Part shown: in pieces, positions 1 to 64,000 of the stretch
Layout: each line of letters begins with the position of its first letter
How positions within the stretch are numbered: position 1 is the stretch's first letter
Origin: an uncultured bacterium
Lineage (GTDB): Bacteria; Bacillota; Clostridia; Lachnospirales; Lachnospiraceae
DNA length: 64,000 nucleotides
Assembly: GCA_947073545.1 (NCBI GenBank)
Contig: CAMTMP010000002.1
Location: 186,001 to 250,000, forward strand
Direction: 5' to 3'
The notes under the pieces: generated by a model
What the model saw: only the letters and a program-made list of their open reading frames with translations
What the model was told of the DNA's origin: nothing
Databases searched by the model: none
Translations under genes and position numbers: made by a program

Positions 1-159
1 GACATACGCCATGCTTGCATGAGCGAATGGTCCGCAGAGCTTATGGCGAGGCGCAAGACATCCGAGGGATGTCTGTTCTGCGCGGATCGGAGTGAAACGG
101 AGACCGCGAACGAGAAGTGCGAAGCATTTCGAGTCTGCTTATACGCACCCAAAAAGTAA
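1..159. repeat. Structured intergenic sequence upstream of sepF
   Basis: No coding sequence is visible here. The stretch is rich in inverted repeats: a perfect 7-bp stem (57-63 with 67-73, loop GAG) lies between further complementary blocks (TCCGCAGA near 31 and TCTGCGCGGA near 77). It ends in a motif resembling GAAGTGCGAAGCATTTCG, which recurs in related form in other gaps of this window (7066-7084, 41425-41443, 49030-49080). I infer a lineage-specific intergenic repeat that may act in transcript processing or termination. The gene to its left lies outside the window. Confidence 0.4.
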
Positions 160-183
160 TTGATTAAATGGAGGATTTTACAG

Positions 184-678
184 ATGGGTGTTATGGACAA
201 GTTTATCAGCGCCATGAAATTGAGCGAGGATGAGGATGACGGATATTATGACGACGATTTCTATGACGATGAGCCCGAACCGATGAGAAAACCTGTCTCC
301 ACCAAGGATACAGATAATACAGAGGATGATAAAGTAAGGAAAATCACGCCGAAGGTAACGCCGCTTAGACAGACGAAAAAAATGGGAACCGGCATGGAGG
401 TCTGTGTGATTAAACCGACTACGGTGGAGGATGCGCGGGAGATTACGGAGACGCTTCTGGCGAACCGGACGGTAGTATTGAATCTGGAAGGGTTAGATGT
501 GGACATTGCCCAGAGGATTATCGATTTTACTTCGGGTTCCTGTTTTGCGATCTCGGGCAATCTGCAAAAGATATCGCATTATATTTTCATTATTACACCG
601 GCCAGTGTAGATATTTCCGGTGACTTTCAGGATATCTTGTCAGGTTCCTTCGATGTGCCGATAGACAAAGGGTATTAA
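184..678 (+). CDS. sepF: Cell division protein SepF
   Basis: SepF binds FtsZ and anchors the Z-ring to the membrane, assisting septum formation. The product is 164 aa. It starts MGVMDKFISAMKL, the amphipathic membrane-binding helix typical of the family. A very acidic Asp/Glu/Tyr linker follows (about residues 17-50), then the conserved SepF core from about residue 75 (EVCVIKPTTVEDAREI, the VVLNLEGLD block, and the glycine-rich FTSGSCFAISG block). ATG 184 is chosen because GGAGG sits 9 nt upstream; an in-frame TTG at 160 lacks a ribosome site. In many Clostridia sepF is followed by ylmH and divIVA before lspA and rluD; here aroB takes that place. Confidence 0.95.
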   Translation: MGVMDKFISAMKLSEDEDDGYYDDDFYDDEPEPMRKPVSTKDTDNTEDDKVRKITPKVTPLRQTKKMGTGMEVCVIKPTTVEDAREITETLLANRTVVLNLEGLDVDIAQRIIDFTSGSCFAISGNLQKISHYIFIITPASVDISGDFQDILSGSFDVPIDKGY

Positions 679-681
679 GAG

Positions 682-710
682 ATCGAGTGCATAATGCACT
701 CGATTCTTTT
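682..710 (+). terminator. Intrinsic terminator after sepF
   Basis: Perfect inverted repeat ATCGAGTGC with GCACTCGAT (682-690 and 696-704, loop ATAAT) followed by TCTTTT. It directly follows the sepF stop codon and separates sepF from aroB. Confidence 0.75.
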
Positions 711-758
711 CGCGTATAAATAAAGTTATATCTGCTTAAGAGGAGGAAAATACATATT

Positions 759-1868
759 ATGGCGAAACGAATGACAATAAACTACGAGAAAAAGCCCTGT
801 TATGACATTGTTTTTGCAAGGGATTTTACTCTGCTCGCGGAGGAAATTGCCGATTTAAAGACCGCAGAGCGAAGAGTTGCCGTGATCTGTGACAGCAATA
901 CGGAAAAACTGTTCGGTGAAGAAGTTGTGAAAATACTTGAAAAAGGCTGTAAAAAAGTGATTCTCCACGCCTTTCTGGCAGGGGAAGAAAACAAAACGCT
1001 GGATACGGTGAAAGAAATCTACAAGAGACTGATTGAGGAGAAATTTGACAGAAAAGATCTGCTAGTGGCGCTTGGCGGCGGTGTTGTGGGGGATATTGTC
1101 GGTTATACGGCGGCTACTTATCTGAGAGGTGTTGACTTTATTCAGATTCCAACCACACTATTGGCCCAATCGGACAGCAGTATCGGCGGAAAGACCGGAG
1201 TCGATTTTGATGGTTATAAAAACATGGTGGGGGCGTTTTATATGCCGAAACTGGTTTATATGAACGTGGGTGTATTGAAAGAGTTGGATGAAAGACAGTT
1301 TTATGCGGGCTTTGCGGAGGTGATGAAGTCAGCGCTGATTAAGGATGCCTTATTTTACGAGTGGCTGCTGGATCATATGTATGAGATACACGAGCGCGAT
1401 ATGGAGGTCTGCGAGGAGATGGTGATGCGAAGCTGTGGCATCAAAAAGCTCGTGGTGGAGAAAGATCCGAAGGAACTAGGTGACCGCGCGCTTCTCAATT
1501 TTGGGCATACCATCGGCCATGCCATTGAGAAGGCAAAACATTTTGAGATGCTGCACGGGGAGTGCATTGCGCTCGGTATTGTGGCTGCGGCCTATATTTC
1601 ATGGAAACATGAGAATCTCTCCATGGAAGAATACTACGAGGTGCGGGATATGTTTGTGCCGTTTAATCTGCCAATCAGCATTGACGACATTGATCCGGAG
1701 GAGATTCTTGCATTGACCAAGTCAGACAAAAAGATGGAGGCCGGGCAGATCAAGTTTGTACTGCTCAAAAAGGTGGGTAAGGCTTATGTGGACAAAACCG
1801 TCACGGATGCGGAAATTCTGGAGGCTGTTAAGGAAGTACACTTTAGTGATGAGGACATGCGGGAATGA
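759..1868 (+). CDS. aroB: 3-dehydroquinate synthase
   Basis: Second step of the shikimate pathway: NAD- and metal-dependent cyclisation of DAHP to 3-dehydroquinate. The protein is 369 aa, normal for AroB. The NAD-binding GGGVVGD motif is at residues 106-112, the PTTLLAQSDSSIGGK block at about 131-145, and the metal-ligand pattern is present: Glu187 (GFAEVMKSALI), His248/His252 (NFGHTIGHAIE) and His264 (MLHGE). AGGAGG lies 12 nt upstream of the ATG, a slightly long spacing; an alternative ATG is four codons downstream. The stop overlaps the lspA start as ATGA, so the two are translationally coupled. No other shikimate gene is present in the window. Confidence 0.95.
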   Translation: MAKRMTINYEKKPCYDIVFARDFTLLAEEIADLKTAERRVAVICDSNTEKLFGEEVVKILEKGCKKVILHAFLAGEENKTLDTVKEIYKRLIEEKFDRKDLLVALGGGVVGDIVGYTAATYLRGVDFIQIPTTLLAQSDSSIGGKTGVDFDGYKNMVGAFYMPKLVYMNVGVLKELDERQFYAGFAEVMKSALIKDALFYEWLLDHMYEIHERDMEVCEEMVMRSCGIKKLVVEKDPKELGDRALLNFGHTIGHAIEKAKHFEMLHGECIALGIVAAAYISWKHENLSMEEYYEVRDMFVPFNLPISIDDIDPEEILALTKSDKKMEAGQIKFVLLKKVGKAYVDKTVTDAEILEAVKEVHFSDEDMRE

Positions 1869-2392
1869 GTTGGAAGAAAAAGTTTTTTCTGTTTCTGGAT
1901 CTGCTGATGATTATCGGTCTGATCGCTTTCGACCAGTATACGAAGCAGTGGGCGAAGGTTTATTTAAAAGATAAGCCGGCTTACAATCTGATTAACGGGA
2001 TTCTGGAACTGAATTATTTGGAGAATCAGGGAGCTGCTTTCGGGATGCTTCCGAATCAAAAAGTTTTTTTTGTCTTTGTGGCGACCGTGATTTTGTTTGT
2101 GGTAGGATACGTTCTTTTGAAAGTGCCGGATCAAAAAAAGTATACGATTCTGCACTTTCTGTTCAGCCTGATCGTGGCTGGTTCCATCGGCAATATGATT
2201 GACCGGGTGCGTTACGATTATGTCGTTGATTTTATCTATTTCGTACGGATGAATGTTCCGATTTTCAATGTGGCGGATATCTATGCGACTGTTTCCGCCA
2301 TCGTGCTGCTTTTCCTGCTGTTGTTTATTTACAAGGAGAATGACTTATACTTTATCAGCTTCAAACAGAAACGCTACCGGGAGCTCAAATAG
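1865..2392 (+). CDS. lspA: Lipoprotein signal peptidase (signal peptidase II), copy 1
   Basis: Inner-membrane aspartyl protease that removes signal peptides from diacylglyceryl-modified prolipoproteins. The 175-aa product has four hydrophobic segments. Both catalytic aspartates are visible: Asp113 in GNMIDR and Asp138 in FNVADIY; the conserved NYLENQGAAFG block is at about residues 50-60. It overlaps aroB by 4 nt and is followed closely by an RluD-type gene, the usual lspA-rluD neighbourhood. A second complete LspA with both aspartates is encoded at 22.4-22.9 kb. Confidence 0.96.
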   Translation: MSWKKKFFLFLDLLMIIGLIAFDQYTKQWAKVYLKDKPAYNLINGILELNYLENQGAAFGMLPNQKVFFVFVATVILFVVGYVLLKVPDQKKYTILHFLFSLIVAGSIGNMIDRVRYDYVVDFIYFVRMNVPIFNVADIYATVSAIVLLFLLLFIYKENDLYFISFKQKRYRELK

Positions 2393-2411
2393 CAGCGCAT
2401 GGAGGTATGGT

Positions 2412-3326
2412 GTGGATCGATTCAGTTATCAGATCGGGGTGGAGGAGGATGAGGAGCGGCTTGACAAGTGGTTGAGCGCTGCGATTCCGACGCTATCCCG
2501 TACTTATATTCAGAAGTGTATCAAAGAGGGACAGGCGCATGTAAACGGAAAGCCCTGCAAAGCCAATTACCGGCTGCGTGTGGACGACGAGGTTGCATTT
2601 GCGATTCCGGAAGCGGTAGAGCCTTCCGTGGAGGCGGAAAACATTCCGCTCTCCGTGCTCTATGAGGATGCGGACGTATTGGTGGTGGATAAACCCAAAG
2701 GGATGGTGGTACATCCCGCGCCCGGACATTACAGCGGTACGCTGGTAAATGCAGTTTTGTATCACTGTAAGGGGCAGCTTTCCGGGATAAACGGCGTTTT
2801 GCGGCCGGGGATTGTGCACCGAATCGACAGGGACACGACGGGTTCTCTCATCGTCTGTAAAAACGACGCGGCGCATAAGATAATAGCACAACAGCTCAAA
2901 GCGCATTCCCTGAACCGGAGCTACCGCGCTATCGTGCATGGCGTGATAGAAGAGAATGAGGGCAGCGTTTGTGCGCCAATCGGCAGGGATGAGAAGGACA
3001 GAAAGCGGATGGCCGTCAATGAGAAAAACGGAAAAGAGGCTGTCACACATTATAAGGTACTGGAGCGATTTCGAGATTTTACTTATATTGAGTGCAGGCT
3101 GGAGACAGGACGCACCCATCAGATTCGTGTGCATATGACATCCATCGGACATCCGCTTTTGGGAGACGAGGTTTACGGAGTAAGAAAGACGGCCTTTCAT
3201 CTGGAAGGGCAGACGCTGCACGCATATTGTCTTGGATTTATGCATCCTTTAAACGGGGAGTACATAGAGGTAAAAGCACCGATTCCGGCGTATTTTTCGC
3301 ATCTGCTTACCATACTTTGCATGTAA
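2412..3326 (+). CDS. rluD: RluA/RluD-family 23S rRNA pseudouridine synthase
   Basis: Converts uridines to pseudouridine, probably in 23S rRNA. The product is 304 aa. An N-terminal S4 RNA-binding domain (EERLDKWLSAAI, about residues 13-75) precedes the RluA catalytic domain with the signature HRIDRDTTGSLIV, whose Asp is the catalytic residue, and the GRTHQIRVHMTSIGHPLLGD block. I chose GTG at 2412 because GGAGG ends 6 nt upstream. The frame is open further upstream only because it overlaps lspA. The exact target uridines cannot be told from sequence; rluD is assigned by family and position next to lspA. Confidence 0.88.
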   Translation: MDRFSYQIGVEEDEERLDKWLSAAIPTLSRTYIQKCIKEGQAHVNGKPCKANYRLRVDDEVAFAIPEAVEPSVEAENIPLSVLYEDADVLVVDKPKGMVVHPAPGHYSGTLVNAVLYHCKGQLSGINGVLRPGIVHRIDRDTTGSLIVCKNDAAHKIIAQQLKAHSLNRSYRAIVHGVIEENEGSVCAPIGRDEKDRKRMAVNEKNGKEAVTHYKVLERFRDFTYIECRLETGRTHQIRVHMTSIGHPLLGDEVYGVRKTAFHLEGQTLHAYCLGFMHPLNGEYIEVKAPIPAYFSHLLTILCM

Positions 3327-3363
3327 AATTATAAATAAATTATGAATAAACTATTAAAATATC

Positions 3364-3392
3364 TTGAAATAGAAGTCGTAAAATGATACTAT
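3364..3392 (+). promoter_or_regulatory. Sigma-A-type promoter for the unknown gene-cstA operon
   Basis: TTGAAA (3364-3369), 17-bp spacer, TACTAT (3387-3392). It lies about 35 nt upstream of the start codon at 3427 in an AT-rich gap. Confidence 0.55.
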
Positions 3393-3426
3393 AAAATACG
3401 TGGATTTATTAAAAATCTGAGGGATT

Positions 3427-3957
3427 ATGAAAGATACGAGAAAAGACATCATAGATATTTTATTGAAGAGTTATGTGGCTTATTACAACATAACGGATTT
3501 CGGAACGAAGCGGGAACCCCTCCGGGCGCTGTGTGAGTATTACGAGCACGCGGAGAAGTATATGGTTTCTAAGAAGGTTTCGCTATGGGCGGCGGACAGT
3601 GAGGAGTTTATCTATCTTTTTGACGTGCCGCACCTTACGGCGGAGATCTTTGAAGCCTGCAAAAAAACAGCTTACGAGGACGGCATGGATCGTCTGCATA
3701 TTGGTCCCGGTCATATGTATTCGTATATCACCCCCATCATTGTCTGTGACACCTGTGATGAGGCGGCCATAAAGGCGTTAAAGAAGTGTCACATTTACAA
3801 AAGTTTTCGATTTTCGTTTCACGGCTGGATGGACTTTCATGCGGCGGCGGTCATCGGGGATAGTGATCGGATTGAAAGCAACCGTGCCGGACGTTCGACA
3901 GCGAAAATTTTGAAAAAAGTATTATATTCCAAAAAAAGAAAGGGAGAGTTTGTATGA
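3427..3957 (+). CDS. Conserved protein of unknown function co-transcribed with cstA
   Basis: I do not recognise a named function. The 176-aa product has no signal peptide or membrane segment and is mixed alpha/beta, with aromatic-rich blocks (YVAYYNITDF, RFSFHGWMDFHAAAV) and a basic C-terminus. GAGGG precedes the ATG. Its stop overlaps the cstA start as ATGA, which implies coupled translation and a role linked to CstA, perhaps regulation or assembly of the transporter (inference from position only). Codon use resembles its neighbours, so it is not obviously foreign. Confidence 0.8.
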   Translation: MKDTRKDIIDILLKSYVAYYNITDFGTKREPLRALCEYYEHAEKYMVSKKVSLWAADSEEFIYLFDVPHLTAEIFEACKKTAYEDGMDRLHIGPGHMYSYITPIIVCDTCDEAAIKALKKCHIYKSFRFSFHGWMDFHAAAVIGDSDRIESNRAGRSTAKILKKVLYSKKRKGEFV

Positions 3958-5669
3958 ATTCATTATTACTGTTAATCATCTGTGTTGCAATTCTTGTCGC
4001 CGGCTACATATTCTACGGCGGATGGCTTTGCAGGCAGTGGGGCGTTGGCGACAGCAAGAAGCCGACCCCTGCGCATGAGATGGAAGACGGTGTGGACTAT
4101 GTTCCCGCTAAGGCGCCCGTGCTGATGGGGCACCACTTCTCGTCTATCGCAGGTGCAGGCCCGATCACCGGACCGATTGGCGCGGCTATGTTCGGCTGGG
4201 TTCCTGTTGTGCTCTGGATTCTGATCGGTGGTATCTTCTTCGGCGGCGTTCATGACTTTGGTGCGCTTTTCGCATCCATCCGTCACAAAGGACAGTCCAT
4301 CGGTGAGATCATTTCCACCAATATGAGCAAGAGAGCGAAGATGCTGTTTACGATCTTTGCCTATCTGACCCTGATCCTTGTGGTTGCGGCATTCGCATCC
4401 ATTGTGGCGACTACCTTCGGCGCGGTGTTGGACGAAGCCGGCACAATTGATAAGGCAGCCTCCGCGACAAACGCATCTGTTGCTATGGTATCCCTGTTAT
4501 TTATCGTAATTGCTATTGTTTTTGGTTTCATGGTGTACCGCCGCAATGCATCCATGGCTGTTTCCACGATTCTTGGTGTGGTTGCCATCGCGCTCTGCAT
4601 GGTGATCGGCATGAATTTTCATCCGATTTACCTGACCACCAATACGTGGATGGTCATTGTAGGTATCTATATCGCCATCGCATCCGTGACACCGGTATGG
4701 ATTCTGTTGCAGCCCCGTGACTATTTGAGCTCTTTCCTGCTTTACGCGATGTTAGCAGTAGCGCTGGTAGGCGTGGTCATTTCCCATGCGGGTATGGGCG
4801 GTGCAGACGGCCTTGCCGCTTTCAACGGCTTTGCGGTTGATAATGGCAACGGGATGCAGTATTTGTTCCCCGTACTCTTTACTACGGTTGCATGCGGTGC
4901 GATTTCCGGTTTCCACTCTCTGGTATCTTCGGGAACCACTTCCAAGCAGCTTGACAAAGAGACGGATGCGAAGCCCATCGCTTACGGCGGTATGCTCTTA
5001 GAGTGTGTGCTGGCTGTGATCACGGTATGCGCAATCAACTTCGCATACAAGAACGGCATCACCGCAGGCGCAACGGCGATCTTTGCAGGCGGTATTTCCC
5101 AGATGTACGGCGGTATCGCATCGGAAGGCGTGGTTAGTGTTCTGAACACGCTGCTGGTGCTTACCTACTCGGCATTCTGTCTGACGTCTCTGGATACGGC
5201 GACCCGTCTGGCACGCTTTATGTTCCAGGAGTTCTTCCTTGAGCCCGGTCAGACTGTGGACGATATCAAAGACGGCTGGAAAAAGACATTGGTGAATCCT
5301 TATGTGGCGACCATCATCACTGTGATTCTCGGCGTTGTGCTCGGTATGACGGGCTACTCCAAAATCTGGGGCCTGTTTGGTGCGGCAAACCAGCTCCTTG
5401 CAGGTATTGGTCTGCTGGCAGTCGCTACATGGCTTGGCAATGTGGGCAAGAACAACAAGATGTTCCTGCTTCCCATGGGCTTTATGATCATCGTTACCAT
5501 CTGCTCCCTGTGTGTGACCGTTAAGAATCAGCTCGGTATCATTTCCGCAGGCGGCGCAGACTGGGGTCCTTACGCACAGGCGATTCTGGCGGTGATCCTG
5601 ATTGTCCTTGCGATTGTGCTGGTAATCGAGGGTATTCAGACGTTATCTAAGCAGAAGAAGTCTGCATAA
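3954..5669 (+). CDS. cstA: CstA-family carbon starvation protein / pyruvate transporter
   Basis: Members of this family import pyruvate or peptides during carbon limitation. The 571-aa protein is almost entirely hydrophobic, with about 15 predicted membrane helices. Family hallmarks visible are GHHFSSIAGAGPITGPI at about residues 60-76 and the following FGGVHDFGALFASIRHKG loop. The length matches short CstA proteins that lack the long C-terminal domain of the E. coli protein. Codon choice is more biased to preferred codons than in neighbouring genes, suggesting high expression (impression, not calculated). An intrinsic terminator follows. Confidence 0.93.
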   Translation: MNSLLLLIICVAILVAGYIFYGGWLCRQWGVGDSKKPTPAHEMEDGVDYVPAKAPVLMGHHFSSIAGAGPITGPIGAAMFGWVPVVLWILIGGIFFGGVHDFGALFASIRHKGQSIGEIISTNMSKRAKMLFTIFAYLTLILVVAAFASIVATTFGAVLDEAGTIDKAASATNASVAMVSLLFIVIAIVFGFMVYRRNASMAVSTILGVVAIALCMVIGMNFHPIYLTTNTWMVIVGIYIAIASVTPVWILLQPRDYLSSFLLYAMLAVALVGVVISHAGMGGADGLAAFNGFAVDNGNGMQYLFPVLFTTVACGAISGFHSLVSSGTTSKQLDKETDAKPIAYGGMLLECVLAVITVCAINFAYKNGITAGATAIFAGGISQMYGGIASEGVVSVLNTLLVLTYSAFCLTSLDTATRLARFMFQEFFLEPGQTVDDIKDGWKKTLVNPYVATIITVILGVVLGMTGYSKIWGLFGAANQLLAGIGLLAVATWLGNVGKNNKMFLLPMGFMIIVTICSLCVTVKNQLGIISAGGADWGPYAQAILAVILIVLAIVLVIEGIQTLSKQKKSA

Positions 5670-5740
5670 GACAGAAAGCCATATAAAAGAAAGAAGATAT
5701 AGATTCCTATATCCATTTTGGTATAGGATACAGACTGTCA

Positions 5741-5769
5741 AAAAAAGTCAGCAAAAGCTGGCTTTTTTT
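5741..5769 (+). terminator. Intrinsic terminator after cstA
   Basis: Stem AAAAAAGTCAGC with GCTGGCTTTTTTT around an AAAA loop, with one G-U pair, ending in a run of seven T. Classic A-tract/T-tract terminator about 70 nt after the cstA stop. Confidence 0.85.
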
Positions 5770-5817
5770 GATTTACTATAATAAGTCGATGAAACTTTAT
5801 GGTATAAATAAATTCAT

Positions 5818-6065
5818 ATGGAAGGAGCCAATGCCGTGTTATTTGGTAATTGGCTGGAAGTATACTTTACTTTGGAAACGGAAAAATTCTTTCTTGCTAA
5901 AAATTTGTTGGATGAGCATGGAATTTCTACAAAGCAGATATCAATAACAATAGTATAAGGATTGGTCTTGCGTTAGACAGAGACGGCAATGTGAAAGATT
6001 ATTACAAAATTTTGGTAAAGAAGAAAGATGCACCGAAAGTCAAATATTTATTATCTAAAATTTGA
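5818..6065 (+). pseudogene. Small protein gene interrupted by a frameshift
   Basis: ATG 5818 (or GTG 5836, which has GGAG 9 nt upstream) opens a frame that reads through NWLEVYFTLETEKFFLAK and LLDEHGISTKQIS, then stops at 5956-5958. A second frame, one base behind and open from 5916, continues with NNSIRIGLALDRDGNVKDYY and KILVKKKDAPKVKYLLSKI to TGA at 6063. Joined, they make one plausible compact alpha/beta protein of about 80 aa. A -1 shift between roughly 5916 and 5955 is needed. This could be a recent one-base loss, a sequencing error, or programmed frameshifting; no canonical slippery heptamer is obvious in the overlap. Function unknown. Confidence 0.6.
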
Positions 6066-6120
6066 TATGATAGATCATGTAGTATTACAGAAGGGATATC
6101 TATAATAAAAGATTGCATCT

Positions 6121-6141
6121 TTGCCGAAGGGTGTTCGGCAA
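6121..6141. other. Small perfect hairpin
   Basis: TTGCCGAA pairs with TTCGGCAA around a GGGTG loop, between the decayed small gene and the promoter of the kinase-like gene. There is no T-run, so it is at best a weak terminator. Confidence 0.4.
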
Positions 6142-6167
6142 AATCACCGTTTCTAACCGCGTTTTAC

Positions 6168-6196
6168 TTGACTTTATTGTGCAAATTATATATAAT
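6168..6196 (+). promoter_or_regulatory. Strong sigma-A-type promoter for the cytidylate-kinase-like gene
   Basis: TTGACT (6168-6173), exactly 17 bp, then TATAAT (6191-6196). It leaves a leader of about 80 nt before the start codon at 6285. Confidence 0.75.
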
Positions 6197-6284
6197 ATAT
6201 ACATCATAAACACATTTCATGTTTTGGCACAGGCAGAGGAGTGGCAGACAGCAGGGGATGTAAGGACAGAAAGGGGATGTATGT

Positions 6285-6911
6285 ATGAACACGATTATTA
6301 CGATAGGACGTCAATTTGGTTCCGGGGGCCGTGAGATCGGAAAAAAGGTAGCGGAGCATTTCGGAGTTAAATTTTACGATAAGGATTTGTTGACGAGGGC
6401 AGCGAAGGAGAGCGGTTTCTGTGAGGAGATGATCCAGAGCCACGACGAGCGTCCCACCAATTCCTTTCTCTACAATCTGGTGATGGACACCTATTCTTTC
6501 GGTTATAACTCTTCCTCCTTTGTGGATATGCCCATCAGCCACAAAGTATTTCTTGCACAGTTTGACACGATTAAGAAGATTGCAGGCGAAGGTCCATGTG
6601 TGATTGTAGGGCGCTGCGCGGACTATGCGCTGCACGACTATCAGAACTGTCTGCATATTTTTATCCACGGCGAAGAGAAGTGTAAGGTAAAGCGGATTAT
6701 GGAGCGCTTCGAGGATATCAACACAGAGCAGAAAGCGCTTGATATGATGAATAAGAAAGATAAACAGAGACAGAGTTATTACAATTACTATTCTTCCAAG
6801 AAGTGGGGACGTGTAGACAGCTATGATCTGTCGGTCAACAGCAGTATTCTGGGAATTGACGGCACGGTGAAGCTGATTACACAGTTTGTGGAGGATTTTG
6901 AGACCCGTTAA
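6285..6911 (+). CDS. Cytidylate kinase-like family protein
   Basis: Predicted P-loop nucleoside-phosphate kinase of the cytidylate-kinase-like (Cmk2) family, 208 aa. The nucleotide-binding loop GRQFGSGGREIG is at residues 8-19, followed by the YDKDLL motif. The central VIVGRCADYAL block and the LID-like region rich in Lys, Tyr and Ser (KKDKQRQSYYNYYSSKKWG) are family features. The protein differs from canonical CMP kinase, so its substrate is uncertain. It is monocistronic with its own consensus promoter and is followed by a G+C-rich terminator. Confidence 0.82.
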   Translation: MNTIITIGRQFGSGGREIGKKVAEHFGVKFYDKDLLTRAAKESGFCEEMIQSHDERPTNSFLYNLVMDTYSFGYNSSSFVDMPISHKVFLAQFDTIKKIAGEGPCVIVGRCADYALHDYQNCLHIFIHGEEKCKVKRIMERFEDINTEQKALDMMNKKDKQRQSYYNYYSSKKWGRVDSYDLSVNSSILGIDGTVKLITQFVEDFETR

Positions 6912-7110
6912 CAAATCGAACTTCGTTCGATTGCGAGCGTAGCTCGATTGCAAGCATAGCTCAATTCCGAGAATGATTCGTATTCTGCGCAAATATTGAG
7001 GGAGCGGTGTGATCCGCTCCCTGTTTCTGTTTTGTAGGAAATTGCGATAGTGTAAAACATTCAAGGAGAATGCGAAGCATTCTCTGAATCGAGCGTGCCG
7101 ACGCTCGATT
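6912..7110. repeat. Cluster of intergenic inverted repeats
   Basis: A gene-free gap holding several hairpins in series: ATCGAA/TTCGAT near 6916-6931, related GCGAGC/GCTCG blocks, the palindrome GAGAATGCGAAGCATTCTC (7066-7084), and AATCGAGCGT with ACGCTCGATT (7087-7096 and 7101-7110, loop GCCG) followed by TTTT. The 19-bp palindrome is repeated exactly at 41425-41443. The last hairpin abuts the stop codon of the leftward small membrane protein gene. Confidence 0.6.
7000..7032 (+). terminator. Intrinsic terminator after the cytidylate-kinase-like gene
   Basis: GGGAGCGG (7000-7007) pairs with CCGCTCCC (7014-7021), loop TGTGAT, followed by TGTTTCTGTTTT. Confidence 0.75.
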
Positions 7111-7112
7111 TT

Positions 7113-7346
7113 TTATTCGCCGCGTTCTCTGTAATCCTCGGTGCTGTTATATTTCGTGACGTAGGTTTGATAGCCGCTGTGCTTGTCGCGCAGTTCCCTG
7201 CGGGTTTTGACACGGTCATAAGATGCGTGAAAGTCCCTGACAGAGTTTAACTCTGCGGAACGCTTCTTTCGCTTTCTGGTCGTATGGCGCATATAGAGAA
7301 AAATAAGAACTGCAATAAGGAGTGTAAATATAATGACGCTGATCAT
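7113..7346 (-). CDS. Small single-pass membrane protein, unknown function
   Basis: 77 aa. Residues 1-18 form one hydrophobic helix; the remainder is a very basic cytoplasmic tail (HTTRKRKKRS, KTRRELRDKHSG). I do not recognise a named family. Its ATG overlaps the stop of the upstream transporter gene (ATGA), which strongly supports it as a real, coupled gene despite its size. A role linked to the AI-2E-type transporter is an inference from position. Confidence 0.7.
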   Translation of the reverse strand: MISVIIFTLLIAVLIFLYMRHTTRKRKKRSAELNSVRDFHASYDRVKTRRELRDKHSGYQTYVTKYNSTEDYRERGE

Positions 7347-8686
7347 TTTCCCTCCTGACTTTCCTTGGAACCGCCGTCTTTTCCGTTTGTCTTCGAGCTG
7401 GCGGTTTTCGCTTTGCCTGATGATTTTTTCTTGACAGGCGGCACATATTCTGTGAATGTCATGGATTCCTCAATCCGTCCCACAGTCATATAGGGAGCGA
7501 GATCCGTGGGCAGGCTCTTTTTATGCAGAACCCTGTTGACAAGGGACTTTACGCCTGCATAGAACACCGCAAAGATCGGCACGCCCACAATCATGCCAAG
7601 AACGCCGAAGAGACCGCCGAAAATGGTGATCGAGAAGATCACCCAGAAGCCGGAAAGCCCCGTAGAGTCGCCAAGGATCTTCGGACCGAGAATGTTGCCG
7701 TCAAACTGCTGTATAAAGATAATCAGAATACCGAAGTAAAGCGCCTGTTTGGGGTCAACCATCAGTACGAGAAGGGCGCTTGGAATGCCGCCGATCCATG
7801 GGCCGAAAAAGGGAATCACGTTGGTCACGCCGATAATCACGCTCACCAAAATGGAGTAGGGCGTGCCGATCACACTGGTACATACAAAGCAGATGATGCC
7901 TATGATAATGGAGTCCACAATCTTGCCGCCGATAAAGCCGATAAACGTGCTGTGCACAAAGCGGAAGTTGGAGACGATCTCATTGCCGGCCTCGCGGTCG
8001 AAGAGGGCATAGACGATCTTTTTCGCCTGTCCCGCAAATTTCTCCTTGCTGCCCAGCAGGTAGACGGAAATGATAAAGCCGATGATGAGATTCCAGAGCG
8101 CTTTAAACACGCCGATCACACTTAAGGAGACCGTTTTTAAAACCTCGTTGATGTGGGGCAGAAGGTTGGTGTTCACATACTCCAGTATCTTCGCGGAATA
8201 CTGGTTGATCAGTGCATCCACGGTGGCTTCCAGTTCCGGATTGTCTTTCAGCATGAGAAGTGCCCAGCTCGAGAGATTGTTGACGTAAATGGGGAACTGG
8301 AAAATAATGCTCTGTATGCTGCGTACCACTTCCGGAAGAATCAGCGCAAAAAGCTCATATAACACCAAAAGGACAACCACCAGCGTAGCCAGAATGGAGC
8401 ACGCGCGCATGCGTTTTCTGACTTTTGGCGTTATGTCAATGTTCGCTTTTTTGTAAAGCGGCTTCATGATCTTATTTTCAATGGCATTCAAAATGGGGGT
8501 AAACAGATAGGCAAGTACCAAACCATCAATGATCGGCATGGCGATGGTAATGAATTTTCCTAGTCCGCCCATAAAGTTAGAGCGGTGGAAGAGTATATAA
8601 TAGAAAAGAATCGCTCCTGCCAGCGAAAGGAACCCGGTAATGCCCCAGTACAAATATTTTTTATCAAATTTGATTTTCATGTACAA
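7343..8686 (-). CDS. AI-2E family transporter (PerM/YdiK-type membrane protein)
   Basis: 447-aa polytopic membrane protein of the UPF0118/AI-2E exporter family, whose members include the quorum-signal exporter TqsA and several Na+/H+ antiporters. About eight helices; family blocks near the C-terminal half are visible (GVTNVIPFFGPWIGGIPSALL, then GPKILGDSTGLSGFWVIFSI). The C-terminal tail (about residues 405-447) is hydrophilic, rich in Lys and Ser, and cytoplasmic. The substrate cannot be deduced. It is first in a two-gene leftward operon with its own promoter, divergent from the ttcA-like gene. Confidence 0.88.
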   Translation of the reverse strand: MYMKIKFDKKYLYWGITGFLSLAGAILFYYILFHRSNFMGGLGKFITIAMPIIDGLVLAYLFTPILNAIENKIMKPLYKKANIDITPKVRKRMRACSILATLVVVLLVLYELFALILPEVVRSIQSIIFQFPIYVNNLSSWALLMLKDNPELEATVDALINQYSAKILEYVNTNLLPHINEVLKTVSLSVIGVFKALWNLIIGFIISVYLLGSKEKFAGQAKKIVYALFDREAGNEIVSNFRFVHSTFIGFIGGKIVDSIIIGIICFVCTSVIGTPYSILVSVIIGVTNVIPFFGPWIGGIPSALLVLMVDPKQALYFGILIIFIQQFDGNILGPKILGDSTGLSGFWVIFSITIFGGLFGVLGMIVGVPIFAVFYAGVKSLVNRVLHKKSLPTDLAPYMTVGRIEESMTFTEYVPPVKKKSSGKAKTASSKTNGKDGGSKESQEGK

Positions 8687-8733
8687 AACCTTTCCGCTTG
8701 TAAAGATATATTTGAATACATAAAGATATTTAT

Positions 8734-8762
8734 ATTATAGCAATTCGGAGGCGGGGAGACAA
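8734..8762 (-). promoter_or_regulatory. Promoter of the AI-2E-type transporter operon
   Basis: On the minus strand TTGTCT (8762-8757), 17-bp spacer, TATAAT (8739-8734), about 45 nt upstream of the start codon at 8686. Confidence 0.65.
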
Positions 8763-8877
8763 TAGCAAAAAAATAGTGCGGAAAGGGAAATTATTATGTA
8801 TACTATATGACAGGGAATGGGATAGCGCGCATTTGTGGTTACCGTAAGATCCCAAAAGAGGAACGAGGAAAACGGAC

Positions 8878-9633
8878 ATGAATTTACAACAAGTACTTAG
8901 CCTTACTAGAAAGGCTGTGGATGATTATCATATGATTGAAGCGGGCGACCGCGTTGCGGTGGGTATTTCCGGCGGCAAGGACAGTCTGACCCTTCTCTAT
9001 GCCCTGCAGGGGCTGCTGCGGTTTTATCCGGCGGCCTTTGAACTCTGCGCGGTGACGGTGGATCTCGGTTTCGGGAATCTGGATTTATCGGAAATCGAAA
9101 AACTGTGCAGGGAATTGGACGTGCCGTATCATATTGTAAAAACCGATATCGGGAAAATTATCTTTGAGGACAGGAAGGAATCCAACCCCTGTTCCCTCTG
9201 CGCAAAGATGCGAAAAGGTGCGCTCAATGACGCCATGAAAGCGCTTGGATGCAATAAAGTGGCATATGCGCACCACAAGGATGATGTGGTGGAAACAATG
9301 ATGATGTCGCTGATCTATGAGGGGCGGTTTCACACCTTCCGTCCGGTGACCTATCTCGACCGCACACAGATTACCGTGATCCGGCCTCTGCTCTATATGA
9401 ATGAGGCGGATGTGATTGGTTTTGTGCGCAAAAATCAGGTTCCCGTAGTCAAGAGCCCTTGTCCGGCGGACGGGCATACCAAGCGGGAGACCGTGAAAAA
9501 TCTCGTACAGCAGATCAATCTGGAAGCCCCAGGGGTGAAGGAGCGTATGTTTACGGCAATCGTAAGCGGAAAAATAGAAGGCTGGGAGAAAGCGGAACAT
9601 GACAGGCGGACAAAGGATGTAACAGGGACATAA
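8878..9633 (+). CDS. TtcA-family tRNA 2-thiolation protein (PP-loop ATPase)
   Basis: 251-aa N-type ATP pyrophosphatase of the TtcA/TtuA group that thiolates tRNA bases. The PP-loop SGGKDS is at residues 31-36. The cysteines of the iron-sulfur-dependent TtcA type are present: NPCSLCAKMRKG in the middle and a C-terminal SPCPADG. AYAHHKDDVVETMM is the conserved central block. These features support tRNA C32 2-thiocytidine synthesis, though related clostridial proteins are not tested individually. It is first of a rightward group leading into the tyrosine recombinase gene. Confidence 0.85.
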   Translation: MNLQQVLSLTRKAVDDYHMIEAGDRVAVGISGGKDSLTLLYALQGLLRFYPAAFELCAVTVDLGFGNLDLSEIEKLCRELDVPYHIVKTDIGKIIFEDRKESNPCSLCAKMRKGALNDAMKALGCNKVAYAHHKDDVVETMMMSLIYEGRFHTFRPVTYLDRTQITVIRPLLYMNEADVIGFVRKNQVPVVKSPCPADGHTKRETVKNLVQQINLEAPGVKERMFTAIVSGKIEGWEKAEHDRRTKDVTGT

Positions 9634-9664
9634 CGGACCGAAACGATAAAAACGGGGTGAGAAT

Positions 9665-10732
9665 ATGGCGGGAAAAAATCATACATACCATGAGAAGAGA
9701 GAGACAGGCTATATATTACAGCTTCGCGAACTGCTGGCGGATCTGCCGCCCTACGCGAGGGACTATTTCCGCGCGGTGGAACAGAAATCCAGCGCAAAGA
9801 CAAGGATATCCTATGCCTATGACCTGCAGGTTTTTCTGCGGTTTTTACTCGACAAAAATCCGGCGTTGAAAAACAAGAGCATGAGGGACGTTACCCTGAA
9901 AGATCTGGACTGCCTGACCAGCGTAGACATCGAGGAATATCAGGAGTACCTAAAATATTATGAGTCCGAAACCGGGGAGCAGAAAAACGGCGCCAGCAGC
10001 ATCGCGAGGAAAATGTCGTCTCTGCGCAGTTTTTTGGACTATTATTATAAGAAAGAACTGCTCACAAGAAATGTAGCGATGCAGGTGGATATGCCTAAAC
10101 TCCACGAAAAGGCGATTATCCATCTGGAACCGGACGAGGTAGCTATTTTTCTGGACAGTCTGGAAACGTATGAAAAGGAACTGACAGGGAAGAAAAGAGA
10201 TTTTTTTCTTAAGACAAAGGTGCGGGATATCGCCATCGTCACCCTGTTTCTGGGCACCGGCATCCGGGTTTCGGAGTGTGTGGGACTGGATTTAAACGAT
10301 GTGAATTTCCGGGAGAACAGCATCCGCATTATCCGCAAAGGCGGCAGCGAGGCCGTGCTCTATTTTGGGGATGAAGTGGAAAAAGCGCTGTTAGATTATA
10401 TCGAAGGGCCACGGGCGCAGACGGCTGCACAGGCGCTTCCGGGGGAGGAAAACGCCCTGTTTTTCTCTTTACAAAAAAAGCGGATCAGCGTACACGCGGT
10501 GGAGAATCTGGTGGAAAAGTATGCCAGGGAGTTTGTGCCCCAGAAAAAGATCACACCCCATAAACTGCGTTCCACTTTTGGCACATCATTATATCAGGAG
10601 ACCGAGGATATTTATCTGGTGGCGGATGTGCTCGGACACTCGGATGTGGGCACGACCAGAAAGCACTACGCGGCGATCAAGGATCAGAACAGAAGAAAAG
10701 CGGCGCGCACCATTAAGCTGCGGGACAACTGA
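9665..10732 (+). CDS. Tyrosine recombinase of the Xer family (XerS-like)
   Basis: 355 aa. The N-terminal SAM-like core-binding domain (about 30-135) precedes a catalytic domain with the complete active site: Arg201 (GTGIRVSE), Lys225 (IRKGG), His299 and Arg302 (TPHKLRSTF), His325 (LGHSD) and Tyr335 (RKHYAAI). Its length exceeds typical XerC/XerD (about 300 aa) and matches single-recombinase XerS of streptococci, which also has a long N-terminus and an insertion between domains. No phage or integron genes surround it, so a housekeeping role in chromosome-dimer resolution is likelier than mobility (inference). GGGGTGA precedes the ATG. Confidence 0.85.
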   Translation: MAGKNHTYHEKRETGYILQLRELLADLPPYARDYFRAVEQKSSAKTRISYAYDLQVFLRFLLDKNPALKNKSMRDVTLKDLDCLTSVDIEEYQEYLKYYESETGEQKNGASSIARKMSSLRSFLDYYYKKELLTRNVAMQVDMPKLHEKAIIHLEPDEVAIFLDSLETYEKELTGKKRDFFLKTKVRDIAIVTLFLGTGIRVSECVGLDLNDVNFRENSIRIIRKGGSEAVLYFGDEVEKALLDYIEGPRAQTAAQALPGEENALFFSLQKKRISVHAVENLVEKYAREFVPQKKITPHKLRSTFGTSLYQETEDIYLVADVLGHSDVGTTRKHYAAIKDQNRRKAARTIKLRDN

Positions 10733-10794
10733 AAAATGACCGCAGGAAATTCTATGAGAAAAGGAAGACGGCAAAGGCTGTCAGGGTATTATGG

Positions 10795-11496
10795 ATGGAA
10801 CTCTTTTTCCCTGTGTTGTTAGAGGAATTTGTCTCCCTCGTGTTTCTGGAAAAAGTACGCAGAAAATTTCATTTTGAGGAACAACAGACTGCAGAAGTCA
10901 GGAAAGTGGCGGAAGAAATGCTGCCCGTGCTGCAAAAGGAAGCTTTCTGGGTGAGGGCTTCATATATATGGGAGAAATGCCCATACCGGGCAGAAAATAC
11001 GGAAGCTGACCGTGAGACTACATATGAAAAAGTTGCGATGTCTCTTGGAAAAGGCATAGATTTTTTGCAGGAGAGCTACGGCGAAAAGGGGTTGTTTTTA
11101 CAGAGCTATATCGTGGAAGTGCTGGCAGGAGAGCTTTTGATGCGGGGGTACGACGCTTATAACAGATATATCGCAGCCCATACGGACAGGCATGTGGCCC
11201 GGTATCATTTTCCGGGCAGCGAGGATACGTTTCCCCTTGAAATGCTGCCGGAGCTGCTAAAGGATCTCACACAGAAAATCACATGTAATGCGTCCTTTTG
11301 TATGCTGCCGAAAAAGAGTGTCGTATTTGTTTCAGAGTTGACCCAGGATGAGGCGGTACACTGTCAGGGAATTTGCGTTGGGTGCGGCAATGTCGCCTGT
11401 CCGAATAGAACGGATGACGATCTTCCCATAAGAAAAGAAATGACAGATTTGCCCTTAACTTACGGATACAGTCGGATTTTTGGGAGCCATACGTAA
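10795..11496 (+). CDS. MetH-activation-domain-like (cobalamin-associated) protein
   Basis: 233-aa soluble protein. I recognise a pattern resembling the stand-alone vitamin B12-dependent methionine synthase activation proteins of Clostridia: helical N-terminal half, then the ARYHFPGSEDTFPLE block and ITCNASFCMLPKKSVVFVS, followed by a cysteine cluster (CVGCGNVACPNR). In MetH this domain binds S-adenosylmethionine for reductive reactivation of the corrinoid. The next gene encodes a Cys-rich small-domain protein of a type also linked to cobalamin loci, which supports the idea. No metH gene is in the window. Assignment is moderate; it could be a corrinoid-protein activator of another kind. Confidence 0.62.
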   Translation: MELFFPVLLEEFVSLVFLEKVRRKFHFEEQQTAEVRKVAEEMLPVLQKEAFWVRASYIWEKCPYRAENTEADRETTYEKVAMSLGKGIDFLQESYGEKGLFLQSYIVEVLAGELLMRGYDAYNRYIAAHTDRHVARYHFPGSEDTFPLEMLPELLKDLTQKITCNASFCMLPKKSVVFVSELTQDEAVHCQGICVGCGNVACPNRTDDDLPIRKEMTDLPLTYGYSRIFGSHT

Positions 11497-11543
11497 TTTG
11501 TATCGTGTCATATATAGGATAAAAAAGGATAAGGAAAGAATAC

Positions 11544-11780
11544 ATGGAATATTCACATCGGTTTTTTGAGAATCAGGCGTGTCAGTATTTTCCCTGCCAT
11601 AAGGGATTGCAGGACTTTAATTGTCTGTTTTGTTACTGTCCGATGTATCCTAGAGAAACCTGTTCGGGAAATCCGGCTTATATAGAAATAGATGGAAAAA
11701 GAATCAAGGACTGTACGGAATGCACGTTTCCCCATCGGCCGGAAAACTATGATAAAATCATGAAGATATTGAGTGAGTAG
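11544..11780 (+). CDS. Cysteine-rich small-domain protein
   Basis: 78 aa with eight cysteines in the order C-x(4)-C, then CLFCYCP, C, and DCTECTFPHRP, matching the Cys-rich small domain (zinc-ribbon-like) family. Homologous domains often occur beside or fused to cobalamin-assembly proteins such as CobZ. It is a probable metal-binding protein of unknown biochemical role. It lies 47 nt after the MetH-activation-like gene with an A/G-rich ribosome site (GGAAAG) upstream, probably in the same transcript. Confidence 0.8.
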   Translation: MEYSHRFFENQACQYFPCHKGLQDFNCLFCYCPMYPRETCSGNPAYIEIDGKRIKDCTECTFPHRPENYDKIMKILSE

Positions 11781-11808
11781 GCAATTATGAGAGGATTTTG
11801 CGACATAT

Positions 11809-11877
11809 CGGGTTATGTGCGATAACCCGGTGGAATGTCTTCAACTATGAAATAAATGTGTATTTGTTTCATAGTTG
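11809..11877. other. Two hairpins downstream of the Cys-rich gene
   Basis: CGGGTTAT/ATAACCCG (11809-11816, 11822-11829) and an 11-bp perfect stem CAACTATGAAA/TTTCATAGTTG (11842-11852, 11867-11877). Neither is followed by a good T-run on the + strand. They probably protect or end the transcript. Confidence 0.45.
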
Positions 11878-12016
11878 GACACTGCCTGATGACAGATACC
11901 TGCTGTTCCGTGTCTTCTCATGGGTAAGCCTAATGTAATTGGAATTATAGGTCAATTCAATTTGTACCTTATGATAGATCCAGCCGGGAATCCGGGATTC
12001 ATTTTGCCGGTAAATA

Positions 12017-12062
12017 CAGGAACCGGACATAGTATCAACATGGTGATTATGTCCGGTTCCTG
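12017..12062. other. Perfect 15-bp inverted repeat
   Basis: CAGGAACCGGACATA (12017-12031) pairs perfectly with TATGTCCGGTTCCTG (12048-12062) across a 16-nt loop. It lies 7 nt beyond the stop of the leftward GyrI-like gene, between convergent genes. No T-run follows on either strand, so it is not a standard terminator. Confidence 0.55.
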
Positions 12063-12068
12063 TGAGAA

Positions 12069-12713
12069 TCACAGTGAATCGTTCTCTGGTTTTACAGGAT
12101 GCCGGATCACTGTTTTCAGGTTTTCCGGCTTACATTTTCTAACGTCGCTTAAATAAATTTCATGGTGGCGGCGCCCATCTGCCATATCCGGAACAAATCC
12201 TTGCCCGCGGGCAAAGTTGTCCATGGACGCTACGACAGCCGGTTCGTCATCATAAGGTCCTATGTGCATACACTGCACGCACAGCCCTTCGTTGTATGTC
12301 AGAAATTCCACTTGGGAAAAGTCGGTGTTTTTCTTCCTGGAGGCTTCGGTGACCGCCCATGTAAATTCTTCTTCTGTCACAAATTCCGGCAGGCGGATCA
12401 TGGAAATCCACTCAAAATCCTCTTTTCTGGCATAATCTATGCCGATGATCCCGTCCTGCCACCACAGTCCCTCCAGAGGCGGCACCACATAATCGAAATA
12501 TCCTTCGATCCGATGATCTCCCATCTTACTCATTTTAATGGTGTAGGCGATGCCGTAAAGCAGTCCGATCGATTGTTTGTAAGCGCCGTCCTCCTCGTTA
12601 GGATCGCCTTTACCTCGCACCGCAATAAAATTCATTGCCGGCACCGTAATCAGGCAGGGCTTCTTTTTCGGAAGATAAAATTCTTTGTATTCTTTTTTGT
12701 AGTCAAAGGCCAT
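12069..12713 (-). CDS. GyrI-like small-molecule-binding domain protein
   Basis: 214 aa. Resembles GyrI-like/SOUL-fold proteins that bind small amphipathic molecules or counter DNA gyrase inhibitors. Features: KKPCLITVPAMNFIAVRGKGDPNEE near the N-terminus, the LYGIAYTIKMS and PPLEGLWW blocks, and GLCVQCMHIGPYDDEPAVVA in the C-terminal half. The ATG at 12713 is preferred over 12740 because GAGAGG lies 9 nt upstream. It is monocistronic. Its promoter carries a short palindrome in an 18-bp spacer, as expected of a gene under an activator that remodels DNA. Confidence 0.8.
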   Translation of the reverse strand: MAFDYKKEYKEFYLPKKKPCLITVPAMNFIAVRGKGDPNEEDGAYKQSIGLLYGIAYTIKMSKMGDHRIEGYFDYVVPPLEGLWWQDGIIGIDYARKEDFEWISMIRLPEFVTEEEFTWAVTEASRKKNTDFSQVEFLTYNEGLCVQCMHIGPYDDEPAVVASMDNFARGQGFVPDMADGRRHHEIYLSDVRKCKPENLKTVIRHPVKPENDSL

Positions 12714-12777
12714 TTTCGATTTCCTCTCCATCACAATCATGGCAGCTTGCCATTTATTCAGTCTTAATTCATTGAAA

Positions 12778-12807
12778 ATTATAACCCGTAAGGACTTACA
12801 TTTTCAA
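12778..12807 (-). promoter_or_regulatory. Promoter with palindromic spacer for the GyrI-like gene
   Basis: Minus strand: TTGAAA (12807-12802), 18-bp spacer, TATAAT (12783-12778). The spacer contains the palindrome GTAAG-TC-CTTAC (12799-12788). A long spacer with central dyad is the arrangement used by MerR-family activators. Confidence 0.6.
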
Positions 12808-12879
12808 TAAATTATTGCAATTTGGTGTACAAGACTGGTTGATAAGACTGATTTATAAGACGCAAGATTATGTTAGCCG

Positions 12880-13284
12880 CTATTTATTGTTTGACACATC
12901 ATAATACGGTACAATCAGGTGTGCGTCCGCAAAGATGGCATCGCTTGTCAGGTTGTTGATCTGCATCACTTCAAGGATGTACTCGTGGATAGACCCGTAA
13001 TGAGTCTCATCCATGTAGTCTTTTGCGATAGACCATAAGGTGTCATTGTCTGAGACAACAATGCTTTTATAATATTTAGAGGATTCCTGCAAAGGGTCGT
13101 TCTTTGCGCTGGACCGGAAAGAACTGACAGCGATGGATACGGTGACAATCAGACAGAAGGTCATCACAAACAGGAGGAAGTTTTTCCTCATTTCATGTCT
13201 TCTGCGTATGCGGTTATTGCGGATTCTTCTCTCGCTTCTGATATCCTGCGGTCTTTTGCTTTTCTGTGCCATAGTTCTATTCAT
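12880..13284 (-). CDS. YneA-like SOS cell-division suppressor (membrane anchor plus LysM)
   Basis: 134 aa. A very basic N-terminus (KSKRPQDIRSERRIRNNRIR) precedes one membrane helix (about residues 34-52). The extracellular part carries a single LysM-type domain (SIVVSDNDTLWSIAKDYMD to HLIVPY). Architecture and position, divergent from lexA, match Bacillus YneA, which delays septation during DNA damage. The ATG at 13284 has AAGGAG 6 nt upstream; the longer frame would start inside the operator region. Expression is very likely LexA-controlled, since LexA-like boxes cover and follow its promoter. Confidence 0.85.
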   Translation of the reverse strand: MNRTMAQKSKRPQDIRSERRIRNNRIRRRHEMRKNFLLFVMTFCLIVTVSIAVSSFRSSAKNDPLQESSKYYKSIVVSDNDTLWSIAKDYMDETHYGSIHEYILEVMQINNLTSDAIFADAHLIVPYYDVSNNK

Positions 13285-13327
13285 AGTCGACTCCTTTCTT
13301 GGAGATATAGTAAATGGATTTTCGAAC

Positions 13328-13354
13328 CGAACAAATGTTGCAAACAAATGTTCT
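13328..13354. promoter_or_regulatory. Two adjoining LexA-box-like sites
   Basis: CGAACAAATGTTGC (13328-13341) and CAAACAAATGTTCT (13341-13354), each close to the Firmicutes LexA consensus CGAAC-N4-GTTCG with one or two mismatches. They lie just downstream of the predicted yneA transcription start. Confidence 0.65.
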
Positions 13355-13364
13355 TTATGGGTGT

Positions 13365-13393
13365 ATTATATCGAACGTGTTTTCGTATGTCAA
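13365..13393 (-). promoter_or_regulatory. Consensus promoter of the yneA-like gene with a LexA box in its spacer
   Basis: Minus strand: TTGACA (13393-13388), exactly 17 bp, TATAAT (13370-13365), a perfect sigma-A promoter. The spacer contains CGAAAACACGTTCG (13385-13372), one mismatch from GAAC-N4-GTTC. A perfect promoter held silent by a repressor is typical of SOS genes. Confidence 0.8.
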
Positions 13394-13413
13394 TACTATT
13401 TCTGTAAAAAAAT

Positions 13414-13427
13414 CGAACAAATTTTCT
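13414..13427. promoter_or_regulatory. LexA-box-like site upstream of the lexA promoter
   Basis: CGAACAAATTTTCT, one mismatch from the GAAC-N4-GTTC core. It sits 11 bp upstream of the lexA -35 box and could serve autorepression. A weaker site (CTGAATATATGTTTGC, 13426-13441) overlaps the -35. Confidence 0.5.
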
Positions 13428-13437
13428 GAATATATGT

Positions 13438-13466
13438 TTGCTTTATTCGTATTTTTATGCTATGAT
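13438..13466 (+). promoter_or_regulatory. lexA promoter
   Basis: TTGCTT (13438-13443), 17-bp spacer, TATGAT (13461-13466), about 70 nt upstream of the lexA start codon. Confidence 0.6.
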
Positions 13467-13537
13467 TGGTGTATGTAAATCGACGGACTATAAGTAACGG
13501 CCCAAAAAGGTCTTGAGAAAGGACGAGGATTTTAAAT

Positions 13538-14158
13538 ATGGCACAGGGAAAGATCACTGTAAAGCAGCAGCAGATTCTTGATTATATTAAAGAAGAGATT
13601 TTAAACAAAGGATATCCTCCGGCTGTCCGGGAGATCTGTGAGGCGGTAAATTTGAAGTCTACTTCCTCGGTACACTCCCATTTGGAGACATTGGAAAAAA
13701 ACGGTTACATCAGAAGAGATCCCACGAAACCCCGCGCGATTGAAATTTGTGATGATAATTTCCAGATGGTTCGCACGGAGATGGTTTCCCTTCCTGTGAT
13801 CGGACAGGTTGCGGCGGGGCTGCCGATTCTGGCGGAGCAGAATATTGACAGTTATTTTCCGGTTCCGGCGGATATGGTTCCGGGCGGTGATTCCTTTGTA
13901 CTTAGGGTAAAGGGCGATTCCATGGTTAATGTCGGCATTTACAATGGCGACCAGATTTTTGTAAACTGCTGTCAGACGGCGTCGAACGGCGATACCATCG
14001 TGGCGCTGATCGACGATTCGGCCACCGTGAAGACTTTTTATAAAGAAAACGGACATATCCGCTTACAGCCCGAAAATGACTCTATGGACCCTATTATTGT
14101 GGATGACTGCCAGATTTTGGGGAAGGTGTTTGGTGTGTTCCGGCTTTATAAACATTGA
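13538..14158 (+). CDS. lexA: LexA repressor
   Basis: SOS-response repressor and self-cleaving serine protease, 206 aa. N-terminal winged helix ([13 protein letters not shown], then the recognition helix [18 protein letters not shown], about residues 9-60). The C-terminal protease domain shows the Ala93-Gly94 cleavage site (VAAGLP), Ser128 (GDSM) and Lys165 (ATVKTF), the catalytic dyad. Transcribed divergently from the YneA-like gene, with several LexA-type boxes in the shared gap, implying autoregulation. AGAAAGGACGAGG precedes the ATG. A terminator follows. Confidence 0.97.
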
Positions 14159-14493
14159 ACAGGCATATAAAAGTTAAAATATGAAACATAAGGAATGCTC
14201 TGAGCGAAAAAGGATCTCTTTTTGAGTGAACACAGGAACCGTTCAGAGCATTTTTTGATATCAGTATGCTCTCTTTTTTGTGCAGGAAATGAGAGGAAAC
14301 GCAAACCGGAATTACGAGGTCTGGATACCTGTCGTTAAAAAATGAAAAACGTGAGAAGTTATTTCCAGCATAGCGGCCTTTGATTCAGGCATACTACATA
14401 GTAATCGTAACGGCATAGCTTTTGCGGTTACGATGAACAATCAGTCTCTCATCTATTATTCAGGGGTTGATGTCTTATGAAGGGGGAAGGAAA
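14159..14493. other. Gene-free gap after lexA
   Basis: Besides the lexA terminator (14194-14256) this 335-bp gap contains only an 8-bp inverted repeat ATCGTAAC/GTTACGAT (14404-14411, 14427-14434). I find no convincing coding frame or strong promoter pair; an 18-codon frame near 14288 has poor ribosome-site spacing. Confidence 0.5.
14194..14256 (+). terminator. Intrinsic terminator after lexA
   Basis: AATGCTCTGA (14194-14203) pairs with TCAGAGCATT (14243-14252), followed by TTTT. The large loop includes a smaller A/T-rich hairpin. Confidence 0.7.
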
Positions 14494-14718
14494 ATGAGAA
14501 ACAGAGCTTTGGACTGCCTTGCCCTGACGATTGCCATCATTGGCGCTATCAACTGGGGATTGATCGGACTTTTCAGCTTTGACCTTGTGGCATTTATTTT
14601 CGGTAACATGTCATGGTTTTCCAGAATCATTTACGCCCTGGTGGGTATCGCCGGATTGTATATCATCACATTTTATATGTATACGAACGGCAATATGGCA
14701 GAGTCAAACAAGGCATAG
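14494..14718 (+). CDS. DUF378 family small membrane protein
   Basis: 74 aa with two hydrophobic helices (CLALTIAIIGAINWGLIGLF; IIYALVGIAGLYIITFYM). The GAINWGLIGLF and YALVGIAGLY motifs are characteristic of DUF378 (YuzA-like) proteins of unknown function. ATG 14494 is chosen because GGAAGG precedes it; an upstream in-frame ATG at 14467 would add a non-conserved nine-residue extension. Single-gene transcript ended by a bidirectional terminator. Confidence 0.85.
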   Translation: MRNRALDCLALTIAIIGAINWGLIGLFSFDLVAFIFGNMSWFSRIIYALVGIAGLYIITFYMYTNGNMAESNKA

Positions 14719-14762
14719 GTACGGACAGCGGAAGATAACGAAGAAAAACGAAAAAGAGAAAG

Positions 14763-14801
14763 ACAGAACCGGCGGTATCCGATGCGATACCCCGGTTCTG
14801 T
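14763..14801. terminator. Bidirectional terminator between DUF378 gene and rsfS
   Basis: ACAGAACCGG (14763-14772) pairs with CCGGTTCTGT (14792-14801), with an inner GGTATC/GATACC stem. It serves two convergent genes: A-rich sequence on the left, T-rich on the right. Confidence 0.8.
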
Positions 14802-14813
14802 TCTTTCCATAAA

Positions 14814-15170
14814 TTATTTGTTTTCAAGGGCCTCTTTGTCAGTAGGTACGCCGTCCCGCCAGATCCGTTCGAGATCGTAGAAGAGGCGGTTTTCCCTGTC
14901 AAAAATATGGATGATTACATCCTGAAAGTCCATCAAAATCCAGTTGGCATTCTGGTAACCTTCCATCTGTCTTAAAGTTACGCCAGCCCGGCCGAGCACT
15001 TCCGATACATTGTCAGCCATAGCCTGTATCTGACTCTTGTTACTGCCGTCCGCAATGATAAAATAGTCCGCAATGGTAGAGATTTCGCTGATATCAATGA
15101 TGCGGACATCCTCCGCTTTTTTATCTTCCAGCGCGTTTACTGCCATAAGTGCTGTTTCCCTTGTGTTCAT
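14814..15170 (-). CDS. rsfS: Ribosome silencing factor RsfS
   Basis: 118 aa. RsfS binds L14 on the 50S subunit and blocks subunit joining under starvation. The family pattern is clear: ALEDKKAEDVRIIDISEIS, IADYFIIADGSNKSQIQAMADNV, and the C-terminal WILMDFQDVIIHIFDRENR with FYDLERIW. It is the last gene of the leftward rplU-to-rsfS cluster, downstream of yqeK and nadD, as in most Firmicutes. Confidence 0.95.
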   Translation of the reverse strand: MNTRETALMAVNALEDKKAEDVRIIDISEISTIADYFIIADGSNKSQIQAMADNVSEVLGRAGVTLRQMEGYQNANWILMDFQDVIIHIFDRENRLFYDLERIWRDGVPTDKEALENK

Positions 15171-15233
15171 AACGATAACCTGCCTTTCTCTGAGCCATAT
15201 TGATAAGCATCATCCTGTTTATAAGACGCTCCG

Positions 15234-15821
15234 CTATCTTTTATAGTATTGATATGTTCTGTTTGTCATATCATCCACCTGTCCGTCTGTGGTTCGCAGA
15301 TAAGCAAGCGTGTCTGCCAGTATTTTTTCCATGGCGCTGTCCAGATCCTGATAGGCAAGTCTCCGGATCAGACTCAAATCCTGATTCTGCTTCCGTCCCG
15401 GCTCAATGTAGTCCGCAATATAGACTATTTTCTCCAGCCTGCTCATATCGGGTCTTCCTGTGGTGTGATAGCGGATCGCGTTTAGTATATCCACATCCGC
15501 CACGCCATATTTGCGCTCCGCCAGATAAGCGCCCGCCTTGGCGTGTAAAAGCGCGGTCGGATTGCTGCGCTCCACCGCCGTCATGTGGAGACGGGCTTTC
15601 TCACAGATGGCGACCAACTCCGAGCCGTGCATGGATTTGGCACAGTCGTGTAAAAGTCCCGCGGTCATGGCTTTTTCTATGTCCTCAGCGTGGGCCATCG
15701 CCAGCGCGGCGGCTGTGTAGGCGACACCCAAAGTATGGGCATAACGCTTGGATGACAAAACGCTCTCCATCTCCTTGCGGATATGAGCAAAATCCGAATG
15801 TTCTAAAGATTTACCATTCAT
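15234..15821 (-). CDS. yqeK: HD-domain bis(5'-nucleosyl)-tetraphosphatase, YqeK family
   Basis: 195 aa. YqeK-type HD hydrolases cleave Ap4A symmetrically to ADP. Metal-binding residues are visible: His in RYAHTLGVAY, the HD pair in LLHDCAKSM, His in LLHAKAGAYLAE, and the later HTTGRPDMSRLEKIVYIADYIEPGR signature that typifies YqeK. Start at 15821 is chosen because AGGAGG lies 9 nt upstream; a longer frame adds 16 residues without family support. Placed between nadD and rsfS as usual. Confidence 0.93.
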   Translation of the reverse strand: MNGKSLEHSDFAHIRKEMESVLSSKRYAHTLGVAYTAAALAMAHAEDIEKAMTAGLLHDCAKSMHGSELVAICEKARLHMTAVERSNPTALLHAKAGAYLAERKYGVADVDILNAIRYHTTGRPDMSRLEKIVYIADYIEPGRKQNQDLSLIRRLAYQDLDSAMEKILADTLAYLRTTDGQVDDMTNRTYQYYKR

Positions 15822-15870
15822 ATCGGTATTCCTCCTGAAAGAATCTATACGGTACAATCGCTTTTGCATG

Positions 15871-16503
15871 TTATGCGATATATAAACGCTCCGCTATGAT
15901 ATACCGCTCCACCGCCTCCGGCAAAAGCCCCCGCAGGGACTCTCCTTTCCGCAGCTTTTCCCGAATCTTTGTGGATGATATATCTATCCCGGCAAATTCC
16001 AGAATCTCCACAGACGCATGGTATTTTTCCCGCAGATATTGTGCCTGCGCCGAAAGCAGTTCCATCGTTGCCTGTGAGGTCTCAGACGCTTCCCTTCGCA
16101 CTGCCGCCAGAATGGTACAATTTTGAAAAACCAACGTCGGTTTTTCCCATTTTTCTATGGCGTACAGGCTGTCGGCTCCCAAAATGAAATAGTATGCTGC
16201 ATCAGGGTCGGCAATTTTTAATTTCTGCAGGGTATCACAGGTGTAGGTGTTTTTGCCCTGGGCTGCGTCAGACATCTCTATTTTAGACAGTTCGAAGCCG
16301 GGCAGATCTTCGATGGCGAGGGCCGTCATAGCACAGCGCGTCTCTATAGGCAGAACTTCTCTCTGATCTTTCATATAGGGAACGCCGCTTGGCATGAACA
16401 GCACTTGATCCAGCGAGAACTGCTCGCGCGCATTTTGGGCAATCGCCAGATGCCCGTTGTGGATGGGATTGAAAGTGCCTCCCATAATGCCCACTCGTCT
16501 CAT
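15871..16503 (-). CDS. nadD: Nicotinate-nucleotide adenylyltransferase
   Basis: NAD biosynthesis: transfers AMP from ATP to nicotinate mononucleotide. 210 aa. The nucleotidyltransferase signature GIMGGTFNPIHNGHLAIAQ is at residues 5-23 (HxGH is the catalytic motif), and the C-terminal ISSTKIREKLRKGESLRGLLPEAVERYI block contains the SSTxIR ATP-binding motif. It lies directly upstream of yqeK in the cluster. Confidence 0.96.
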   Translation of the reverse strand: MRRVGIMGGTFNPIHNGHLAIAQNAREQFSLDQVLFMPSGVPYMKDQREVLPIETRCAMTALAIEDLPGFELSKIEMSDAAQGKNTYTCDTLQKLKIADPDAAYYFILGADSLYAIEKWEKPTLVFQNCTILAAVRREASETSQATMELLSAQAQYLREKYHASVEILEFAGIDISSTKIREKLRKGESLRGLLPEAVERYIIAERLYIA

Positions 16504-16568
16504 AACATCCCCCCTTTACGCTTCTGCTCCGCATTTTTGATGAGGCGTGCGTAATCCTGTCCAACATG

Positions 16569-16865
16569 TTATTTTGGCAGTACGATTTTCGGATTTTTCT
16601 TATCCTGTTTATATAGAATGATTTTCTTGCCAATTACCTGCACTACAGTAGAGTGGGTTCTTTCCGCCACCGCCTCTGCGATCATTCGGGGATCATCCGC
16701 GCAGTTTTTCAGGACGGCGATCTTCAAAAGCTCACGTGTGTTGAAGGCATCGGCGATCGACTCTGTAAATTCCGGCGTCAGACTGGATTTTCCGACTTGA
16801 AAAATAGGGTCAATGCCGTTTGCCAGACTCTTTAAATGTGCTCTCTGTTTGCTCGTTAATTCCAT
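16569..16865 (-). CDS. yhbY: YhbY family RNA-binding (CRM domain) protein
   Basis: 98-aa single CRM domain, associated with 50S ribosome precursor binding. Starts MELTSKQRAHLKSLANG and contains PIFQVGKSSLT and the GxxG-like loop region, typical of YhbY. It sits between obgE and nadD in the leftward ribosome-assembly cluster. Confidence 0.93.
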   Translation of the reverse strand: MELTSKQRAHLKSLANGIDPIFQVGKSSLTPEFTESIADAFNTRELLKIAVLKNCADDPRMIAEAVAERTHSTVVQVIGKKIILYKQDKKNPKIVLPK

Positions 16866-16892
16866 ATATCAAAATCTCCTTTAAAAAAGCGG

Positions 16893-18185
16893 TCACTTGT
16901 AATAATCAAAAGATAACCCGTACATCCTTACGGTGCTGCCCTCCTCGATGCCAAGGGCTTCAAGCTGTTCCAAAATGCCCTGTTTGCGCATAAAATCCTG
17001 AAAAAATTTGAAACCTTTCTCGGACTCCAGATTGGTGTAGGACAGCATCTTCTCGATGCGCGGCCCTTCCACCACATACTCGTTTGCCTCCTCGTCATAA
17101 ACTACGGTAAACGGCTCATTTCCGACATCAAAATGAAGTTCGGGGAAGAACTCCTGCGCAAAGGTCAGAGGCTTGCCGTCCTCCATCTTGCCCAGACGGT
17201 TGTTAAGGGCGTAGAGAAGTTCCCGCACACCTTTGCCGCTGATGGCGGAAATCGCGTAAACAGGGATGCCCTGCGGTTCAAATTCCGCTTTCAGCTTCTC
17301 CACGGGATCGCTGTCTTTCTCATAGATCATATCAATCTTGTTGGCCGCAATGATCTGGGGTCTTTCGGCAAGCGTCTGGTCGTAGGCTTCCAGTTCTCTG
17401 TTTATGGCATAAATATCCGCTACGGGATCGCGTCCTTCCGTGGAAGCCGCGTCCACGATATGCACGATCAGCCGTGTCCGTTCAATGTGGCGCAAAAACT
17501 CATGCCCAAGTCCCACGCCCTCCGACGCGCCCTCAATCAAACCGGGGATATCGGCAATCACAAAACCTTTGGCGTCCTCTAAATCCACCACGCCCAGATT
17601 GGGATTTAAGGTCGTAAAATGGTAGTTGGCAATCTTGGGTCTTGCGTTTGTCACTTTTGACAGGAAGGTGGATTTTCCCACATTGGGAAAGCCTACAAGC
17701 CCCACGTCGGCGATCACCTTAAGCTCTAATAGAAGTTCCAGCTCCTTGGCCGGTTGTCCGGGCTGTGCGTACTTCGGCGCCTGCATGGTGCTGGTGGCAT
17801 AGTGCTGATTGCCGCTGCCACCGCGCCCGCCTTTCAGAAGAAGGAACCGTCGGTTGTCCCCGGACATATCCGTGATGACTTTGCCGCTTTCGGCCTCTCG
17901 GATCACCGTGCCTTCCGGCACTTTGATGGTGATATCCTCGCCGTTTCTTCCTGCACAGTTTTTCTTGCCGCCTTCTTCGCCGTTTTTTGCACAGTATTTG
18001 CGGACATGACGGAAGTCCGTCAGGGTATTTAAGCCCTCGTCCACCTCGAAATAGACGCTGCCGCCGTTTCCGCCGTCGCCACCGTCCGGTCCGCCGTTCG
18101 GCACATATTTCTCACGCCGGAAGGAGACGTGCCCGTCGCCGCCCTTGCCGCTTTTTACATATATTTTCGCACGATCTGCAAACAT
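16893..18185 (-). CDS. obgE: GTPase ObgE (50S assembly / stress GTPase)
   Basis: 430 aa, essential Obg GTPase for late 50S assembly. N-terminal glycine-rich Obg fold (about 1-158: KSGKGGDGHVSFRREK, GGPDGGDGGNGGSVYF), then the G domain with G1 GFPNVGKST, switch TTLNPNLG, G3 DIPGLIEG, G4 NKID and G5 SAISGKG, then the OCT domain (about 345-425) ending in MYGLSFDYYK. The start at 18185 (MFADRAKIYVKSG) is chosen by family N-terminus and a GGAGAG ribosome site. It follows rpmA. Confidence 0.97.
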   Translation of the reverse strand: MFADRAKIYVKSGKGGDGHVSFRREKYVPNGGPDGGDGGNGGSVYFEVDEGLNTLTDFRHVRKYCAKNGEEGGKKNCAGRNGEDITIKVPEGTVIREAESGKVITDMSGDNRRFLLLKGGRGGSGNQHYATSTMQAPKYAQPGQPAKELELLLELKVIADVGLVGFPNVGKSTFLSKVTNARPKIANYHFTTLNPNLGVVDLEDAKGFVIADIPGLIEGASEGVGLGHEFLRHIERTRLIVHIVDAASTEGRDPVADIYAINRELEAYDQTLAERPQIIAANKIDMIYEKDSDPVEKLKAEFEPQGIPVYAISAISGKGVRELLYALNNRLGKMEDGKPLTFAQEFFPELHFDVGNEPFTVVYDEEANEYVVEGPRIEKMLSYTNLESEKGFKFFQDFMRKQGILEQLEALGIEEGSTVRMYGLSFDYYK

Positions 18186-18260
18186 AATTTCTCTCTCCAT
18201 GATCAGGGGGAATAGAAAAGCTCCAAACATCAGTATGTTCGGAGCTGTCTTTTTAGCTTC

Positions 18261-18545
18261 TTATCTCTCTACAGGATAAACAGATGCCTGTTTCTTGTCT
18301 CTTCCCTTTCTCTCGAAATGAAGAACACCGTCTACCAGAGCAAACAGTGTGTCGTCACCGCCTCTTCCCACGTTCACGCCGGGATGAATCTTGGTTCCGC
18401 GCTGTCTGTATAAGATATTGCCCGCCTTAACAAACTGACCGTCAGCTCTCTTCGCGCCCAATCTCTTGGATTCGGAATCGCGGCCGTTCTTGGTGGAGCC
18501 AACACCCTTCTTATGAGCGAAAAATTGAAGGTTCATATTCAGCAT
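18261..18545 (-). CDS. rpmA: 50S ribosomal protein L27 with Prp-cleaved N-terminal extension
   Basis: 94 aa. The N-terminus [18 protein letters not shown] contains the Firmicutes extension ending in LQFF, cut before AHKKG by the protease Prp so that mature L27 reaches the peptidyl-transferase centre. The body ([33 protein letters not shown]) is typical of L27. The prp gene lies immediately upstream in the same operon. Unprocessed L27 is not functional in organisms with this extension (established for Staphylococcus aureus). Confidence 0.97.
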
Positions 18546-18549
18546 GGTA

Positions 18550-18882
18550 TTACACCTCCTTAAATGTCAATTTACAATGTTTTTTCCCGTACTGAGCCGC
18601 TATCTGATTCAGTCCGAGAACAAGAGAATCCATCAGTGCGACGGAGGTCTCGCGCAGGGGATGCCTTAAAAAAGTGCAGTTTATTCTGCCGGATTTCTCA
18701 TCCGCATCCACCTCTATCGGTTCTTTTGCGATCTCATCGAGTGCGTTCACCGTGTTGATCACAAGAACCGAAATAGCCGCACATACAATATCCTGACCGT
18801 AATCCGCATATGACGCGTGGCCGTCGCAGGTAAATTTCCGGTATTCTCCCGCTTTGTTTTTATAAATGGTAATCTCGGTCAT
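18550..18882 (-). CDS. prp: Ribosomal-processing cysteine protease Prp
   Basis: 110 aa, formerly YsxB. It cleaves the N-terminal extension of L27. Catalytic residues are visible: His22 (CDGHASYAD) and Cys34 ([10 protein letters not shown]). The ATG overlaps the rplU stop by one base (TAATG), and rpmA begins 4 nt after its own stop, so the substrate and protease are co-produced. Confidence 0.96.
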
Positions 18883-19187
18883 TACGCGTTGATCTTGTCG
18901 ATCTTGATCTGCGTGTAAGGCTGTCTGTGACCATTTTTCTTGTGGTAGCCGGTTTTTCTCTTATACTTGTAAACGATGACCTTGCGAGCCTTACCCTGAT
19001 CCATAACGGTTCCGGTAACAGTCGCATTCGCCACATCGCCTGCAACTTTAAGATCCGTGTCGCTGATTGCGATCACCTGATCGAAGGTAACGGTAGAACC
19101 GACCTCGACATCAAGCTTTTCCACTCTGATCTCATCGCCCTCGGATACCTTGTACTGTTTTCCGCCTGTTGCAATGATTGCGTACAT
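18882..19187 (-). CDS. rplU: 50S ribosomal protein L21
   Basis: 101 aa. Starts [18 protein letters not shown] and ends with [21 protein letters not shown], both diagnostic of L21. The start at 19187 has AGGAGG 9 nt upstream; a seven-codon upstream extension is not conserved. First gene of the rplU-prp-rpmA-obgE-yhbY-nadD-yqeK-rsfS cluster, preceded by a structured leader and a consensus promoter. Confidence 0.97.
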
Positions 19188-19280
19188 ATCTGCACACCTC
19201 CTATTCATGAACTCACGTTCATTTACTCGCTAACTGTGGTGATGCCCGTGGGCATACTTCTACCTCGTTATGCGGCACAC
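19188..19280 (-). ncRNA. Candidate L21-type autoregulatory mRNA leader
   Basis: About 92 nt of untranslated leader upstream of rplU. Paired elements seen: CGCATAAC (19274-19267) with GTTAGCG (19234-19228), enclosing the perfect hairpin ATGCCC-AC-GGGCAT (19255-19242); then ATGAAC-GTGA-GTTCAT (19222-19207) just ahead of the ribosome site. Firmicutes rplU genes commonly have such L21-binding leaders. I identify it by position and structure, not by a covariance search. Confidence 0.55.
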
Positions 19281-19286
19281 TTAATT

Positions 19287-19315
19287 ATCATATACAATTT
19301 ATGCCAGTTTGTCAA
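19287..19315 (-). promoter_or_regulatory. Promoter of the rplU-rsfS operon
   Basis: Minus strand: TTGACA (19315-19310), 17 bp, TATGAT (19292-19287). Transcription would start near 19280. Confidence 0.8.
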
Positions 19316-19323
19316 TTATTAAT

Positions 19324-19662
19324 TTATCGGCTTTCCATTCTTTTTTCCATCTCTGCCTTTAAGACACGCTCAATTCTGTCATGTAGATCCTGCGTTTTAA
19401 AGGGTTTGAGAACATAATCGTTGATTCCGAGTTTGGAGCTTTCTACAATCGTCTGTTTTTCACGCTGTGATGTGAGCATAATTACGGGAATTTCCGCGCA
19501 TTTCTCCATTTCCCGAATTTCACGCAGTGTTTCTATGCCGTCTTTTGGCGCCATTTGCACATCCAGCAAAATCAGATCCGGCTGCGGCTGCTGTTTCAGG
19601 TATTGCAGCGCGCGCGTGCCGGAATTTAAAGCGACTACCTCGTAGGTTCCTTTAAATTCCTG
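19324..19662 (-). pseudogene. Receiver-domain remnant lacking its N-terminus
   Basis: Translating upstream of the ATG at 19569 extends the receiver domain in frame: EFKGTYEVVALNSG, then the phosphoacceptor strand DLILLDVQM, IPVIMLTSQ, and the conserved Lys in VLKPFKTQDL. The first strand and the acidic pair (xxxVDDD) are missing; the frame instead runs straight back into the TAA stop of the histidine kinase, with no gap. A whole receiver needs about 20 more residues at its front. I infer a deletion that fused the decayed response regulator to the end of the kinase gene. The short form from 19569 could not fold as a receiver. Confidence 0.7.
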
Positions 19663-22254
19663 TTATTTCTGAATATGTGTAAGCTGTTCTTCATATTCTT
19701 CCAGAAGTTTTTTTGCATGGCTGTCAACAAACGTATAATCTTCCCGTTTGACTGCCTGCTCCTGCTCTCTTGCCCGGTTTGATATCTGCATGGCGCCTAC
19801 ATTGGCGGAGGCACTCTTTAACGCGTGGACTTCTATCCCGTAGGCCTTATAATCCTTTTCCTCCAAAAGATCGCAGAGAACCTCGAGTTTGCGTTTCCCG
19901 TCCAGACAATACAGAGCAAGAAGCTCATTAAATTCTTCGACGCTGGCGGATGAATGTTCGGCCACTTCGTCCGTATTGATTCCCTCGATAATGATATCCT
20001 GAAACTTTGACAGATTGTTATTGCCTGACTGCAGACTCTCCATCCAGCCGCCGCCTCTGGTTTTTTTCTCTTCCGGAATCCATTTTAGAAGTGCCATATG
20101 AAGGGTTCTTCTGTCAATGGGTTTCGTAAGGAAATCTTGGAAGCCGTTTGCCAGAAAAGTCTCGCGTACCCCCTCCATGGCGTTGGCAGTCAGCGCAATG
20201 ATGATCGGAAGAACGCCGTTTTCACCGCATTCGCTGCGGATATGGCTTACCGACTCTATGCCGTCCATACCGGGCATCATGTGATCCATGAAAATAATAT
20301 CGAACAGTGTGCCCCTGACGTATTGGATTGCTTCTATGCCGCTTTCCGCTTCGGTTATTTCCAGATCATAAGTCTGCAATAGTGATCTGGCCACCTTTCT
20401 GTTGATCATATTGTCATCCACCACCAGTACCCGACAGTTCTTTGACTTAAACGGTTCTAGAGGCTGCTCTTTTTGTATTTCCTCCTCGGGGACTTCTGAC
20501 AAAGGTCTGCTGTCCGCCACCTTTTGCAAAATATCTACCGTAAACGTGGAGCCTTCACCGTATACGCTCTCCACCTTGATAGAACCGTTCATCAATTCCG
20601 CCAGATGTTTCGTGATGGAGAGACCAAGTCCCGTACCTTCTACGCTCCGGCTCCGTTTGGAATCAAGCTGCCGGAAATTTTCAAATATCTTTTCAATATC
20701 TTCTTTGCGGATGCCGCATCCGGTATCTTCTATGCTGAAAATCAGCCGTTCCGTATCGGGGATATCTCCGGGCATCCCGGCGACGGAAATTTTGACATGC
20801 CCCTCTTTTGTGAATTTGAGCGCGTTGTTCAGCAGATTAATGAGAATCTGTTTGATTCTGCCTTCGTCCCCCAGATAACGGCAGGGAAGTTCCATATCGA
20901 GTTCACTCAGCAGCATCAGACCGTGCTGGGAGGCAACGATATCCATCATATTGAGCACTTCGTTGATCAGCGACTTCAAGTGATATTCCGACAACACCAG
21001 ATTCATTTTCCCGGCCTCCACCTTGGACAGGTCGAGAATATCATTGATCAGTGCCAGCAGATTGCGGGAGGAAGATTTGATGTCGCAGGCATAACCATAT
21101 ACCTTCTTGCCGATGCTCTCCTCCATAATAATATCGCTCAAGCCGACAATCGCGTTCATCGGCGTACGTATTTCGTGGGACATATTTGCAAGAAAGGCGC
21201 TCTTTGCAATGTTTGCCTGCTCCGCTTGTTCGCGCACCCGCTTGATCTCTTCGATATAATTTCTGGTTTCCGTTACATCGAGAATCAAAATGACGTATCC
21301 CTTTATCTCATCGTATTTGTCAGGAATCTGCTGTACATGTCCCTGATAAAAACTGCCGTTTAAATTAAATTCTTCCCGCGTATCATCGTCAAGCATACTC
21401 TGAGGGAATCCATCCAACTCTCCGATGTGCTTTCCGACCGCGCCCGGATTCAGATCATGAAAAATCGCGGCGGCAGCCGGATTGTAGCTGACAATCCGTT
21501 TGTGTTTGTCTATCGCGATGACACCGTCATTCATATTGTCAAGCAAAATGCCGGAGGCCAAACTGCCGAAATCATATACCTTCCGGCTCCAGATCAGAAT
21601 AACCACACAGGAAAGTATGATACCCAACACGAACGGCGTCAGATCGTAAACGCTGAAAAGTTTCAAAACATAGGAACACAATACAACCACCGGCAGAAAA
21701 GAAAGCCCCAGAATCAGCAGATATTTTCTGTCAGCGGCATAATCCGGTTTTTTGAGACAAACATGAATCAGTGAAAACAGGGAGAGCGAATAGGGGATGA
21801 TCGTACCGCATACCATAAAGAGCCAGTAGCCGGGACCGTATTCCAGATTCAGATAATGATGGCCCTGCGCCGTCTGCATCCACTCTGCACTGCGGTAAAA
21901 AAGAGTGTGATAATCGCATGTAAACACAAGTCCGAGGATAACAAAATCGGCAAGCCGGATAAATTTGAAGAGTTTTACCGGCGGTTTTAGAAAACAGTAG
22001 CTAAACATGAAATAACAGTAAGTAATCGGAACAATCAGGGAACCGAGATACTGTACTTTCACGGAGACAAGAGCCGCCTCCAGCGTGGGCGCTGTCAGCT
22101 CTAAAAGATAGCCGACATTTTGCACAAGAGAACCTATCAAAAAATACTGCATCAGCTTTTGTTCTTTGGAGCCGTCCCCTCTTAACAAAAGCGTTAATGC
22201 AACACATATTACACTGATACCTAAAATGCCAAGCCCTACAAAAACGGTAGTCAT
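19663..22254 (-). CDS. Hybrid sensor histidine kinase (7TM-PAS-HisKA-HATPase-REC-Hpt)
   Basis: 863 aa. An N-terminal block of about seven membrane helices (1-225, HisKA_7TM type) leads to a PAS domain (about 235-330), the phosphoacceptor His360 (ANMSHEIRTPMNAI), the HATPase (N-box LINLLNNALKFT, G1 EDTGCGI, G2 GTGLGLSI, about 465-580), a receiver (about 607-725; Asp657 in IIFMDHMMPGMDG, Lys in LTKPID) and a C-terminal Hpt domain with His810 (EVHALKSASANVG). This is a complete phosphorelay in one chain, lacking only an output regulator. The only adjacent candidate is the broken receiver downstream. Ligand unknown. Confidence 0.9.
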   Translation of the reverse strand: MTTVFVGLGILGISVICVALTLLLRGDGSKEQKLMQYFLIGSLVQNVGYLLELTAPTLEAALVSVKVQYLGSLIVPITYCYFMFSYCFLKPPVKLFKFIRLADFVILGLVFTCDYHTLFYRSAEWMQTAQGHHYLNLEYGPGYWLFMVCGTIIPYSLSLFSLIHVCLKKPDYAADRKYLLILGLSFLPVVVLCSYVLKLFSVYDLTPFVLGIILSCVVILIWSRKVYDFGSLASGILLDNMNDGVIAIDKHKRIVSYNPAAAAIFHDLNPGAVGKHIGELDGFPQSMLDDDTREEFNLNGSFYQGHVQQIPDKYDEIKGYVILILDVTETRNYIEEIKRVREQAEQANIAKSAFLANMSHEIRTPMNAIVGLSDIIMEESIGKKVYGYACDIKSSSRNLLALINDILDLSKVEAGKMNLVLSEYHLKSLINEVLNMMDIVASQHGLMLLSELDMELPCRYLGDEGRIKQILINLLNNALKFTKEGHVKISVAGMPGDIPDTERLIFSIEDTGCGIRKEDIEKIFENFRQLDSKRSRSVEGTGLGLSITKHLAELMNGSIKVESVYGEGSTFTVDILQKVADSRPLSEVPEEEIQKEQPLEPFKSKNCRVLVVDDNMINRKVARSLLQTYDLEITEAESGIEAIQYVRGTLFDIIFMDHMMPGMDGIESVSHIRSECGENGVLPIIIALTANAMEGVRETFLANGFQDFLTKPIDRRTLHMALLKWIPEEKKTRGGGWMESLQSGNNNLSKFQDIIIEGINTDEVAEHSSASVEEFNELLALYCLDGKRKLEVLCDLLEEKDYKAYGIEVHALKSASANVGAMQISNRAREQEQAVKREDYTFVDSHAKKLLEEYEEQLTHIQK

Positions 22255-22369
22255 AATTTTAGTCCACCCGACAAAATTTATAGTTTTTTATCAATGCACA
22301 ATTGTGTTTATTATACCAGTTCTTTCCACCGAAAACAAGTATCGGCCACCATTTGATCACGCTTTATAG

Positions 22370-22900
22370 TCATTCGATTTCGTCATGACTGCGCTTTGCG
22401 CGTATCGTGAACAAGGTTTCCAGCTCCTCGTCTTTATAGTAAAAGAGCAAAAAGATACATAGAACCGCTACCCCGACAGTGATGTAAATGTCTGCCACGT
22501 TAAATTTCGGAAAATTGATCGGTACGAAATAGATAAAGTCCACCACATAATTTCGGCTTACCCGGTCGATCAGGTTCCCCACCGCCCCGCTTATAATGAA
22601 CAGCATACACAGACGCATCGGGACAAAACGTTTCCCCTCCGGCAGAGTAAAATATTTCCACAAAAGAAGCAGGGTAACGATCGTCGTCAGAGCAATCAGG
22701 AAAGTCTGCTTTCCCATAAAGGAACTGAAGGCCGCCCCTGTGTTTTCCAGATAGGAAAATTCCAGTACACGGTTTAGAATCACAAAGGGTTCCTGCCCTT
22801 TCAGATGGACCACGGCAAGTCTTTTTGTGTACTGATCTGCAAGAAGCAGGCTGCATAATGCAATGACAGACAAAATAAGATGTTGTTTCTTTATTTTCAT
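22370..22900 (-). CDS. lspA: Lipoprotein signal peptidase, copy 2
   Basis: 176-aa LspA paralogue with four membrane segments. Both catalytic aspartates are present: Asp112 (GNLIDRV) and Asp137 (FNVADIY); the SYLENTGAAFS block is conserved. Divergence from copy 1 is considerable outside these motifs, so this is not a recent duplication. It is followed by the hybrid kinase gene and preceded by Nudix and RNase E/G genes. Whether the two peptidases divide substrates is unknown. Confidence 0.95.
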   Translation of the reverse strand: MKIKKQHLILSVIALCSLLLADQYTKRLAVVHLKGQEPFVILNRVLEFSYLENTGAAFSSFMGKQTFLIALTTIVTLLLLWKYFTLPEGKRFVPMRLCMLFIISGAVGNLIDRVSRNYVVDFIYFVPINFPKFNVADIYITVGVAVLCIFLLFYYKDEELETLFTIRAKRSHDEIE

Positions 22901-22977
22901 AATTAGAACAGCGTATTCCTTTCTCTTATAATTTCAAATATTTCACAGCACAATGACTAAATCAGTCAAGAAAAGAG

Positions 22978-23541
22978 CTAATTCAAAAATGAAGGATTCC
23001 CTGCAAAAAAGAAAGCGGCTATCTGCGCGCGGGAACTGAACTCTTCTGTCTCCAACAGTTCGCGCACTTCTTTCTTCGTATAAAAATCTGCGGTAATCTG
23101 TTCATTTTCTGAGGTGTGGTCCTCAAAATTTCCTTCCGCGTCCACAAAGGCGATCTGTGTTTTCACATCGGAGAACGCTACCGCCGCAAATGAGGGAGGG
23201 AGAACGCTGTGAATTTTCTTTATGCCGAGTCCGGTTTCCTCGTACAGTTCCCGCTGGATACACTCTTCCAGAGATTCCCCTTCGTTGATCATGCCTGCGC
23301 ACAGGTTGTAGACAAAACGGTTGACGCCCATGCGAAATTCCCGAAGAAGCAGCATTTTCCCTTCATGGAACGCAACGATGGAGACACCGCTGACACGCTG
23401 TCCGATGGCTTCCGGGCCGGAAATCTCATGGCGGCTGACGATCTCATACTTCTTTTCACGTCCCGCCTTATTTTGGTAGGTCAGTTCATAATTTTTCAGG
23501 TATTTTCCGTCCTTTACCTTCTCCATATGTAAAAGTTTCAT
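22978..23541 (-). CDS. Nudix hydrolase (ADP-ribose pyrophosphatase-like)
   Basis: 187 aa. The complete Nudix box G-x5-E-x7-REUxEE-x-G is at residues 83-105 (GMINEGESLEECIQ, RELYEETGL). The N-terminal region (LREFRMGVNRFVYNLCAGMI) resembles ADP-ribose/NDP-sugar pyrophosphatases. Its start codon overlaps the stop of the RNase E/G gene (ATGA), indicating coupled translation. Exact substrate unknown. Confidence 0.88.
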   Translation of the reverse strand: MKLLHMEKVKDGKYLKNYELTYQNKAGREKKYEIVSRHEISGPEAIGQRVSGVSIVAFHEGKMLLLREFRMGVNRFVYNLCAGMINEGESLEECIQRELYEETGLGIKKIHSVLPPSFAAVAFSDVKTQIAFVDAEGNFEDHTSENEQITADFYTKKEVRELLETEEFSSRAQIAAFFFAGNPSFLN

Positions 23542-24746
23542 GTCAGTCTGTTCCTTTCTGCTGATAACTGTTCCGCAAGGCTTGGGGCGACCTTCTTTCT
23601 GGTCAGCTCCATCAGTCCAAGCGCGGTCATATCCAAAGCCCTCGCGGGAATGGGATCTTTCTTTAACAGTGTGCGCATGTATTCTAATAGCGCCGTTTCC
23701 CGTTCTCTGCTTTTTAAATTGATAAAGTCCACAAGAATCATGCCGGAGAGGTTTCGCGCCCGCAGATGCACGGCAATCATTTCTGCGGCCTCTCTGTTGA
23801 TACGGTAAAATGTCTCCTCCTTGTCTTTCCCGGACTCACACTTTCCCGTATTGACGTCAATGGAAATCAGAGCCTCCGTAGGCTCGATCACCAGATAACC
23901 GCCCGATTTCAGCCATACTTTTTTGGCGATAAGCTCCTGTAAGCGCTGTTCCACCGAATACAGCTTATGAAGCGGCAGAAGGGCATCTTCGTAGAGCCTG
24001 ATGGGAATAGCCGCCTCTTTGCACGGTTCCAACAACGTATCGTATACTTCCGGAAGGTCGGTTATGACCTCTTCGTATTCGTTCCGGTAGGCGTTTTCCA
24101 CAAAGGAAACATAATCCGGCTTATTCCGGTACAGACAGCTGTAACAAGTGCGTGATGACGCAATCTCAAGAATATGCGTAAGGGTATCAACCAAAGCTTC
24201 CGCTTCTGCAAGAAGCGGTTCCTCGCTGTCTAACGTTCCGGCGTTCGTTCTCACAATAAGCCGAAAATGCGCGGAAAGCTCTTTCAGCTTTTGGGACTCA
24301 CGAAAATGCGCCTGCTTGGAAGCATCCAGCTTGGCGGAAACCTGTATACCGTCCTTTGATCCTTTGGGTTTTATGCCGACCACCACGTACTGTCCTGGCA
24401 GGGAAAGTCCGGTAGTCACGCCGGCCAGCTTTGTTTTCATCGGTTCTTTGGCAATCTGTACGAGCACTTCGTCACCGGCTTTTAGTCTGCCGTCCGGCTT
24501 GCGGTTTAACACAAAAGCGGAAGCGGCTTCGGTAATCGGCAGGAATGTCAGATACTTTTTGCCCAAATCTATGAAAGCGGCGTTAATATTGGGAGAAATG
24601 CTTTGTACTTTGCCGATGCAGATATCGCCCACGGCTGCGGCGGTATCGTTCTGTGCACGGGCGGAAAGAATCCGGCTGCCGTTGATCAGAAGACTTAGGC
24701 GTCTGCCTTGCAGTTTCAGTATGAGAATCTTGCCGTCTTGAGCCAT
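23538..24746 (-). CDS. Ribonuclease E/G family protein
   Basis: 402 aa. An S1-like RNA-binding region (about 30-110: GDICIGKVQSISPNINAAFIDLG) precedes the RNase E/G core. Catalytic metal ligands appear as ISIDVNTGKCESG and MILVDFINLKSRER, matching the two key aspartates of RNase E. The Zn-link CPxC of E. coli RNase E is absent, as the protein stops after LMELTRKK with a short tail. In Firmicutes such genes often lie near rplU. Start at 24746 has GGAG about 11 nt upstream; ATG 24755 is too close to that site. Confidence 0.88.
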   Translation of the reverse strand: MAQDGKILILKLQGRRLSLLINGSRILSARAQNDTAAAVGDICIGKVQSISPNINAAFIDLGKKYLTFLPITEAASAFVLNRKPDGRLKAGDEVLVQIAKEPMKTKLAGVTTGLSLPGQYVVVGIKPKGSKDGIQVSAKLDASKQAHFRESQKLKELSAHFRLIVRTNAGTLDSEEPLLAEAEALVDTLTHILEIASSRTCYSCLYRNKPDYVSFVENAYRNEYEEVITDLPEVYDTLLEPCKEAAIPIRLYEDALLPLHKLYSVEQRLQELIAKKVWLKSGGYLVIEPTEALISIDVNTGKCESGKDKEETFYRINREAAEMIAVHLRARNLSGMILVDFINLKSRERETALLEYMRTLLKKDPIPARALDMTALGLMELTRKKVAPSLAEQLSAERNRLT

Positions 24747-24787
24747 GGAAGGCATATCTCCTTTCCGTTTATATAGCAATCGCGTAC

Positions 24788-24816
24788 ATTATAACAAATT
24801 ATCTCTATTTCAACAA
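24788..24816 (-). promoter_or_regulatory. Promoter of the RNase E/G-Nudix transcript
   Basis: Minus strand: TTGTTG (24816-24811), 17 bp, TATAAT (24793-24788). Confidence 0.65.
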
Positions 24817-24835
24817 ATCGGCTGTAAAACAGTTC

Positions 24836-24859
24836 AAGGACTATGTTGCCATAGCCCTT
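24836..24859 (-). terminator. Terminator of the merR-ybjQ operon
   Basis: AAGGGCTATG (24859-24850) pairs with CATAGTCCTT (24845-24836), one G-U pair, loop GCAA; a moderately T-rich stretch (GAACTGTTTT) follows on the minus strand. Confidence 0.55.
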
Positions 24860-24897
24860 GTCTGATGTCAATGCGTTTCCTATAAAAATGGGGTAAT

Positions 24898-25212
24898 TCA
24901 CAGTTTATATTTCACCGCTGTCCCGTAAGCGATCGCTTCCGCCGCGCCCTGCATGATGGAGGAAGACGCGTAGCGGATATTGATGATGGCATCCGCCCCC
25001 ATGGTTTCCGCCTCGTCCACCATGCGCTTGATGGCAATCTGCCTTGCCTGATTGAGCATCTCCGTGTATTCCTTCAGTTCTCCGCCGACAAGCGTTTTGA
25101 TGCCTGCCATGAAATCGCGTCCCACGTTTCTGCACTGGACGACGTTCCCTTTGACGATTCCCAATGTTTCCAGTTCTTTTCCTGTGATAAAATCAGTATT
25201 TACGAGCAGCAT
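24898..25212 (-). CDS. YbjQ/UPF0145 family protein
   Basis: 104 aa. The LVNTDFITGKELETLGIVKG N-terminus, the central GRDFMAGIKTLVGGELKEYTE and the C-terminal MGADAIINIRYASSS block are the YbjQ family pattern. Members form pentamers and have been annotated as heavy-metal binding, but a function is not established. ATG 25212 is preferred because GGAGGAG precedes it closely. Its start lies inside the end of the MerR gene (20-nt overlap), so the two are coupled. Confidence 0.9.
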   Translation of the reverse strand: MLLVNTDFITGKELETLGIVKGNVVQCRNVGRDFMAGIKTLVGGELKEYTEMLNQARQIAIKRMVDEAETMGADAIINIRYASSSIMQGAAEAIAYGTAVKYKL

Positions 25213-25834
25213 CCTCTTCTCCTCCTTCAATCTCCTTCATTCTTTGTAACAGCACGGCAACAATCGCCAGGATCATAACAACAGGAACCAGAATAAACAG
25301 TCCCGCTGCGAGCAAGGGCATGTCGTCAGCCAGATATGCCCAGATTGTAAAAGCAATGATCCCAACCATCAGCAAAATAACCAGGCCGCTGAAAATCATG
25401 GGCGCCAGCTTCTTCTGCAGAATGTCGTGTCTGTTTACATTTAAGAATTTTGTGCCTTCCTGTTCCATTACTACCATCCTTTCTAAGTATTGGTCAGGAG
25501 AAAAGGCGGCATACTGACATGTTTCCTCGCTCAGCATCCGGCACAGGCGGGTGGTCTCTTCGAGGCTTGCTCTTTCCCTCTCCAATAGGATGACCTGCCT
25601 TTGCAGGGCATCTGAAAGAAGCAGATCGCCTTTCTGGATCCTTCTGATCTCTTCGATGGGAAGGGAAAGTTTCCGCAGCATCTTGATTTTCTTCAGTTCG
25701 GTGACGTCTTCCTCTGAATAATCCCTATACCCGTTTTCCATATTGCGTTTGGGACTCAGAAGCCCCTGCTGTTCATAGAAACGGATATTCTTTTTTGTGA
25801 TGTCTACCTGCCGTTCCACCTCATTGATTTTCAT
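25193..25834 (-). CDS. MerR family regulator with C-terminal membrane segments
   Basis: 213 aa. N-terminal MerR winged helix (KINEVERQVDITKKNIRFYEQ, then SPKRNMENGYRDYSEED, residues 1-70), a coiled-coil dimer helix (about 80-120), then unusually two hydrophobic helices (IFSGLVILLMVGIIAFTIWA and LLAAGLFILVPVVMILAIVA, about 148-200). No metal-binding Cys cluster is seen. The predicted regulator would be tethered to the membrane, sensing there. Its own promoter has the 19-bp MerR-type spacer with a dyad, so it probably autoregulates and controls the coupled ybjQ gene. Confidence 0.85.
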   Translation of the reverse strand: MKINEVERQVDITKKNIRFYEQQGLLSPKRNMENGYRDYSEEDVTELKKIKMLRKLSLPIEEIRRIQKGDLLLSDALQRQVILLERERASLEETTRLCRMLSEETCQYAAFSPDQYLERMVVMEQEGTKFLNVNRHDILQKKLAPMIFSGLVILLMVGIIAFTIWAYLADDMPLLAAGLFILVPVVMILAIVAVLLQRMKEIEGGEEDAARKY

Positions 25835-25879
25835 GCGAATCCTCCTTGCCGAAACCGTCGGTTTTCTCCTGTTACGGAC

Positions 25880-25910
25880 AGAATAAGGCCTCCACAAGGT
25901 GGAAGGTCAA
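25880..25910 (-). promoter_or_regulatory. MerR-type promoter and operator
   Basis: Minus strand: TTGACC (25910-25905), 19-bp spacer, TATTCT (25885-25880). The spacer holds the dyad CCTTCCACCTTGTGGAGG (boundaries overlapping the -35), the arrangement at which MerR proteins untwist DNA to activate transcription. Confidence 0.75.
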
Positions 25911-25980
25911 GGGAAATTTTTTATTTTTTTCGTTTTTTCAATTTTCGGATATTTTTGAGGATGCCCCGTTCCTTTTGAGA

Positions 25981-26679
25981 TCAGCTTTCCTGCAAAAGAA
26001 GCGGCACGAGGTGTCTTGGTTCCCCCTCCTTAGAAAGATTGGTATAGGTCTCCAGTCTCGTCACCTGTACGTCGGATACAAGTATGCCGCAGCCCGCGAA
26101 GGCGCAGAACTGTTCAAAAACCACCGTCGGTTTGATGTTGCCGCCGCTGCTGGCGTCCACAAGCATATGGATCGCGCCGTCCTGTGCGTCGATCTCATAG
26201 ATGCCCTGCTTTAAGTCCAGTTCCACCACGCTCTTTTTCGTTTCCTTTGTATACGGAATATGGGCCTGCACGTAAAACTGGCTGATTTTTTCTGGCAGGT
26301 CGTTAATCGGGAAATCCCCTTCCTTCATCTGCAGACGGTAGGAAGCCGCAGCCACGCTTGCCATGGCATTTTTGGTCTGATCCGGCAGTACGTTTACGGC
26401 AAGTACTTCCACACCTTCCACCATAACCCGGTTCAGCGCGTCTTTCATATTCTCCGGTGTCGACATGGATAAAACTTCCAAATCCATGTATTCGCCCAGG
26501 CTCTCGATTCCCACACCGAGGGGCGCGGCAAAGGACATAATCTGGTGAGGGCTGAATCCTTCTGAATATTTCACGTCAATGCCGGCCCGCCTGACTGCTT
26601 TCTGAAAAAAGCGCATCATGTCGAGGTGCCCTATAAATTTCATGACGCCGTATTTGGCGAATTTGATTCTGACTTTCAT
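25981..26679 (-). CDS. TIGR03936/DUF2344 family protein
   Basis: 232 aa. Starts MKVRIKFAKYGVMKFIGHLDM, then RAGIDVKYSEGFSPHQIMSFA: the KxGxxxFIGHLDxxR and YSxGFxPxPxxxFA blocks typify the radical-SAM-linked protein TIGR03936 (DUF2344). It is nearly always encoded next to, or fused with, the TIGR03960 radical SAM enzyme, which here lies just upstream. The joint function is not established; position next to rng/rplU hints at RNA or ribosome modification (inference). Confidence 0.9.
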   Translation of the reverse strand: MKVRIKFAKYGVMKFIGHLDMMRFFQKAVRRAGIDVKYSEGFSPHQIMSFAAPLGVGIESLGEYMDLEVLSMSTPENMKDALNRVMVEGVEVLAVNVLPDQTKNAMASVAAASYRLQMKEGDFPINDLPEKISQFYVQAHIPYTKETKKSVVELDLKQGIYEIDAQDGAIHMLVDASSGGNIKPTVVFEQFCAFAGCGILVSDVQVTRLETYTNLSKEGEPRHLVPLLLQES

Positions 26680-26757
26680 GTAAATCTCCATTCCGCCGCC
26701 TTTCAGTTGGCGGCACATATTATAATGAAAGTTCTACTTTCTTTCACAGTAAATACC

Positions 26758-28683
26758 TCAATCTGCTTTCATACCGCTGGTTGATACGTTTTCTAAGGGA
26801 CCGTTCACAGCCGTGTCCCTGTTTTCACAGCAAATACCGGTTTGGAACCGGTTCGCTCCACACCCCTGGCACTGAACCCTACAGTTAGGGGAAACTGTCT
26901 GCGCCTGTGCCTTTTTCCACTCCCGCAGTAAAAATTCTCTTGTCACGCCACAGTTTATGAAATCCCACGGGAATATCTCGTCGTCCGTCCGCGCCCTTGT
27001 CGTGTAAAAGCCGATATCCAATCCGCACTCCTTGAAGCTCTCAAGCCACAGGTTGTTGTGAAAATACTCGCTCCACGAATCAAACAGACAGCCTTTTTCA
27101 TAGGCTTTTTGTATCGCTCTTGCCACACGACGGTCTCCTCTGGCAAAGATGCCCTCTAGGACGCTCACATCCGCCTCATGCCAGTTATATTTGATACTCT
27201 TTTGGTTTAACTGGCTCATAATGCCTTTCTTTGTCAGGTGCGCCTTGTCGAGAAATGCCTCTTTTGTGCACATGGGCGCCCACTGGAACGGCGTGAAAGG
27301 CTTGGGGATAAAGAAAGAAGTGCTGGTGATGATCTGCACTTTGCCGTTCACCCGCCTGTCCTTCGGCACGGCTTCAAAGAAGGCAGCCGCGATTTTGTTG
27401 GAGAGGGCGCCGATCCCGAGAATATCATCCTCTGTCTCCGTGGGAAGCCCCAGCATAAAATACAGCTTCACCCGTGTCCATCCGCCCTCGAAGGCAAGCG
27501 TTGCGCCATTTATGATGTCCTCCTCCGTAAGCCCTTTGTTGATGACGTCCCTAAGCCGCTGGCTGCCCGCCTCCGGCGCAAAGGTGAGGCTGCTCTTCTT
27601 CACGTCCTGCACTTTGCTCATCACGTCAAGTGAAAAGGCGTCGATGCGCAGGGACGGCAGAGAAATATTGACGTGCTGCTGCCCGCACGCCTCAATTAAG
27701 AAGTCTAAAAGCTCGTCCAGCCTTGTATAATCGCTGGAACTTAAGGAGCTTAAGGAAACCTCCTCATGCCCCGTGTTTTTTAACATTTCCACGGCATATG
27801 CCTTTAACTTGTCCACATCCCGCTCCCGCACGGGACGGTAAATCTGGCCTGCCTGACAGAAACGGCATCCTCTGATACAGCCGCGCTGGATTTCCAAAAC
27901 GATCCGGTCCTGCGTTACCTTGATAAAGGGAACGACAGGTTTCAGGGGATAATGCACCTGCGTCATATCCGTTACGATTTCTTTCACAATCACGTCGGGG
28001 ATATCCTCGTAAGTTTTTTTCCGTCCCGCGATCGTGCCGTCCTCATGATACAGTTCCTCATAAAACCGGGGCACATAAATACCGGGAATTTTCGCTGCGC
28101 CGTGCAGGAAGTCCTCTCTCGTACCGCCGTTTACCTTATTTTCCAGATACCAGTCAATCAGGGGGCGGTACTGCGTTTCTCCCTCGCCGATATAGAACAG
28201 ATCAAAGAAGTCCGCAATGGGTTCCGGGTTGTAGACGCAGGGGCCGCCGCCTATTACGATGGGCATATCCTCCCCGCGCTCCTTTGCCAAAAGCGGGATC
28301 TGCGACAGCTCCAGCACTTGCAGAATATTGGTGTAACACATCTCGTACTGGATGGTGATGCCGAGAAAATCCATATTTTTCACAGGCTCTTGGGATTCCA
28401 GACAAAACAGGGGAATGGACTCTCGGCGCATGATCCGGTCCAGATCTACCCAGGGGGAATAGACGCGCTCGCACCAGACGTCATCCCACTCGTTAAGCAT
28501 GCCGTAAAGAATCTGGATGCCCAGATGGGACATCCCGATCTCGTAGACATCGGGAAAACACATGGCAAAACGCAGGGCGACTTTTTCCTTGTCCTTTATG
28601 ACGGAATTGTATTCGTTTCCGATGTACCTGGCAGGTTTTTCCACCTGCATCAGAATGTTGTCATGCAGCGCTAATTTTCTCAT
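26758..28683 (-). CDS. TIGR03960 family B12-binding radical SAM protein
   Basis: 641 aa. A cobalamin-binding-like N-terminal domain (about 30-200; CFPDVYEIGMSHLGIQIL, IGGGPCVYNPEPIADFFD, IGEGE) leads into the radical SAM core with the cluster motif RGCIRGCRFCQAG (CxxxCxxC) and SLSSSDYTRLDEL. A C-terminal Cys group (CRVQCQGCGANRFQTGICCE) may hold another cluster. Start at 28683 by family N-terminus with AAGG about 10 nt upstream. Paired with the DUF2344 gene downstream; reaction unknown. Confidence 0.9.
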   Translation of the reverse strand: MRKLALHDNILMQVEKPARYIGNEYNSVIKDKEKVALRFAMCFPDVYEIGMSHLGIQILYGMLNEWDDVWCERVYSPWVDLDRIMRRESIPLFCLESQEPVKNMDFLGITIQYEMCYTNILQVLELSQIPLLAKERGEDMPIVIGGGPCVYNPEPIADFFDLFYIGEGETQYRPLIDWYLENKVNGGTREDFLHGAAKIPGIYVPRFYEELYHEDGTIAGRKKTYEDIPDVIVKEIVTDMTQVHYPLKPVVPFIKVTQDRIVLEIQRGCIRGCRFCQAGQIYRPVRERDVDKLKAYAVEMLKNTGHEEVSLSSLSSSDYTRLDELLDFLIEACGQQHVNISLPSLRIDAFSLDVMSKVQDVKKSSLTFAPEAGSQRLRDVINKGLTEEDIINGATLAFEGGWTRVKLYFMLGLPTETEDDILGIGALSNKIAAAFFEAVPKDRRVNGKVQIITSTSFFIPKPFTPFQWAPMCTKEAFLDKAHLTKKGIMSQLNQKSIKYNWHEADVSVLEGIFARGDRRVARAIQKAYEKGCLFDSWSEYFHNNLWLESFKECGLDIGFYTTRARTDDEIFPWDFINCGVTREFLLREWKKAQAQTVSPNCRVQCQGCGANRFQTGICCENRDTAVNGPLENVSTSGMKAD

Positions 28684-28816
28684 AAACAATGTACCTTGCC
28701 TTTTTATAGTAAGTATATCGCTTGACGGATTGTTTGACGTCATTATATTACCACAAACGCGCACTCAATTCCATTATATTTTGTTTTCATTTCTTGCTGT
28801 CCGCTTATGTATTATT

Positions 28817-29230
28817 TTATTGAAACAAATCCGCAAGTTCCTCCATCACGGCATTTTCGCCGCCGTCGTACAGGTGAAAGCTGTCCGCCACAATCATATC
28901 GTAGACATCTCCCGTACTGTATGACAGGATCTTGCTGTTCCTTGTGTCACAAAGGAGAAATCCTACAAACAGGAGTACGGAGAGCACCATCCGGTACTTG
29001 AACCCGCCTGAGACATTTCCCGGAATCCGATCCATGTTTTCGCCGTTTCCATTGTCTGGAAAGCCGTCGTTCCCTGAAAGCAGTCCCTTTTCGTACAGCG
29101 GCACGGCGCTCTCCTTCCCGTAAAGAATATGTTCCCGCTGTCTGAGCTTTAAGCGGTTTCCCAGATTTTCCTCCCTGATATATCTGGCCAGCTCCATTCT
29201 TTTTTCAGGCGTCAATTTCTTTTCTGTCAT
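28817..29230 (-). CDS. Hypothetical membrane protein
   Basis: 137 aa, not recognised. The charged N-terminal half (TEKKLTPEKRMELARYIREE) is followed by one hydrophobic helix (YRMVLSVLLFVGFLLCD, about 79-95) and a short acidic C-terminal part with an aromatic motif (DSFHLYDGG). A GGAAAGG ribosome site precedes the ATG. It begins just downstream of the his operon terminator and may be transcribed by readthrough or from an unseen promoter. Confidence 0.6.
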   Translation of the reverse strand: MTEKKLTPEKRMELARYIREENLGNRLKLRQREHILYGKESAVPLYEKGLLSGNDGFPDNGNGENMDRIPGNVSGGFKYRMVLSVLLFVGFLLCDTRNSKILSYSTGDVYDMIVADSFHLYDGGENAVMEELADLFQ

Positions 29231-29329
29231 TTATGTTTCCTTTCCGTCTGCCATGTCCCCGATTTCAAAAACGAAACCGTGACAGGTTAAAATTCGTTCT
29301 TTGTCCCTATATTTTATGCCAAATTGCGC

Positions 29330-29360
29330 AAAAAAAGAACGCACCCGGAAAGGTACGTCC
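29330..29360 (-). terminator. Terminator of the histidine operon
   Basis: Minus strand GGACGTACC pairs with GGTGCGTTC (G-U pairs allowed), loop about 5 nt, followed by TTTTTTT. Located about 40 nt after the hisIE stop. Confidence 0.75.
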
Positions 29361-29400
29361 TCAAATGACAGAAAGCAATCGCACTGACCATGACAGTCAA

Positions 29401-30684
29401 TTATCTCTGGGCAAGCTCTGAGGTAATCTCCTCCCATGTGATATTCTTCTCCGCCATCAATACCATCATATGATATAAAAAGTCGGAGATTTCGTATTTA
29501 ATCTCGTTGGCATTTGGATTTTTGGCGGCAATGACGATCTCCGTCGCCTCCTCACCCAGCTTTTTCAAAATCTTGTCAACACCTTTATCAAAGAGATAAT
29601 TTGTGTAGGAGCCTTCCTTGGGATGGATTTTTCTGTCCTTAATCACGTCAAACACCTGCTCAAATACCTTGAGAGGATTCGTCTCCTCGTACTCCTTCGC
29701 CATAATCTCGTTGAAAAAGCAGGAACGGGAGCCGGTATGGCACGCCGCGCCGATCTGGGAAACCTTGGCGAGAATGGTATCCTTGTCGCAGTCCGCCGTG
29801 AGGGATTTCACATACTGGAAATGACCGCTGGTCCCGCCTTTCACCCAGAGTTCATCCCTGCTTCTGCTGTAATATGTCATTTTTCCCGTTTTCAGCGTCA
29901 TGTTGTACGCTTCCTCGTTCATATAGGCAACCATCAGCACTTCATCGGTCTTATAATCCTGTACCACCACGGTCACATGCCCGTCGCTGTTCAGCTTAAA
30001 ATCCTCCCACGGGATAGTCGGTTCGAAAGTGTTCACGGTGATATCGTTGTTTTGACACAGAGCCTTGATGGCAAGAAGCTCCTTGGCGTTTTCGTTGATG
30101 GCAAAACCCGAAATGCCGCAGATATTGTCGTTTGACAAGATCTCCAGAATTTTGTCCAGAGAAACTTCCGGCACTGACGCGATCATGGGGAAACGGGATA
30201 TGGAGATGGACTCTTTCAGGCAGGTTTCCTTTACGAGAATAATTTCCCCGATATACTCGTCAATGAGGGCCTCGTTTCTCGTAATACTGTCAGCCTCCGT
30301 CACGCATGCAGATATTTTATCTTTTCCAAATTTTTTCGATACCTCCGCCGTAATCTCAATATTACCCGGCTTGGAATAGTTTAGCGCCGCTTTCTTACAT
30401 CCCGCATAGAGCAGCTTCTTGATATCTTCCATGCGTTTGACATTTCCAGCGCCCGTCACGGGAATCTCCGCCTCGCTGCAGATGGATTTGATGATGTCTA
30501 ACGCCTCCTCGTGGGCGGCGTCGCCCTCTGACATATCGTAGACGATCAGCTCGTCCGCATTGTTGTCGCTGTAATACTTCGCCAGCGCCACCGGGTTCGT
30601 GTTGATGATCGTGCTGTCGGAAAATCCCTTGACGGCATCTCCTTTATATAAATAAATACAGGGGATAAATTTTTTGTATGTCAT
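29401..30684 (-). CDS. hisIE: HisIE with a degenerate HisA/HisF-like N-terminal domain
   Basis: 427 aa, about twice ordinary HisIE. Residues 1 to about 215 read as a HisA/HisF-type barrel (YKKFIPCIYLYKGDAVKGFS; TGAGNVKRMEDIKKLLYAG; GISGFAINENAKELL), but the catalytic Asp of the CLD motif is replaced by Tyr11, and the second catalytic Asp region (ISACVTEADS) is not conserved. HisI follows (about 220-325; zinc residues in DCDKDT and ACHTGSRSCF), then HisE (about 335-427; KLGEEATEIVIAAKN). HisI and HisE perform steps 3 and 2 of histidine synthesis. The barrel is probably a non-catalytic scaffold or pseudoenzyme (inference). Last gene of the operon. Confidence 0.88.
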   Translation of the reverse strand: MTYKKFIPCIYLYKGDAVKGFSDSTIINTNPVALAKYYSDNNADELIVYDMSEGDAAHEEALDIIKSICSEAEIPVTGAGNVKRMEDIKKLLYAGCKKAALNYSKPGNIEITAEVSKKFGKDKISACVTEADSITRNEALIDEYIGEIILVKETCLKESISISRFPMIASVPEVSLDKILEILSNDNICGISGFAINENAKELLAIKALCQNNDITVNTFEPTIPWEDFKLNSDGHVTVVVQDYKTDEVLMVAYMNEEAYNMTLKTGKMTYYSRSRDELWVKGGTSGHFQYVKSLTADCDKDTILAKVSQIGAACHTGSRSCFFNEIMAKEYEETNPLKVFEQVFDVIKDRKIHPKEGSYTNYLFDKGVDKILKKLGEEATEIVIAAKNPNANEIKYEISDFLYHMMVLMAEKNITWEEITSELAQR

Positions 30685-30699
30685 ATCATTTGTTCCTTC

Positions 30700-31290
30700 C
30701 TAGGCAAGCATTTCCTTGGTGCTGAGTACACCCTTCACTCTCGGGTCATAGGAACACGCCTCGTCCAATGCTTTGCCAAATGCTTTAAACATCGCCTCGA
30801 TCATGTGGTGGGCGTTTCCGCCGCTCAACATTTTAAGGTGCAGGTTCATGCCCGCGCTGTAGCTGACCGCATAAAAAAACTCCCTCACAAGTTCCGTGTC
30901 CAGCTCTCCCACCCGCTCTGTGGGGAAGTCGCAGTCGAATACGAAATAGGGTCTGCCGCACAGATCCACCGCACACAGGCAGAGGGATTCATCCATCGGC
31001 AGGATAAAGGAACCGTAGCGTTTGATCCCCGCCTTATCCCCCAAGGCCTCTTTGAGTGCCGCACCGAGCACAATGCCCGCATCCTCCACCGTGTGGTGTC
31101 CGTCCACATGGAGATCTCCGTTGACTCGTATAGTTAAATCAAAAAAACCGTGTTTGGAGAAGCCTTCCAGCATGTGGTCAAAGAAACCGATGCCGGTGTG
31201 CACGTCGCTTTTCCCCGCTCCGTCCAAAGTGAGGGACGCCTTGATCTGCGTTTCCTTTGTGTTTCGTTCTATCGTCGCTGTTCGGGACAT
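30700..31290 (-). CDS. hisB: Imidazoleglycerol-phosphate dehydratase
   Basis: 196 aa, single-domain HisB. The two manganese-binding motifs are clear: FFDHMLEGFSKHG and DLHVDGHHTVEDAGI in the first half, and GGNAHHMIEAMFKAFGKAL in the second. Start at 31290 (MSRTATIERNTKE) is chosen because AAGGAGG lies just upstream. The longer frame runs into hisD. It begins 32 nt after hisD ends. Confidence 0.96.
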   Translation of the reverse strand: MSRTATIERNTKETQIKASLTLDGAGKSDVHTGIGFFDHMLEGFSKHGFFDLTIRVNGDLHVDGHHTVEDAGIVLGAALKEALGDKAGIKRYGSFILPMDESLCLCAVDLCGRPYFVFDCDFPTERVGELDTELVREFFYAVSYSAGMNLHLKMLSGGNAHHMIEAMFKAFGKALDEACSYDPRVKGVLSTKEMLA

Positions 31291-31321
31291 AAATCCTCCT
31301 TTTTCATCACACAATCTCTTT

Positions 31322-32608
31322 TTAAAACCGCACCCGGATGGAGTTCGCGTGGGCGGTAAGCCCTTCTTTTTCGGCAAACAGTTCGATATCCTTATGCGCC
31401 TGCTCCAGCGCTTCCCTCGAATAAGAGATAAGGCTTGTCTTTTTCGTAAAATCGTCCACATTTAATGGGGAGAAAAACCGCGCCGTACCGTTTGTGGGCA
31501 AAATATGGTTCGGCCCCGCATAATAGTCTCCCAAGGGTTCCGAAGAGTATTCCCCGAGGAAAATGGCTCCCGCGTTTCTGATCTTGGTCATCACCTGATA
31601 CGGATCTTTCGTCAAAATCTCCAGATGTTCCGAGGCGATGGCGTTGGCAGCTTCCACCGCGCTATCCATGGTATCCGCAAGCAGGATATATCCGTAACTG
31701 TCCAGCGATTTTTTTATGATATCCGCCCGGGAAAGCTCCTGCAAAAAGCCATCGATCTGCTTTTCCACCTCTTTGGCAACGCCCTCGTCTGTGGTAATCA
31801 GTATAGCGCTTGCCAGTTCGTCATGTTCCGCCTGTGAGAGCAAATCCGCAGCCACATAGCGGGGATTCGCCGTCTCGTCCGCGATCACAAGTATTTCACT
31901 CGGTCCCGCGATAGAGTCAATGCTGACGTAGCCGAAACACGCCTTCTTCGCCAGCGCCACAAAAATATTGCCAGGTCCCGTGATTTTATCCACTTTCGGA
32001 ATGCTTTCCGTACCGAAAGCCATGGCGGCGACCGCCTGTGCGCCGCCGACTTTATAAATTTCGTCCACACCCGCAATCTTGGCGGCTGCCAGTGTGCCGG
32101 GATTAACCATGCCGTCCGCCCCGGCCGGGGTCGTCATAACGATACGTTCCACGCCGGCCACTTTGGCGGGAATAACATTCATCAGCACGCTGCTTGGATA
32201 TGCCGCCTTGCCGCCCGGCACATAAACGCCGGAAACGGCGATGGGCAAAATGCGCTGTCCTAAAAGCGAACCGTCGGATCTGGTGTCAATCCAGCTGTTT
32301 TTCAATTGTTTCCGGTGAAATTCACGGATATTTGCCGCCGATTTTTCCATCACTGCGACGAATGTGGCATCCGCCTTGGCGCAGGCTTTCTCGATCTCCG
32401 CCTCCGTCACGCGGATATTGTCCGCGTTCGCATCCCATTTATCAAACTGACTCGTATAGTCAAACACGGCTTTGTCGCCCTTTTCACGGACATTCGCAAT
32501 GATATCCGCCACCACGGACTCATATTGCCCGTAATTGTTGGGGCTTCTCTTTAAGAGGCTGTCGAGAAGATCCCGCTGAGTCTCTTTTGTCAATCGAACT
32601 GTTTTCAT
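31322..32608 (-). CDS. hisD: Histidinol dehydrogenase
   Basis: 428 aa. Performs the last two oxidations to histidine. Family blocks: VYVPGGKAAYPSSVLM, VGGAQAVAAMAFGTE, ITGPGNIFVALAKK, SIAGPSEILVIAD, and the zinc-ligand region SQAEHDELASAILIT. A normal length and complete motif set. It lies between the SIMPL-domain gene and hisB. Confidence 0.97.
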   Translation of the reverse strand: MKTVRLTKETQRDLLDSLLKRSPNNYGQYESVVADIIANVREKGDKAVFDYTSQFDKWDANADNIRVTEAEIEKACAKADATFVAVMEKSAANIREFHRKQLKNSWIDTRSDGSLLGQRILPIAVSGVYVPGGKAAYPSSVLMNVIPAKVAGVERIVMTTPAGADGMVNPGTLAAAKIAGVDEIYKVGGAQAVAAMAFGTESIPKVDKITGPGNIFVALAKKACFGYVSIDSIAGPSEILVIADETANPRYVAADLLSQAEHDELASAILITTDEGVAKEVEKQIDGFLQELSRADIIKKSLDSYGYILLADTMDSAVEAANAIASEHLEILTKDPYQVMTKIRNAGAIFLGEYSSEPLGDYYAGPNHILPTNGTARFFSPLNVDDFTKKTSLISYSREALEQAHKDIELFAEKEGLTAHANSIRVRF

Positions 32609-32704
32609 ATTGTTGTGATTTCTCCCATTCTATCCTGTATTTCCGGCGGATGCGCTCTGTCTGCATCGTCTCTATCGTTTTTTGCAGCGGGATGCGGCGG
32701 GCAC

Positions 32705-33451
32705 TCAGTTCACGGCATAGTTTAAGCGCACCGTGATCGAGGCCGTTTTATTTCGTGAACTGGTGTCAAAATAGCCGCCGTAGCTATACTCGGTGTTGCT
32801 GTTTTGTGCGGTGATCTGGAAAACGCCCAGATTAGCGTTTAACAGCTCTCCAACGGCGGCGCCCGTGCCCTGGGCCATCAGATCAATCCGGTCCTTGGCG
32901 TTTTTCGTCGCCTCCTCGATCAACTGCAGCTTCAATTCATCCAGCTTCGTGTAATAATACTCCGGCTCTTCTGACGCAAACTGTACGCCGGATTCGATCA
33001 GCCCGGAGATATCTCTGGAAATCCCTTCGATTTTATCAATGTCCGTAGACGTGATCGATACATTCTGGTAGAGATCATAGCCGTCGATGTAATCCCTGAT
33101 TCGATCGCCGTTCTCATTGTACTCGGACTCCCAGCGGGCGTTTATGGTAACGGAACTGAACACCATCTCCTCCTCCGTCACGCCGCTGTCAACCAAATAT
33201 TTTTTCACAAGCTCCGCATCCTTTTTGATGGAGCGGTAAGCGTCCTGTGTGGTGGCACCCTGTCCGGAAAAGCTGCCCCGCCAGACGATCAGATCCGCCT
33301 CGAAATCGCAGTTTGCGGAGCCTGTCGCGTTTAGGCCCCCGCCAACGGTGCTCTTTTTGTAGGTCACCAGATTTCCCGTGAAAATCGTAACGCAGACGAT
33401 GGCGCAGATGCCCGCGATCAGCGCGATGATAATCCCCTTAAATTCTTTCAT
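32705..33451 (-). CDS. SIMPL (DUF541) domain protein inside the his operon
   Basis: 248 aa. An N-terminal uncleaved signal anchor (IIIALIAGICAIVCVTIFTG, residues 6-25) precedes a SIMPL domain: LNATGSANCDFEADLIVWRG, EEEMVFSSVTINARWE, YDLYQNVSITSTDIDKIEGI, and the C-terminal ASITVRLNYAV strand. SIMPL proteins are periplasmic or surface proteins (for example E. coli YggE) linked to stress. There is no known part in histidine synthesis. It sits between hisG and hisD with the same orientation and gaps under 100 nt, so it is likely co-transcribed. Confidence 0.85.
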   Translation of the reverse strand: MKEFKGIIIALIAGICAIVCVTIFTGNLVTYKKSTVGGGLNATGSANCDFEADLIVWRGSFSGQGATTQDAYRSIKKDAELVKKYLVDSGVTEEEMVFSSVTINARWESEYNENGDRIRDYIDGYDLYQNVSITSTDIDKIEGISRDISGLIESGVQFASEEPEYYYTKLDELKLQLIEEATKNAKDRIDLMAQGTGAAVGELLNANLGVFQITAQNSNTEYSYGGYFDTSSRNKTASITVRLNYAVN

Positions 33452-33516
33452 AGTGAAACTCCTTCCTGTTATTTTCCACTGTTGCTGCTCTTTCCAAATT
33501 TATATTTCTGCGAGTA

Positions 33517-33552
33517 AAGTCTATAGATGGCTTTAAGTCTATAGATGGCTTT
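33517..33552. repeat. 18-bp tandem duplication at the end of hisG
   Basis: AAGTCTATAGATGGCTTT occurs twice in direct tandem (33517-33534 and 33535-33552). The second copy contains the hisG stop codon, so the first copy is extra sequence just beyond the gene. Confidence 0.9.
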
Positions 33553-34183
33553 TCAACTCTGTGATCAACTTCTTAATCCGCTCCGGCTCCATCTGCATAC
33601 TTACCTGATTCACAATCATTCTCGCGGACAGCGGGCAGATCTCCTCCAGCACTTCCAGCCCGTTTTCTTTTAATGTAGATCCGGTTTCCACGATATCCAC
33701 GATCACATCGGCAAGCTTCACAATCGGTCCCAGCTCCACGGAACCGTTCAGCTTGATGATATCCACCGTCTGATGCTTCTTATTATAAAAATAGTCTTTG
33801 GCGATATTGGGATATTTGCTGGCTACCCTTATCATTTCATGGTGCTGTAAAAGCTCTTTCGCGCTCTTCGGGCCGCAGACACACATCCTGCACTTTCCGT
33901 ACCCAAGATCCAAAACCTCGTATACCCTTCTGTTTTCTTCCATGATCGTATCCTTGCCGACCACACCGATATCAGCCGCCCCATACTCCACATAGGTAGG
34001 CACATCCGGCCCCTTTGACAGGAAAAATTTTAATTTCAGTTCCTCGTTCACAAAAATCAGCTTGCGGGAATCTTTATCCTTCATTTCCTCGCAGGTGATG
34101 CCGATTTTCTCCAGAAGTTCCATTGTTTTATTGGCAAGACGCCCTTTCCCAAGGGCGAATGTCAGATATCTGTCTTCACTCAT
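33539..34183 (-). CDS. hisG: ATP phosphoribosyltransferase, short form catalytic subunit
   Basis: 214 aa, the short HisG lacking the regulatory C-terminal domain, which requires HisZ. Starts YLTFALGKGRLANKTMELL; the PRPP-binding block appears as GPIVKLADVIVDIVETGSTLKENGLEVLE with conserved VDIVETGxTL. Catalyses ATP plus PRPP to phosphoribosyl-ATP, the first committed step. It starts 2 nt after the hisZ stop. The gene ends within an 18-bp tandem duplication. Confidence 0.96.
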   Translation of the reverse strand: MSEDRYLTFALGKGRLANKTMELLEKIGITCEEMKDKDSRKLIFVNEELKLKFFLSKGPDVPTYVEYGAADIGVVGKDTIMEENRRVYEVLDLGYGKCRMCVCGPKSAKELLQHHEMIRVASKYPNIAKDYFYNKKHQTVDIIKLNGSVELGPIVKLADVIVDIVETGSTLKENGLEVLEEICPLSARMIVNQVSMQMEPERIKKLITELKSHL

Positions 34184-34185
34184 TT

Positions 34186-35310
34186 TCAGGCACGCTCTCT
34201 TTTCTTTTCATTTAGCTCCACTTTCTTGCCGGAAGCGCGCATCTGCTTAGCCTCCATCAGCCTTTCCTTAAAGGTTTCTTCCGTATAATACAGTTTCACA
34301 GGCTCCTCTATTCCCGAAATGATCACATTCTGCCGTCCCATAGCGGCAAGCAGATCATCCACAACAATCACAAAGCCGATGGCTGCGGCTTCCTTGCCAA
34401 ACCGCCCGAGCAGACTGTCATAACGCCCGCCTTTCACAATCGCGTCGCCCACACCGTAGGTGTAGCCCTTGAAAATGATACCTGTATAGTAATTATACTT
34501 GCTTAGCATCCCAAGGTCAAAGGAAACATACTTCTCCACCCCATAATCGACAAGCGTCCGGTAAACCTTTTCAAGCCGCTCGATAGCGTGTCTGGACCGC
34601 TTGTTAGATACCGCCTTTTTCGCGTCTTCCAGAATAGAAACCGTCCCAAACAGGTCGCTCACTTTAAGAAGCAGTTCCTTGTCCTTTTTATCCACGCCGA
34701 TGCGGTCGAGCAGTTCCTCCGCACCGAAATAGTTTTTGCCGGAAATAAACTCACGAAGTGCAAGCTCCGTCTCCTCGTCAAGCCCCGCCTCCGCGCAGAT
34801 GCCTTTGAAATATTCCAGATTGCCGACGCTTAACTGGAAATCGGACAGTCCCGCGTGATAGAGCGCCTCGATCGTCATGGCAATCATCTCCGCGTCCGCC
34901 TGCACGGAAGAATCACCGATCAACTCCGCCCCCATCTGGGTAACTTCCTTAAGCTTGCCCTGCAGATTGGAGGTATTTGTATAGGTATTGCCCTGATAGC
35001 AAAAACGGATCGGCACGTCCTCCTCCATAAAATATTTGGCCGCGCATCTCGCAATGGAGGGTGTAAAATCCGGCCGCAGAACCAAAGTGTTTCCCTCTTT
35101 GTCAAAGAACTTGTAAAGCTCTTTGGACGGCGTCGTCCCCACTTCCTTGGAAAAAACGTCAAAAAATTCAAAGGTCGGGGTCTGAATGTCCCGATAGCCG
35201 TAGGCTGTGATCTTTTCATGCAAAAGATGCTCCACCACCGTCTTCTTCGCCTTCTCCTCCCCATAAATATCCCGCACGCCCTCCGGCGTATGTACTAATT
35301 TTTTCCTCAT
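34186..35310 (-). CDS. hisZ: ATP phosphoribosyltransferase regulatory subunit HisZ
   Basis: 374 aa, a class II histidyl-tRNA-synthetase paralogue that activates short HisG and confers feedback by histidine. Motif 2-like region LRPDFTPSIARCAAKY and the YYTGIIFKGYTYGVGD / GGRYDSLLGRFG motifs are seen; the C-terminal anticodon-binding domain of true HisRS is absent. First gene of the operon, with a strong promoter 60-90 nt upstream. Confidence 0.95.
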   Translation of the reverse strand: MRKKLVHTPEGVRDIYGEEKAKKTVVEHLLHEKITAYGYRDIQTPTFEFFDVFSKEVGTTPSKELYKFFDKEGNTLVLRPDFTPSIARCAAKYFMEEDVPIRFCYQGNTYTNTSNLQGKLKEVTQMGAELIGDSSVQADAEMIAMTIEALYHAGLSDFQLSVGNLEYFKGICAEAGLDEETELALREFISGKNYFGAEELLDRIGVDKKDKELLLKVSDLFGTVSILEDAKKAVSNKRSRHAIERLEKVYRTLVDYGVEKYVSFDLGMLSKYNYYTGIIFKGYTYGVGDAIVKGGRYDSLLGRFGKEAAAIGFVIVVDDLLAAMGRQNVIISGIEEPVKLYYTEETFKERLMEAKQMRASGKKVELNEKKRERA

Positions 35311-35345
35311 ATGCCCCTCGCTTTATTGGTTTAAAGTGATAATAC

Positions 35346-35359
35346 GCTAATTTATTAGC
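35346..35359. promoter_or_regulatory. Palindrome downstream of the his promoter, candidate operator
   Basis: GCTAAT-TT-ATTAGC, located about 10-23 nt downstream of the predicted transcription start. A protein bound here would block elongation. Candidate regulator unknown; TrpR-family HisR/YerC proteins are known to control his genes in Clostridia. Confidence 0.5.
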
Positions 35360-35375
35360 AAGCCAAATCCATTAT

Positions 35376-35404
35376 ACTATACGCTGTTTTCTTTTGTTTG
35401 TCAA
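35376..35404 (-). promoter_or_regulatory. Promoter of the histidine operon
   Basis: Minus strand: TTGACA (35404-35399), 17 bp, TATAGT (35381-35376). Confidence 0.8.
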
Positions 35405-35501
35405 TCTGTCTATAAAATTGCGTAACAGTTCCGCCTTCGGCTTCACTGTCACGTCTGATGCACACAAAATGCTCCAAAGTCGCATTTTGGCGCCTGCACG
35501 C

Positions 35502-36038
35502 CTACTCTGCCCGGTCCTCCAGATCCTTCTGAATCATGTCCAGATAGGGTACCAGAATCCCATGTTTTTTCGGCAGTACATACGCCGGATTCAACTCGCC
35601 AAAACGGAAGCTTTTGCGCCCGCCCTCCTTCGCCCGATCCCAGAAATAGCGCAGCATCTCATAAGGCAGATAATAAAAGAGATCCTTGTGAGAGTAATAA
35701 ATAAGAAAGAACGCGATCCCCTTCTGCTTCTCGAACTGTCCCATAAATTCCACTTGGTGCTCATGGATATTCTGAAGTGCGAAAGTGTCGGCCGCGCATT
35801 CCTTCGCGTCAAAGCAGACGGGAATCCCCTGCACCGCGCCGATGTAATCCACAGTGCTCTTCTGATCAAAATAGGCGAGTGTGATATGACGGCTGTCCTT
35901 GTCTATATTAATCGGTGTAATGGGCGTGGGCACCTTCTGGATCAGCGCAAGCCCGTTTTCCAGATATTTTTCGTTGGTACGGTTGATCAGATCCTCCAAA
36001 GTGGAGCCGCGAAGCCCGCGTGAGTTCCATGTCGCCAT
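35502..36038 (-). CDS. recU: Holliday junction resolvase RecU
   Basis: 178 aa. Resolves Holliday junctions in recombination and repair in Firmicutes. The N-terminus TWNSRGLRGSTLEDLIN is the RecU hallmark. The nuclease core shows Asp64 (TVDYIGAVQG), Asp77 and Lys79 (CFDAKEC); Asp77 replaces the Glu common in Bacillus RecU, a conservative change. GAGG precedes the ATG at 36038. In Bacillus recU is coupled to ponA; here no penicillin-binding protein gene is adjacent. Confidence 0.95.
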   Translation of the reverse strand: MATWNSRGLRGSTLEDLINRTNEKYLENGLALIQKVPTPITPINIDKDSRHITLAYFDQKSTVDYIGAVQGIPVCFDAKECAADTFALQNIHEHQVEFMGQFEKQKGIAFFLIYYSHKDLFYYLPYEMLRYFWDRAKEGGRKSFRFGELNPAYVLPKKHGILVPYLDMIQKDLEDRAE

Positions 36039-36188
36039 CGTAATCCTCGCTCCAAAGTGTTTCTCAAATCCTGATTTTTCATCTATTATACTCTCTTTAC
36101 AGGAAAATAGCAAGAACAAATGTTCTGATTTTACAAGCATGCCGTTTGCTGTATTTTTTACACGGCGCTATGGTTTTCCTCCCGTTTT

Positions 36189-37325
36189 CTAGATAAAACG
36201 GGAGACGCGTTCGAAAATCTCCGGCGGTTCGCACAGAAAGACACGCTCACTCAAATCCGCAAAGGGTTCGCCAAGGGGCGGGAAAACCACCTTGTAGGCA
36301 TGTAAAAGCTGTGACTCTACGCCCAACTGCCTGCGGTATTTTTCGTTCCACACCATGTCACCGTACTTGTAATCCCCCAAAAGCGGATGGCCGATGCTGG
36401 CCAGATGCGCTCGGATCTGATGAGGCTTTCCCGTGATCAGCTCCACCTCCAACAGCGTCTTATCCTGCTGCATTTTGAGCGGTTTATATCTTGTCTGGAT
36501 ATAAGCGGCCTTCTTATCCTCCGATTGATTCTTCTTTCCGGCAGCCTTTTCGGTGACACCGTTATGATCCTTTTTACAGGAAACCGGCTTGATCATCACC
36601 TTGTTTTTTTTCTCGTCCTTGACCAGATACCCTTCGATAAGCTGCTCCTGTGTCAGATGCCCTTTTACATAGAGCTGATAATATTTGTGAAGGGTTCTGT
36701 CCTTTAACAGCCTGCTTAAAAGCTGCGCCCCCTGAAGGGTTTTGGCGCAGAGCACCATACCGCTTGTGTTGCGGTCAAGACGGTTGCAGACGGAGGGCTT
36801 ATAGAAAGTAAGCTCCGATTCGGACAGCCCGCCCGTTTCCAGAAGCACGCCGATCAGCCACTCGTTGAGGGAAAGATCGGTCATAGCCGCTTTCTGTGAC
36901 AGGATGCCTGCCGGTTTATCGGCAATCAAAATGTGACCGTTTTCATAGATAATCTGAATATCCGAAAACTGCCTGTAAGCCTTGCGGTATGACGGATCGC
37001 CAAAAGACGCATCCTCCGATGCGCCTGCCTGTAAAGAAGAGTCTGTTTCCGGATTCAATCCCTGCCCGTTTAGCTGGCTGCTGTGGGAAGGCTGTTTTGG
37101 TACTTTCCCCCTGAATTTATCCAAGGTCTCCTGTGCAAAAAAAATCTTAACGCAGTCTCCTGCGGCAACCTTCTCGCTGCCGTCTGCCTTTTTATCATTC
37201 AGGGTGATATTCTTTTTTCGCAACATTTTATAGAGAAAACCGCTGCCTGCGTTTGGCAGAATCCGGTGCAGATACTTGTCAAACCGCTGTCCAGCTTCCC
37301 TGTCTGTGATAATCGCCTGATACAT
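36189..37325 (-). CDS. RluA-family pseudouridine synthase
   Basis: About 378 aa. S4-like N-terminus (AGQRFDKYLHRIL, GFLYKMLRKKNITLN) and RluA catalytic domain with CNRLDRNTSGMVLCAKT (catalytic Asp) and GKPHQIRAHLASIGHPLLGDYKYGD. A hydrophilic insertion of about 45 residues (SSQLNGQGLNPETDSS...) lies between the two domains and another (CKKDHNGVTEKAAGKKNQSE) within the catalytic domain. Tandem ATGs at 37328 and 37325 follow GGAG; the second has better spacing. It resembles RluC-type enzymes; the target base is unknown. Confidence 0.88.
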   Translation of the reverse strand: MYQAIITDREAGQRFDKYLHRILPNAGSGFLYKMLRKKNITLNDKKADGSEKVAAGDCVKIFFAQETLDKFRGKVPKQPSHSSQLNGQGLNPETDSSLQAGASEDASFGDPSYRKAYRQFSDIQIIYENGHILIADKPAGILSQKAAMTDLSLNEWLIGVLLETGGLSESELTFYKPSVCNRLDRNTSGMVLCAKTLQGAQLLSRLLKDRTLHKYYQLYVKGHLTQEQLIEGYLVKDEKKNKVMIKPVSCKKDHNGVTEKAAGKKNQSEDKKAAYIQTRYKPLKMQQDKTLLEVELITGKPHQIRAHLASIGHPLLGDYKYGDMVWNEKYRRQLGVESQLLHAYKVVFPPLGEPFADLSERVFLCEPPEIFERVSRFI

Positions 37326-37402
37326 CATGCCTCTCCTGCTTTTTGAAATACCACGTCCGCCCGAACCCATGATACATACCGCACACGGACGGGAAATGTG
37401 GC

Positions 37403-37978
37403 TTAGATGGAAACGGCGTACAACAGATTGATAATCCCCTCTTTATCCTTGTGATCGTCCGCCCGCATATCCAGCAACCGACTCAGTCGGTCAAGATATT
37501 TATCCTCCTGAGAAAAGATGTTAACCGTCACGTTCTTAATGCCTTCCTGTACAAGCATCTGTTCCAGATGCTTTTCCGCTTCTCTACAGCCGCAGAAAGG
37601 ATTTTCCGTCATGCCGCAGAGCACATTTCCCTTTAACGCCATATGGCTTAAGGGGTAATTTTTCTGATAAGAAGTAAAATACATGTCATAAAAGACAGTC
37701 AGGTTACTGTTATCATAGGAAATAAGTCTTTTATGCAGCGCGTCACTGCAGCCCTTTGCCCTCATAAAGAGAATGAAGTTCACCGCGCTCTTGCAGGCAG
37801 GCAGACAGCCTAAAATCGCCACTATGGTAAGCAGATTTTTATTGCTTCCCGTGGTCAGGACGCCCATGGCGTACAGCCCGCCGGAAAGCAGGAAGAAGAT
37901 CAAGGTGCGGAGCGCCGCATATTTTCTGTGATTATGCAGATAACCGAAAGCGCCTTTCGGCACTAGTAAATGTTTCAT
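37403..37978 (-). CDS. Membrane protein of unknown function
   Basis: 191 aa. Two neighbouring hydrophobic helices (LIFFLLSGGLYAMGVL and LLTIVAILGCLPACKSAVNF, about 26-70) are followed by a cytoplasmic domain of about 115 residues, with Cys at CGMTENPFCGCREAE and an acidic/basic C-terminal part (DMRADDHKDKEG). I do not recognise the family. It lies between an RluA-family gene and an SDR gene, all leftward with short gaps. Confidence 0.75.
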   Translation of the reverse strand: MKHLLVPKGAFGYLHNHRKYAALRTLIFFLLSGGLYAMGVLTTGSNKNLLTIVAILGCLPACKSAVNFILFMRAKGCSDALHKRLISYDNSNLTVFYDMYFTSYQKNYPLSHMALKGNVLCGMTENPFCGCREAEKHLEQMLVQEGIKNVTVNIFSQEDKYLDRLSRLLDMRADDHKDKEGIINLLYAVSI

Positions 37979-38066
37979 AGAAATCCCCCTTGTCAGAGTC
38001 GTTTACCGCGTTGATGTGCATGGAAATGATCTCTTCTTTTCATTGGTTATGACAGACAGTTTGCGC

Positions 38067-38822
38067 CTAAGGTCTGAAACAGTTCATCATTACGTTTTGC
38101 ACACTCTGGGTCGCCAGATAAAGCAGTTTGACAGGAAGGCCGCATATGGAAACGCTTTTTCCGATCTTACAGTCGTCAAGCGCTTTTTTCACCACACAGG
38201 CTGTCTCTGCCATGGTAAGTTTTTTCAGCGCGCCAAATCCGGACATGTCCTCATAAGCATGGGCGAGAAACGGCGTGTTGACAGGGCCGGGACAGACGGC
38301 GGTTACCGTGATCCCTCTCCCGCGAAGCTCCTGTGCAAGCGCGCGGCTTAGGGAATACACATAAGCCTTGGAGGCGGCATAGACGGCAAAAGCGCTCTGC
38401 GGGACAAAGGCGGCCCCGGAGGAAACCTGAATCAGTTTGCTGCCGCTTTTCATATAAGGAAGACAAACTATGGTCATTCTGGTTAATGCCATAATGTTTA
38501 GCTGTATCATGGCGTCGATTTCCTCTTTGTTTTGTCTGGCAAAAAGTTTGTGGCTGCCCACACCGGCACAGTTCACCAATGTGGTAATCTTCGGGTTCTG
38601 TATGGCAAGCACTTCCTCGAACTGTTTCAGCGCGGCTTCGTCCGTCAGGTCAATCACGATTGGACGGGCTTTGATGCGAAGGGAATCCGCCAGTTTGTCA
38701 AGCGGCTCTCTGCTGCGGGCCAGAAGCCAGATCTCGTCCGTTTTTGAGAGACACCTGTCAAGCTGCACGGCAAACTCCCGTCCCATTCCGGAAGAAGCGC
38801 CGGTGATAATGGCAATATTCAT
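38067..38822 (-). CDS. SDR family NAD(P)-dependent oxidoreductase
   Basis: 251-aa classical short-chain dehydrogenase. Cofactor motif TGASSGMGRE at residues 7-16, NCAGVG at about 87-92, active-site Ser in VSSGAAFVPQ and the YAASK motif (Tyr and Lys). The PGPVNTPF motif after the active site is typical. Substrate not deducible. Similar to DltE-like or general SDR proteins. Confidence 0.9.
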   Translation of the reverse strand: MNIAIITGASSGMGREFAVQLDRCLSKTDEIWLLARSREPLDKLADSLRIKARPIVIDLTDEAALKQFEEVLAIQNPKITTLVNCAGVGSHKLFARQNKEEIDAMIQLNIMALTRMTIVCLPYMKSGSKLIQVSSGAAFVPQSAFAVYAASKAYVYSLSRALAQELRGRGITVTAVCPGPVNTPFLAHAYEDMSGFGALKKLTMAETACVVKKALDDCKIGKSVSICGLPVKLLYLATQSVQNVMMNCFRP

Positions 38823-39054
38823 ATACGTCCCTTCTCCTGTTTCTGTGTTTATGGCATGTCAGACCGATACTAAGCCTGTATTTTAGTGTACCACTTTTAT
38901 CTGTCACCCGTAAACAATTACTTTTTGACGGGAAAGGAAGGTTCCCGGGATAAATTATGTTATTATTTATTCACAAAATATGCGATTATGAGCTATTATT
39001 TTTAGTAAAAGTGTTGTATAATTTTGGTAGTATTGTAAAAAGGAGGAAAGCAAT

Positions 39055-40263
39055 ATGGCAAAAGAAATGATTGCAATGCTTCTTGCCGGCGGACAGGGTT
39101 CCCGACTGTACACGCTTACGGAGAAGCTTGCAAAACCGGCAGTTCCATTCGGCGGCAAATACCGCATTATTGATTTTCCGCTGTCTAACTGCGTCAATTC
39201 AGGTATTGATACGGTAGGCATCCTGACCCAGTATCAGCCCCTTGTACTGAATGAGTACATCGGCAACGGACAACCGTGGGATCTCGACCGTCTGTACGGG
39301 GGTGTTCATGTACTGCCGCCCTACCAGAAATCCGGCGGCTCTGACTGGTATAAGGGGACCGCAAACGCGATTTACCAGAATATATCTTTTATCGAGCGCT
39401 ATGATCCGAAATATGTCATTATTCTTTCCGGCGACCAGATCTGCAAACAGGATTACAGTGATTTTCTGGAATTCCATAAGGCGAAGAACGCGGAGTTCAG
39501 CGTCGCCGTCATGGAAGTGCCCTGGGAGGAAGCGCCTCGCTTCGGTCTGATGGTAGCGGATGAAAACGACAGAATCACAGAGTTCCAAGAAAAACCAAAA
39601 AATCCGAAGTCCAATCTGGCTTCCATGGGTATTTACATATTTAACTGGGATATCCTGAAAAAGTATCTGGAGGAGGACGAGGCGGATCCCAATTCCGAAA
39701 ATGACTTTGGAAACAACATTATCCCCAATCTGCTGCGCGACAACAGACAGATGTACGCTTACCATTTCAGCGGGTACTGGAAAGATGTGGGAACCATCCA
39801 CTCTTTATGGGAAGCGAATATGGAGGTGCTGGACGCCGAGAGCAGCGGAATCAATCTGTTCGATGAGAGCTGGAAGATTCACAGCCGCAACGTGGGTATG
39901 ACAGGACACAAGATCAGCGCAGGTGCGGAAGTGGAAAATACGATGGTTTCCGACGGCTGCCGCATTAAGGGAAATGTAAAGCACTCCATCCTTTTTGCAG
40001 GCGTGAAGGTTGAAGCGGGAGCAGTGATCGAGGATGCGGTTATCATGGGCGGCACGACAATCAAGTCCGGCGCGGTGGTAAAACACTGTATCGTCGCGGA
40101 AAATGTGACGATCTGTGAAAATGCCGTTGTGGGGGCAATGCCCTCCGGCGATGAGGACGGTGTGGCAACGGTAGGTTCCGGTCTTACGATCGGTGAGAAT
40201 GCTGTCGTCGGACCGAATGCGATCGTAAAAAATGATATGAAAGGCGGTGAAGAACAATGGTAA
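39055..40263 (+). CDS. glgC: Glucose-1-phosphate adenylyltransferase, GlgC subunit
   Basis: 402 aa. Makes ADP-glucose for glycogen. The N-terminal nucleotidyltransferase begins [34 protein letters not shown]; the glucose-1-phosphate site appears as [20 protein letters not shown] and the ADP-Glc site as [16 protein letters not shown]. The C-terminal left-handed beta-helix (about 290-400) has hexapeptide-like repeats. AGGAGG precedes the ATG. The stop overlaps glgD by 7 nt. Firmicutes enzymes work as GlgC-GlgD complexes. Confidence 0.97.
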
Positions 40264-41399
40264 AATCAAATACAAGTGCACTCGGGATCATTTTCCCAAA
40301 CAGTTACGACGCGCTGGTTCCTGAGCTGGTGAATGTGCGTTTGATGGCTTCCATTCCTTTTGCCAGCCGTTACCGTATCATCGACTTTATTTTATCCGGC
40401 ATGACGCATTCCGGTATCGGAAATATTTCCGTGATCGTAAACAAAAATTATCATTCTCTGATGGATCATCTCGGCTCCGGCCGTGAGTGGGATCTGGTGC
40501 GCAAAAACGGCGGCTTACATATCTTCCCTCCCTTCGCGGAAAAGGAAGCGAAGCCTTATGTCGGTCGCGCAAGCGCACTGGCGAATATTCTCGATTTCCT
40601 GCGGGATTCGAAGGAAAAGTACATTATCATGTCGGACACCAATATGGTGGTGAACTTTGACTTCCACGCTATGCTGCAGGACCATATCGAGAACGAGGCG
40701 GATATGACGCTCGCTTACTGCGAACAGCCGATTCCCAGCGGATTTATAAACGCCAAGAATGACGGCAGAAGTTTTTATTATACCTTTGACATGGAAGGCG
40801 ATCAGCTCAAAAAAATTTATATCAATTCCAAGGAGGACGGCATCAAGAATCTCTCCATGAATATTTTTATCATCAACCGTGATCTTCTGGTGGAGATGGT
40901 GGATAACGCACTGCTGCGCGGTCAGGAATTTTTTATGAGAGACGTTCTGATCCCGCAGATTAACAAATTAAACGTGAGAGGCTACAAATACACCGGCTAT
41001 GTAGGGTTCATTGCGGATATGAAGAGCTATTTCGACGAGAACATGAAGCTTCTGGATGACTATAATCTGGACGCGCTATTCTCCGGCTCTCCCGTCTACA
41101 CCAAGATCAGGGGAGATCATCCTACCCACTACATCAACGGCTCCAAGGTACAAAATGTGATGGTAGCTTCCGGCTGTATCATTGAGGGAGAAGTGGAAAA
41201 CAGCGTGATCTTCCGTGGCGTTAAGATTGCCAAGGGCGCCACTGTGAAAAACTGTATTCTCATGCAGGATACGGTCGTGGAGGCAGGCGCAAATATCGAA
41301 TATCTCATTACGGACAAGGATGTTAAGATCTCAGCCGGAAAAGAGATGAAAGGCACGGACACCTTCCCTGTTTATATCGGGAAATTCCAGACAGTATAA
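40257..41399 (+). CDS. glgD: GlgD subunit of glucose-1-phosphate adenylyltransferase
   Basis: 380 aa. GlgD is the non-catalytic partner that boosts GlgC activity. It shares the fold but starts [20 protein letters not shown] in place of the GGQGSRL loop, losing the catalytic Arg/Gly loop. The C-terminal beta-helix repeats are present ([21 protein letters not shown]...). Seven-base overlap with glgC; a terminator follows after the 41425-41443 palindrome. Confidence 0.96.
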
Positions 41400-41424
41400 C
41401 AAATCGGGCGTCTGCGCCGATTCA

Positions 41425-41443
41425 GAGAATGCGAAGCATTCTC
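41425..41443. repeat. Copy of the 19-bp intergenic palindrome
   Basis: GAGAATGCGAAGCATTCTC, identical to 7066-7084. It is preceded by another inverted repeat, ATCGGGCG/CGCCGAT. Confidence 0.85.
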
Positions 41444-41484
41444 CGTGAATGATTTATGCTGTCGTAAATACTGCTAAATTTGGA

Positions 41485-41520
41485 AAAGTCCCGCGGACGG
41501 TTTACAATCTGCGGGACTTT
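41485..41520. terminator. Terminator between glgD and ygiQ
   Basis: AAAGTCCCGC (41485-41494) pairs perfectly with GCGGGACTTT (41511-41520). It is A-rich on the left and T-rich on the right, so it can serve both convergent genes. Confidence 0.75.
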
Positions 41521-41527
41521 CTTTGCG

Positions 41528-43501
41528 CTATTTTTTCTTCTTATGTACATTGCGGATCGTCTTTTTCTTTCGTGTACCGGATTCTGCACGGCTCTTCCGG
41601 TCGTCAAAACGCATATTTGCACCGCCTGTTCTCTGGTTTTTTTGCTGCACGCTGCCCTCTCGCTTCCCGCTCTCCTGCTTTCCGTAGGATTTGGCGTTCT
41701 CACTTCCCATCTTTCTTGGCCGGATCAGACACTTTTTATCAAAGCCGATCAGGTCTTCCCTTCCGCCCTTTATAAGCGCCTCCCTGACCAGATCATAGTT
41801 GTTGGGATTCCGGTACTGGATCAATGCCCGCTGCATCGCCTTTTCGTGGGGATTGCGGCAGACATACACCTTCTTGCCGTCCCGCGGATCAATACCTGTA
41901 TAGTACATGACCGTAGACACCGTGGATGGCGTCGGGTAAAAGTCCTGTACCTGCTCCGGCATATACCCCAGATCCCGCAGATACTCCGCAAGCTCAATGG
42001 CTTCTTTCAGTGTGGAGCCGGGATGGGAGGACATGAGGTACGGCACTAAGAACTGCTTTTTACCCAGTTGTTCGTTCAACTTTGTATATTTTTTGACAAA
42101 CTGCTCATAAACTTCTTTCCCGGGTTTCCCGAGATATCGTAATACCCTGTCCGAAATATGTTCCGGCGCCACCTTGAGCTGACCGCTGACATGATGTTCC
42201 ACCAACTCCCTGAAAAAGGTGTCATCCCGGTCAGCCATCAAATAATCGAAACGGATGCCGGATCGGATAAAAACTTTCTTTATGCCGGGCAGCGCACGCA
42301 GTTTTCGAAGCAGCGCCAGATAGTCGGCATGATCCGCCTCCAGATTGGGGCATGGTTTCGGGAAAAGACACTGCCTGTTCTTGCAGACGCCCTGCGTCAT
42401 CTGCTTCCGGCAGGAAGGATGGCGGAAATTGGCCGTAGGGCCGCCCACGTCGTGGATATATCCCTTGAAATCCGGTTCTTGTATCATCAGCTCTGCTTCC
42501 CGAAGAATGGAGACATGGCTTCTGACCTGTACCGTCCTGCCTTGATGAAAGGTGAGGGCACAGAAATTGCACCCGCCGAAACACCCTCTGTTGCTGACAA
42601 GGGAAAATTTGATCTCTGAAATCGCGGGCACGCCTCCCGCCTCCTCGTAGGAAGAATGGTAGGTGCGCATATAGGGCAGATCATAGACTGCGTCCATCTC
42701 TTCTGTCGTGAGCGGCGGCTGGGGCGGGTTCTGTACCACATAAACGCCGTTCGGGTAAGGCTCAATCAGTGTTTTCCCGGTAAAGGGATCGGTATTGCTG
42801 TACTGGGTCTGAAAACTTTTAGCATAAGCTTCCGGCCGGGATTTCATCTCTTCATAGGACGGCAGCTCTACAGCGTCGTAAATGCCGCCGGTCTCCTTCG
42901 TCTTGTAGACAATTCCGGGAATAAAGGTAATATCCTTCACCGCGATGCCGCTGTCCAAAGCCTCCGCGATCTCCACAATGGACTTTTCTCCCATACCGTA
43001 GGAAATCAGATCTGCCTGGCTGTCCAGAAGAATCGAGCGCTTGAAGCTGTCTGACCAGTAATCGTAATGGGCCATGCGCCTGAGGCTTGCTTCGATACCG
43101 CCGATAATTACAGGCACATCCTTATAGACGCGGCGGATCAGATTGCCATAAACCACGGTGGCGTGATCCGGCCTTTTATATGGCTCACCGCCCGGGGTAT
43201 AGGCGTCTGTCGGCCTGTGCTTTCCTGAGACAAAATAGTGGTTTACCATGGAATCCATGTTGCCGCCGGTGACAAGGAAGGCGAGCCTCGGCCTTCCCAG
43301 AGCCGTTATGCTTCGTTCGTCCTTCCAATCCGGCTGGGAGATGATACCCACACGATAACCGTGGGACTCCAAAACCCGGCTGATAATGGCATGGCCAAAG
43401 GAAGGGTGATCCACATAGGCATCCCCGATCACATAGACAAAATCAAGCTGCCCTATGCCCTGCTCTTCCATTTCCTTTTTAGTAATCGGTAAAAATGCCA
43501 T
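41528..43501 (-). CDS. ygiQ: YgiQ family radical SAM protein
   Basis: 657 aa. Starts FLPITKKEMEEQGIGQLDFV; the YgiQ N-terminal domain (DHPSFGHAIISRVLESHGYRVGIISQPDW, GIEASLRRMAHYDYWSD) precedes the radical SAM motif RGCFGGCNFCALTFHQGR at about 310-325, and a second Cys-rich stretch (CRKQMTQGVCKNRQCLFP). The C-terminal tail from about residue 600 is highly basic. Reaction of the family is unknown. Convergent with glgD. Confidence 0.93.
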   Translation of the reverse strand: MAFLPITKKEMEEQGIGQLDFVYVIGDAYVDHPSFGHAIISRVLESHGYRVGIISQPDWKDERSITALGRPRLAFLVTGGNMDSMVNHYFVSGKHRPTDAYTPGGEPYKRPDHATVVYGNLIRRVYKDVPVIIGGIEASLRRMAHYDYWSDSFKRSILLDSQADLISYGMGEKSIVEIAEALDSGIAVKDITFIPGIVYKTKETGGIYDAVELPSYEEMKSRPEAYAKSFQTQYSNTDPFTGKTLIEPYPNGVYVVQNPPQPPLTTEEMDAVYDLPYMRTYHSSYEEAGGVPAISEIKFSLVSNRGCFGGCNFCALTFHQGRTVQVRSHVSILREAELMIQEPDFKGYIHDVGGPTANFRHPSCRKQMTQGVCKNRQCLFPKPCPNLEADHADYLALLRKLRALPGIKKVFIRSGIRFDYLMADRDDTFFRELVEHHVSGQLKVAPEHISDRVLRYLGKPGKEVYEQFVKKYTKLNEQLGKKQFLVPYLMSSHPGSTLKEAIELAEYLRDLGYMPEQVQDFYPTPSTVSTVMYYTGIDPRDGKKVYVCRNPHEKAMQRALIQYRNPNNYDLVREALIKGGREDLIGFDKKCLIRPRKMGSENAKSYGKQESGKREGSVQQKNQRTGGANMRFDDRKSRAESGTRKKKTIRNVHKKKK

Positions 43502-43590
43502 GTTTTCCTCCGTTTCTTTCCCTCCCCAGACAGCAAAACAGCACTGTAACGGTGGTGACGATACTTGTATCTACAATCGGAATCATCGTT

Positions 43591-44244
43591 CTATGCAAGC
43601 ACACCTTTTTCTATCAATTCCCGGAAATCATAGGTATAATGGTCTGCCAGCCGGTGTTTCTCCGTATCCTGATATTCGGAATACTTATCATAGACGGCGC
43701 AAACCTGCATCCCGGCCGCCTTTCCCGCCTGAATGCCCGGTATGATATCCTCGAACACAAGACAGTTTCCCGGTGAAACGGCGAGCGCCTTTGCCACAGC
43801 CAGATAAATATCCGGTGCAGGCTTCCCCTTCTCCACCTCGCAGGCCGTCATGATACAGCCAAAGCAGGATTCCAACTGATGTGACCGCACCACTGTTTCT
43901 ACCAGTTCTCTGGAATTGCTGGTGGCGATCCCGGCTTTGATGCCGTGTTCCCGGCAGTAGGAAAGAAGTTCTCTGACGCCCTCCTTTACGGGCACTTCGT
44001 GGGCATATTTATCCCGTGCCATCCGGTTCCAGTCCGCCTTAATGGATTCAAGATCATCAGGCAGTTCAAAACGCTCCTTAAAATAGGCCGCTGTCTCTGA
44101 AAAACTCATACCCTCGATACATGCCTGCAGATTTTCCGGCAGAGAAATCCCGAATCTCCCGAGATATTCTATGTCTATGGAGCGCCAGACCCACATGGAA
44201 TCCACCATGGAGCCGTCCAGATCAAAAATAACCGCTTCTATCAT
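43591..44244 (-). CDS. HAD family hydrolase (beta-phosphoglucomutase-like)
   Basis: 217 aa. Motif I FDLDGSMVDSM (nucleophile Asp8 and acid/base Asp10), motif II ATSNS, motif III with Lys in EKGKPAPDIYL, and motif IV VFEDIIPGIQAG. The alpha-helical cap between 16 and 80 places it in the phosphatase/phosphoglucomutase subgroup. Probable sugar-phosphate or nucleotide phosphatase. Confidence 0.88.
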   Translation of the reverse strand: MIEAVIFDLDGSMVDSMWVWRSIDIEYLGRFGISLPENLQACIEGMSFSETAAYFKERFELPDDLESIKADWNRMARDKYAHEVPVKEGVRELLSYCREHGIKAGIATSNSRELVETVVRSHQLESCFGCIMTACEVEKGKPAPDIYLAVAKALAVSPGNCLVFEDIIPGIQAGKAAGMQVCAVYDKYSEYQDTEKHRLADHYTYDFRELIEKGVLA

Positions 44245-44397
44245 GTATACTTTTCTTCCCTTCTGTTTCTTTTGTTTTTGTCATGCCGGCAGACTTTGCC
44301 GGAATATATATGTAAAAATAAATCTCAGCACGCGGTCTGCCGACATGCCATATTCCGGCAAACCTTGCAAAAGACGCTCAAGAATGGAGACAGCGTT

Positions 44398-45414
44398 ATG
44401 GCTTATACCCGGAACACGAAAAACGACCTATGGATTGGCTGTGTACGAATGCTCTACACGGCCATCGGCGTTTACCTGATTTTTCTTCTGCTGCGCTATC
44501 CGGCGCTGTCCCTGCAGTATGCGTTTACAGGACTGCGCCTGTGGCTTGAGAAAATGATACCGACGCTTCTTCCTTTTATGATACTGTCGGGAATCCTGAT
44601 CAACATGAACCTGACGGAAGGCTTTGTGCGCCTGTTTCACCCCGTGATGCGCTTTTTTTACGGCACGACACCGAACGGCTCCTACACATTGCTTATGGGA
44701 TTTTTATGCGGCTTTCCCATGGGCGCGCGGATCACCGGGGAGCTTTGCCGGACAGGGCGGCTTTCCGTCAAAGAGGGAAACCGGCTGTTAGCTTTTTGCA
44801 ACAATATCGGCCCGATCTATTTTCTGAGTTTCGTGGTAAGCACGCTCTCACTGGAAATGCCTCTTGCGCCCTTTCTTGTCATGTATGGTGTCCCACTCGT
44901 CTACGGTCTGTTCGTTATGCGGATATCCCTGCTTTTTCAGCCTCTCTTCCGTATCTTTGAAAGGCTGTTTCCGTCATGCAAAAATCGACTGACTGAGTCA
45001 GTTAAATTGACTGTTCCGATAACAGAACTGTCCTCGCAAATTCCGCAGGCTGCAGGTCTGCTGGAGGCCACGGACAACGCCATTCTATCGGGGCTTATCG
45101 GAATCGCGAAGCTAGGCGGCTATATGGTGTTTTTTAACCTTTTGAACATCCTCTTCGTCCCCTTTACCCGCCTGCCCGGCACACTGTTAAACGCCTATTA
45201 CTGTATTTTGGAAATTACAGGCGGCATTGCGCGCTGCGGCCCGCTTCATCCCTTTCTGGTGCTGGTTATGCTGCCCTTCGGCGGGTTCTCCTGTATTGCG
45301 CAGACATACAGCATGATCCGGAACACCGATCTGTCCATTCGCGCTTATGTGTGGCACAAACTGGCACAGACAGCCATTACCGCCCTGATTTATATGCTGT
45401 GGCGGCCGTTCTGA
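44398..45414 (+). CDS. YlbJ-like membrane protein with nucleoside-recognition (Gate) domains
   Basis: 338 aa, about eight membrane helices. The MLWLEKMIPTLLPFMILSGILI-type first block (actual: LRLWLEKMIPTLLPFM) and MGFLCGFPMGARITGELCRTG correspond to the signature of the sporulation membrane protein YlbJ (GxPxGAKxTAEL). The second Gate repeat is LGGYMVFFNLLNILF onwards. GGAG lies 8 nt upstream of ATG 44398. In spore formers YlbJ acts in coat or forespore membrane transport; here no other sporulation gene is in the window. Confidence 0.75.
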   Translation: MAYTRNTKNDLWIGCVRMLYTAIGVYLIFLLLRYPALSLQYAFTGLRLWLEKMIPTLLPFMILSGILINMNLTEGFVRLFHPVMRFFYGTTPNGSYTLLMGFLCGFPMGARITGELCRTGRLSVKEGNRLLAFCNNIGPIYFLSFVVSTLSLEMPLAPFLVMYGVPLVYGLFVMRISLLFQPLFRIFERLFPSCKNRLTESVKLTVPITELSSQIPQAAGLLEATDNAILSGLIGIAKLGGYMVFFNLLNILFVPFTRLPGTLLNAYYCILEITGGIARCGPLHPFLVLVMLPFGGFSCIAQTYSMIRNTDLSIRAYVWHKLAQTAITALIYMLWRPF

Positions 45415-45513
45415 GATTCGGATTGCCTGCGGATATCCACATTACCGTTTACCGGCAGTGATCGCAGCTCTGTCATTCTCCGGCTCCTGGCTCATCGACG
45501 GCTGTCAAGGGTT

Positions 45514-47016
45514 TCACCTTCGCTTTCGTCTCCGGCGCCGCCGTTTTCTGCGCTTACCACGTCTTCTGCCCCGCAGGATCATCGCCATGGACAGGGCAAG
45601 GCTGACCACCAGAAGGGTGCATACCAGACATACTGTCAGGAAATAGCTGATGGTAGGCTCTTTTTGTTCCTCCGCTTCATGCGATTGGACATGCCTTTTT
45701 TCCTGATTTTCCGCGGAGACGGCATTTTGTTTCGCCTCTTCTTCGGCCTTGGCTTTTGCCGCCGCCGCGAGCCGTTCCTGTTCGGCCAGCTCTGCGGCAG
45801 TCTCCTCCTGCGTTTTATAATCCATGGACGGAAGGGAGACGAGATTGCTTTCCGTATACAGATCATATCCGTTATAGCCTCTCACCACGATCTGCGGCAC
45901 AATATGGGGCGGTACCTGCATGGTAAAAGAGATGGTGTCCTTTGTCTTATCGCCCCATGCAGCCCGGGGGAAATAGGTATTTCCGCCGTCATAGCTGTAA
46001 TCATAGTACAGCATCCCGCTGTCATAATCTGCGGCGGACAGCTCTACCGTGACCTTTCCGGTCTCCATTTCCTGGTCGGTGACCTCGATCATGCAGATAT
46101 CCGGTTCGGTTGTGTCGGGCCGCATGACGCCTGACGGAATCGGAACATCCAAAATCGGGTAATCGCTGTAGTCTACACCGAGAGCATCAGACCGCAGACG
46201 AAAATATTTGGCGGCGGATTCCGCATCCAGTCTGCCAAACGTCTCCCACTGCTCTCTTCCCTCGCAGAAAGGGCGGTCGTTTTCGTGATCCATGTGACAG
46301 TGTTCAATCAGCACACAGGTTAGATCCTGTTCCACGGCATGCCGTATGATGCCGTAATAATCCGTCCCCTTTTTCCCAAGCCTTGTCTTGATACCTCTTG
46401 AGTAGAGTCCAAGATCCGCAAGCGCCCCGATCTCAATGTCGGCAAAGGCATATCCTTCACTGTAATGTCTCCCGAAAGCGGACACCCAGCATTCCGCCCC
46501 GAAAAGCGTGTTGTGATCCTTGGAAAGATTATAGTGAAGGCAGAAGAGAAAATCCGCCTGCATTTCTTTGGCAAAGGCCACCCGCTCCTCAAGGGAAAGC
46601 TTTCTGTCGTCCTCTCTTGTCAGATAGACCGTAACGTCCTCATACTTTTCCAGTTCTTCTTTCATGGCTTTGGCAGTAAGTAACGTCATTTCCTTCTCCA
46701 CGAAGGAGTCGTACATGCCGCCCTCCTCATCACCGCCGTGTCCGGGATCGATAACAACCACCAGCTTCTCTTGCGGCAGTTCCTCTATCCCGTCCCCCGT
46801 CTGGGTTTCCTCAGACTTTGGCGCTGTTTCCACATCAACCGCCGTTTCCGCCGCTGTCACGCGCGGTATGGCATCCGCATAAATACAGACAGAGAGACTA
46901 AAAAACAGGCAGAAAGAAAAGCAGAGGCCAAGCATGTCAACCACCGTCTGATACGCCAATGCGTTTATGCTGTTTTTTTGCAGGCAATGCCTGAAAGTAT
47001 TGTTCATATGCTCCAT
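45514..47016 (-). CDS. Membrane-anchored N-acetylmuramoyl-L-alanine amidase
   Basis: 500 aa. A signal peptide (MLGLCFSFCLFFSLSVCIYADA) leads to an Amidase_3 domain (about 80-270) with zinc ligands in IDPGHGGDEEGG, the Glu in SFVEKEMTLL, His in LFCLHYNLSKDH and catalytic Glu in LIEHCHMDHEN. A beta-rich region follows (about 300-400), then a Lys/Glu/Ala-rich coiled stretch, a C-terminal membrane helix (FLTVCLVCTLLVVSLALSMA) and a tail of 19 residues that are almost all Arg or Lys. It cuts the amide bond of peptidoglycan and stays tethered to the membrane. The start could be 47016 or 47007. Confidence 0.85.
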   Translation of the reverse strand: MEHMNNTFRHCLQKNSINALAYQTVVDMLGLCFSFCLFFSLSVCIYADAIPRVTAAETAVDVETAPKSEETQTGDGIEELPQEKLVVVIDPGHGGDEEGGMYDSFVEKEMTLLTAKAMKEELEKYEDVTVYLTREDDRKLSLEERVAFAKEMQADFLFCLHYNLSKDHNTLFGAECWVSAFGRHYSEGYAFADIEIGALADLGLYSRGIKTRLGKKGTDYYGIIRHAVEQDLTCVLIEHCHMDHENDRPFCEGREQWETFGRLDAESAAKYFRLRSDALGVDYSDYPILDVPIPSGVMRPDTTEPDICMIEVTDQEMETGKVTVELSAADYDSGMLYYDYSYDGGNTYFPRAAWGDKTKDTISFTMQVPPHIVPQIVVRGYNGYDLYTESNLVSLPSMDYKTQEETAAELAEQERLAAAAKAKAEEEAKQNAVSAENQEKRHVQSHEAEEQKEPTISYFLTVCLVCTLLVVSLALSMAMILRGRRRGKRRKRRRRRRKRR

Positions 47017-47044
47017 AATCTTCCAAAAATGTGAAAAAGAACAA

Positions 47045-47067
47045 GCCGGCTTCGAAAGGAAACCGGC
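47045..47067 (-). terminator. Terminator of the coaD-coiled-coil operon
   Basis: GCCGG (47067-47063) pairs with CCGGC (47049-47045) with an inner CTT/AAG pair, followed on the minus strand by TTGTTCTTTTT. It separates the coiled-coil gene from the amidase gene. Confidence 0.6.
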
Positions 47068-47112
47068 CCGCCTGTTTTTCATCCGCGATTTATTTTTTGC
47101 GGTCTTACATCA

Positions 47113-47718
47113 TTACATCAGATTCAGTTCCGGCCCGGGTTCCGCCTCCCCCTCGGCCTCCTTAAGCAGCTTTTCCACTTCTACGGGGCGCAGCTCCGCA
47201 CGGTTCGCTTTCACAATCTCATTGTAACCGCTGATCGTGTTGAAAAAGCTCTCATAGTGCTCCGTAGCCGCCGTCAGCGTAGTCGTCATGGCGTTTTCCA
47301 GATTGGCGAGCATTTCGTCGAGATACTGCATAGCCGAGGTTTTGACGCCATTCGCCTCCATGGTTGCGTTATTTAAAATTTCCTGCGCCTGTGTGGTGGC
47401 CATGCGTACGACTTCATTCGCCTGCGCGTAAGCCTGTTGCATAATCTCGTGCTCGTTAATCAGCTCCGTGGTCTGTACCGTGGCATCCTTAATAAGCGCC
47501 TCCGCCTTCGTGCGCGCATCGTTTAGGATAGCCTCTTTATTGGAAATGATCTTCTGATAACGCTTGATCTCATCGGGGGTCTTCATGCGCAGCTCCCGCA
47601 GAAGCTCATCGATTTCTTCTTTATTTACGATAATATTGGTCTTGGAAAGCGGCTGGAACTTGCAGCCGTCAATATAGTCCTCAATCTCATCGATCAATTG
47701 TTCAATTCTACTGCTCAT
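47113..47718 (-). CDS. Coiled-coil protein of unknown function (DivIVA-like)
   Basis: 201 aa with long heptad helices from about residue 40 to 170. N-terminal SSRIEQLIDEIEDYIDGCKF, the EEIDELLRELRMKTPDEIKRYQ block and KAEALIKDATVQTTELINEHE resemble DivIVA-like or membrane-complex scaffolds of Lachnospiraceae, but I cannot assign a function. The C-terminus is acidic (KEAEGEAEPGPELNL). Located 124 nt downstream of coaD in the same orientation. Confidence 0.75.
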   Translation of the reverse strand: MSSRIEQLIDEIEDYIDGCKFQPLSKTNIIVNKEEIDELLRELRMKTPDEIKRYQKIISNKEAILNDARTKAEALIKDATVQTTELINEHEIMQQAYAQANEVVRMATTQAQEILNNATMEANGVKTSAMQYLDEMLANLENAMTTTLTAATEHYESFFNTISGYNEIVKANRAELRPVEVEKLLKEAEGEAEPGPELNLM

Positions 47719-47842
47719 TGCCCGCTCCTATCTCTTATATCCGTATTTGTAACTGTCTATTTCCGTTTCAGTTACATGTAATAATTCATTCCGAATCATT
47801 TTCTTACGGTCAGCGCAGTAAATGCGCAGACCTGCCGCACAG

Positions 47843-48322
47843 CTATCTATATTTCTCATATAGCAGCCGCCCGACAAAATCAGGCACGCACTCGGAGATA
47901 TCCCCGTTAAAGCTTGCAATTTCCTTGACGGTGGAAGAACTGAGGTATGCGTATTCGAGACTGGTCGTCAAAAACACCGTATCCAATTTCCCATCGGAAA
48001 ATTTACGGTTCGTCTGTGCGATCTGTAATTCGTATTCAAAATCGGTAATAGCACGCAGCCCTCTGATCGCCACATGGATATCTTTTCTTGCTGCATAGTC
48101 AATCAACAGACCGCTGAAGGAATCTATCGTTACATTTGGCAGATCACGGGTCGCTTCCTCTAACATTTTAACACGTTCTTCCACAGAAAACAATGGAGTC
48201 TTTGTTTTATTGTTCAGGACGCTCACCGTCAATTCATCAAAAATTTCAGAGGCCCGCCTGATAATATCCAAATGTCCGTAAGTCACCGGGTCGAAACTTC
48301 CCGGATAAATCGCTGCCTTCAT
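47843..48322 (-). CDS. coaD: Phosphopantetheine adenylyltransferase
   Basis: 159 aa, penultimate step of coenzyme A synthesis. The TxGH motif lies in [19 protein letters not shown] (residues 5-23), the ISSTxxR equivalent appears as [13 protein letters not shown], and [19 protein letters not shown] is a CoaD hallmark. Next to rsmD as in most Firmicutes. Confidence 0.97.
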
Positions 48323-48459
48323 AGAAAGCCCTCACATTTTTAATTGTAGAAAACCATATGTAAAACCTGACTCATGATACCATATTAAAACAAATTCACC
48401 GAAATGTCTTTATATATTTTGAAATTTTTATAATTTTCTTTAGAAAATACTGCGCGGTA

Positions 48460-49008
48460 TTACACTTTTCGACAGAAAATATGCCGGTTCGTCTTGTACC
48501 GCTTCTCTTTTTCCATGAAAAATCCCTGCTCTTCCAAAAAGGAAACATCCGTGCGGAGGGAGGTCTCTATCACAATCAGGGTATTTTCCGTCACCCACGG
48601 CAGTTCCTTAAGGGCCGCAAGCACACGCGCCTCATGTCCGCAGTCGTAGGGCGGATCCATAAAGACGAGATCGGCCTCCCTTTCATGAATCCCGTAAATG
48701 GCGGACAGTACATCCGTTTTTAAAATCGTCGCTTGATTTGCAAGATGGGTAAACTGCAAATTTTCCTGAATGCAGGTAAGCGCCCGTTTTTCATTTTCCA
48801 CAAAATAGGCGTGTCTTGCGCCACGGCTTAAGGCCTCGATGCCGATGCCGCCGCTGCCGCTGAACAGATCCACAAACAGTGCGCCGCTAAGATAGGGCTG
48901 TAACATATTAAAAAGGGTTTCTTTGATCCGGTCCGTGGTCGGTCTGGTATCCGTTCCGTCCGGTGTTTTTAGACGAAGGCTTCTCGCCGTTCCAGCTATT
49001 ACTCTCAT
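48460..49008 (-). CDS. rsmD: 16S rRNA (guanine(966)-N(2))-methyltransferase
   Basis: 182 aa. Begins MRVIAGTARSLRLKTPDGTDTRPTTDRIKETLFNML, diagnostic of RsmD. The SAM-binding motif is FVDLFSGSGGIGIEALSRGA and the catalytic NPPY-type motif appears as DPPYDCG. Upstream of coaD with a gap of about 140 nt. Confidence 0.96.
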   Translation of the reverse strand: MRVIAGTARSLRLKTPDGTDTRPTTDRIKETLFNMLQPYLSGALFVDLFSGSGGIGIEALSRGARHAYFVENEKRALTCIQENLQFTHLANQATILKTDVLSAIYGIHEREADLVFMDPPYDCGHEARVLAALKELPWVTENTLIVIETSLRTDVSFLEEQGFFMEKEKRYKTNRHIFCRKV

Positions 49009-49029
49009 GGATTCTCCTCGTTTCTAGGT

Positions 49030-49080
49030 AGTGCAAGCTCGAAAAAGCCTACGGTTTTTCGAGCCCGCGGGCTTCGCACT
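49030..49080. repeat. Nested inverted repeat between rsmD and parC
   Basis: Inner perfect 10-bp stem GCTCGAAAAA/TTTTTCGAGC (49037-49046, 49055-49064) inside an outer AGTGC/GCACT pair. The right half GGGCTTCGCACTTATAC resembles the end of the 1-159 element in reverse orientation, so this may be another copy of one intergenic repeat family. Confidence 0.6.
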
Positions 49081-49165
49081 TATACATCCGTAATCCGGAA
49101 AGACTGTCAGCAAGCTGCCTTTTTTCCTTCTTACGTCTGTGCACCGCTCATGGCCATCGCGTACA

Positions 49166-51403
49166 TTATACCCTGACTTTGACGCCTTTGCTGTCCCGGT
49201 GCCCGGGTTTGATTTTATTTAATTCCAGCGTGCGGCCGCCGTACTCGATGGTCTGATCCACCGCGTTTTGCGAATAATAGACAGCCTCAATCTCGTCCTT
49301 TGCAGCCAGTTTCATGCCCCGCACGCCGATGGCGCCTTTCTTTTTCTCAGGAATCTCCTCCACAGGAAAGCGCAGAAAGTACCCTGCCTTAGTCTGTAAA
49401 ATCATGTTGCGCTGCTCTTTGAACGCCGTCACGCTTACCACCTCGTCGCCGTCCGCCAGCTTCGTCGCCGCCACGGTGCGCTTGGCCACGTCGAACTCGC
49501 CGCCGTCCACCACCTTGAGCATCGCCTGTTTGGTTGCAAAGATGACGCGATAGAGGTTCAAATCGCTCTGGCTCGCGGCGTAGACGATGGATTCCTTCGC
49601 GGAATCGAAATTACTCACATTATCGATCGGCACGCCTTTATCGCGGAATTTTCCGAAAGGCAGATCCATGGCCTTTACGGTGTGGAGCTGTCCCGTATTG
49701 GTAAACAGGCAGACCTTTCCCGTATTCCTGCAGACAAAAGCATAGCGGCTTTCCGCGTCCGCCGCCTCTTTATTGCGCTCGTAGGTGGCCGTGTCAATGG
49801 TTCTGGCATAGCCGAAACGATCCATCAGAAAGACGATGTCCATCTCCTCCACTTTTTTCTCCACATAGACGGCTTCCTCGGCATTGGTGATCTGCGTTCT
49901 TCTTTTGCGTTTATATTTCTCCTTTATGCCATCCAGCTCATTCATGATGACTTGCGCCATGGAGTCTCTTCTGGACAGAATATCCTCATATCGGTAAATA
50001 TTCGCCATGGTGTCCTCATGCTCGTTGATCAGGGCTTCGATCTCTAAACCGATCAGCTTGTAGAGGCGCATCTCGAGAATGGCGGCAGCCTGTTTCTCTG
50101 TAAACATAAGCTGTGACGCCATCACTTTGGATTCTTTGGACTTGAACTTGATTCCGTCGGTTTTTCCCTCCACAAGGCAGGCTTTGGCCATGGCGCGGTC
50201 TTTGGAACCGCGGAGGATCTCGATAATCAGGTCGATCACATTGCAGGCTTTGATCAGCCCTTCCTGAATCTCCTTGCGCTCCAGCTCCTTCGCCAGCAGA
50301 TTCCGGTATTTTCTCCCAGCCACCTCGTACTGAAAGCTGACGCTTTCTCGGATGATTGCTTTCAGGCCCATGGTTTCCGGGCGTCCGTCCGAAATAGCCA
50401 GCATATTGACGCCGAAGGTGTCCTCCAGACGGGTCTTTTTGTAGAGCATATTTTTAAAGTTCTCCACATCGGCATCCTTGCGAAGCTCAATCACAATGCG
50501 GATGCCCTCCTTGGAGGACTGATTCGTGATATCCACGATATCCTGCGTTTTTTTTGTCTCCGCAAGAGCCGCCACATCCATCAGGAATTTGCCGATGTTA
50601 GCGCCGATCATGGTGTAGGGAATTTCCGTGATCACCAGATTGGTTTTTCCACCCTTGGCTTTCTCCACTTCCACCTTGCCGCGCAGCTTGATCTTGCCCA
50701 TTCCCGTCTCATAGATTTCTAATAGCTCGTCCTGATTGATCACAATGCCGCCCGTGGGAAAATCCGGGCCTTTCACATAGCGCATCAGTTCTCTTGTCGT
50801 AATATTCTCGTCCAGCATATAGGCTTTTGTGGCGTCGATTATCTCAGCCAGATTGTGGGGCGGAATGTTCGTGGCCATGCCCACGGCAATCCCCTCAGAA
50901 CCGTTCACCAGAAGGTTCGGTATCTTTACGGGAAGCACGCTCGGTTCTTTTTCTGTCTCGTCAAAATTGGGGATGAAGTCCACCACATCCTTGTCCAGAT
51001 CCGCAAGAAAAGCCTCCTGTGTGATCTGTTCTAAGCGCGCCTCCGTGTAACGCATGGCCGCCGCACCGTCCCCCTCGATGTTGCCAAAGTTTCCGTGACC
51101 GTCGATCAGAGGCAGTCCTTTCTTGAAGTCCTGGGACATAACCACCAGCGCCTCGTAGATGGAGCTGTCGCCGTGGGGGTGGTATTTACCCATGGTATCG
51201 CCCACGATACGGGCCGATTTTCGATAAGGTCTGTCGTAGCGGATGCCCAGCTCATGCATGTCATAGAGCGTCCGTCTCTGCACCGGCTTCAGACCGTCTC
51301 TCACATCCGGCAGGGCTCTCGCGATGATCACGCTCATGGCGTAATCTATATAAGATTTCTGCATAACCTCGGCATATTCTGTTTTGATAATTCTGTCTTC
51401 CAT
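49166..51403 (-). CDS. parC: DNA topoisomerase IV subunit A (ParC)
   Basis: 745 aa. Type IIA topoisomerase breakage-reunion subunit. Catalytic Tyr119 (AMRYTEARL); quinolone-resistance-determining region HPHGDSSIYEALV has Ser80, Ser81 and Glu84, as in quinolone-sensitive ParC. The C-terminal domain is short with only a few beta-pinwheel blades and lacks the GyrA box (QRRGGKG), favouring ParC over GyrA. Downstream of parE with a 110-nt gap. Decatenates chromosomes at division. Confidence 0.9.
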   Translation of the reverse strand: MEDRIIKTEYAEVMQKSYIDYAMSVIIARALPDVRDGLKPVQRRTLYDMHELGIRYDRPYRKSARIVGDTMGKYHPHGDSSIYEALVVMSQDFKKGLPLIDGHGNFGNIEGDGAAAMRYTEARLEQITQEAFLADLDKDVVDFIPNFDETEKEPSVLPVKIPNLLVNGSEGIAVGMATNIPPHNLAEIIDATKAYMLDENITTRELMRYVKGPDFPTGGIVINQDELLEIYETGMGKIKLRGKVEVEKAKGGKTNLVITEIPYTMIGANIGKFLMDVAALAETKKTQDIVDITNQSSKEGIRIVIELRKDADVENFKNMLYKKTRLEDTFGVNMLAISDGRPETMGLKAIIRESVSFQYEVAGRKYRNLLAKELERKEIQEGLIKACNVIDLIIEILRGSKDRAMAKACLVEGKTDGIKFKSKESKVMASQLMFTEKQAAAILEMRLYKLIGLEIEALINEHEDTMANIYRYEDILSRRDSMAQVIMNELDGIKEKYKRKRRTQITNAEEAVYVEKKVEEMDIVFLMDRFGYARTIDTATYERNKEAADAESRYAFVCRNTGKVCLFTNTGQLHTVKAMDLPFGKFRDKGVPIDNVSNFDSAKESIVYAASQSDLNLYRVIFATKQAMLKVVDGGEFDVAKRTVAATKLADGDEVVSVTAFKEQRNMILQTKAGYFLRFPVEEIPEKKKGAIGVRGMKLAAKDEIEAVYYSQNAVDQTIEYGGRTLELNKIKPGHRDSKGVKVRV

Positions 51404-51513
51404 CTTTTTCTTCCATTCCGAAACGTCTTGCGCTGTCTCCCTTTGGAGAACAGCATTCCCGCTTCTCTATTTCCAGTCTTTTTCAGCCGAAAACCAAATA
51501 TCTGTCCGGCCGC

Positions 51514-53442
51514 TTAGACATCAAGCTCCGCCTCCTGCGCATTTTTGTAGATAAACGCCTTTCTGGGCGGCACCTCGGTGCCCATCAGCATCTCCGTCAC
51601 TTCACTGGCCATGCGGGCGTCCTCGATCTCCACCTGCTTTAAAAGCCTCTTTTCGGGATCAAGGGTGGTCTCCCAGAGCTGATCGGCATCCATCTCACCC
51701 AGACCCTTATACCTCTGTAAGGTGAAAGGCCCTTTATGTCTTTTTCTGTATTTTTCCAGTGCCTTGTCGTCGTAAAGGTACTCTTCCGCCCCCTTCGACG
51801 GCATGGCTTTATAGAGGGGCGGCATGGCGATATAGACATGTCCCTCATAAATTAACTCCGGCATAAACCGGTAAAACAGCGTGAGCAACAGTGTGGAAAT
51901 GTGGGCGCCGTCCACGTCCGCGTCGGCCATTATGATAATCTTGTCGTAGCGAAGTTTCGTGATATCGAAATCGTTGCCGTATCCTTCCGAAAAGCCACAG
52001 CCGAACGCGTTGATCATCGTCTTAATCTCGGCGTTGGCAAGCACCTTATCTATGCTCGCTTTCTCCACATTCAAAATCTTGCCACGGATCGGCAGGATTG
52101 CCTGATACATGCGGTTTCTGGCAGTCTTTGCGCTGCCTCCAGCGGAATCACCCTCCACGATAAAGATTTCGCATTTGGAGGCGTCTTTTGACTCGCAGTT
52201 GGCTAACTTCCCGTTGGAATCGAAGGAAAATTTTTGTTTGGTGAGGAGATTGGTCTTGGCTTTCTCCTCGCTTTTCCGTATTTTCGCCGCCTTTTCCGCA
52301 CAGCCGATAATGCTTTTCAGGGTATCCAGATTGCGGTCGAAGAAACGGACAATCTCGTCACCCGTCACTTTGCTGACCACTTTCGCCGCGTCCTGATTGT
52401 CCAGCTTGGTCTTGGTCTGGCCTTCGAAACGTGGATCGGGGTGCTTGATGGAAATCACTGCAGTCATGCCGTTTCGCACATCCGCTCCGGTAAAGTTCAC
52501 ATCCTTTTCCTTTAAGATGTTAAGCCCTCTGGCGTAGGTGTTAATGACGTTTGTAAACATCGTCTTAAACCCGGTCAGATGGGTGCCACCCTCGGCGTTA
52601 TAAATATTGTTGCAAAAGCCAAGCACATTCTCATGGAACTCGTTCACATACTGAAAAGCGCACTCAACGGTGATTCCTTCCGCTTCCCCCTTAAAATAAA
52701 TCACGTCGTGAATCGACTCGCGGCTCTTGTTCATATCCTTAATAAAGCCCACAATGCCTTCCGGCTCATGGTACTCGATCTGTTCAGCCTCCGGCCCTCT
52801 CTTATCCTCATAAATAATCGTAAGTTCCGGATTCAGATAAGCGGTCTCGTGGAGGCGGCTCTTTACGTCGTCCTCCTTAAACCGGGTCTTGTCGAAGATG
52901 GTATCGTCCGGCAGGAAGTTGATGGTGGTTCCTGACTCCCTTGTTTTGCCGACAACCGGAAGAAGCCCGTCCTTCAGTTCCAGAGTGGGAATGCCGCGCT
53001 CATAATGATCTTCATAGATCTGTCCGCCGGTCTTCACGGTCACATGAAGGTATGTGGACAGCGCATTAACCACCGAAGAGCCCACGCCATGAAGCCCGCC
53101 GCTTGTCTTATAGGCGTCGTTGTCAAATTTACCGCCTGCGTGAAGCGTGGTAAACACAAGGCGCTCCGCGCTGATGCCTTTCTCATGCATCCCCACGGGA
53201 ATGCCGCGCCCGTTATCCGAGACGGTGGCGGAACCGTCTGCCTCCAGCGTCACCCTGATGGTGCTGCAATAGCCCGCCAGATGCTCGTCCACCGCATTAT
53301 CCATGATCTCGTAGATCAGGTGGTTCAAGCCCTTAGTGGATACGCTGCCGATGTACATGCCGGGACGAACCCGAACCGCTTCCAATCCCTCCAGAACTGT
53401 GATGCTGGAGGCATCATATGTATTGTTATCTGTCTTTGCCAT
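51514..53442 (-). CDS. parE: DNA topoisomerase IV subunit B (ParE)
   Basis: 642 aa. GHKL ATPase motifs: EIMDNAVDEHLAG, SDNGRGIPVG, HAGGKFDNDAYKTSGGLHGVG. TOPRIM domain: IFVEGDSAGGSAK and IIMADADVDGAHI. C-terminal RYKGLGEMDADQLWETT. Start at 53442 (MAKTDNN) by family N-terminus with GTGAGG about 11 nt upstream. Assigned as ParE because the partner is ParC-like; a GyrB identity is not excluded from sequence alone. Confidence 0.9.
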   Translation of the reverse strand: MAKTDNNTYDASSITVLEGLEAVRVRPGMYIGSVSTKGLNHLIYEIMDNAVDEHLAGYCSTIRVTLEADGSATVSDNGRGIPVGMHEKGISAERLVFTTLHAGGKFDNDAYKTSGGLHGVGSSVVNALSTYLHVTVKTGGQIYEDHYERGIPTLELKDGLLPVVGKTRESGTTINFLPDDTIFDKTRFKEDDVKSRLHETAYLNPELTIIYEDKRGPEAEQIEYHEPEGIVGFIKDMNKSRESIHDVIYFKGEAEGITVECAFQYVNEFHENVLGFCNNIYNAEGGTHLTGFKTMFTNVINTYARGLNILKEKDVNFTGADVRNGMTAVISIKHPDPRFEGQTKTKLDNQDAAKVVSKVTGDEIVRFFDRNLDTLKSIIGCAEKAAKIRKSEEKAKTNLLTKQKFSFDSNGKLANCESKDASKCEIFIVEGDSAGGSAKTARNRMYQAILPIRGKILNVEKASIDKVLANAEIKTMINAFGCGFSEGYGNDFDITKLRYDKIIIMADADVDGAHISTLLLTLFYRFMPELIYEGHVYIAMPPLYKAMPSKGAEEYLYDDKALEKYRKRHKGPFTLQRYKGLGEMDADQLWETTLDPEKRLLKQVEIEDARMASEVTEMLMGTEVPPRKAFIYKNAQEAELDV

Positions 53443-53771
53443 TTTAAATTTAACCTCACTTTGCAGGATCAAACCGATTCAAGGATATTTACTCCACAAA
53501 ACCTGCATTGCAGGATTTCCTTCATATTTACAGCTGTCTGCATACCGCTTTCGCTATGCGTAGCATACCATACATCTGGTATTTTTGTAAAGAAAAAGTA
53601 CTATATTATGTAACTTGCCATGTGGCGTTTCAGCCGCCTTCGGGCCAATGCATTCCCCTGAAAAATAGCGGTTTATAGAGATTTGCAAGTTTTGCAGGAA
53701 CAACAAAGCATTTGGGGGATATTTATTTTGTATTTTATCATATTTTTTTCGTGCGTTTTATCGTTTCCTTC
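53443..53771. other. Gap between parE and the unknown gene
   Basis: Contains the parE promoter near 53562-53591. The rest (53600-53771) has a short inverted repeat TGGCGTTTCAGCCG and A/T-rich stretches. I see no coding frame with a ribosome site and no clear terminator for the gene that ends at 53772. Confidence 0.5.
53562..53591 (-). promoter_or_regulatory. parE-parC promoter
   Basis: Minus strand: TTTACA (53591-53586), 18-bp spacer, TATGCT (53567-53562). Confidence 0.55.
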
Positions 53772-54509
53772 TCACTCCTCTACCCGGTACAAATATTCAC
53801 GGCTCCGCTTTCCCTCACGCCGCAGAATCTCCAGGTACATCAGAATCGGCACGGCATCTGCGGCGAGATCCCGCCTGATTCCCGCCGCCTTCGCAAAGTC
53901 CGTAATCGTGAAAGGCTCCTGCAGATCAATCGGAACAAACTGCATAAAATCCTCTGTTCTCTCCACCCGTATCTCGTCATAGAGGGATAACGGCATTCTG
54001 TCATAGCGTGTGGAACCCCGCTTTTTATTGCGGCTCCAGCCGTTTAAGAGCCGGTACTCATCCATATCGATCAGTGGAAAGGCAAAGGACAAATTCGGGT
54101 CTTTCAAAAAGGGTTTGATCCGGTACAATTCCGCAAAAGCGTGGTAGGCATTTCCGGTCACCGGAGATTTGTGTTTTTCGGAGAGCTCACCGCTCTCCTC
54201 GTTCATCCAGATCAACCATTTAAAATGTGGAATCGGAAGCACCACAGTGACCGGATAAAGCGGCAGAAATGCGGCGAGCTTGGGGCGCAGTTTCCCGAAA
54301 TTTCCATTCTGTATCTCTATGATATGTCCGTCCCTGTAAATATCAGCGATATATCCTTCTACGGGCACCTCGTGACAGTCCTCGTCGGGTTCATAGTATA
54401 ATTTCATCACCGCATGAACCGTCTTTTCCTGCAGCGTCCCGAAACCGTGCGGATCATTCTGTTTTAACAGTACCTTTCGTTTTGCGCTCTCAAATGCATT
54501 CTTATCCAT
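53772..54509 (-). CDS. Unknown protein with PD-(D/E)xK-like motif; probable SOS gene
   Basis: 245 aa, no signal or membrane segment. Family unnamed to me, although it looks like a widespread clostridial hypothetical: GTLQEKTVHAVMKLYYEPDE, then EGYIADIYRDGHIIEIQNG, KLRPKLAAFLPLYPVTVV. Glu28, Asp56 and Glu65-x-Gln67 follow the order of a PD-(D/E)xK nuclease core. The C-terminal third (FTITDFAKAAGIRRDLAADA, ILRREGKRSREYLYRV) resembles a winged helix, which could bind DNA. The promoter's -35 box lies in a near-consensus LexA box and its -10 lies only about 8 nt before the ATG, so the mRNA may be leaderless. I infer a DNA-damage-induced DNA-processing protein. Confidence 0.75.
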   Translation of the reverse strand: MDKNAFESAKRKVLLKQNDPHGFGTLQEKTVHAVMKLYYEPDEDCHEVPVEGYIADIYRDGHIIEIQNGNFGKLRPKLAAFLPLYPVTVVLPIPHFKWLIWMNEESGELSEKHKSPVTGNAYHAFAELYRIKPFLKDPNLSFAFPLIDMDEYRLLNGWSRNKKRGSTRYDRMPLSLYDEIRVERTEDFMQFVPIDLQEPFTITDFAKAAGIRRDLAADAVPILMYLEILRREGKRSREYLYRVEE

Positions 54510-54516
54510 AACATAT

Positions 54517-54552
54517 AGTATAACAGATATTCGACAGTCGAACAAGTGTTTT
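54517..54552 (-). promoter_or_regulatory. LexA-box-containing promoter of the unknown nuclease-like gene
   Basis: Minus strand: -35 TTGTTC (54545-54540), 17 bp, -10 TATACT (54522-54517). On the plus strand the site CGAACAAGTGTTTT (54539-54552) matches CGAAC-RNRY-GTTYC except for the last base and covers the -35. The neighbouring TTCGACAGTCGAA palindrome overlaps the spacer. Confidence 0.7.
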
Positions 54553-54633
54553 CTTCGCGTTTGCTATAGGAACCGGAAAGATATAATTGGTATACTTTGC
54601 GCAATTTACGGTATAATCGGCTGGCCGCATCGC

Positions 54634-54662
54634 TTGACATCGAAAACATTTGCAAATAAAAT
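54634..54662 (+). promoter_or_regulatory. Promoter of the diguanylate cyclase gene
   Basis: TTGACA (54634-54639), 17 bp, TAAAAT (54657-54662), about 60 nt upstream of the start codon. Confidence 0.7.
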
Positions 54663-54723
54663 GAGCAAGAGTATAATAAAATACATTAATTGTGTATAAA
54701 ACCTTACAAATAGGAATCCGCTT

Positions 54724-55842
54724 ATGAATAAAAATCAATGGAAAACCCGATTGAAAAAAGGCTTTAACAAATTAAAAGATGTTCTGACCGGTAAAACCCA
54801 GATCACAAATCGTTTGAAATTCCATGTGCTGATCGGCTCTATTGCATCAGTGCATGTTCTTTTGCTTGTCATTTTTTTTGTCTTTCAAATCATGCCATTG
54901 TTCTATTTCAATATTTTCAGCGTGCTGACCTATGCCGTCTGTTTCTGGATGGTGTGGGGTGAGCGTGAAAGTTATCTGACGATTTACATTATTACCTATA
55001 TTGAAGTTATTCTGCATTCCATTGCAGCGACAATCTGCCTCGGATGGCCATTCGGGTTTGCACAGTATATCATAGCCATTGTCCCGGTCGGTTTTTATAT
55101 TTGCTACACGCTTGATATCAGACGTTGGAAATTTACCGTCGCTACCGTATCCGCTGTTTTCTCGGCAGCTGCCTTTTTGGCATGTAAATTTCTCTCTTTC
55201 TTTGGAGAACCCCTTGTCGAGACGGACAATATTGCTCTGGAGCTGTCGCTCTATGTGTTTAATTCGCTCTGTGCCTTTGCGTTTCTGATTGTCTTCTCGC
55301 TGGTTTTCGTGTTCGAAATGAAGCTTTCCAGCAGTCAACTCAAACATCAGAACGCTATTTTGAATAAACTTGCCAGCACTGATCCACTGACTGGGCTTTA
55401 CAACCGCAGAAGCATGGATATCTTCCTCAATCAGGCAGTGGAGTCGGCTTCCAGTTTTGCTTTGATTATGTGTGATATTGATAATTTCAAGAAGGTAAAC
55501 GACACCTACGGGCATGATTTCGGCGATGTGGTTTTAAAGGGAGTCGCCGGTATCGCGGTCGCACAGACAAAGGGACACGGTTACGTCTGCCGCTGGGGCG
55601 GAGAAGAAATTTTGATTCTGATCAACCACGCCTCGGAAGAAAGCGCCTTGTACATCGCGGAAAATATCCGAAGAAATGTGGCAAACCGTGTGTTTGAACT
55701 GAACGACAAATGGATACACTGTTCCCTAACGCTCGGCATTGCCCTGTATGACGGCAAGGAACCCGTGGAGGAGACAATTACAAGGGCGGATTACAATCTC
55801 TACTGTGGGAAACGAAACGGAAAAAACGCTGTGGTCCTTTGA
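54724..55842 (+). CDS. Membrane-bound diguanylate cyclase (GGDEF)
   Basis: 372 aa. Five or six membrane helices (about 31-198) form a sensor; a GGDEF domain follows (about 215-372) with TDPLTGLYNRRSMD, DIDNFKKVNDTYGHDFGD and the signature GGEEI at 292-296, an active variant of GGDEF. The inhibitory RxxD I-site is not seen before it. It should make cyclic di-GMP. Divergent from the putative SOS gene, with its own promoter. Confidence 0.92.
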   Translation: MNKNQWKTRLKKGFNKLKDVLTGKTQITNRLKFHVLIGSIASVHVLLLVIFFVFQIMPLFYFNIFSVLTYAVCFWMVWGERESYLTIYIITYIEVILHSIAATICLGWPFGFAQYIIAIVPVGFYICYTLDIRRWKFTVATVSAVFSAAAFLACKFLSFFGEPLVETDNIALELSLYVFNSLCAFAFLIVFSLVFVFEMKLSSSQLKHQNAILNKLASTDPLTGLYNRRSMDIFLNQAVESASSFALIMCDIDNFKKVNDTYGHDFGDVVLKGVAGIAVAQTKGHGYVCRWGGEEILILINHASEESALYIAENIRRNVANRVFELNDKWIHCSLTLGIALYDGKEPVEETITRADYNLYCGKRNGKNAVVL

Positions 55843-55856
55843 GGCTACAGCGTTTT
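55823..55856. terminator. Bidirectional terminator overlapping two convergent stops
   Basis: AAAACGCTGT (55823-55832) pairs with ACAGCGTTTT (55847-55856). The GGDEF stop (55840-55842) and the stop of the leftward gene (55845-55847) both fall inside the hairpin. Confidence 0.8.
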
Positions 55857-56612
55857 CACATGGCGGTCTCCGTGAAGAATCCGCTCTCTGTCCGACGCAT
55901 TAATCTGCGTCAGTTTTCCATTTTTGTCATAATAAGTTAATAAGGTAGAATTTTTGGCGACGGATCTTCTGCCGTCGTCCGTAAGCAGGCTGATCACCTG
56001 CTCCAGATTCCCTGAGCGGAGGTGCTTTCGGATTTTTTCATCACGCTCTGCCTGCTTTGCCTCGAAACTCTCTTTCTCCTCCTGAACGGATGCGCTTTCC
56101 GAAACATCTGCGCCTGCAGATAGTTCTTCCTTTGCGCTCACCGCAGCGGCCTCCGGTCTTGGAATCCCCTTCATCGCATAGTATTCCTCGGTGTAACGCT
56201 GTGCCTCCTCAGGCGATACGTCTTCGGAAGCCGCCTCCTGCGGCGGATCATTCCAGACCTTATAGAAAAAATTCCCAACCGCTACGAACAGACTCTTAAA
56301 GAGCGATAGTACGGCGTCAAACACCCCGCCGTCCGTGCTTTTTGCTTTCGAAGCGCCGTCCGTATTCTGCTCCTGTCCGTCTATCCGGCTGCCGGATAAT
56401 TCCAGCTTTACGCCGCCCTGCGTCCTGATATCAACGCCGGGTTTCTGATGCAGTTTTTTATCTTCGCCCTTCTCCTCTTTCTTTTTCGGAACGTCCTGTT
56501 CCTTCTGCCGGTCCAGACTGAATTTTTCCTGACTTTCGGCGTTCTTGGCGGGCTTTAGCTGACTGCTGTAGTCATAGGCGGGATTATCGCCGTCACCGAC
56601 CCTGTATATCAT
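55845..56612 (-). CDS. Hypothetical low-complexity protein
   Basis: 255 aa, family not recognised. The first 95 residues are hydrophilic and disordered (runs of Lys, Glu, Asp, Gln). An amphipathic segment FDAVLSLFKSLFVAVGNFFYKVW (split as FDAVLSLFKSLF and VAVGNFFYKVW) at about 98-120 could bind membranes. Then a Glu/Ala-rich linker and a compact C-terminal part (RSGNLEQVISLLTDDGRRSV, LTYYDKNGKLTQINASDRERI). Its stop lies in the shared terminator. Confidence 0.7.
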   Translation of the reverse strand: MIYRVGDGDNPAYDYSSQLKPAKNAESQEKFSLDRQKEQDVPKKKEEKGEDKKLHQKPGVDIRTQGGVKLELSGSRIDGQEQNTDGASKAKSTDGGVFDAVLSLFKSLFVAVGNFFYKVWNDPPQEAASEDVSPEEAQRYTEEYYAMKGIPRPEAAAVSAKEELSAGADVSESASVQEEKESFEAKQAERDEKIRKHLRSGNLEQVISLLTDDGRRSVAKNSTLLTYYDKNGKLTQINASDRERILHGDRHVKTL

Positions 56613-56749
56613 AGTATCACCCTATTATTCCCGCGAGCAACGAGCCAAAGTCGTGCCTGCATGACCTTGGCATCAGCCGCGAGGGTGTAATACTCCGCGG
56701 CTTGCTGCGCATTCAAGTTATGATGCCCCGTAGCTTGCTGCGGGGGATT
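56613..56749. repeat. Intergenic hairpin repeat between leuD and the hypothetical gene
   Basis: No gene. Includes CCCCG/CGGGG (56726-56730 and 56741-56745) around TAGCTTGCTG, and an analogous CTCCGCGGCTTGCTGCGC block. GCTTGCTGC is common to both. CCGCGAG-type blocks upstream suggest the same theme again. Clostridial genomes often have GCTTGCTGCG-type intergenic repeats. Confidence 0.5.
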
Positions 56750-57238
56750 TCACTTTTGATTGATATAATTTACCAAGCCTTCCGCCGCGATGATTTTCTG
56801 CATAAACTCGGGGAATGCCTGACCCTGATAGGTCGTCCCTTTGGTCACGTCGGTAATCACGCCGGAATCAAAATCCACTTCCACTTCGTCACCGGCCTCA
56901 ATAGCTGTAGCAGCTTCGGGGCACTCCACGATAGGCAGACCGATGTTGATGGCGTTTCTATAAAAGATACGGGCAAAGGTTTCCGCGATCACACAGCTTA
57001 CGCCTGCCGCCTTGATGGCGATGGGCGCATGTTCTCTCGAAGAACCACAGCCAAAATTCTTTGTGGCCACAATGATGTCGCCTTTCTTTACCTTATTAAT
57101 AAACTCCTTATCGATATCTTCCATACAATGTGTGGCCAACTCCGCCGGATCGGAAGAATTCAAGTAACGCGCGGGGATGATCACATCCGTATCCACATTA
57201 TCTCCATATTTAAACACTGTTCCTTTTGCTGCTTTCAT
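56750..57238 (-). CDS. leuD: 3-isopropylmalate dehydratase small subunit
   Basis: 162 aa. Aconitase swivel domain: [40 protein letters not shown] (substrate loop), [13 protein letters not shown]. Works with LeuC to isomerise 2- to 3-isopropylmalate in leucine synthesis. Lies 125 nt downstream of leuC in the same orientation. Confidence 0.96.
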
Positions 57239-57363
57239 TACCCGTTTTCCTTTCTCTTTATTCTTTTCTCTCTGTTCCTTTTATTCGAGCTTCTGTTTCG
57301 GCCGGCATCTTAGCCGCCGTCTGCAGTCTGTTCCATCATCCATCTGCATCGCATCAGCAGAAC

Positions 57364-58629
57364 TCAAGGCAGCTGACAGGGGCAGGAAATTTTTCCGGTC
57401 ACCGCACTGGCGGCCGCCACAGCAGGGCTTGCCAGATATATTTCCGAATTGACATGTCCCATACGGCCCACAAAGTTGCGGTTGGTGGTGGACACGCAGC
57501 GCTCACCCTCCGCAAGTATGCCCATGTAACCGCCGAGACACGGCCCGCAGGTAGGCGTGCTGACAATGGCACCCGCCTCGATAAAGGTCTTTAAAAGCCC
57601 CTCTTCCATCGCCTGTAAGTAGATTTTCTGTGTGGCCGGGATCACGATACAGCGCATTCCATCCGCCACATGTCTGCCTTCCAACACCTTTGCGGCAATC
57701 CGCAGATCATTAAGCCTGCCGTTGGTGCAGGAGCCGATCACCACCTGGTCAATGGCGATATCGTCCGCGATATCGTCAATGGTTTTCGTGTTCTCCGGCA
57801 GATGGGGAAATGCCACCGTGGGACGAAGCGTACCAAGGTCAATGGTGTACTCCTCATCATAAACGGCATCCGCATCCGCCTCATAAACCTTATATTCTCT
57901 CGTGCTGTGCTCCTTCATATAGGCAGCGGCAAGCTCATCCACGGGGAAAATACCGTTCTTTCCGCCTGCCTCGATGGCCATATTGGCGATGGTAAAGCGG
58001 TCATCCATGGAAAGGTTCGCAATGCCGTCCCCTGTAAACTCCATGGATTTATAGAGCGCGCCGTCCACGCCGATCATGCCGATGATGTGCAGAATCACGT
58101 CCTTACCGCTGACCCACTCGGAAGGCTTGCCCGTCAGATTGAATCTGATGGCGGAAGGCACCTTGAACCACGCCTTGCCGGTAGCCATTCCCGCAGCCAT
58201 ATCCGTACTGCCGACACCTGTGGAAAAAGCGCCAAGCGCACCGTATGTACAGGTGTGGGAGTCCGCGCCGATGATCACGTCACCCGCCACGGTCAGACCC
58301 TGCTCCGGAAGAAGGGCGTGTTCAATACCCATCTGCCCCACCTCAAAATAATTGGTAATCTCGTTTTTCTTCGCAAATTCCCGCACACATTTACAGTGTT
58401 CCGCGGACTTGATATCCTTATTGGGGACGAAATGATCCGGCACCAGCGCGATCTTGTTCTTGTCAAACACACCGGCCACCTTCATTTTTTCCATTTCGTG
58501 GATCGCCACCGGGCTGGTAATATCGTTGCCCAGCACCAGATCGAGGTCAGCCTCGACGAGCTGTCCTGCCTCCACCTTATCCAAACCGGCGTGCGCCGCC
58601 AGTATTTTCTGTGTCATCGTCATTCCCAT
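57364..58629 (-). CDS. leuC: 3-isopropylmalate dehydratase large subunit
   Basis: 421 aa. Aconitase core: [14 protein letters not shown] start, [21 protein letters not shown], the cluster cysteine in VIGSCTNGR, and [11 protein letters not shown] supplying the other two cysteines of the 4Fe-4S centre. The ATG at 58629 is preceded by GAGGAGG. Divergent from a LysR-type regulator. Confidence 0.96.
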
Positions 58630-58681
58630 AGCAGTTTCCTCCTCTTCTCTCTGCACTTACTGATTAGTTTATCACAATTCC

Positions 58682-58697
58682 GTCTGTCCGTACAGAC
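58682..58697. promoter_or_regulatory. Candidate LysR-family operator upstream of leuC
   Basis: GTCTGT-CCGT-ACAGAC, a dyad in the leuC-lysR gap. LysR-type regulators usually bind such dyads between divergent genes. Confidence 0.55.
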
Positions 58698-58749
58698 ACA
58701 ATCCCTCTGGAAATACTTCCCCGTCTGCATCTGCAGGTTCTGTGCTTTC

Positions 58750-58778
58750 TTGCATTATAAGTCAGCCAGTGATATAAT
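58750..58778 (+). promoter_or_regulatory. Promoter of the LysR-type gene
   Basis: TTGCAT (58750-58755), 17 bp, TATAAT (58773-58778). Confidence 0.65.
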
Positions 58779-58835
58779 TCAAATATATGTAATTTATAAA
58801 ATATATAAATTTAGTTTATGAATGGATGTCATGAT

Positions 58836-59738
58836 ATGGATGCCTTAGACAATCTTACCAGATATAAAATTTTTCTCGCCGCTGCCGAATGCAAAAGCAT
58901 TTCCAAAGCCGCCGCGAAGCTATATATTTCGCAGCCTGCGGTAAGCATAACCATCAAAAAATTGGAAGAAAACCTGAATACCACTCTCTTTTTCAGAAAG
59001 TCGAAAGGGGTGGAGCTGACAGAAAACGGAAGAAAATTATATGAAAACACTAAGAAAGCGTTTCAGATACTCGCAGACACGGAGGAACGGCTGAAACGCA
59101 GTCAGAACACCGGATATCTGCGGATTGCCGCCAGCAATGTACTGTGCAAGCATTTTCTCATGCCCTATCTCAAGGAATTTGCGGGGCGGTATCCCAATAC
59201 CGATATTTCCATCACCTGTACGTCCTCCGCTGTCGCCTGTTCTATGGTGGAGCAGGGAAACATAGATCTGGCGCTTGTGGCGAAACCGGAAACTCCTGGC
59301 ACGGCGGTTTATCACTCTCTGGGCGTAATCGAATATATCTTTGTCTGCACACCGGCCTATCGGAATAAACTAAACTGTGACAATGACCGGATCTTTGAAC
59401 AGGGCAATATCATGCTGCTTGATCAGGACAACGTCTCCCGCAGACATTTAAACAGTTATTATGCCCAAAATAAAATTACCCCTTTGCACATCCTCGAAGT
59501 GAACGAGATGGATCTGCTGATTGCGTTCGCGAAAATAGGGATCGGGGTATCCTGTGTCGTAAAACAGTTTGTAGAACAGGAATTGCGGACAGGTTCCCTG
59601 ATCGAAATAAAATTGTCCAACCCCATATCCCCACGCGAAATCGGTTTTTTGTATCACCGCATTCAGCCGGTGAACGAAAATATATTAAAATTTATAGAAA
59701 AGGACGCCCGGCCGGACTCACAGTTCCTTCCAGAGTAA
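58836..59738 (+). CDS. LysR family transcriptional regulator
   Basis: 300 aa. N-terminal winged helix (FLAAAECKSISKAAAKLYISQPAVSITIKKLE, split: FLAAAECKSISKAAAKLY and ISQPAVSITIKKLE) and a periplasmic-binding-type effector domain from about 90. ATG 58836 (MDALDNL) has GGATG 9 nt upstream; an ATG at 58818 is also possible. Position next to leuCD and dyad operator suggest control of leucine synthesis, though the effector is unknown. Its 3' end overlaps the convergent kinase gene by 21 bp. Confidence 0.88.
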   Translation: MDALDNLTRYKIFLAAAECKSISKAAAKLYISQPAVSITIKKLEENLNTTLFFRKSKGVELTENGRKLYENTKKAFQILADTEERLKRSQNTGYLRIAASNVLCKHFLMPYLKEFAGRYPNTDISITCTSSAVACSMVEQGNIDLALVAKPETPGTAVYHSLGVIEYIFVCTPAYRNKLNCDNDRIFEQGNIMLLDQDNVSRRHLNSYYAQNKITPLHILEVNEMDLLIAFAKIGIGVSCVVKQFVEQELRTGSLIEIKLSNPISPREIGFLYHRIQPVNENILKFIEKDARPDSQFLPE

Positions 59739-62072
59739 GTGCACTTTAAACAGGTCCCCGTCGATCTCTATTTCCATCTTTCCGCCCTGCAGTTCCACGA
59801 AGCTTCTGGCAATGGCAAGACCAAGGCCGCTGCCTTCGCTGTTTCTTGCGCTGTCCCCTCTGACAAACCGCTCTGTCAGACTCTCGGCGGGAATATTCAG
59901 CTCATAGCCGGAAATATTTTTCAACTCGATTCCGACTTCCCCGTCACGCGATTCCACGCTCACATATACCCTTGTGTCGGGCATGGCATACTTGATGATG
60001 TTCGCATATAAGTTGTCGAAAATACGGCTTGTTTTGTCACTGTCCAGCATTAGGAATACTTTCTGCTCCGGGAAGCGGAATCGGAAAACCAGCCCGGCCT
60101 CTGTCGCCTTATCTTCATATTCCAGATACATCTGCCGCACCAGATGGCAGATATCCACCTTTTCCGTATCGAAAGCCACATTGCCGCTGTTCGCCTTGCT
60201 CACTTCAAACAAATCTTCGATCAGCGTCTTCAGCCGCAGTGATTTTCTGTGAAGTACCGCTAGGTATTCTTTCCGCTGCGATTCCGTGACACCTTCCTCA
60301 CGTAAGAGTTCTGTGTATGTGATAATGGCGGTAAGCGGCGTCTTTAAGTCATGGGACACATTGGTAATCAGTTCCGTGCGCATACGCTGACTCTTTACCT
60401 CCTCTTCCACCGCACTGGAAAAACCGCTCTGAATCGCCGCAAGTTCTTCCTGAAAAGCTGAAAAAATACCCCAGTCTCCCGCGATTTCCGTCTGCAAATT
60501 TCCCTCCGCCACCGAATGGGCCGCCCTGAGCATTTCACCATACTGTCTCTGCACAATGCGGATATACTTTCTCAAAAGACCATAGACAAACACTGTGTAC
60601 GGAATCAGCAAAACCACACCAAACATCCAGAAGAAGCTGATTGCCGCAAGGATCACAAAATTGGCCAGAAACAGTTTAAACAGCGGCACATTCAGATTCT
60701 GTTCCAGATCCATATGCAGAAATTCACGCTTGATGCGCGCCCGTTTTCTTCTGATCGAAACCCGCATACAGCGGAACACCCTGTAACAGAGACAACGTTT
60801 TCTCATATACCCCCGGATACCGAACACATAGACCTGCGCGTATGCGGTGATCAAGGTAAACCACAGGGTAAACGCCATCGTCAGGAACAGCAGATTGATT
60901 ACCAGCACAATAGTTCTTGCTCCTATCATTGCAGCCAGTCCCGGAAATACGCTGCTGAGTATATAAGGCAGGCTGTACTCCCAACTGTCAGACATAGAAT
61001 ACATGACAAGTGTAGCGGACAGTTCTCCCAAAATGAGAAACGTGGCGAATACCAGCACCGTCAGCACTTCCATATGCAGCGGCAGAAGATTGTATGCGTG
61101 CAGTCGGTACTTCTTCCAAAACGGCAGAAGCATTGCCGTAATCCCCAAAACGACAAGCAGAAGGTTGAAAATATCCTGAATGCCGCTGGTTCTATAGTTG
61201 CCCGCCGTACTCATGGAAAGGTACATGCGGGACGATGCCTTTACATCAGCTAACTGTGCCTCAGTCAGCGCATAACATACCGTACAGTTTTTCGGCATGT
61301 TCAGAACTTGCAGTTCTATCTGCATCACCGCATTGTCGTCCCGCGATTCATAGTAGATGGCATTTTCCCAGTTGATACCGCCGTAGGCGGAATAGGACAG
61401 ACTCTCATAAAGGCTGCGCTCCAGGTAACGGCTCCGCATCACACGCTGTACATTCTCCACGAGCGTATCCGCATCCCCGCCGCGCACCCACACATGCTCC
61501 AGAACACCGTTCTCATCAAAATCCAGCTTAATATAATAGGGATAGTAATTATCCAGATAAATACTCTCCTCCTCCGTGCCGAGATAGTGCAGCGCACGCT
61601 CGGTATTCGCGAATGTCCGTCCGCTCTCTCTGTCCATAATTTCATAGTCGATCTGCTGTTCTAACCCGTTATGAAAAGAAAGATCCCACTGGTAAAGCAG
61701 TTCGTCAATCTGATCCCCGGCAAAGGAAAGCGGTGACTCGTCGAAACTGTAATACTCGTTGTAATCCTCCGGCTCCGCTTTCTTAATTTTCCCACTGAGG
61801 AAAAAATCCTGCGCGGTCATTTCCTTCCCTTCTGCCTTCCAGTCGCAGATCTGTTTGTAGAGCACCATATTGGCCTGATAAATTTCGTGCAAAAACTCGC
61901 TTCCTGCAAGAATATTCGGTTCGTCCGCCGCGGCCCGCTCCTTAAACCCCGGATATTGTGACAGAAAAGTCAGGGATGCAGACAGAATCAGTACCGTCAC
62001 GACAAAAACCCCCGGCATCCTCTCCTGTCTGTTTCGTTTTTTCGTCTCACTGTTTTTCGATTTTGTATCCAA
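59718..62072 (-). CDS. Sensor histidine kinase with large extracytoplasmic domain
   Basis: 784 aa. One N-terminal membrane helix (FVVTVLILSASLTFLSQY) and then an extracytoplasmic sensor of about 260 residues, then several membrane helices (about 300-510), a HAMP-like linker and the kinase core: HisKA with His574 (NVSHDLKTPL), HATPase with DNLYANIIKYA and GSGLGLAIARSF. Start overlaps the response-regulator stop by 26 nt, so both are coupled. Signal unknown. Confidence 0.92.
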   Translation of the reverse strand: MDTKSKNSETKKRNRQERMPGVFVVTVLILSASLTFLSQYPGFKERAAADEPNILAGSEFLHEIYQANMVLYKQICDWKAEGKEMTAQDFFLSGKIKKAEPEDYNEYYSFDESPLSFAGDQIDELLYQWDLSFHNGLEQQIDYEIMDRESGRTFANTERALHYLGTEEESIYLDNYYPYYIKLDFDENGVLEHVWVRGGDADTLVENVQRVMRSRYLERSLYESLSYSAYGGINWENAIYYESRDDNAVMQIELQVLNMPKNCTVCYALTEAQLADVKASSRMYLSMSTAGNYRTSGIQDIFNLLLVVLGITAMLLPFWKKYRLHAYNLLPLHMEVLTVLVFATFLILGELSATLVMYSMSDSWEYSLPYILSSVFPGLAAMIGARTIVLVINLLFLTMAFTLWFTLITAYAQVYVFGIRGYMRKRCLCYRVFRCMRVSIRRKRARIKREFLHMDLEQNLNVPLFKLFLANFVILAAISFFWMFGVVLLIPYTVFVYGLLRKYIRIVQRQYGEMLRAAHSVAEGNLQTEIAGDWGIFSAFQEELAAIQSGFSSAVEEEVKSQRMRTELITNVSHDLKTPLTAIITYTELLREEGVTESQRKEYLAVLHRKSLRLKTLIEDLFEVSKANSGNVAFDTEKVDICHLVRQMYLEYEDKATEAGLVFRFRFPEQKVFLMLDSDKTSRIFDNLYANIIKYAMPDTRVYVSVESRDGEVGIELKNISGYELNIPAESLTERFVRGDSARNSEGSGLGLAIARSFVELQGGKMEIEIDGDLFKVHLLWKEL

Positions 62073-62760
62073 CGCCCCACACCACCTTCAGATATTTTGG
62101 TTCCCGGGGATTCATCTCGATCTTTTCCCGGATTTTTCTGACATGTACCATGATTGTGTCCGTGTTAATCGCCTGTTCGTTCCAGACCCGCTCGTAAATC
62201 TCCTCCGCGGAATAAACCCTGCCGGGACTTTTGATCAAAAGCAGAAGGATTTTAAACTCCGTAGGCGTCAGCTTCACGGGATTGCCGTCCAGATATACCT
62301 CGACGGTGTCTTCGTGTACTTCCAGTCCGCCAATCGTATAGACACGCGCCTCCTCTTCCGCTCTTTTACCGTCTTTCATTTCCAGAAAGCGGCTGTAACG
62401 CCGTAAATGGGAATTGACTCTGGCCAGAAGCTCCATGGTGGTAAACGGTTTCGTCACATAGTCGTCCGCCCCCATATTTAACCCCATGATCTTATCTACC
62501 TCTTCTGACTTGGCGGAGAGCATAATCACCGGAAACTCGTATCCAAGTTCCCGCACCCGCATCATCATATTGATCCCGTCCATTCTTGGCATCATCACAT
62601 CCACAATCGCCAGATGGATCGTTTCTTTCCCGATCACGGAAAGCCCTTCCACGCCGTCCGCAGCCTGAAAAACGACATATCCCTGATTTTTCAGGTAAAT
62701 TTCTATGCCCTCTCTGATATCTCTGTCATCCTCCACGATCAAAATATGGTAGTCCATCAT
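62047..62760 (-). CDS. OmpR-family response regulator
   Basis: 237 aa. Receiver with acidic pocket VEDD, phosphoacceptor Asp in IVDVMMPRMDG, and Lys in VTKPFTTMELL; C-terminal winged helix with PTEFKILLLLIKSPGRVYS and DTIMVHVRKIREKIE. GGAGG lies 5 nt upstream of the ATG at 62760. Partner of the downstream kinase. Confidence 0.94.
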   Translation of the reverse strand: MMDYHILIVEDDRDIREGIEIYLKNQGYVVFQAADGVEGLSVIGKETIHLAIVDVMMPRMDGINMMMRVRELGYEFPVIMLSAKSEEVDKIMGLNMGADDYVTKPFTTMELLARVNSHLRRYSRFLEMKDGKRAEEEARVYTIGGLEVHEDTVEVYLDGNPVKLTPTEFKILLLLIKSPGRVYSAEEIYERVWNEQAINTDTIMVHVRKIREKIEMNPREPKYLKVVWGVGYKIEKQ

Positions 62761-62919
62761 CTGTTCCTCCACTTACTATTTTCCACAGCATGCGCTTTTC
62801 CACTTTTTCTCTGTCTTAACACTGCTCTATCATAACCGGAAAATCTAAACAGAAACCGCTGCCAGTTCTTAAATATTTCTAAATATTAGCCTGCTATCAA
62901 AAGGGATTAAAACGGAGAA

Positions 62920-62953
62920 AGGCACCCCTGACCGGATGACCGGCGGAATGCCT
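62920..62953 (-). terminator. Terminator of ilvC
   Basis: Minus strand: AGGCATTCC (62953-62945) pairs with GGGGTGCCT (62928-62920) with an inner CCGG/CCGG stem, followed by TTCTCCGTTTT. Confidence 0.7.
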
Positions 62954-63026
62954 CTGCTTTTTCTTATTTTCAGCCTTTCGTCTTACATACGCCATTTACC
63001 CTGCCGTATGTATACACAGGAACCGC

Positions 63027-64000
<974 letters not shown>

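Follow-up and report, generated by a model that had tools for sequence, protein, structure and literature searches.

Comparative analysis of a 64,000-nucleotide stretch of DNA (hereafter, the window) from a Lachnospiraceae host genome of 4.37 Mb in 94 contigs points to an unnamed gene whose promoter carries a LexA box and whose product is a putative nuclease with a winged-helix-like C-terminus. The in silico evidence for control of this gene by LexA is strong within the genus; we consider such control very likely, and induction by DNA damage very probable. A PD-(D/E)xK-type nuclease fold for the N-terminal domain, which we treat as putative, is suggested with good though lesser confidence by its invariant residues, and a nuclease function of the protein is plausible. 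The features on which this reading is built are collected in Table 1.

Table 1. Features of the focal gene, its promoter and the LexA-related loci used for comparison, in window coordinates.
Feature	Position	Strand	Basis or remark
Focal CDS, unnamed family	53772-54509	minus	ATG at 54509, 245 aa; in 60/60 congeners
Putative PD-(D/E)xK-like domain, residues 24-100	54210-54440	minus	invariant E28, H32, K36, E47, D56, E65, Q67, K77
Winged-helix-like DNA-binding domain, residues 185-245	53775-53957	minus	sub-cut-off profile matches
-10 hexamer TATACT	54517-54522	minus	ends 7 nt before ATG; layout common to 19/19 proximal promoters
-35 hexamer TTGTTC, within LexA box	54540-54545	minus	sequence; spacer 17
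LexA box CGAACAAGTGTTTT (coding strand AAAACACTTGTTCG)	54539-54552	none	pattern, matrix, congener comparison
lexA	13538-14158	plus	search
LexA boxes of divergent lexA/LysM-protein promoter	13328-13341, 13341-13354, 13372-13385, 13414-13427	none	comparison
Top-scoring LexA box of window, AGAACAAATGTTCT	36113-36126	none	matrix
recU-like gene (named by eye)	35502-36038	minus	75 bp downstream of AGAACAAATGTTCT box

A scan of bacterial genomes returned 43 loci of the focal gene, mostly titled Lachnospiraceae bacterium, with identities of 84-96% for the first fifteen and 50% for the last two. Every one of the 60 sampled genomes of the genus carries the gene, which is split in two pieces in one of them (G020); it was found in 73 of 299 genomes of the family (72 of 298 genera) and in 12 of 398 genomes of the phylum. 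Zero relatives were recovered when plasmids and phages were searched with the single focal protein and viral contigs with an alignment of the family (A2). The genome counts, together with this absence, indicate a chromosomal gene that is fixed in the genus as sampled but has a patchy distribution outside it, and an origin on a mobile element was rejected because of the same absence from viral contigs, plasmids and phages. A TTG start at 54545, offered by the list of open reading frames, was dropped because the promoter appears to overlap it. In one genus, the homologue (L276, G498:C64) is split over two matches that overlap, a pattern like that of a frameshifted gene.

Of the 43 scan loci, 36 have a gyrB-like gene downstream and 29 have a divergent GGDEF-type gene upstream. 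At the 80 loci outside the genus, where neighbors were named by eye from their translations, a polC-like gene is directly upstream in six, a miaB-like gene is downstream in five, and many other genes are found; no steady partner, whether a repair gene or another, that would point to a pathway emerged from the neighbors of these 80 loci.

The site CGAACAAGTGTTTT, read on the plus strand, is one base off the consensus CGAACNNNNGTTYG, and the -35 hexamer falls within it, as the sequence-only reading had claimed. With one mismatch allowed, however, the consensus gives 10 matches in the window versus 8.2 expected from shuffles, so the focal box is not above chance by this single pattern, and judging a LexA box from a single window was rejected on the same count. 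We trained a position matrix on 87 lexA and 58 recA boxes of the genus, picked by GAAC-N4-GTT with the focal gene left out. With this matrix, the focal site (15.5 bits) comes 4th among the 63,987 positions of the window, behind the box before the recU-like gene and two lexA boxes, the latter two being part of the training set. It is followed by another lexA box at 13.0 bits and then by a position at 9.6 bits, which is the top score in the window outside known or likely LexA promoters. The focal box thus fits the organism's own LexA motif, as represented by the lexA and recA boxes of the genus.

The lexA locus had been reported in the same window, and we find it there together with its boxes. 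At least one box, by a loose pattern, lies within 260 bp of lexA in 51 of 54 loci of the genus, with boxes of the kinds CGAACAAATGTTCT, CGAACATATTTTCG and similar; two of the loci lacking a box are cut close to the gene (L169 and L182), and one is a true miss (L179). A search of 31 congeners yielded 29 recA loci, and in all 29 a CGAAC-N4-GTTTT box is followed, farther downstream, by AGAAC-N4-GTTCT. The ten fixed outer bases of the first of these recA forms recur in CGAACAAGTGTTTT. The small LysM-like protein divergent from lexA (named by eye; 12880-13347, minus strand) has its LexA boxes in common with lexA, and yneA in Bacillus is likewise divergent from lexA with shared LexA boxes. One congener encodes a second LexA-like protein (L184, G053:C1:105378-105986) that is 71% identical to the window LexA over residues 1-203. 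Since the best LexA box of the window stands 75 bp before the recU-like gene, this Holliday-junction resolvase may be SOS-controlled too. The same sequence, AGAACAAATGTTCT, also occurs on contig C30 of the host genome (L054, at about 1501-1514), between genes that by eye are radical-SAM DNA-repair-like and transporter genes. In Clostridioides difficile, the LexA search motifs given in the available parts of a published regulon study include GAACnnnnGTTT; for surface plasmon resonance, the specific LexA DNA of that study was a recA operator in which GAACAAATGTTTG occurs (PMC4234289). The clostridial regulon described in those parts (lexA, recA, ruvC and uvrB of C. difficile) has operators of the GAACnnnnGTTT class near the promoter, as here, and the focal gene family is not among the genes that they name (PMC4234289). 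A limited search of titles and abstracts on the LexA/SOS regulon in Lachnospiraceae did not find the focal gene.

Comparison with orthologues, unlike the match in a single window, appears to settle that the focal LexA site is real. The promoter set comprised 59 of the 60 genomes, the split gene of G020 being left out. A box (GAAC-N4-GTTY or [GA]AAC-N4-GTTC) lies no more than 150 bp ahead of the start in 34 of the 59, whereas 200 rounds of dinucleotide shuffling gave 0.32 on average and never more than 2. Extending the search to 320 bp brings the count to 35, and no box was found within that distance in the other 24. When these 35 promoters are aligned on the box, 11 of its 13 columns are identical and the remaining two are 89% and 94% identical; identity is 31-57% in the columns lying 22 to 3 bases upstream of the box. 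The inner bases do vary among congeners, with AC, GC or AA in the 5th and 6th columns. Across the 60 whole genomes, the exact 14-mer has 25 occurrences, all of which, as matched to gene places, are at the focal promoter; the reversed 14-mer, used as a control, has four. Likewise, 33 of the 59 congeneric promoters reach at least 13 bits with the matrix, versus 0 matches in 154,896 bp from other parts of these loci.

The 80 loci sampled outside the genus (71 from other genera of the family and nine from other families) include 2 promoters that reach at least 13 bits, versus 2 matches in 347,152 bp from their other parts; the other 78 homologues have no such site within 330 bp. The two exceptions are L212, with its site at -58 from the start, and L280, with its site at -48. 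L280 belongs to another family, so there may have been more than one origin of LexA control, or this match may be due to chance. A quick protein tree of 63 rows, in which 25 of the 60 inner branches are drawn open and the rooting is uncertain, requires at least five changes of the box, and box-bearing rows stand both at the unresolved base of the genus and in its largest clade. Subject to that rooting, the pattern fits a box that the ancestor of the genus already had and that was later lost several times; outside the genus the box is nearly absent. The proposal that orthologues would have a LexA site upstream is thus borne out for the 35 congeners and not for the other 24 or for 78 of the 80 outside homologues; for this reason, LexA control is best described as a trait of a lineage and not as a property of the family.

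The operator overlaps the promoter, since the -35 hexamer is inside the box, and the box, a 13-base near-palindrome, extends 6 bases upstream of that hexamer. In 19 genomes, including that of the window, the box is 41-42 nt before the ATG. All 19 of these proximal promoters have a spacer of 17 and a TATACT ending 6-7 nt before the start codon, which is ATG in every case, and their genomes form one clade (SH-aLRT 93), with one change on the quick protein tree. The other 16 box-bearing congeners have the same promoter further upstream, at -76 to -186 from the aligned start, and a leader is therefore expected there. Transcription that starts 6-8 nt past the -10 hexamer would begin on or next to the A of the ATG, and the focal mRNA is, judging from this spacing, probably leaderless in the 19-genome clade. 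The sequence-only reading had raised a leaderless mRNA as a possibility, to which the conserved spacing between -10 and ATG in 19 of 19 proximal promoters lends support.

For the protein, 124 homologues were aligned, namely the window protein, the 43 scan loci and the 80 loci from outside the genus. Many of these rows are close relatives, and 76 are left after thinning of the N-terminal parts to below 72% identity; in a 22-row alignment, the most distant row is 27% identical to the window protein. Gly24, Glu28, His32, Lys36, Glu47, Asp56, Glu65, Gln67, Lys77 and Pro92 are identical in all 124 homologues. Glu28, His32 and Lys36 are spaced i, i+4 and i+8, as on one face of a helix, and Glu65 and Gln67 are spaced i and i+2, as on one face of a strand. 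The E...D...ExQ order is that of a PD-(D/E)xK site with Gln replacing Lys, and the residues that had been proposed to form it, Glu28, Asp56 and Glu65-x-Gln67, are found at those positions and are without exception invariant. Averaged Chou-Fasman propensities are roughly compatible, and no more, with the succession helix, strands, helix, strand. The available parts of one survey report a PD-EXQ variant for CoiA and BglII (PMC1189080), and another source, likewise in its available parts, states that new PD-(D/E)xK families are usually missed by standard sequence methods (PMC1913061).

Profile searches for a PD-(D/E)xK fold returned no significant match, whether by hmmscan, by hmmsearch or by hhalign against Mrr_cat and DUF2161, and none of these methods ties the N-terminal domain to a known nuclease. 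The domain had no convincing match in Pfam (searched with the protein, alignments and consensus sequences), in NCBIfam, in PHROGs (four members tried) or among PDB sequences. Among PDB sequences, the N-terminal profile scores best with mevalonate kinase (E 0.03), which is not a nuclease, and PADLOC gave a single weak match, to a CARF model (E 0.0043), in one of 22 members. In one family consensus, the last 60 residues of the protein match the winged-helix families TrmB (E 3e-4) and MarR_2 (E 9e-4), and weak PDB matches of this region include winged-helix regulators and the ribosomal protein eS25. The winged-helix-like C-terminus that had been suggested is therefore consistent with both profile matches, but these are below the curated cut-offs, and a second consensus, built from distant members, gave no match at all.

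Mrr_cat (PF04471), a nuclease of the PD-(D/E)xK type, can occur together with a winged helix in one protein. The focal family differs from it in residue pattern, and the hhalign comparison with 24 Mrr_cat proteins (24 of 30 fetched loci, L310-L315 not being entered) is not significant, as 12 of 100 column shuffles reach the observed score. A second candidate is DUF2161 (PF09929), which we take to be the same family as COG5482. Here the hhalign register sets Glu28, Glu47, Glu65 and Gln67 of the focal protein on E, E, E and K of 30 DUF2161 proteins (all 30 fetched loci, from 44 matching genomes; 219-290 aa, against 245 aa for the focal protein), which is suggestive only, the match being not significant (Prob 0.1 and 0.6, with 19 of 100 column shuffles reaching the score). 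Of the architectures that we met in print, that of COG5482 is the nearest: in the available parts of PMC1189080, it is a predicted nuclease with an E-CD-ELK site and a C-terminal wHTH, so that, as in the focal protein, the nuclease domain comes first and the wHTH last. The focal site differs in being E-D-ExQ (EIQ) with a shorter distance between D and E. The same parts of PMC1189080 describe the competence nuclease family CoiA (PF06054, COG4469), a DNA-processing protein with a PD-EXQ variant that resembles the focal E-D-ExQ, and list its C-terminal domain as unknown, whereas that of the focal protein is winged-helix-like. With hmmscan, neither PF06054 nor PF09929 matched any scanned member or consensus of the focal family, and a search of 81 genomes of the phylum for the CoiA family gave zero matches. 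Because the profile tests for both failed, we file the focal family under neither DUF2161 nor CoiA.

The gene, its box, the promoter layout, their conservation and the invariant residues can be read directly from the DNA, and the reading of them that we favor, with confidence somewhat above even, is of a LexA-repressed, SOS-induced and probably leaderless gene for a nuclease plus winged-helix protein that cuts or trims DNA during repair. LexA bound to the box would cover the -35 hexamer and block RNA polymerase; upon DNA damage, LexA would be cleaved and the focal gene transcribed, from a position at or next to the A of the ATG, yielding a leaderless mRNA. The N-terminal PD-(D/E)xK-type domain would present an E-D-ExQ active site, with Glu28 contributed by the first helix, followed by Asp56 and Glu65-x-Gln67, and its cleavage is predicted to be metal-dependent. 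The likely substrate would be DNA at damaged or recombining sites, which the protein would probably trim or cut while the C-terminal winged helix holds it.

The main competitor to a repair nuclease, to which we assign an appreciable minority share of the probability, is a LexA-controlled DNA-binding protein without nuclease activity. It would be a regulator or a structural DNA protein, with an N-terminal domain that is either no longer catalytic or serves to bind some other ligand. Such a protein would agree with the confinement of recognizable matches, mostly to DNA-binding winged helices, to the C-terminal domain, and with the failure of every profile to link the N-terminal domain to nucleases. 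The eight charged or polar residues that stay fixed throughout the 124 homologues despite low identity nevertheless look more like the mark of an active site than like a scaffold. A different role for the same activity is that of a LexA-controlled nuclease that is self-harming or anti-phage and that, when a cell is badly damaged or infected, degrades the DNA and does not repair it. A putative nuclease under SOS control, a patchy distribution in the family (about a quarter of the genomes) and the faint CARF hit of PADLOC would suit such a protein; its presence in every congener, the lack of a steady partner gene and the absence of relatives from viral contigs, plasmids and phages speak against it, and we consider it improbable.

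The remaining rival concerns the box, which might be the site of another repressor or merely a constrained -35 element. The inner four bases are nearly fixed here and vary more in the lexA and recA boxes, and the exact 14-mer is found nowhere else in the 60 genomes. Yet what is conserved is a 13-base near-palindrome that continues six bases past the hexamer, its inner bases do change in the 5th and 6th columns, recA carries the CGAAC-N4-GTTTT form in all 29 loci, and a LexA matrix trained without the focal gene still finds the site; we rate this alternative as very unlikely, slightly below a self-harming or anti-phage nuclease. Returning to the LexA-controlled repair nuclease, a bolder version of it may be entertained tentatively, and we regard it as doubtful: the gene could be the founding member of a new family of SOS-induced nucleases that combine an E-D-ExQ site with a winged helix, its LexA-controlled mRNA having turned leaderless a single time, within one clade.

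Among gut Lachnospiraceae, the SOS response would gain an unnamed chromosomal gene, one for which the searches of Pfam, NCBIfam, PHROGs, PADLOC and PDB sequences gave no convincing match. The eight fixed residues provide targets for testing its putative nuclease function. Because relatives carry the same promoter with or without a leader, the genus offers a natural comparison for leaderless translation of a damage-induced gene, and, if the bolder reading is true, an output induced by DNA damage would be tied to leaderless translation in one clade.
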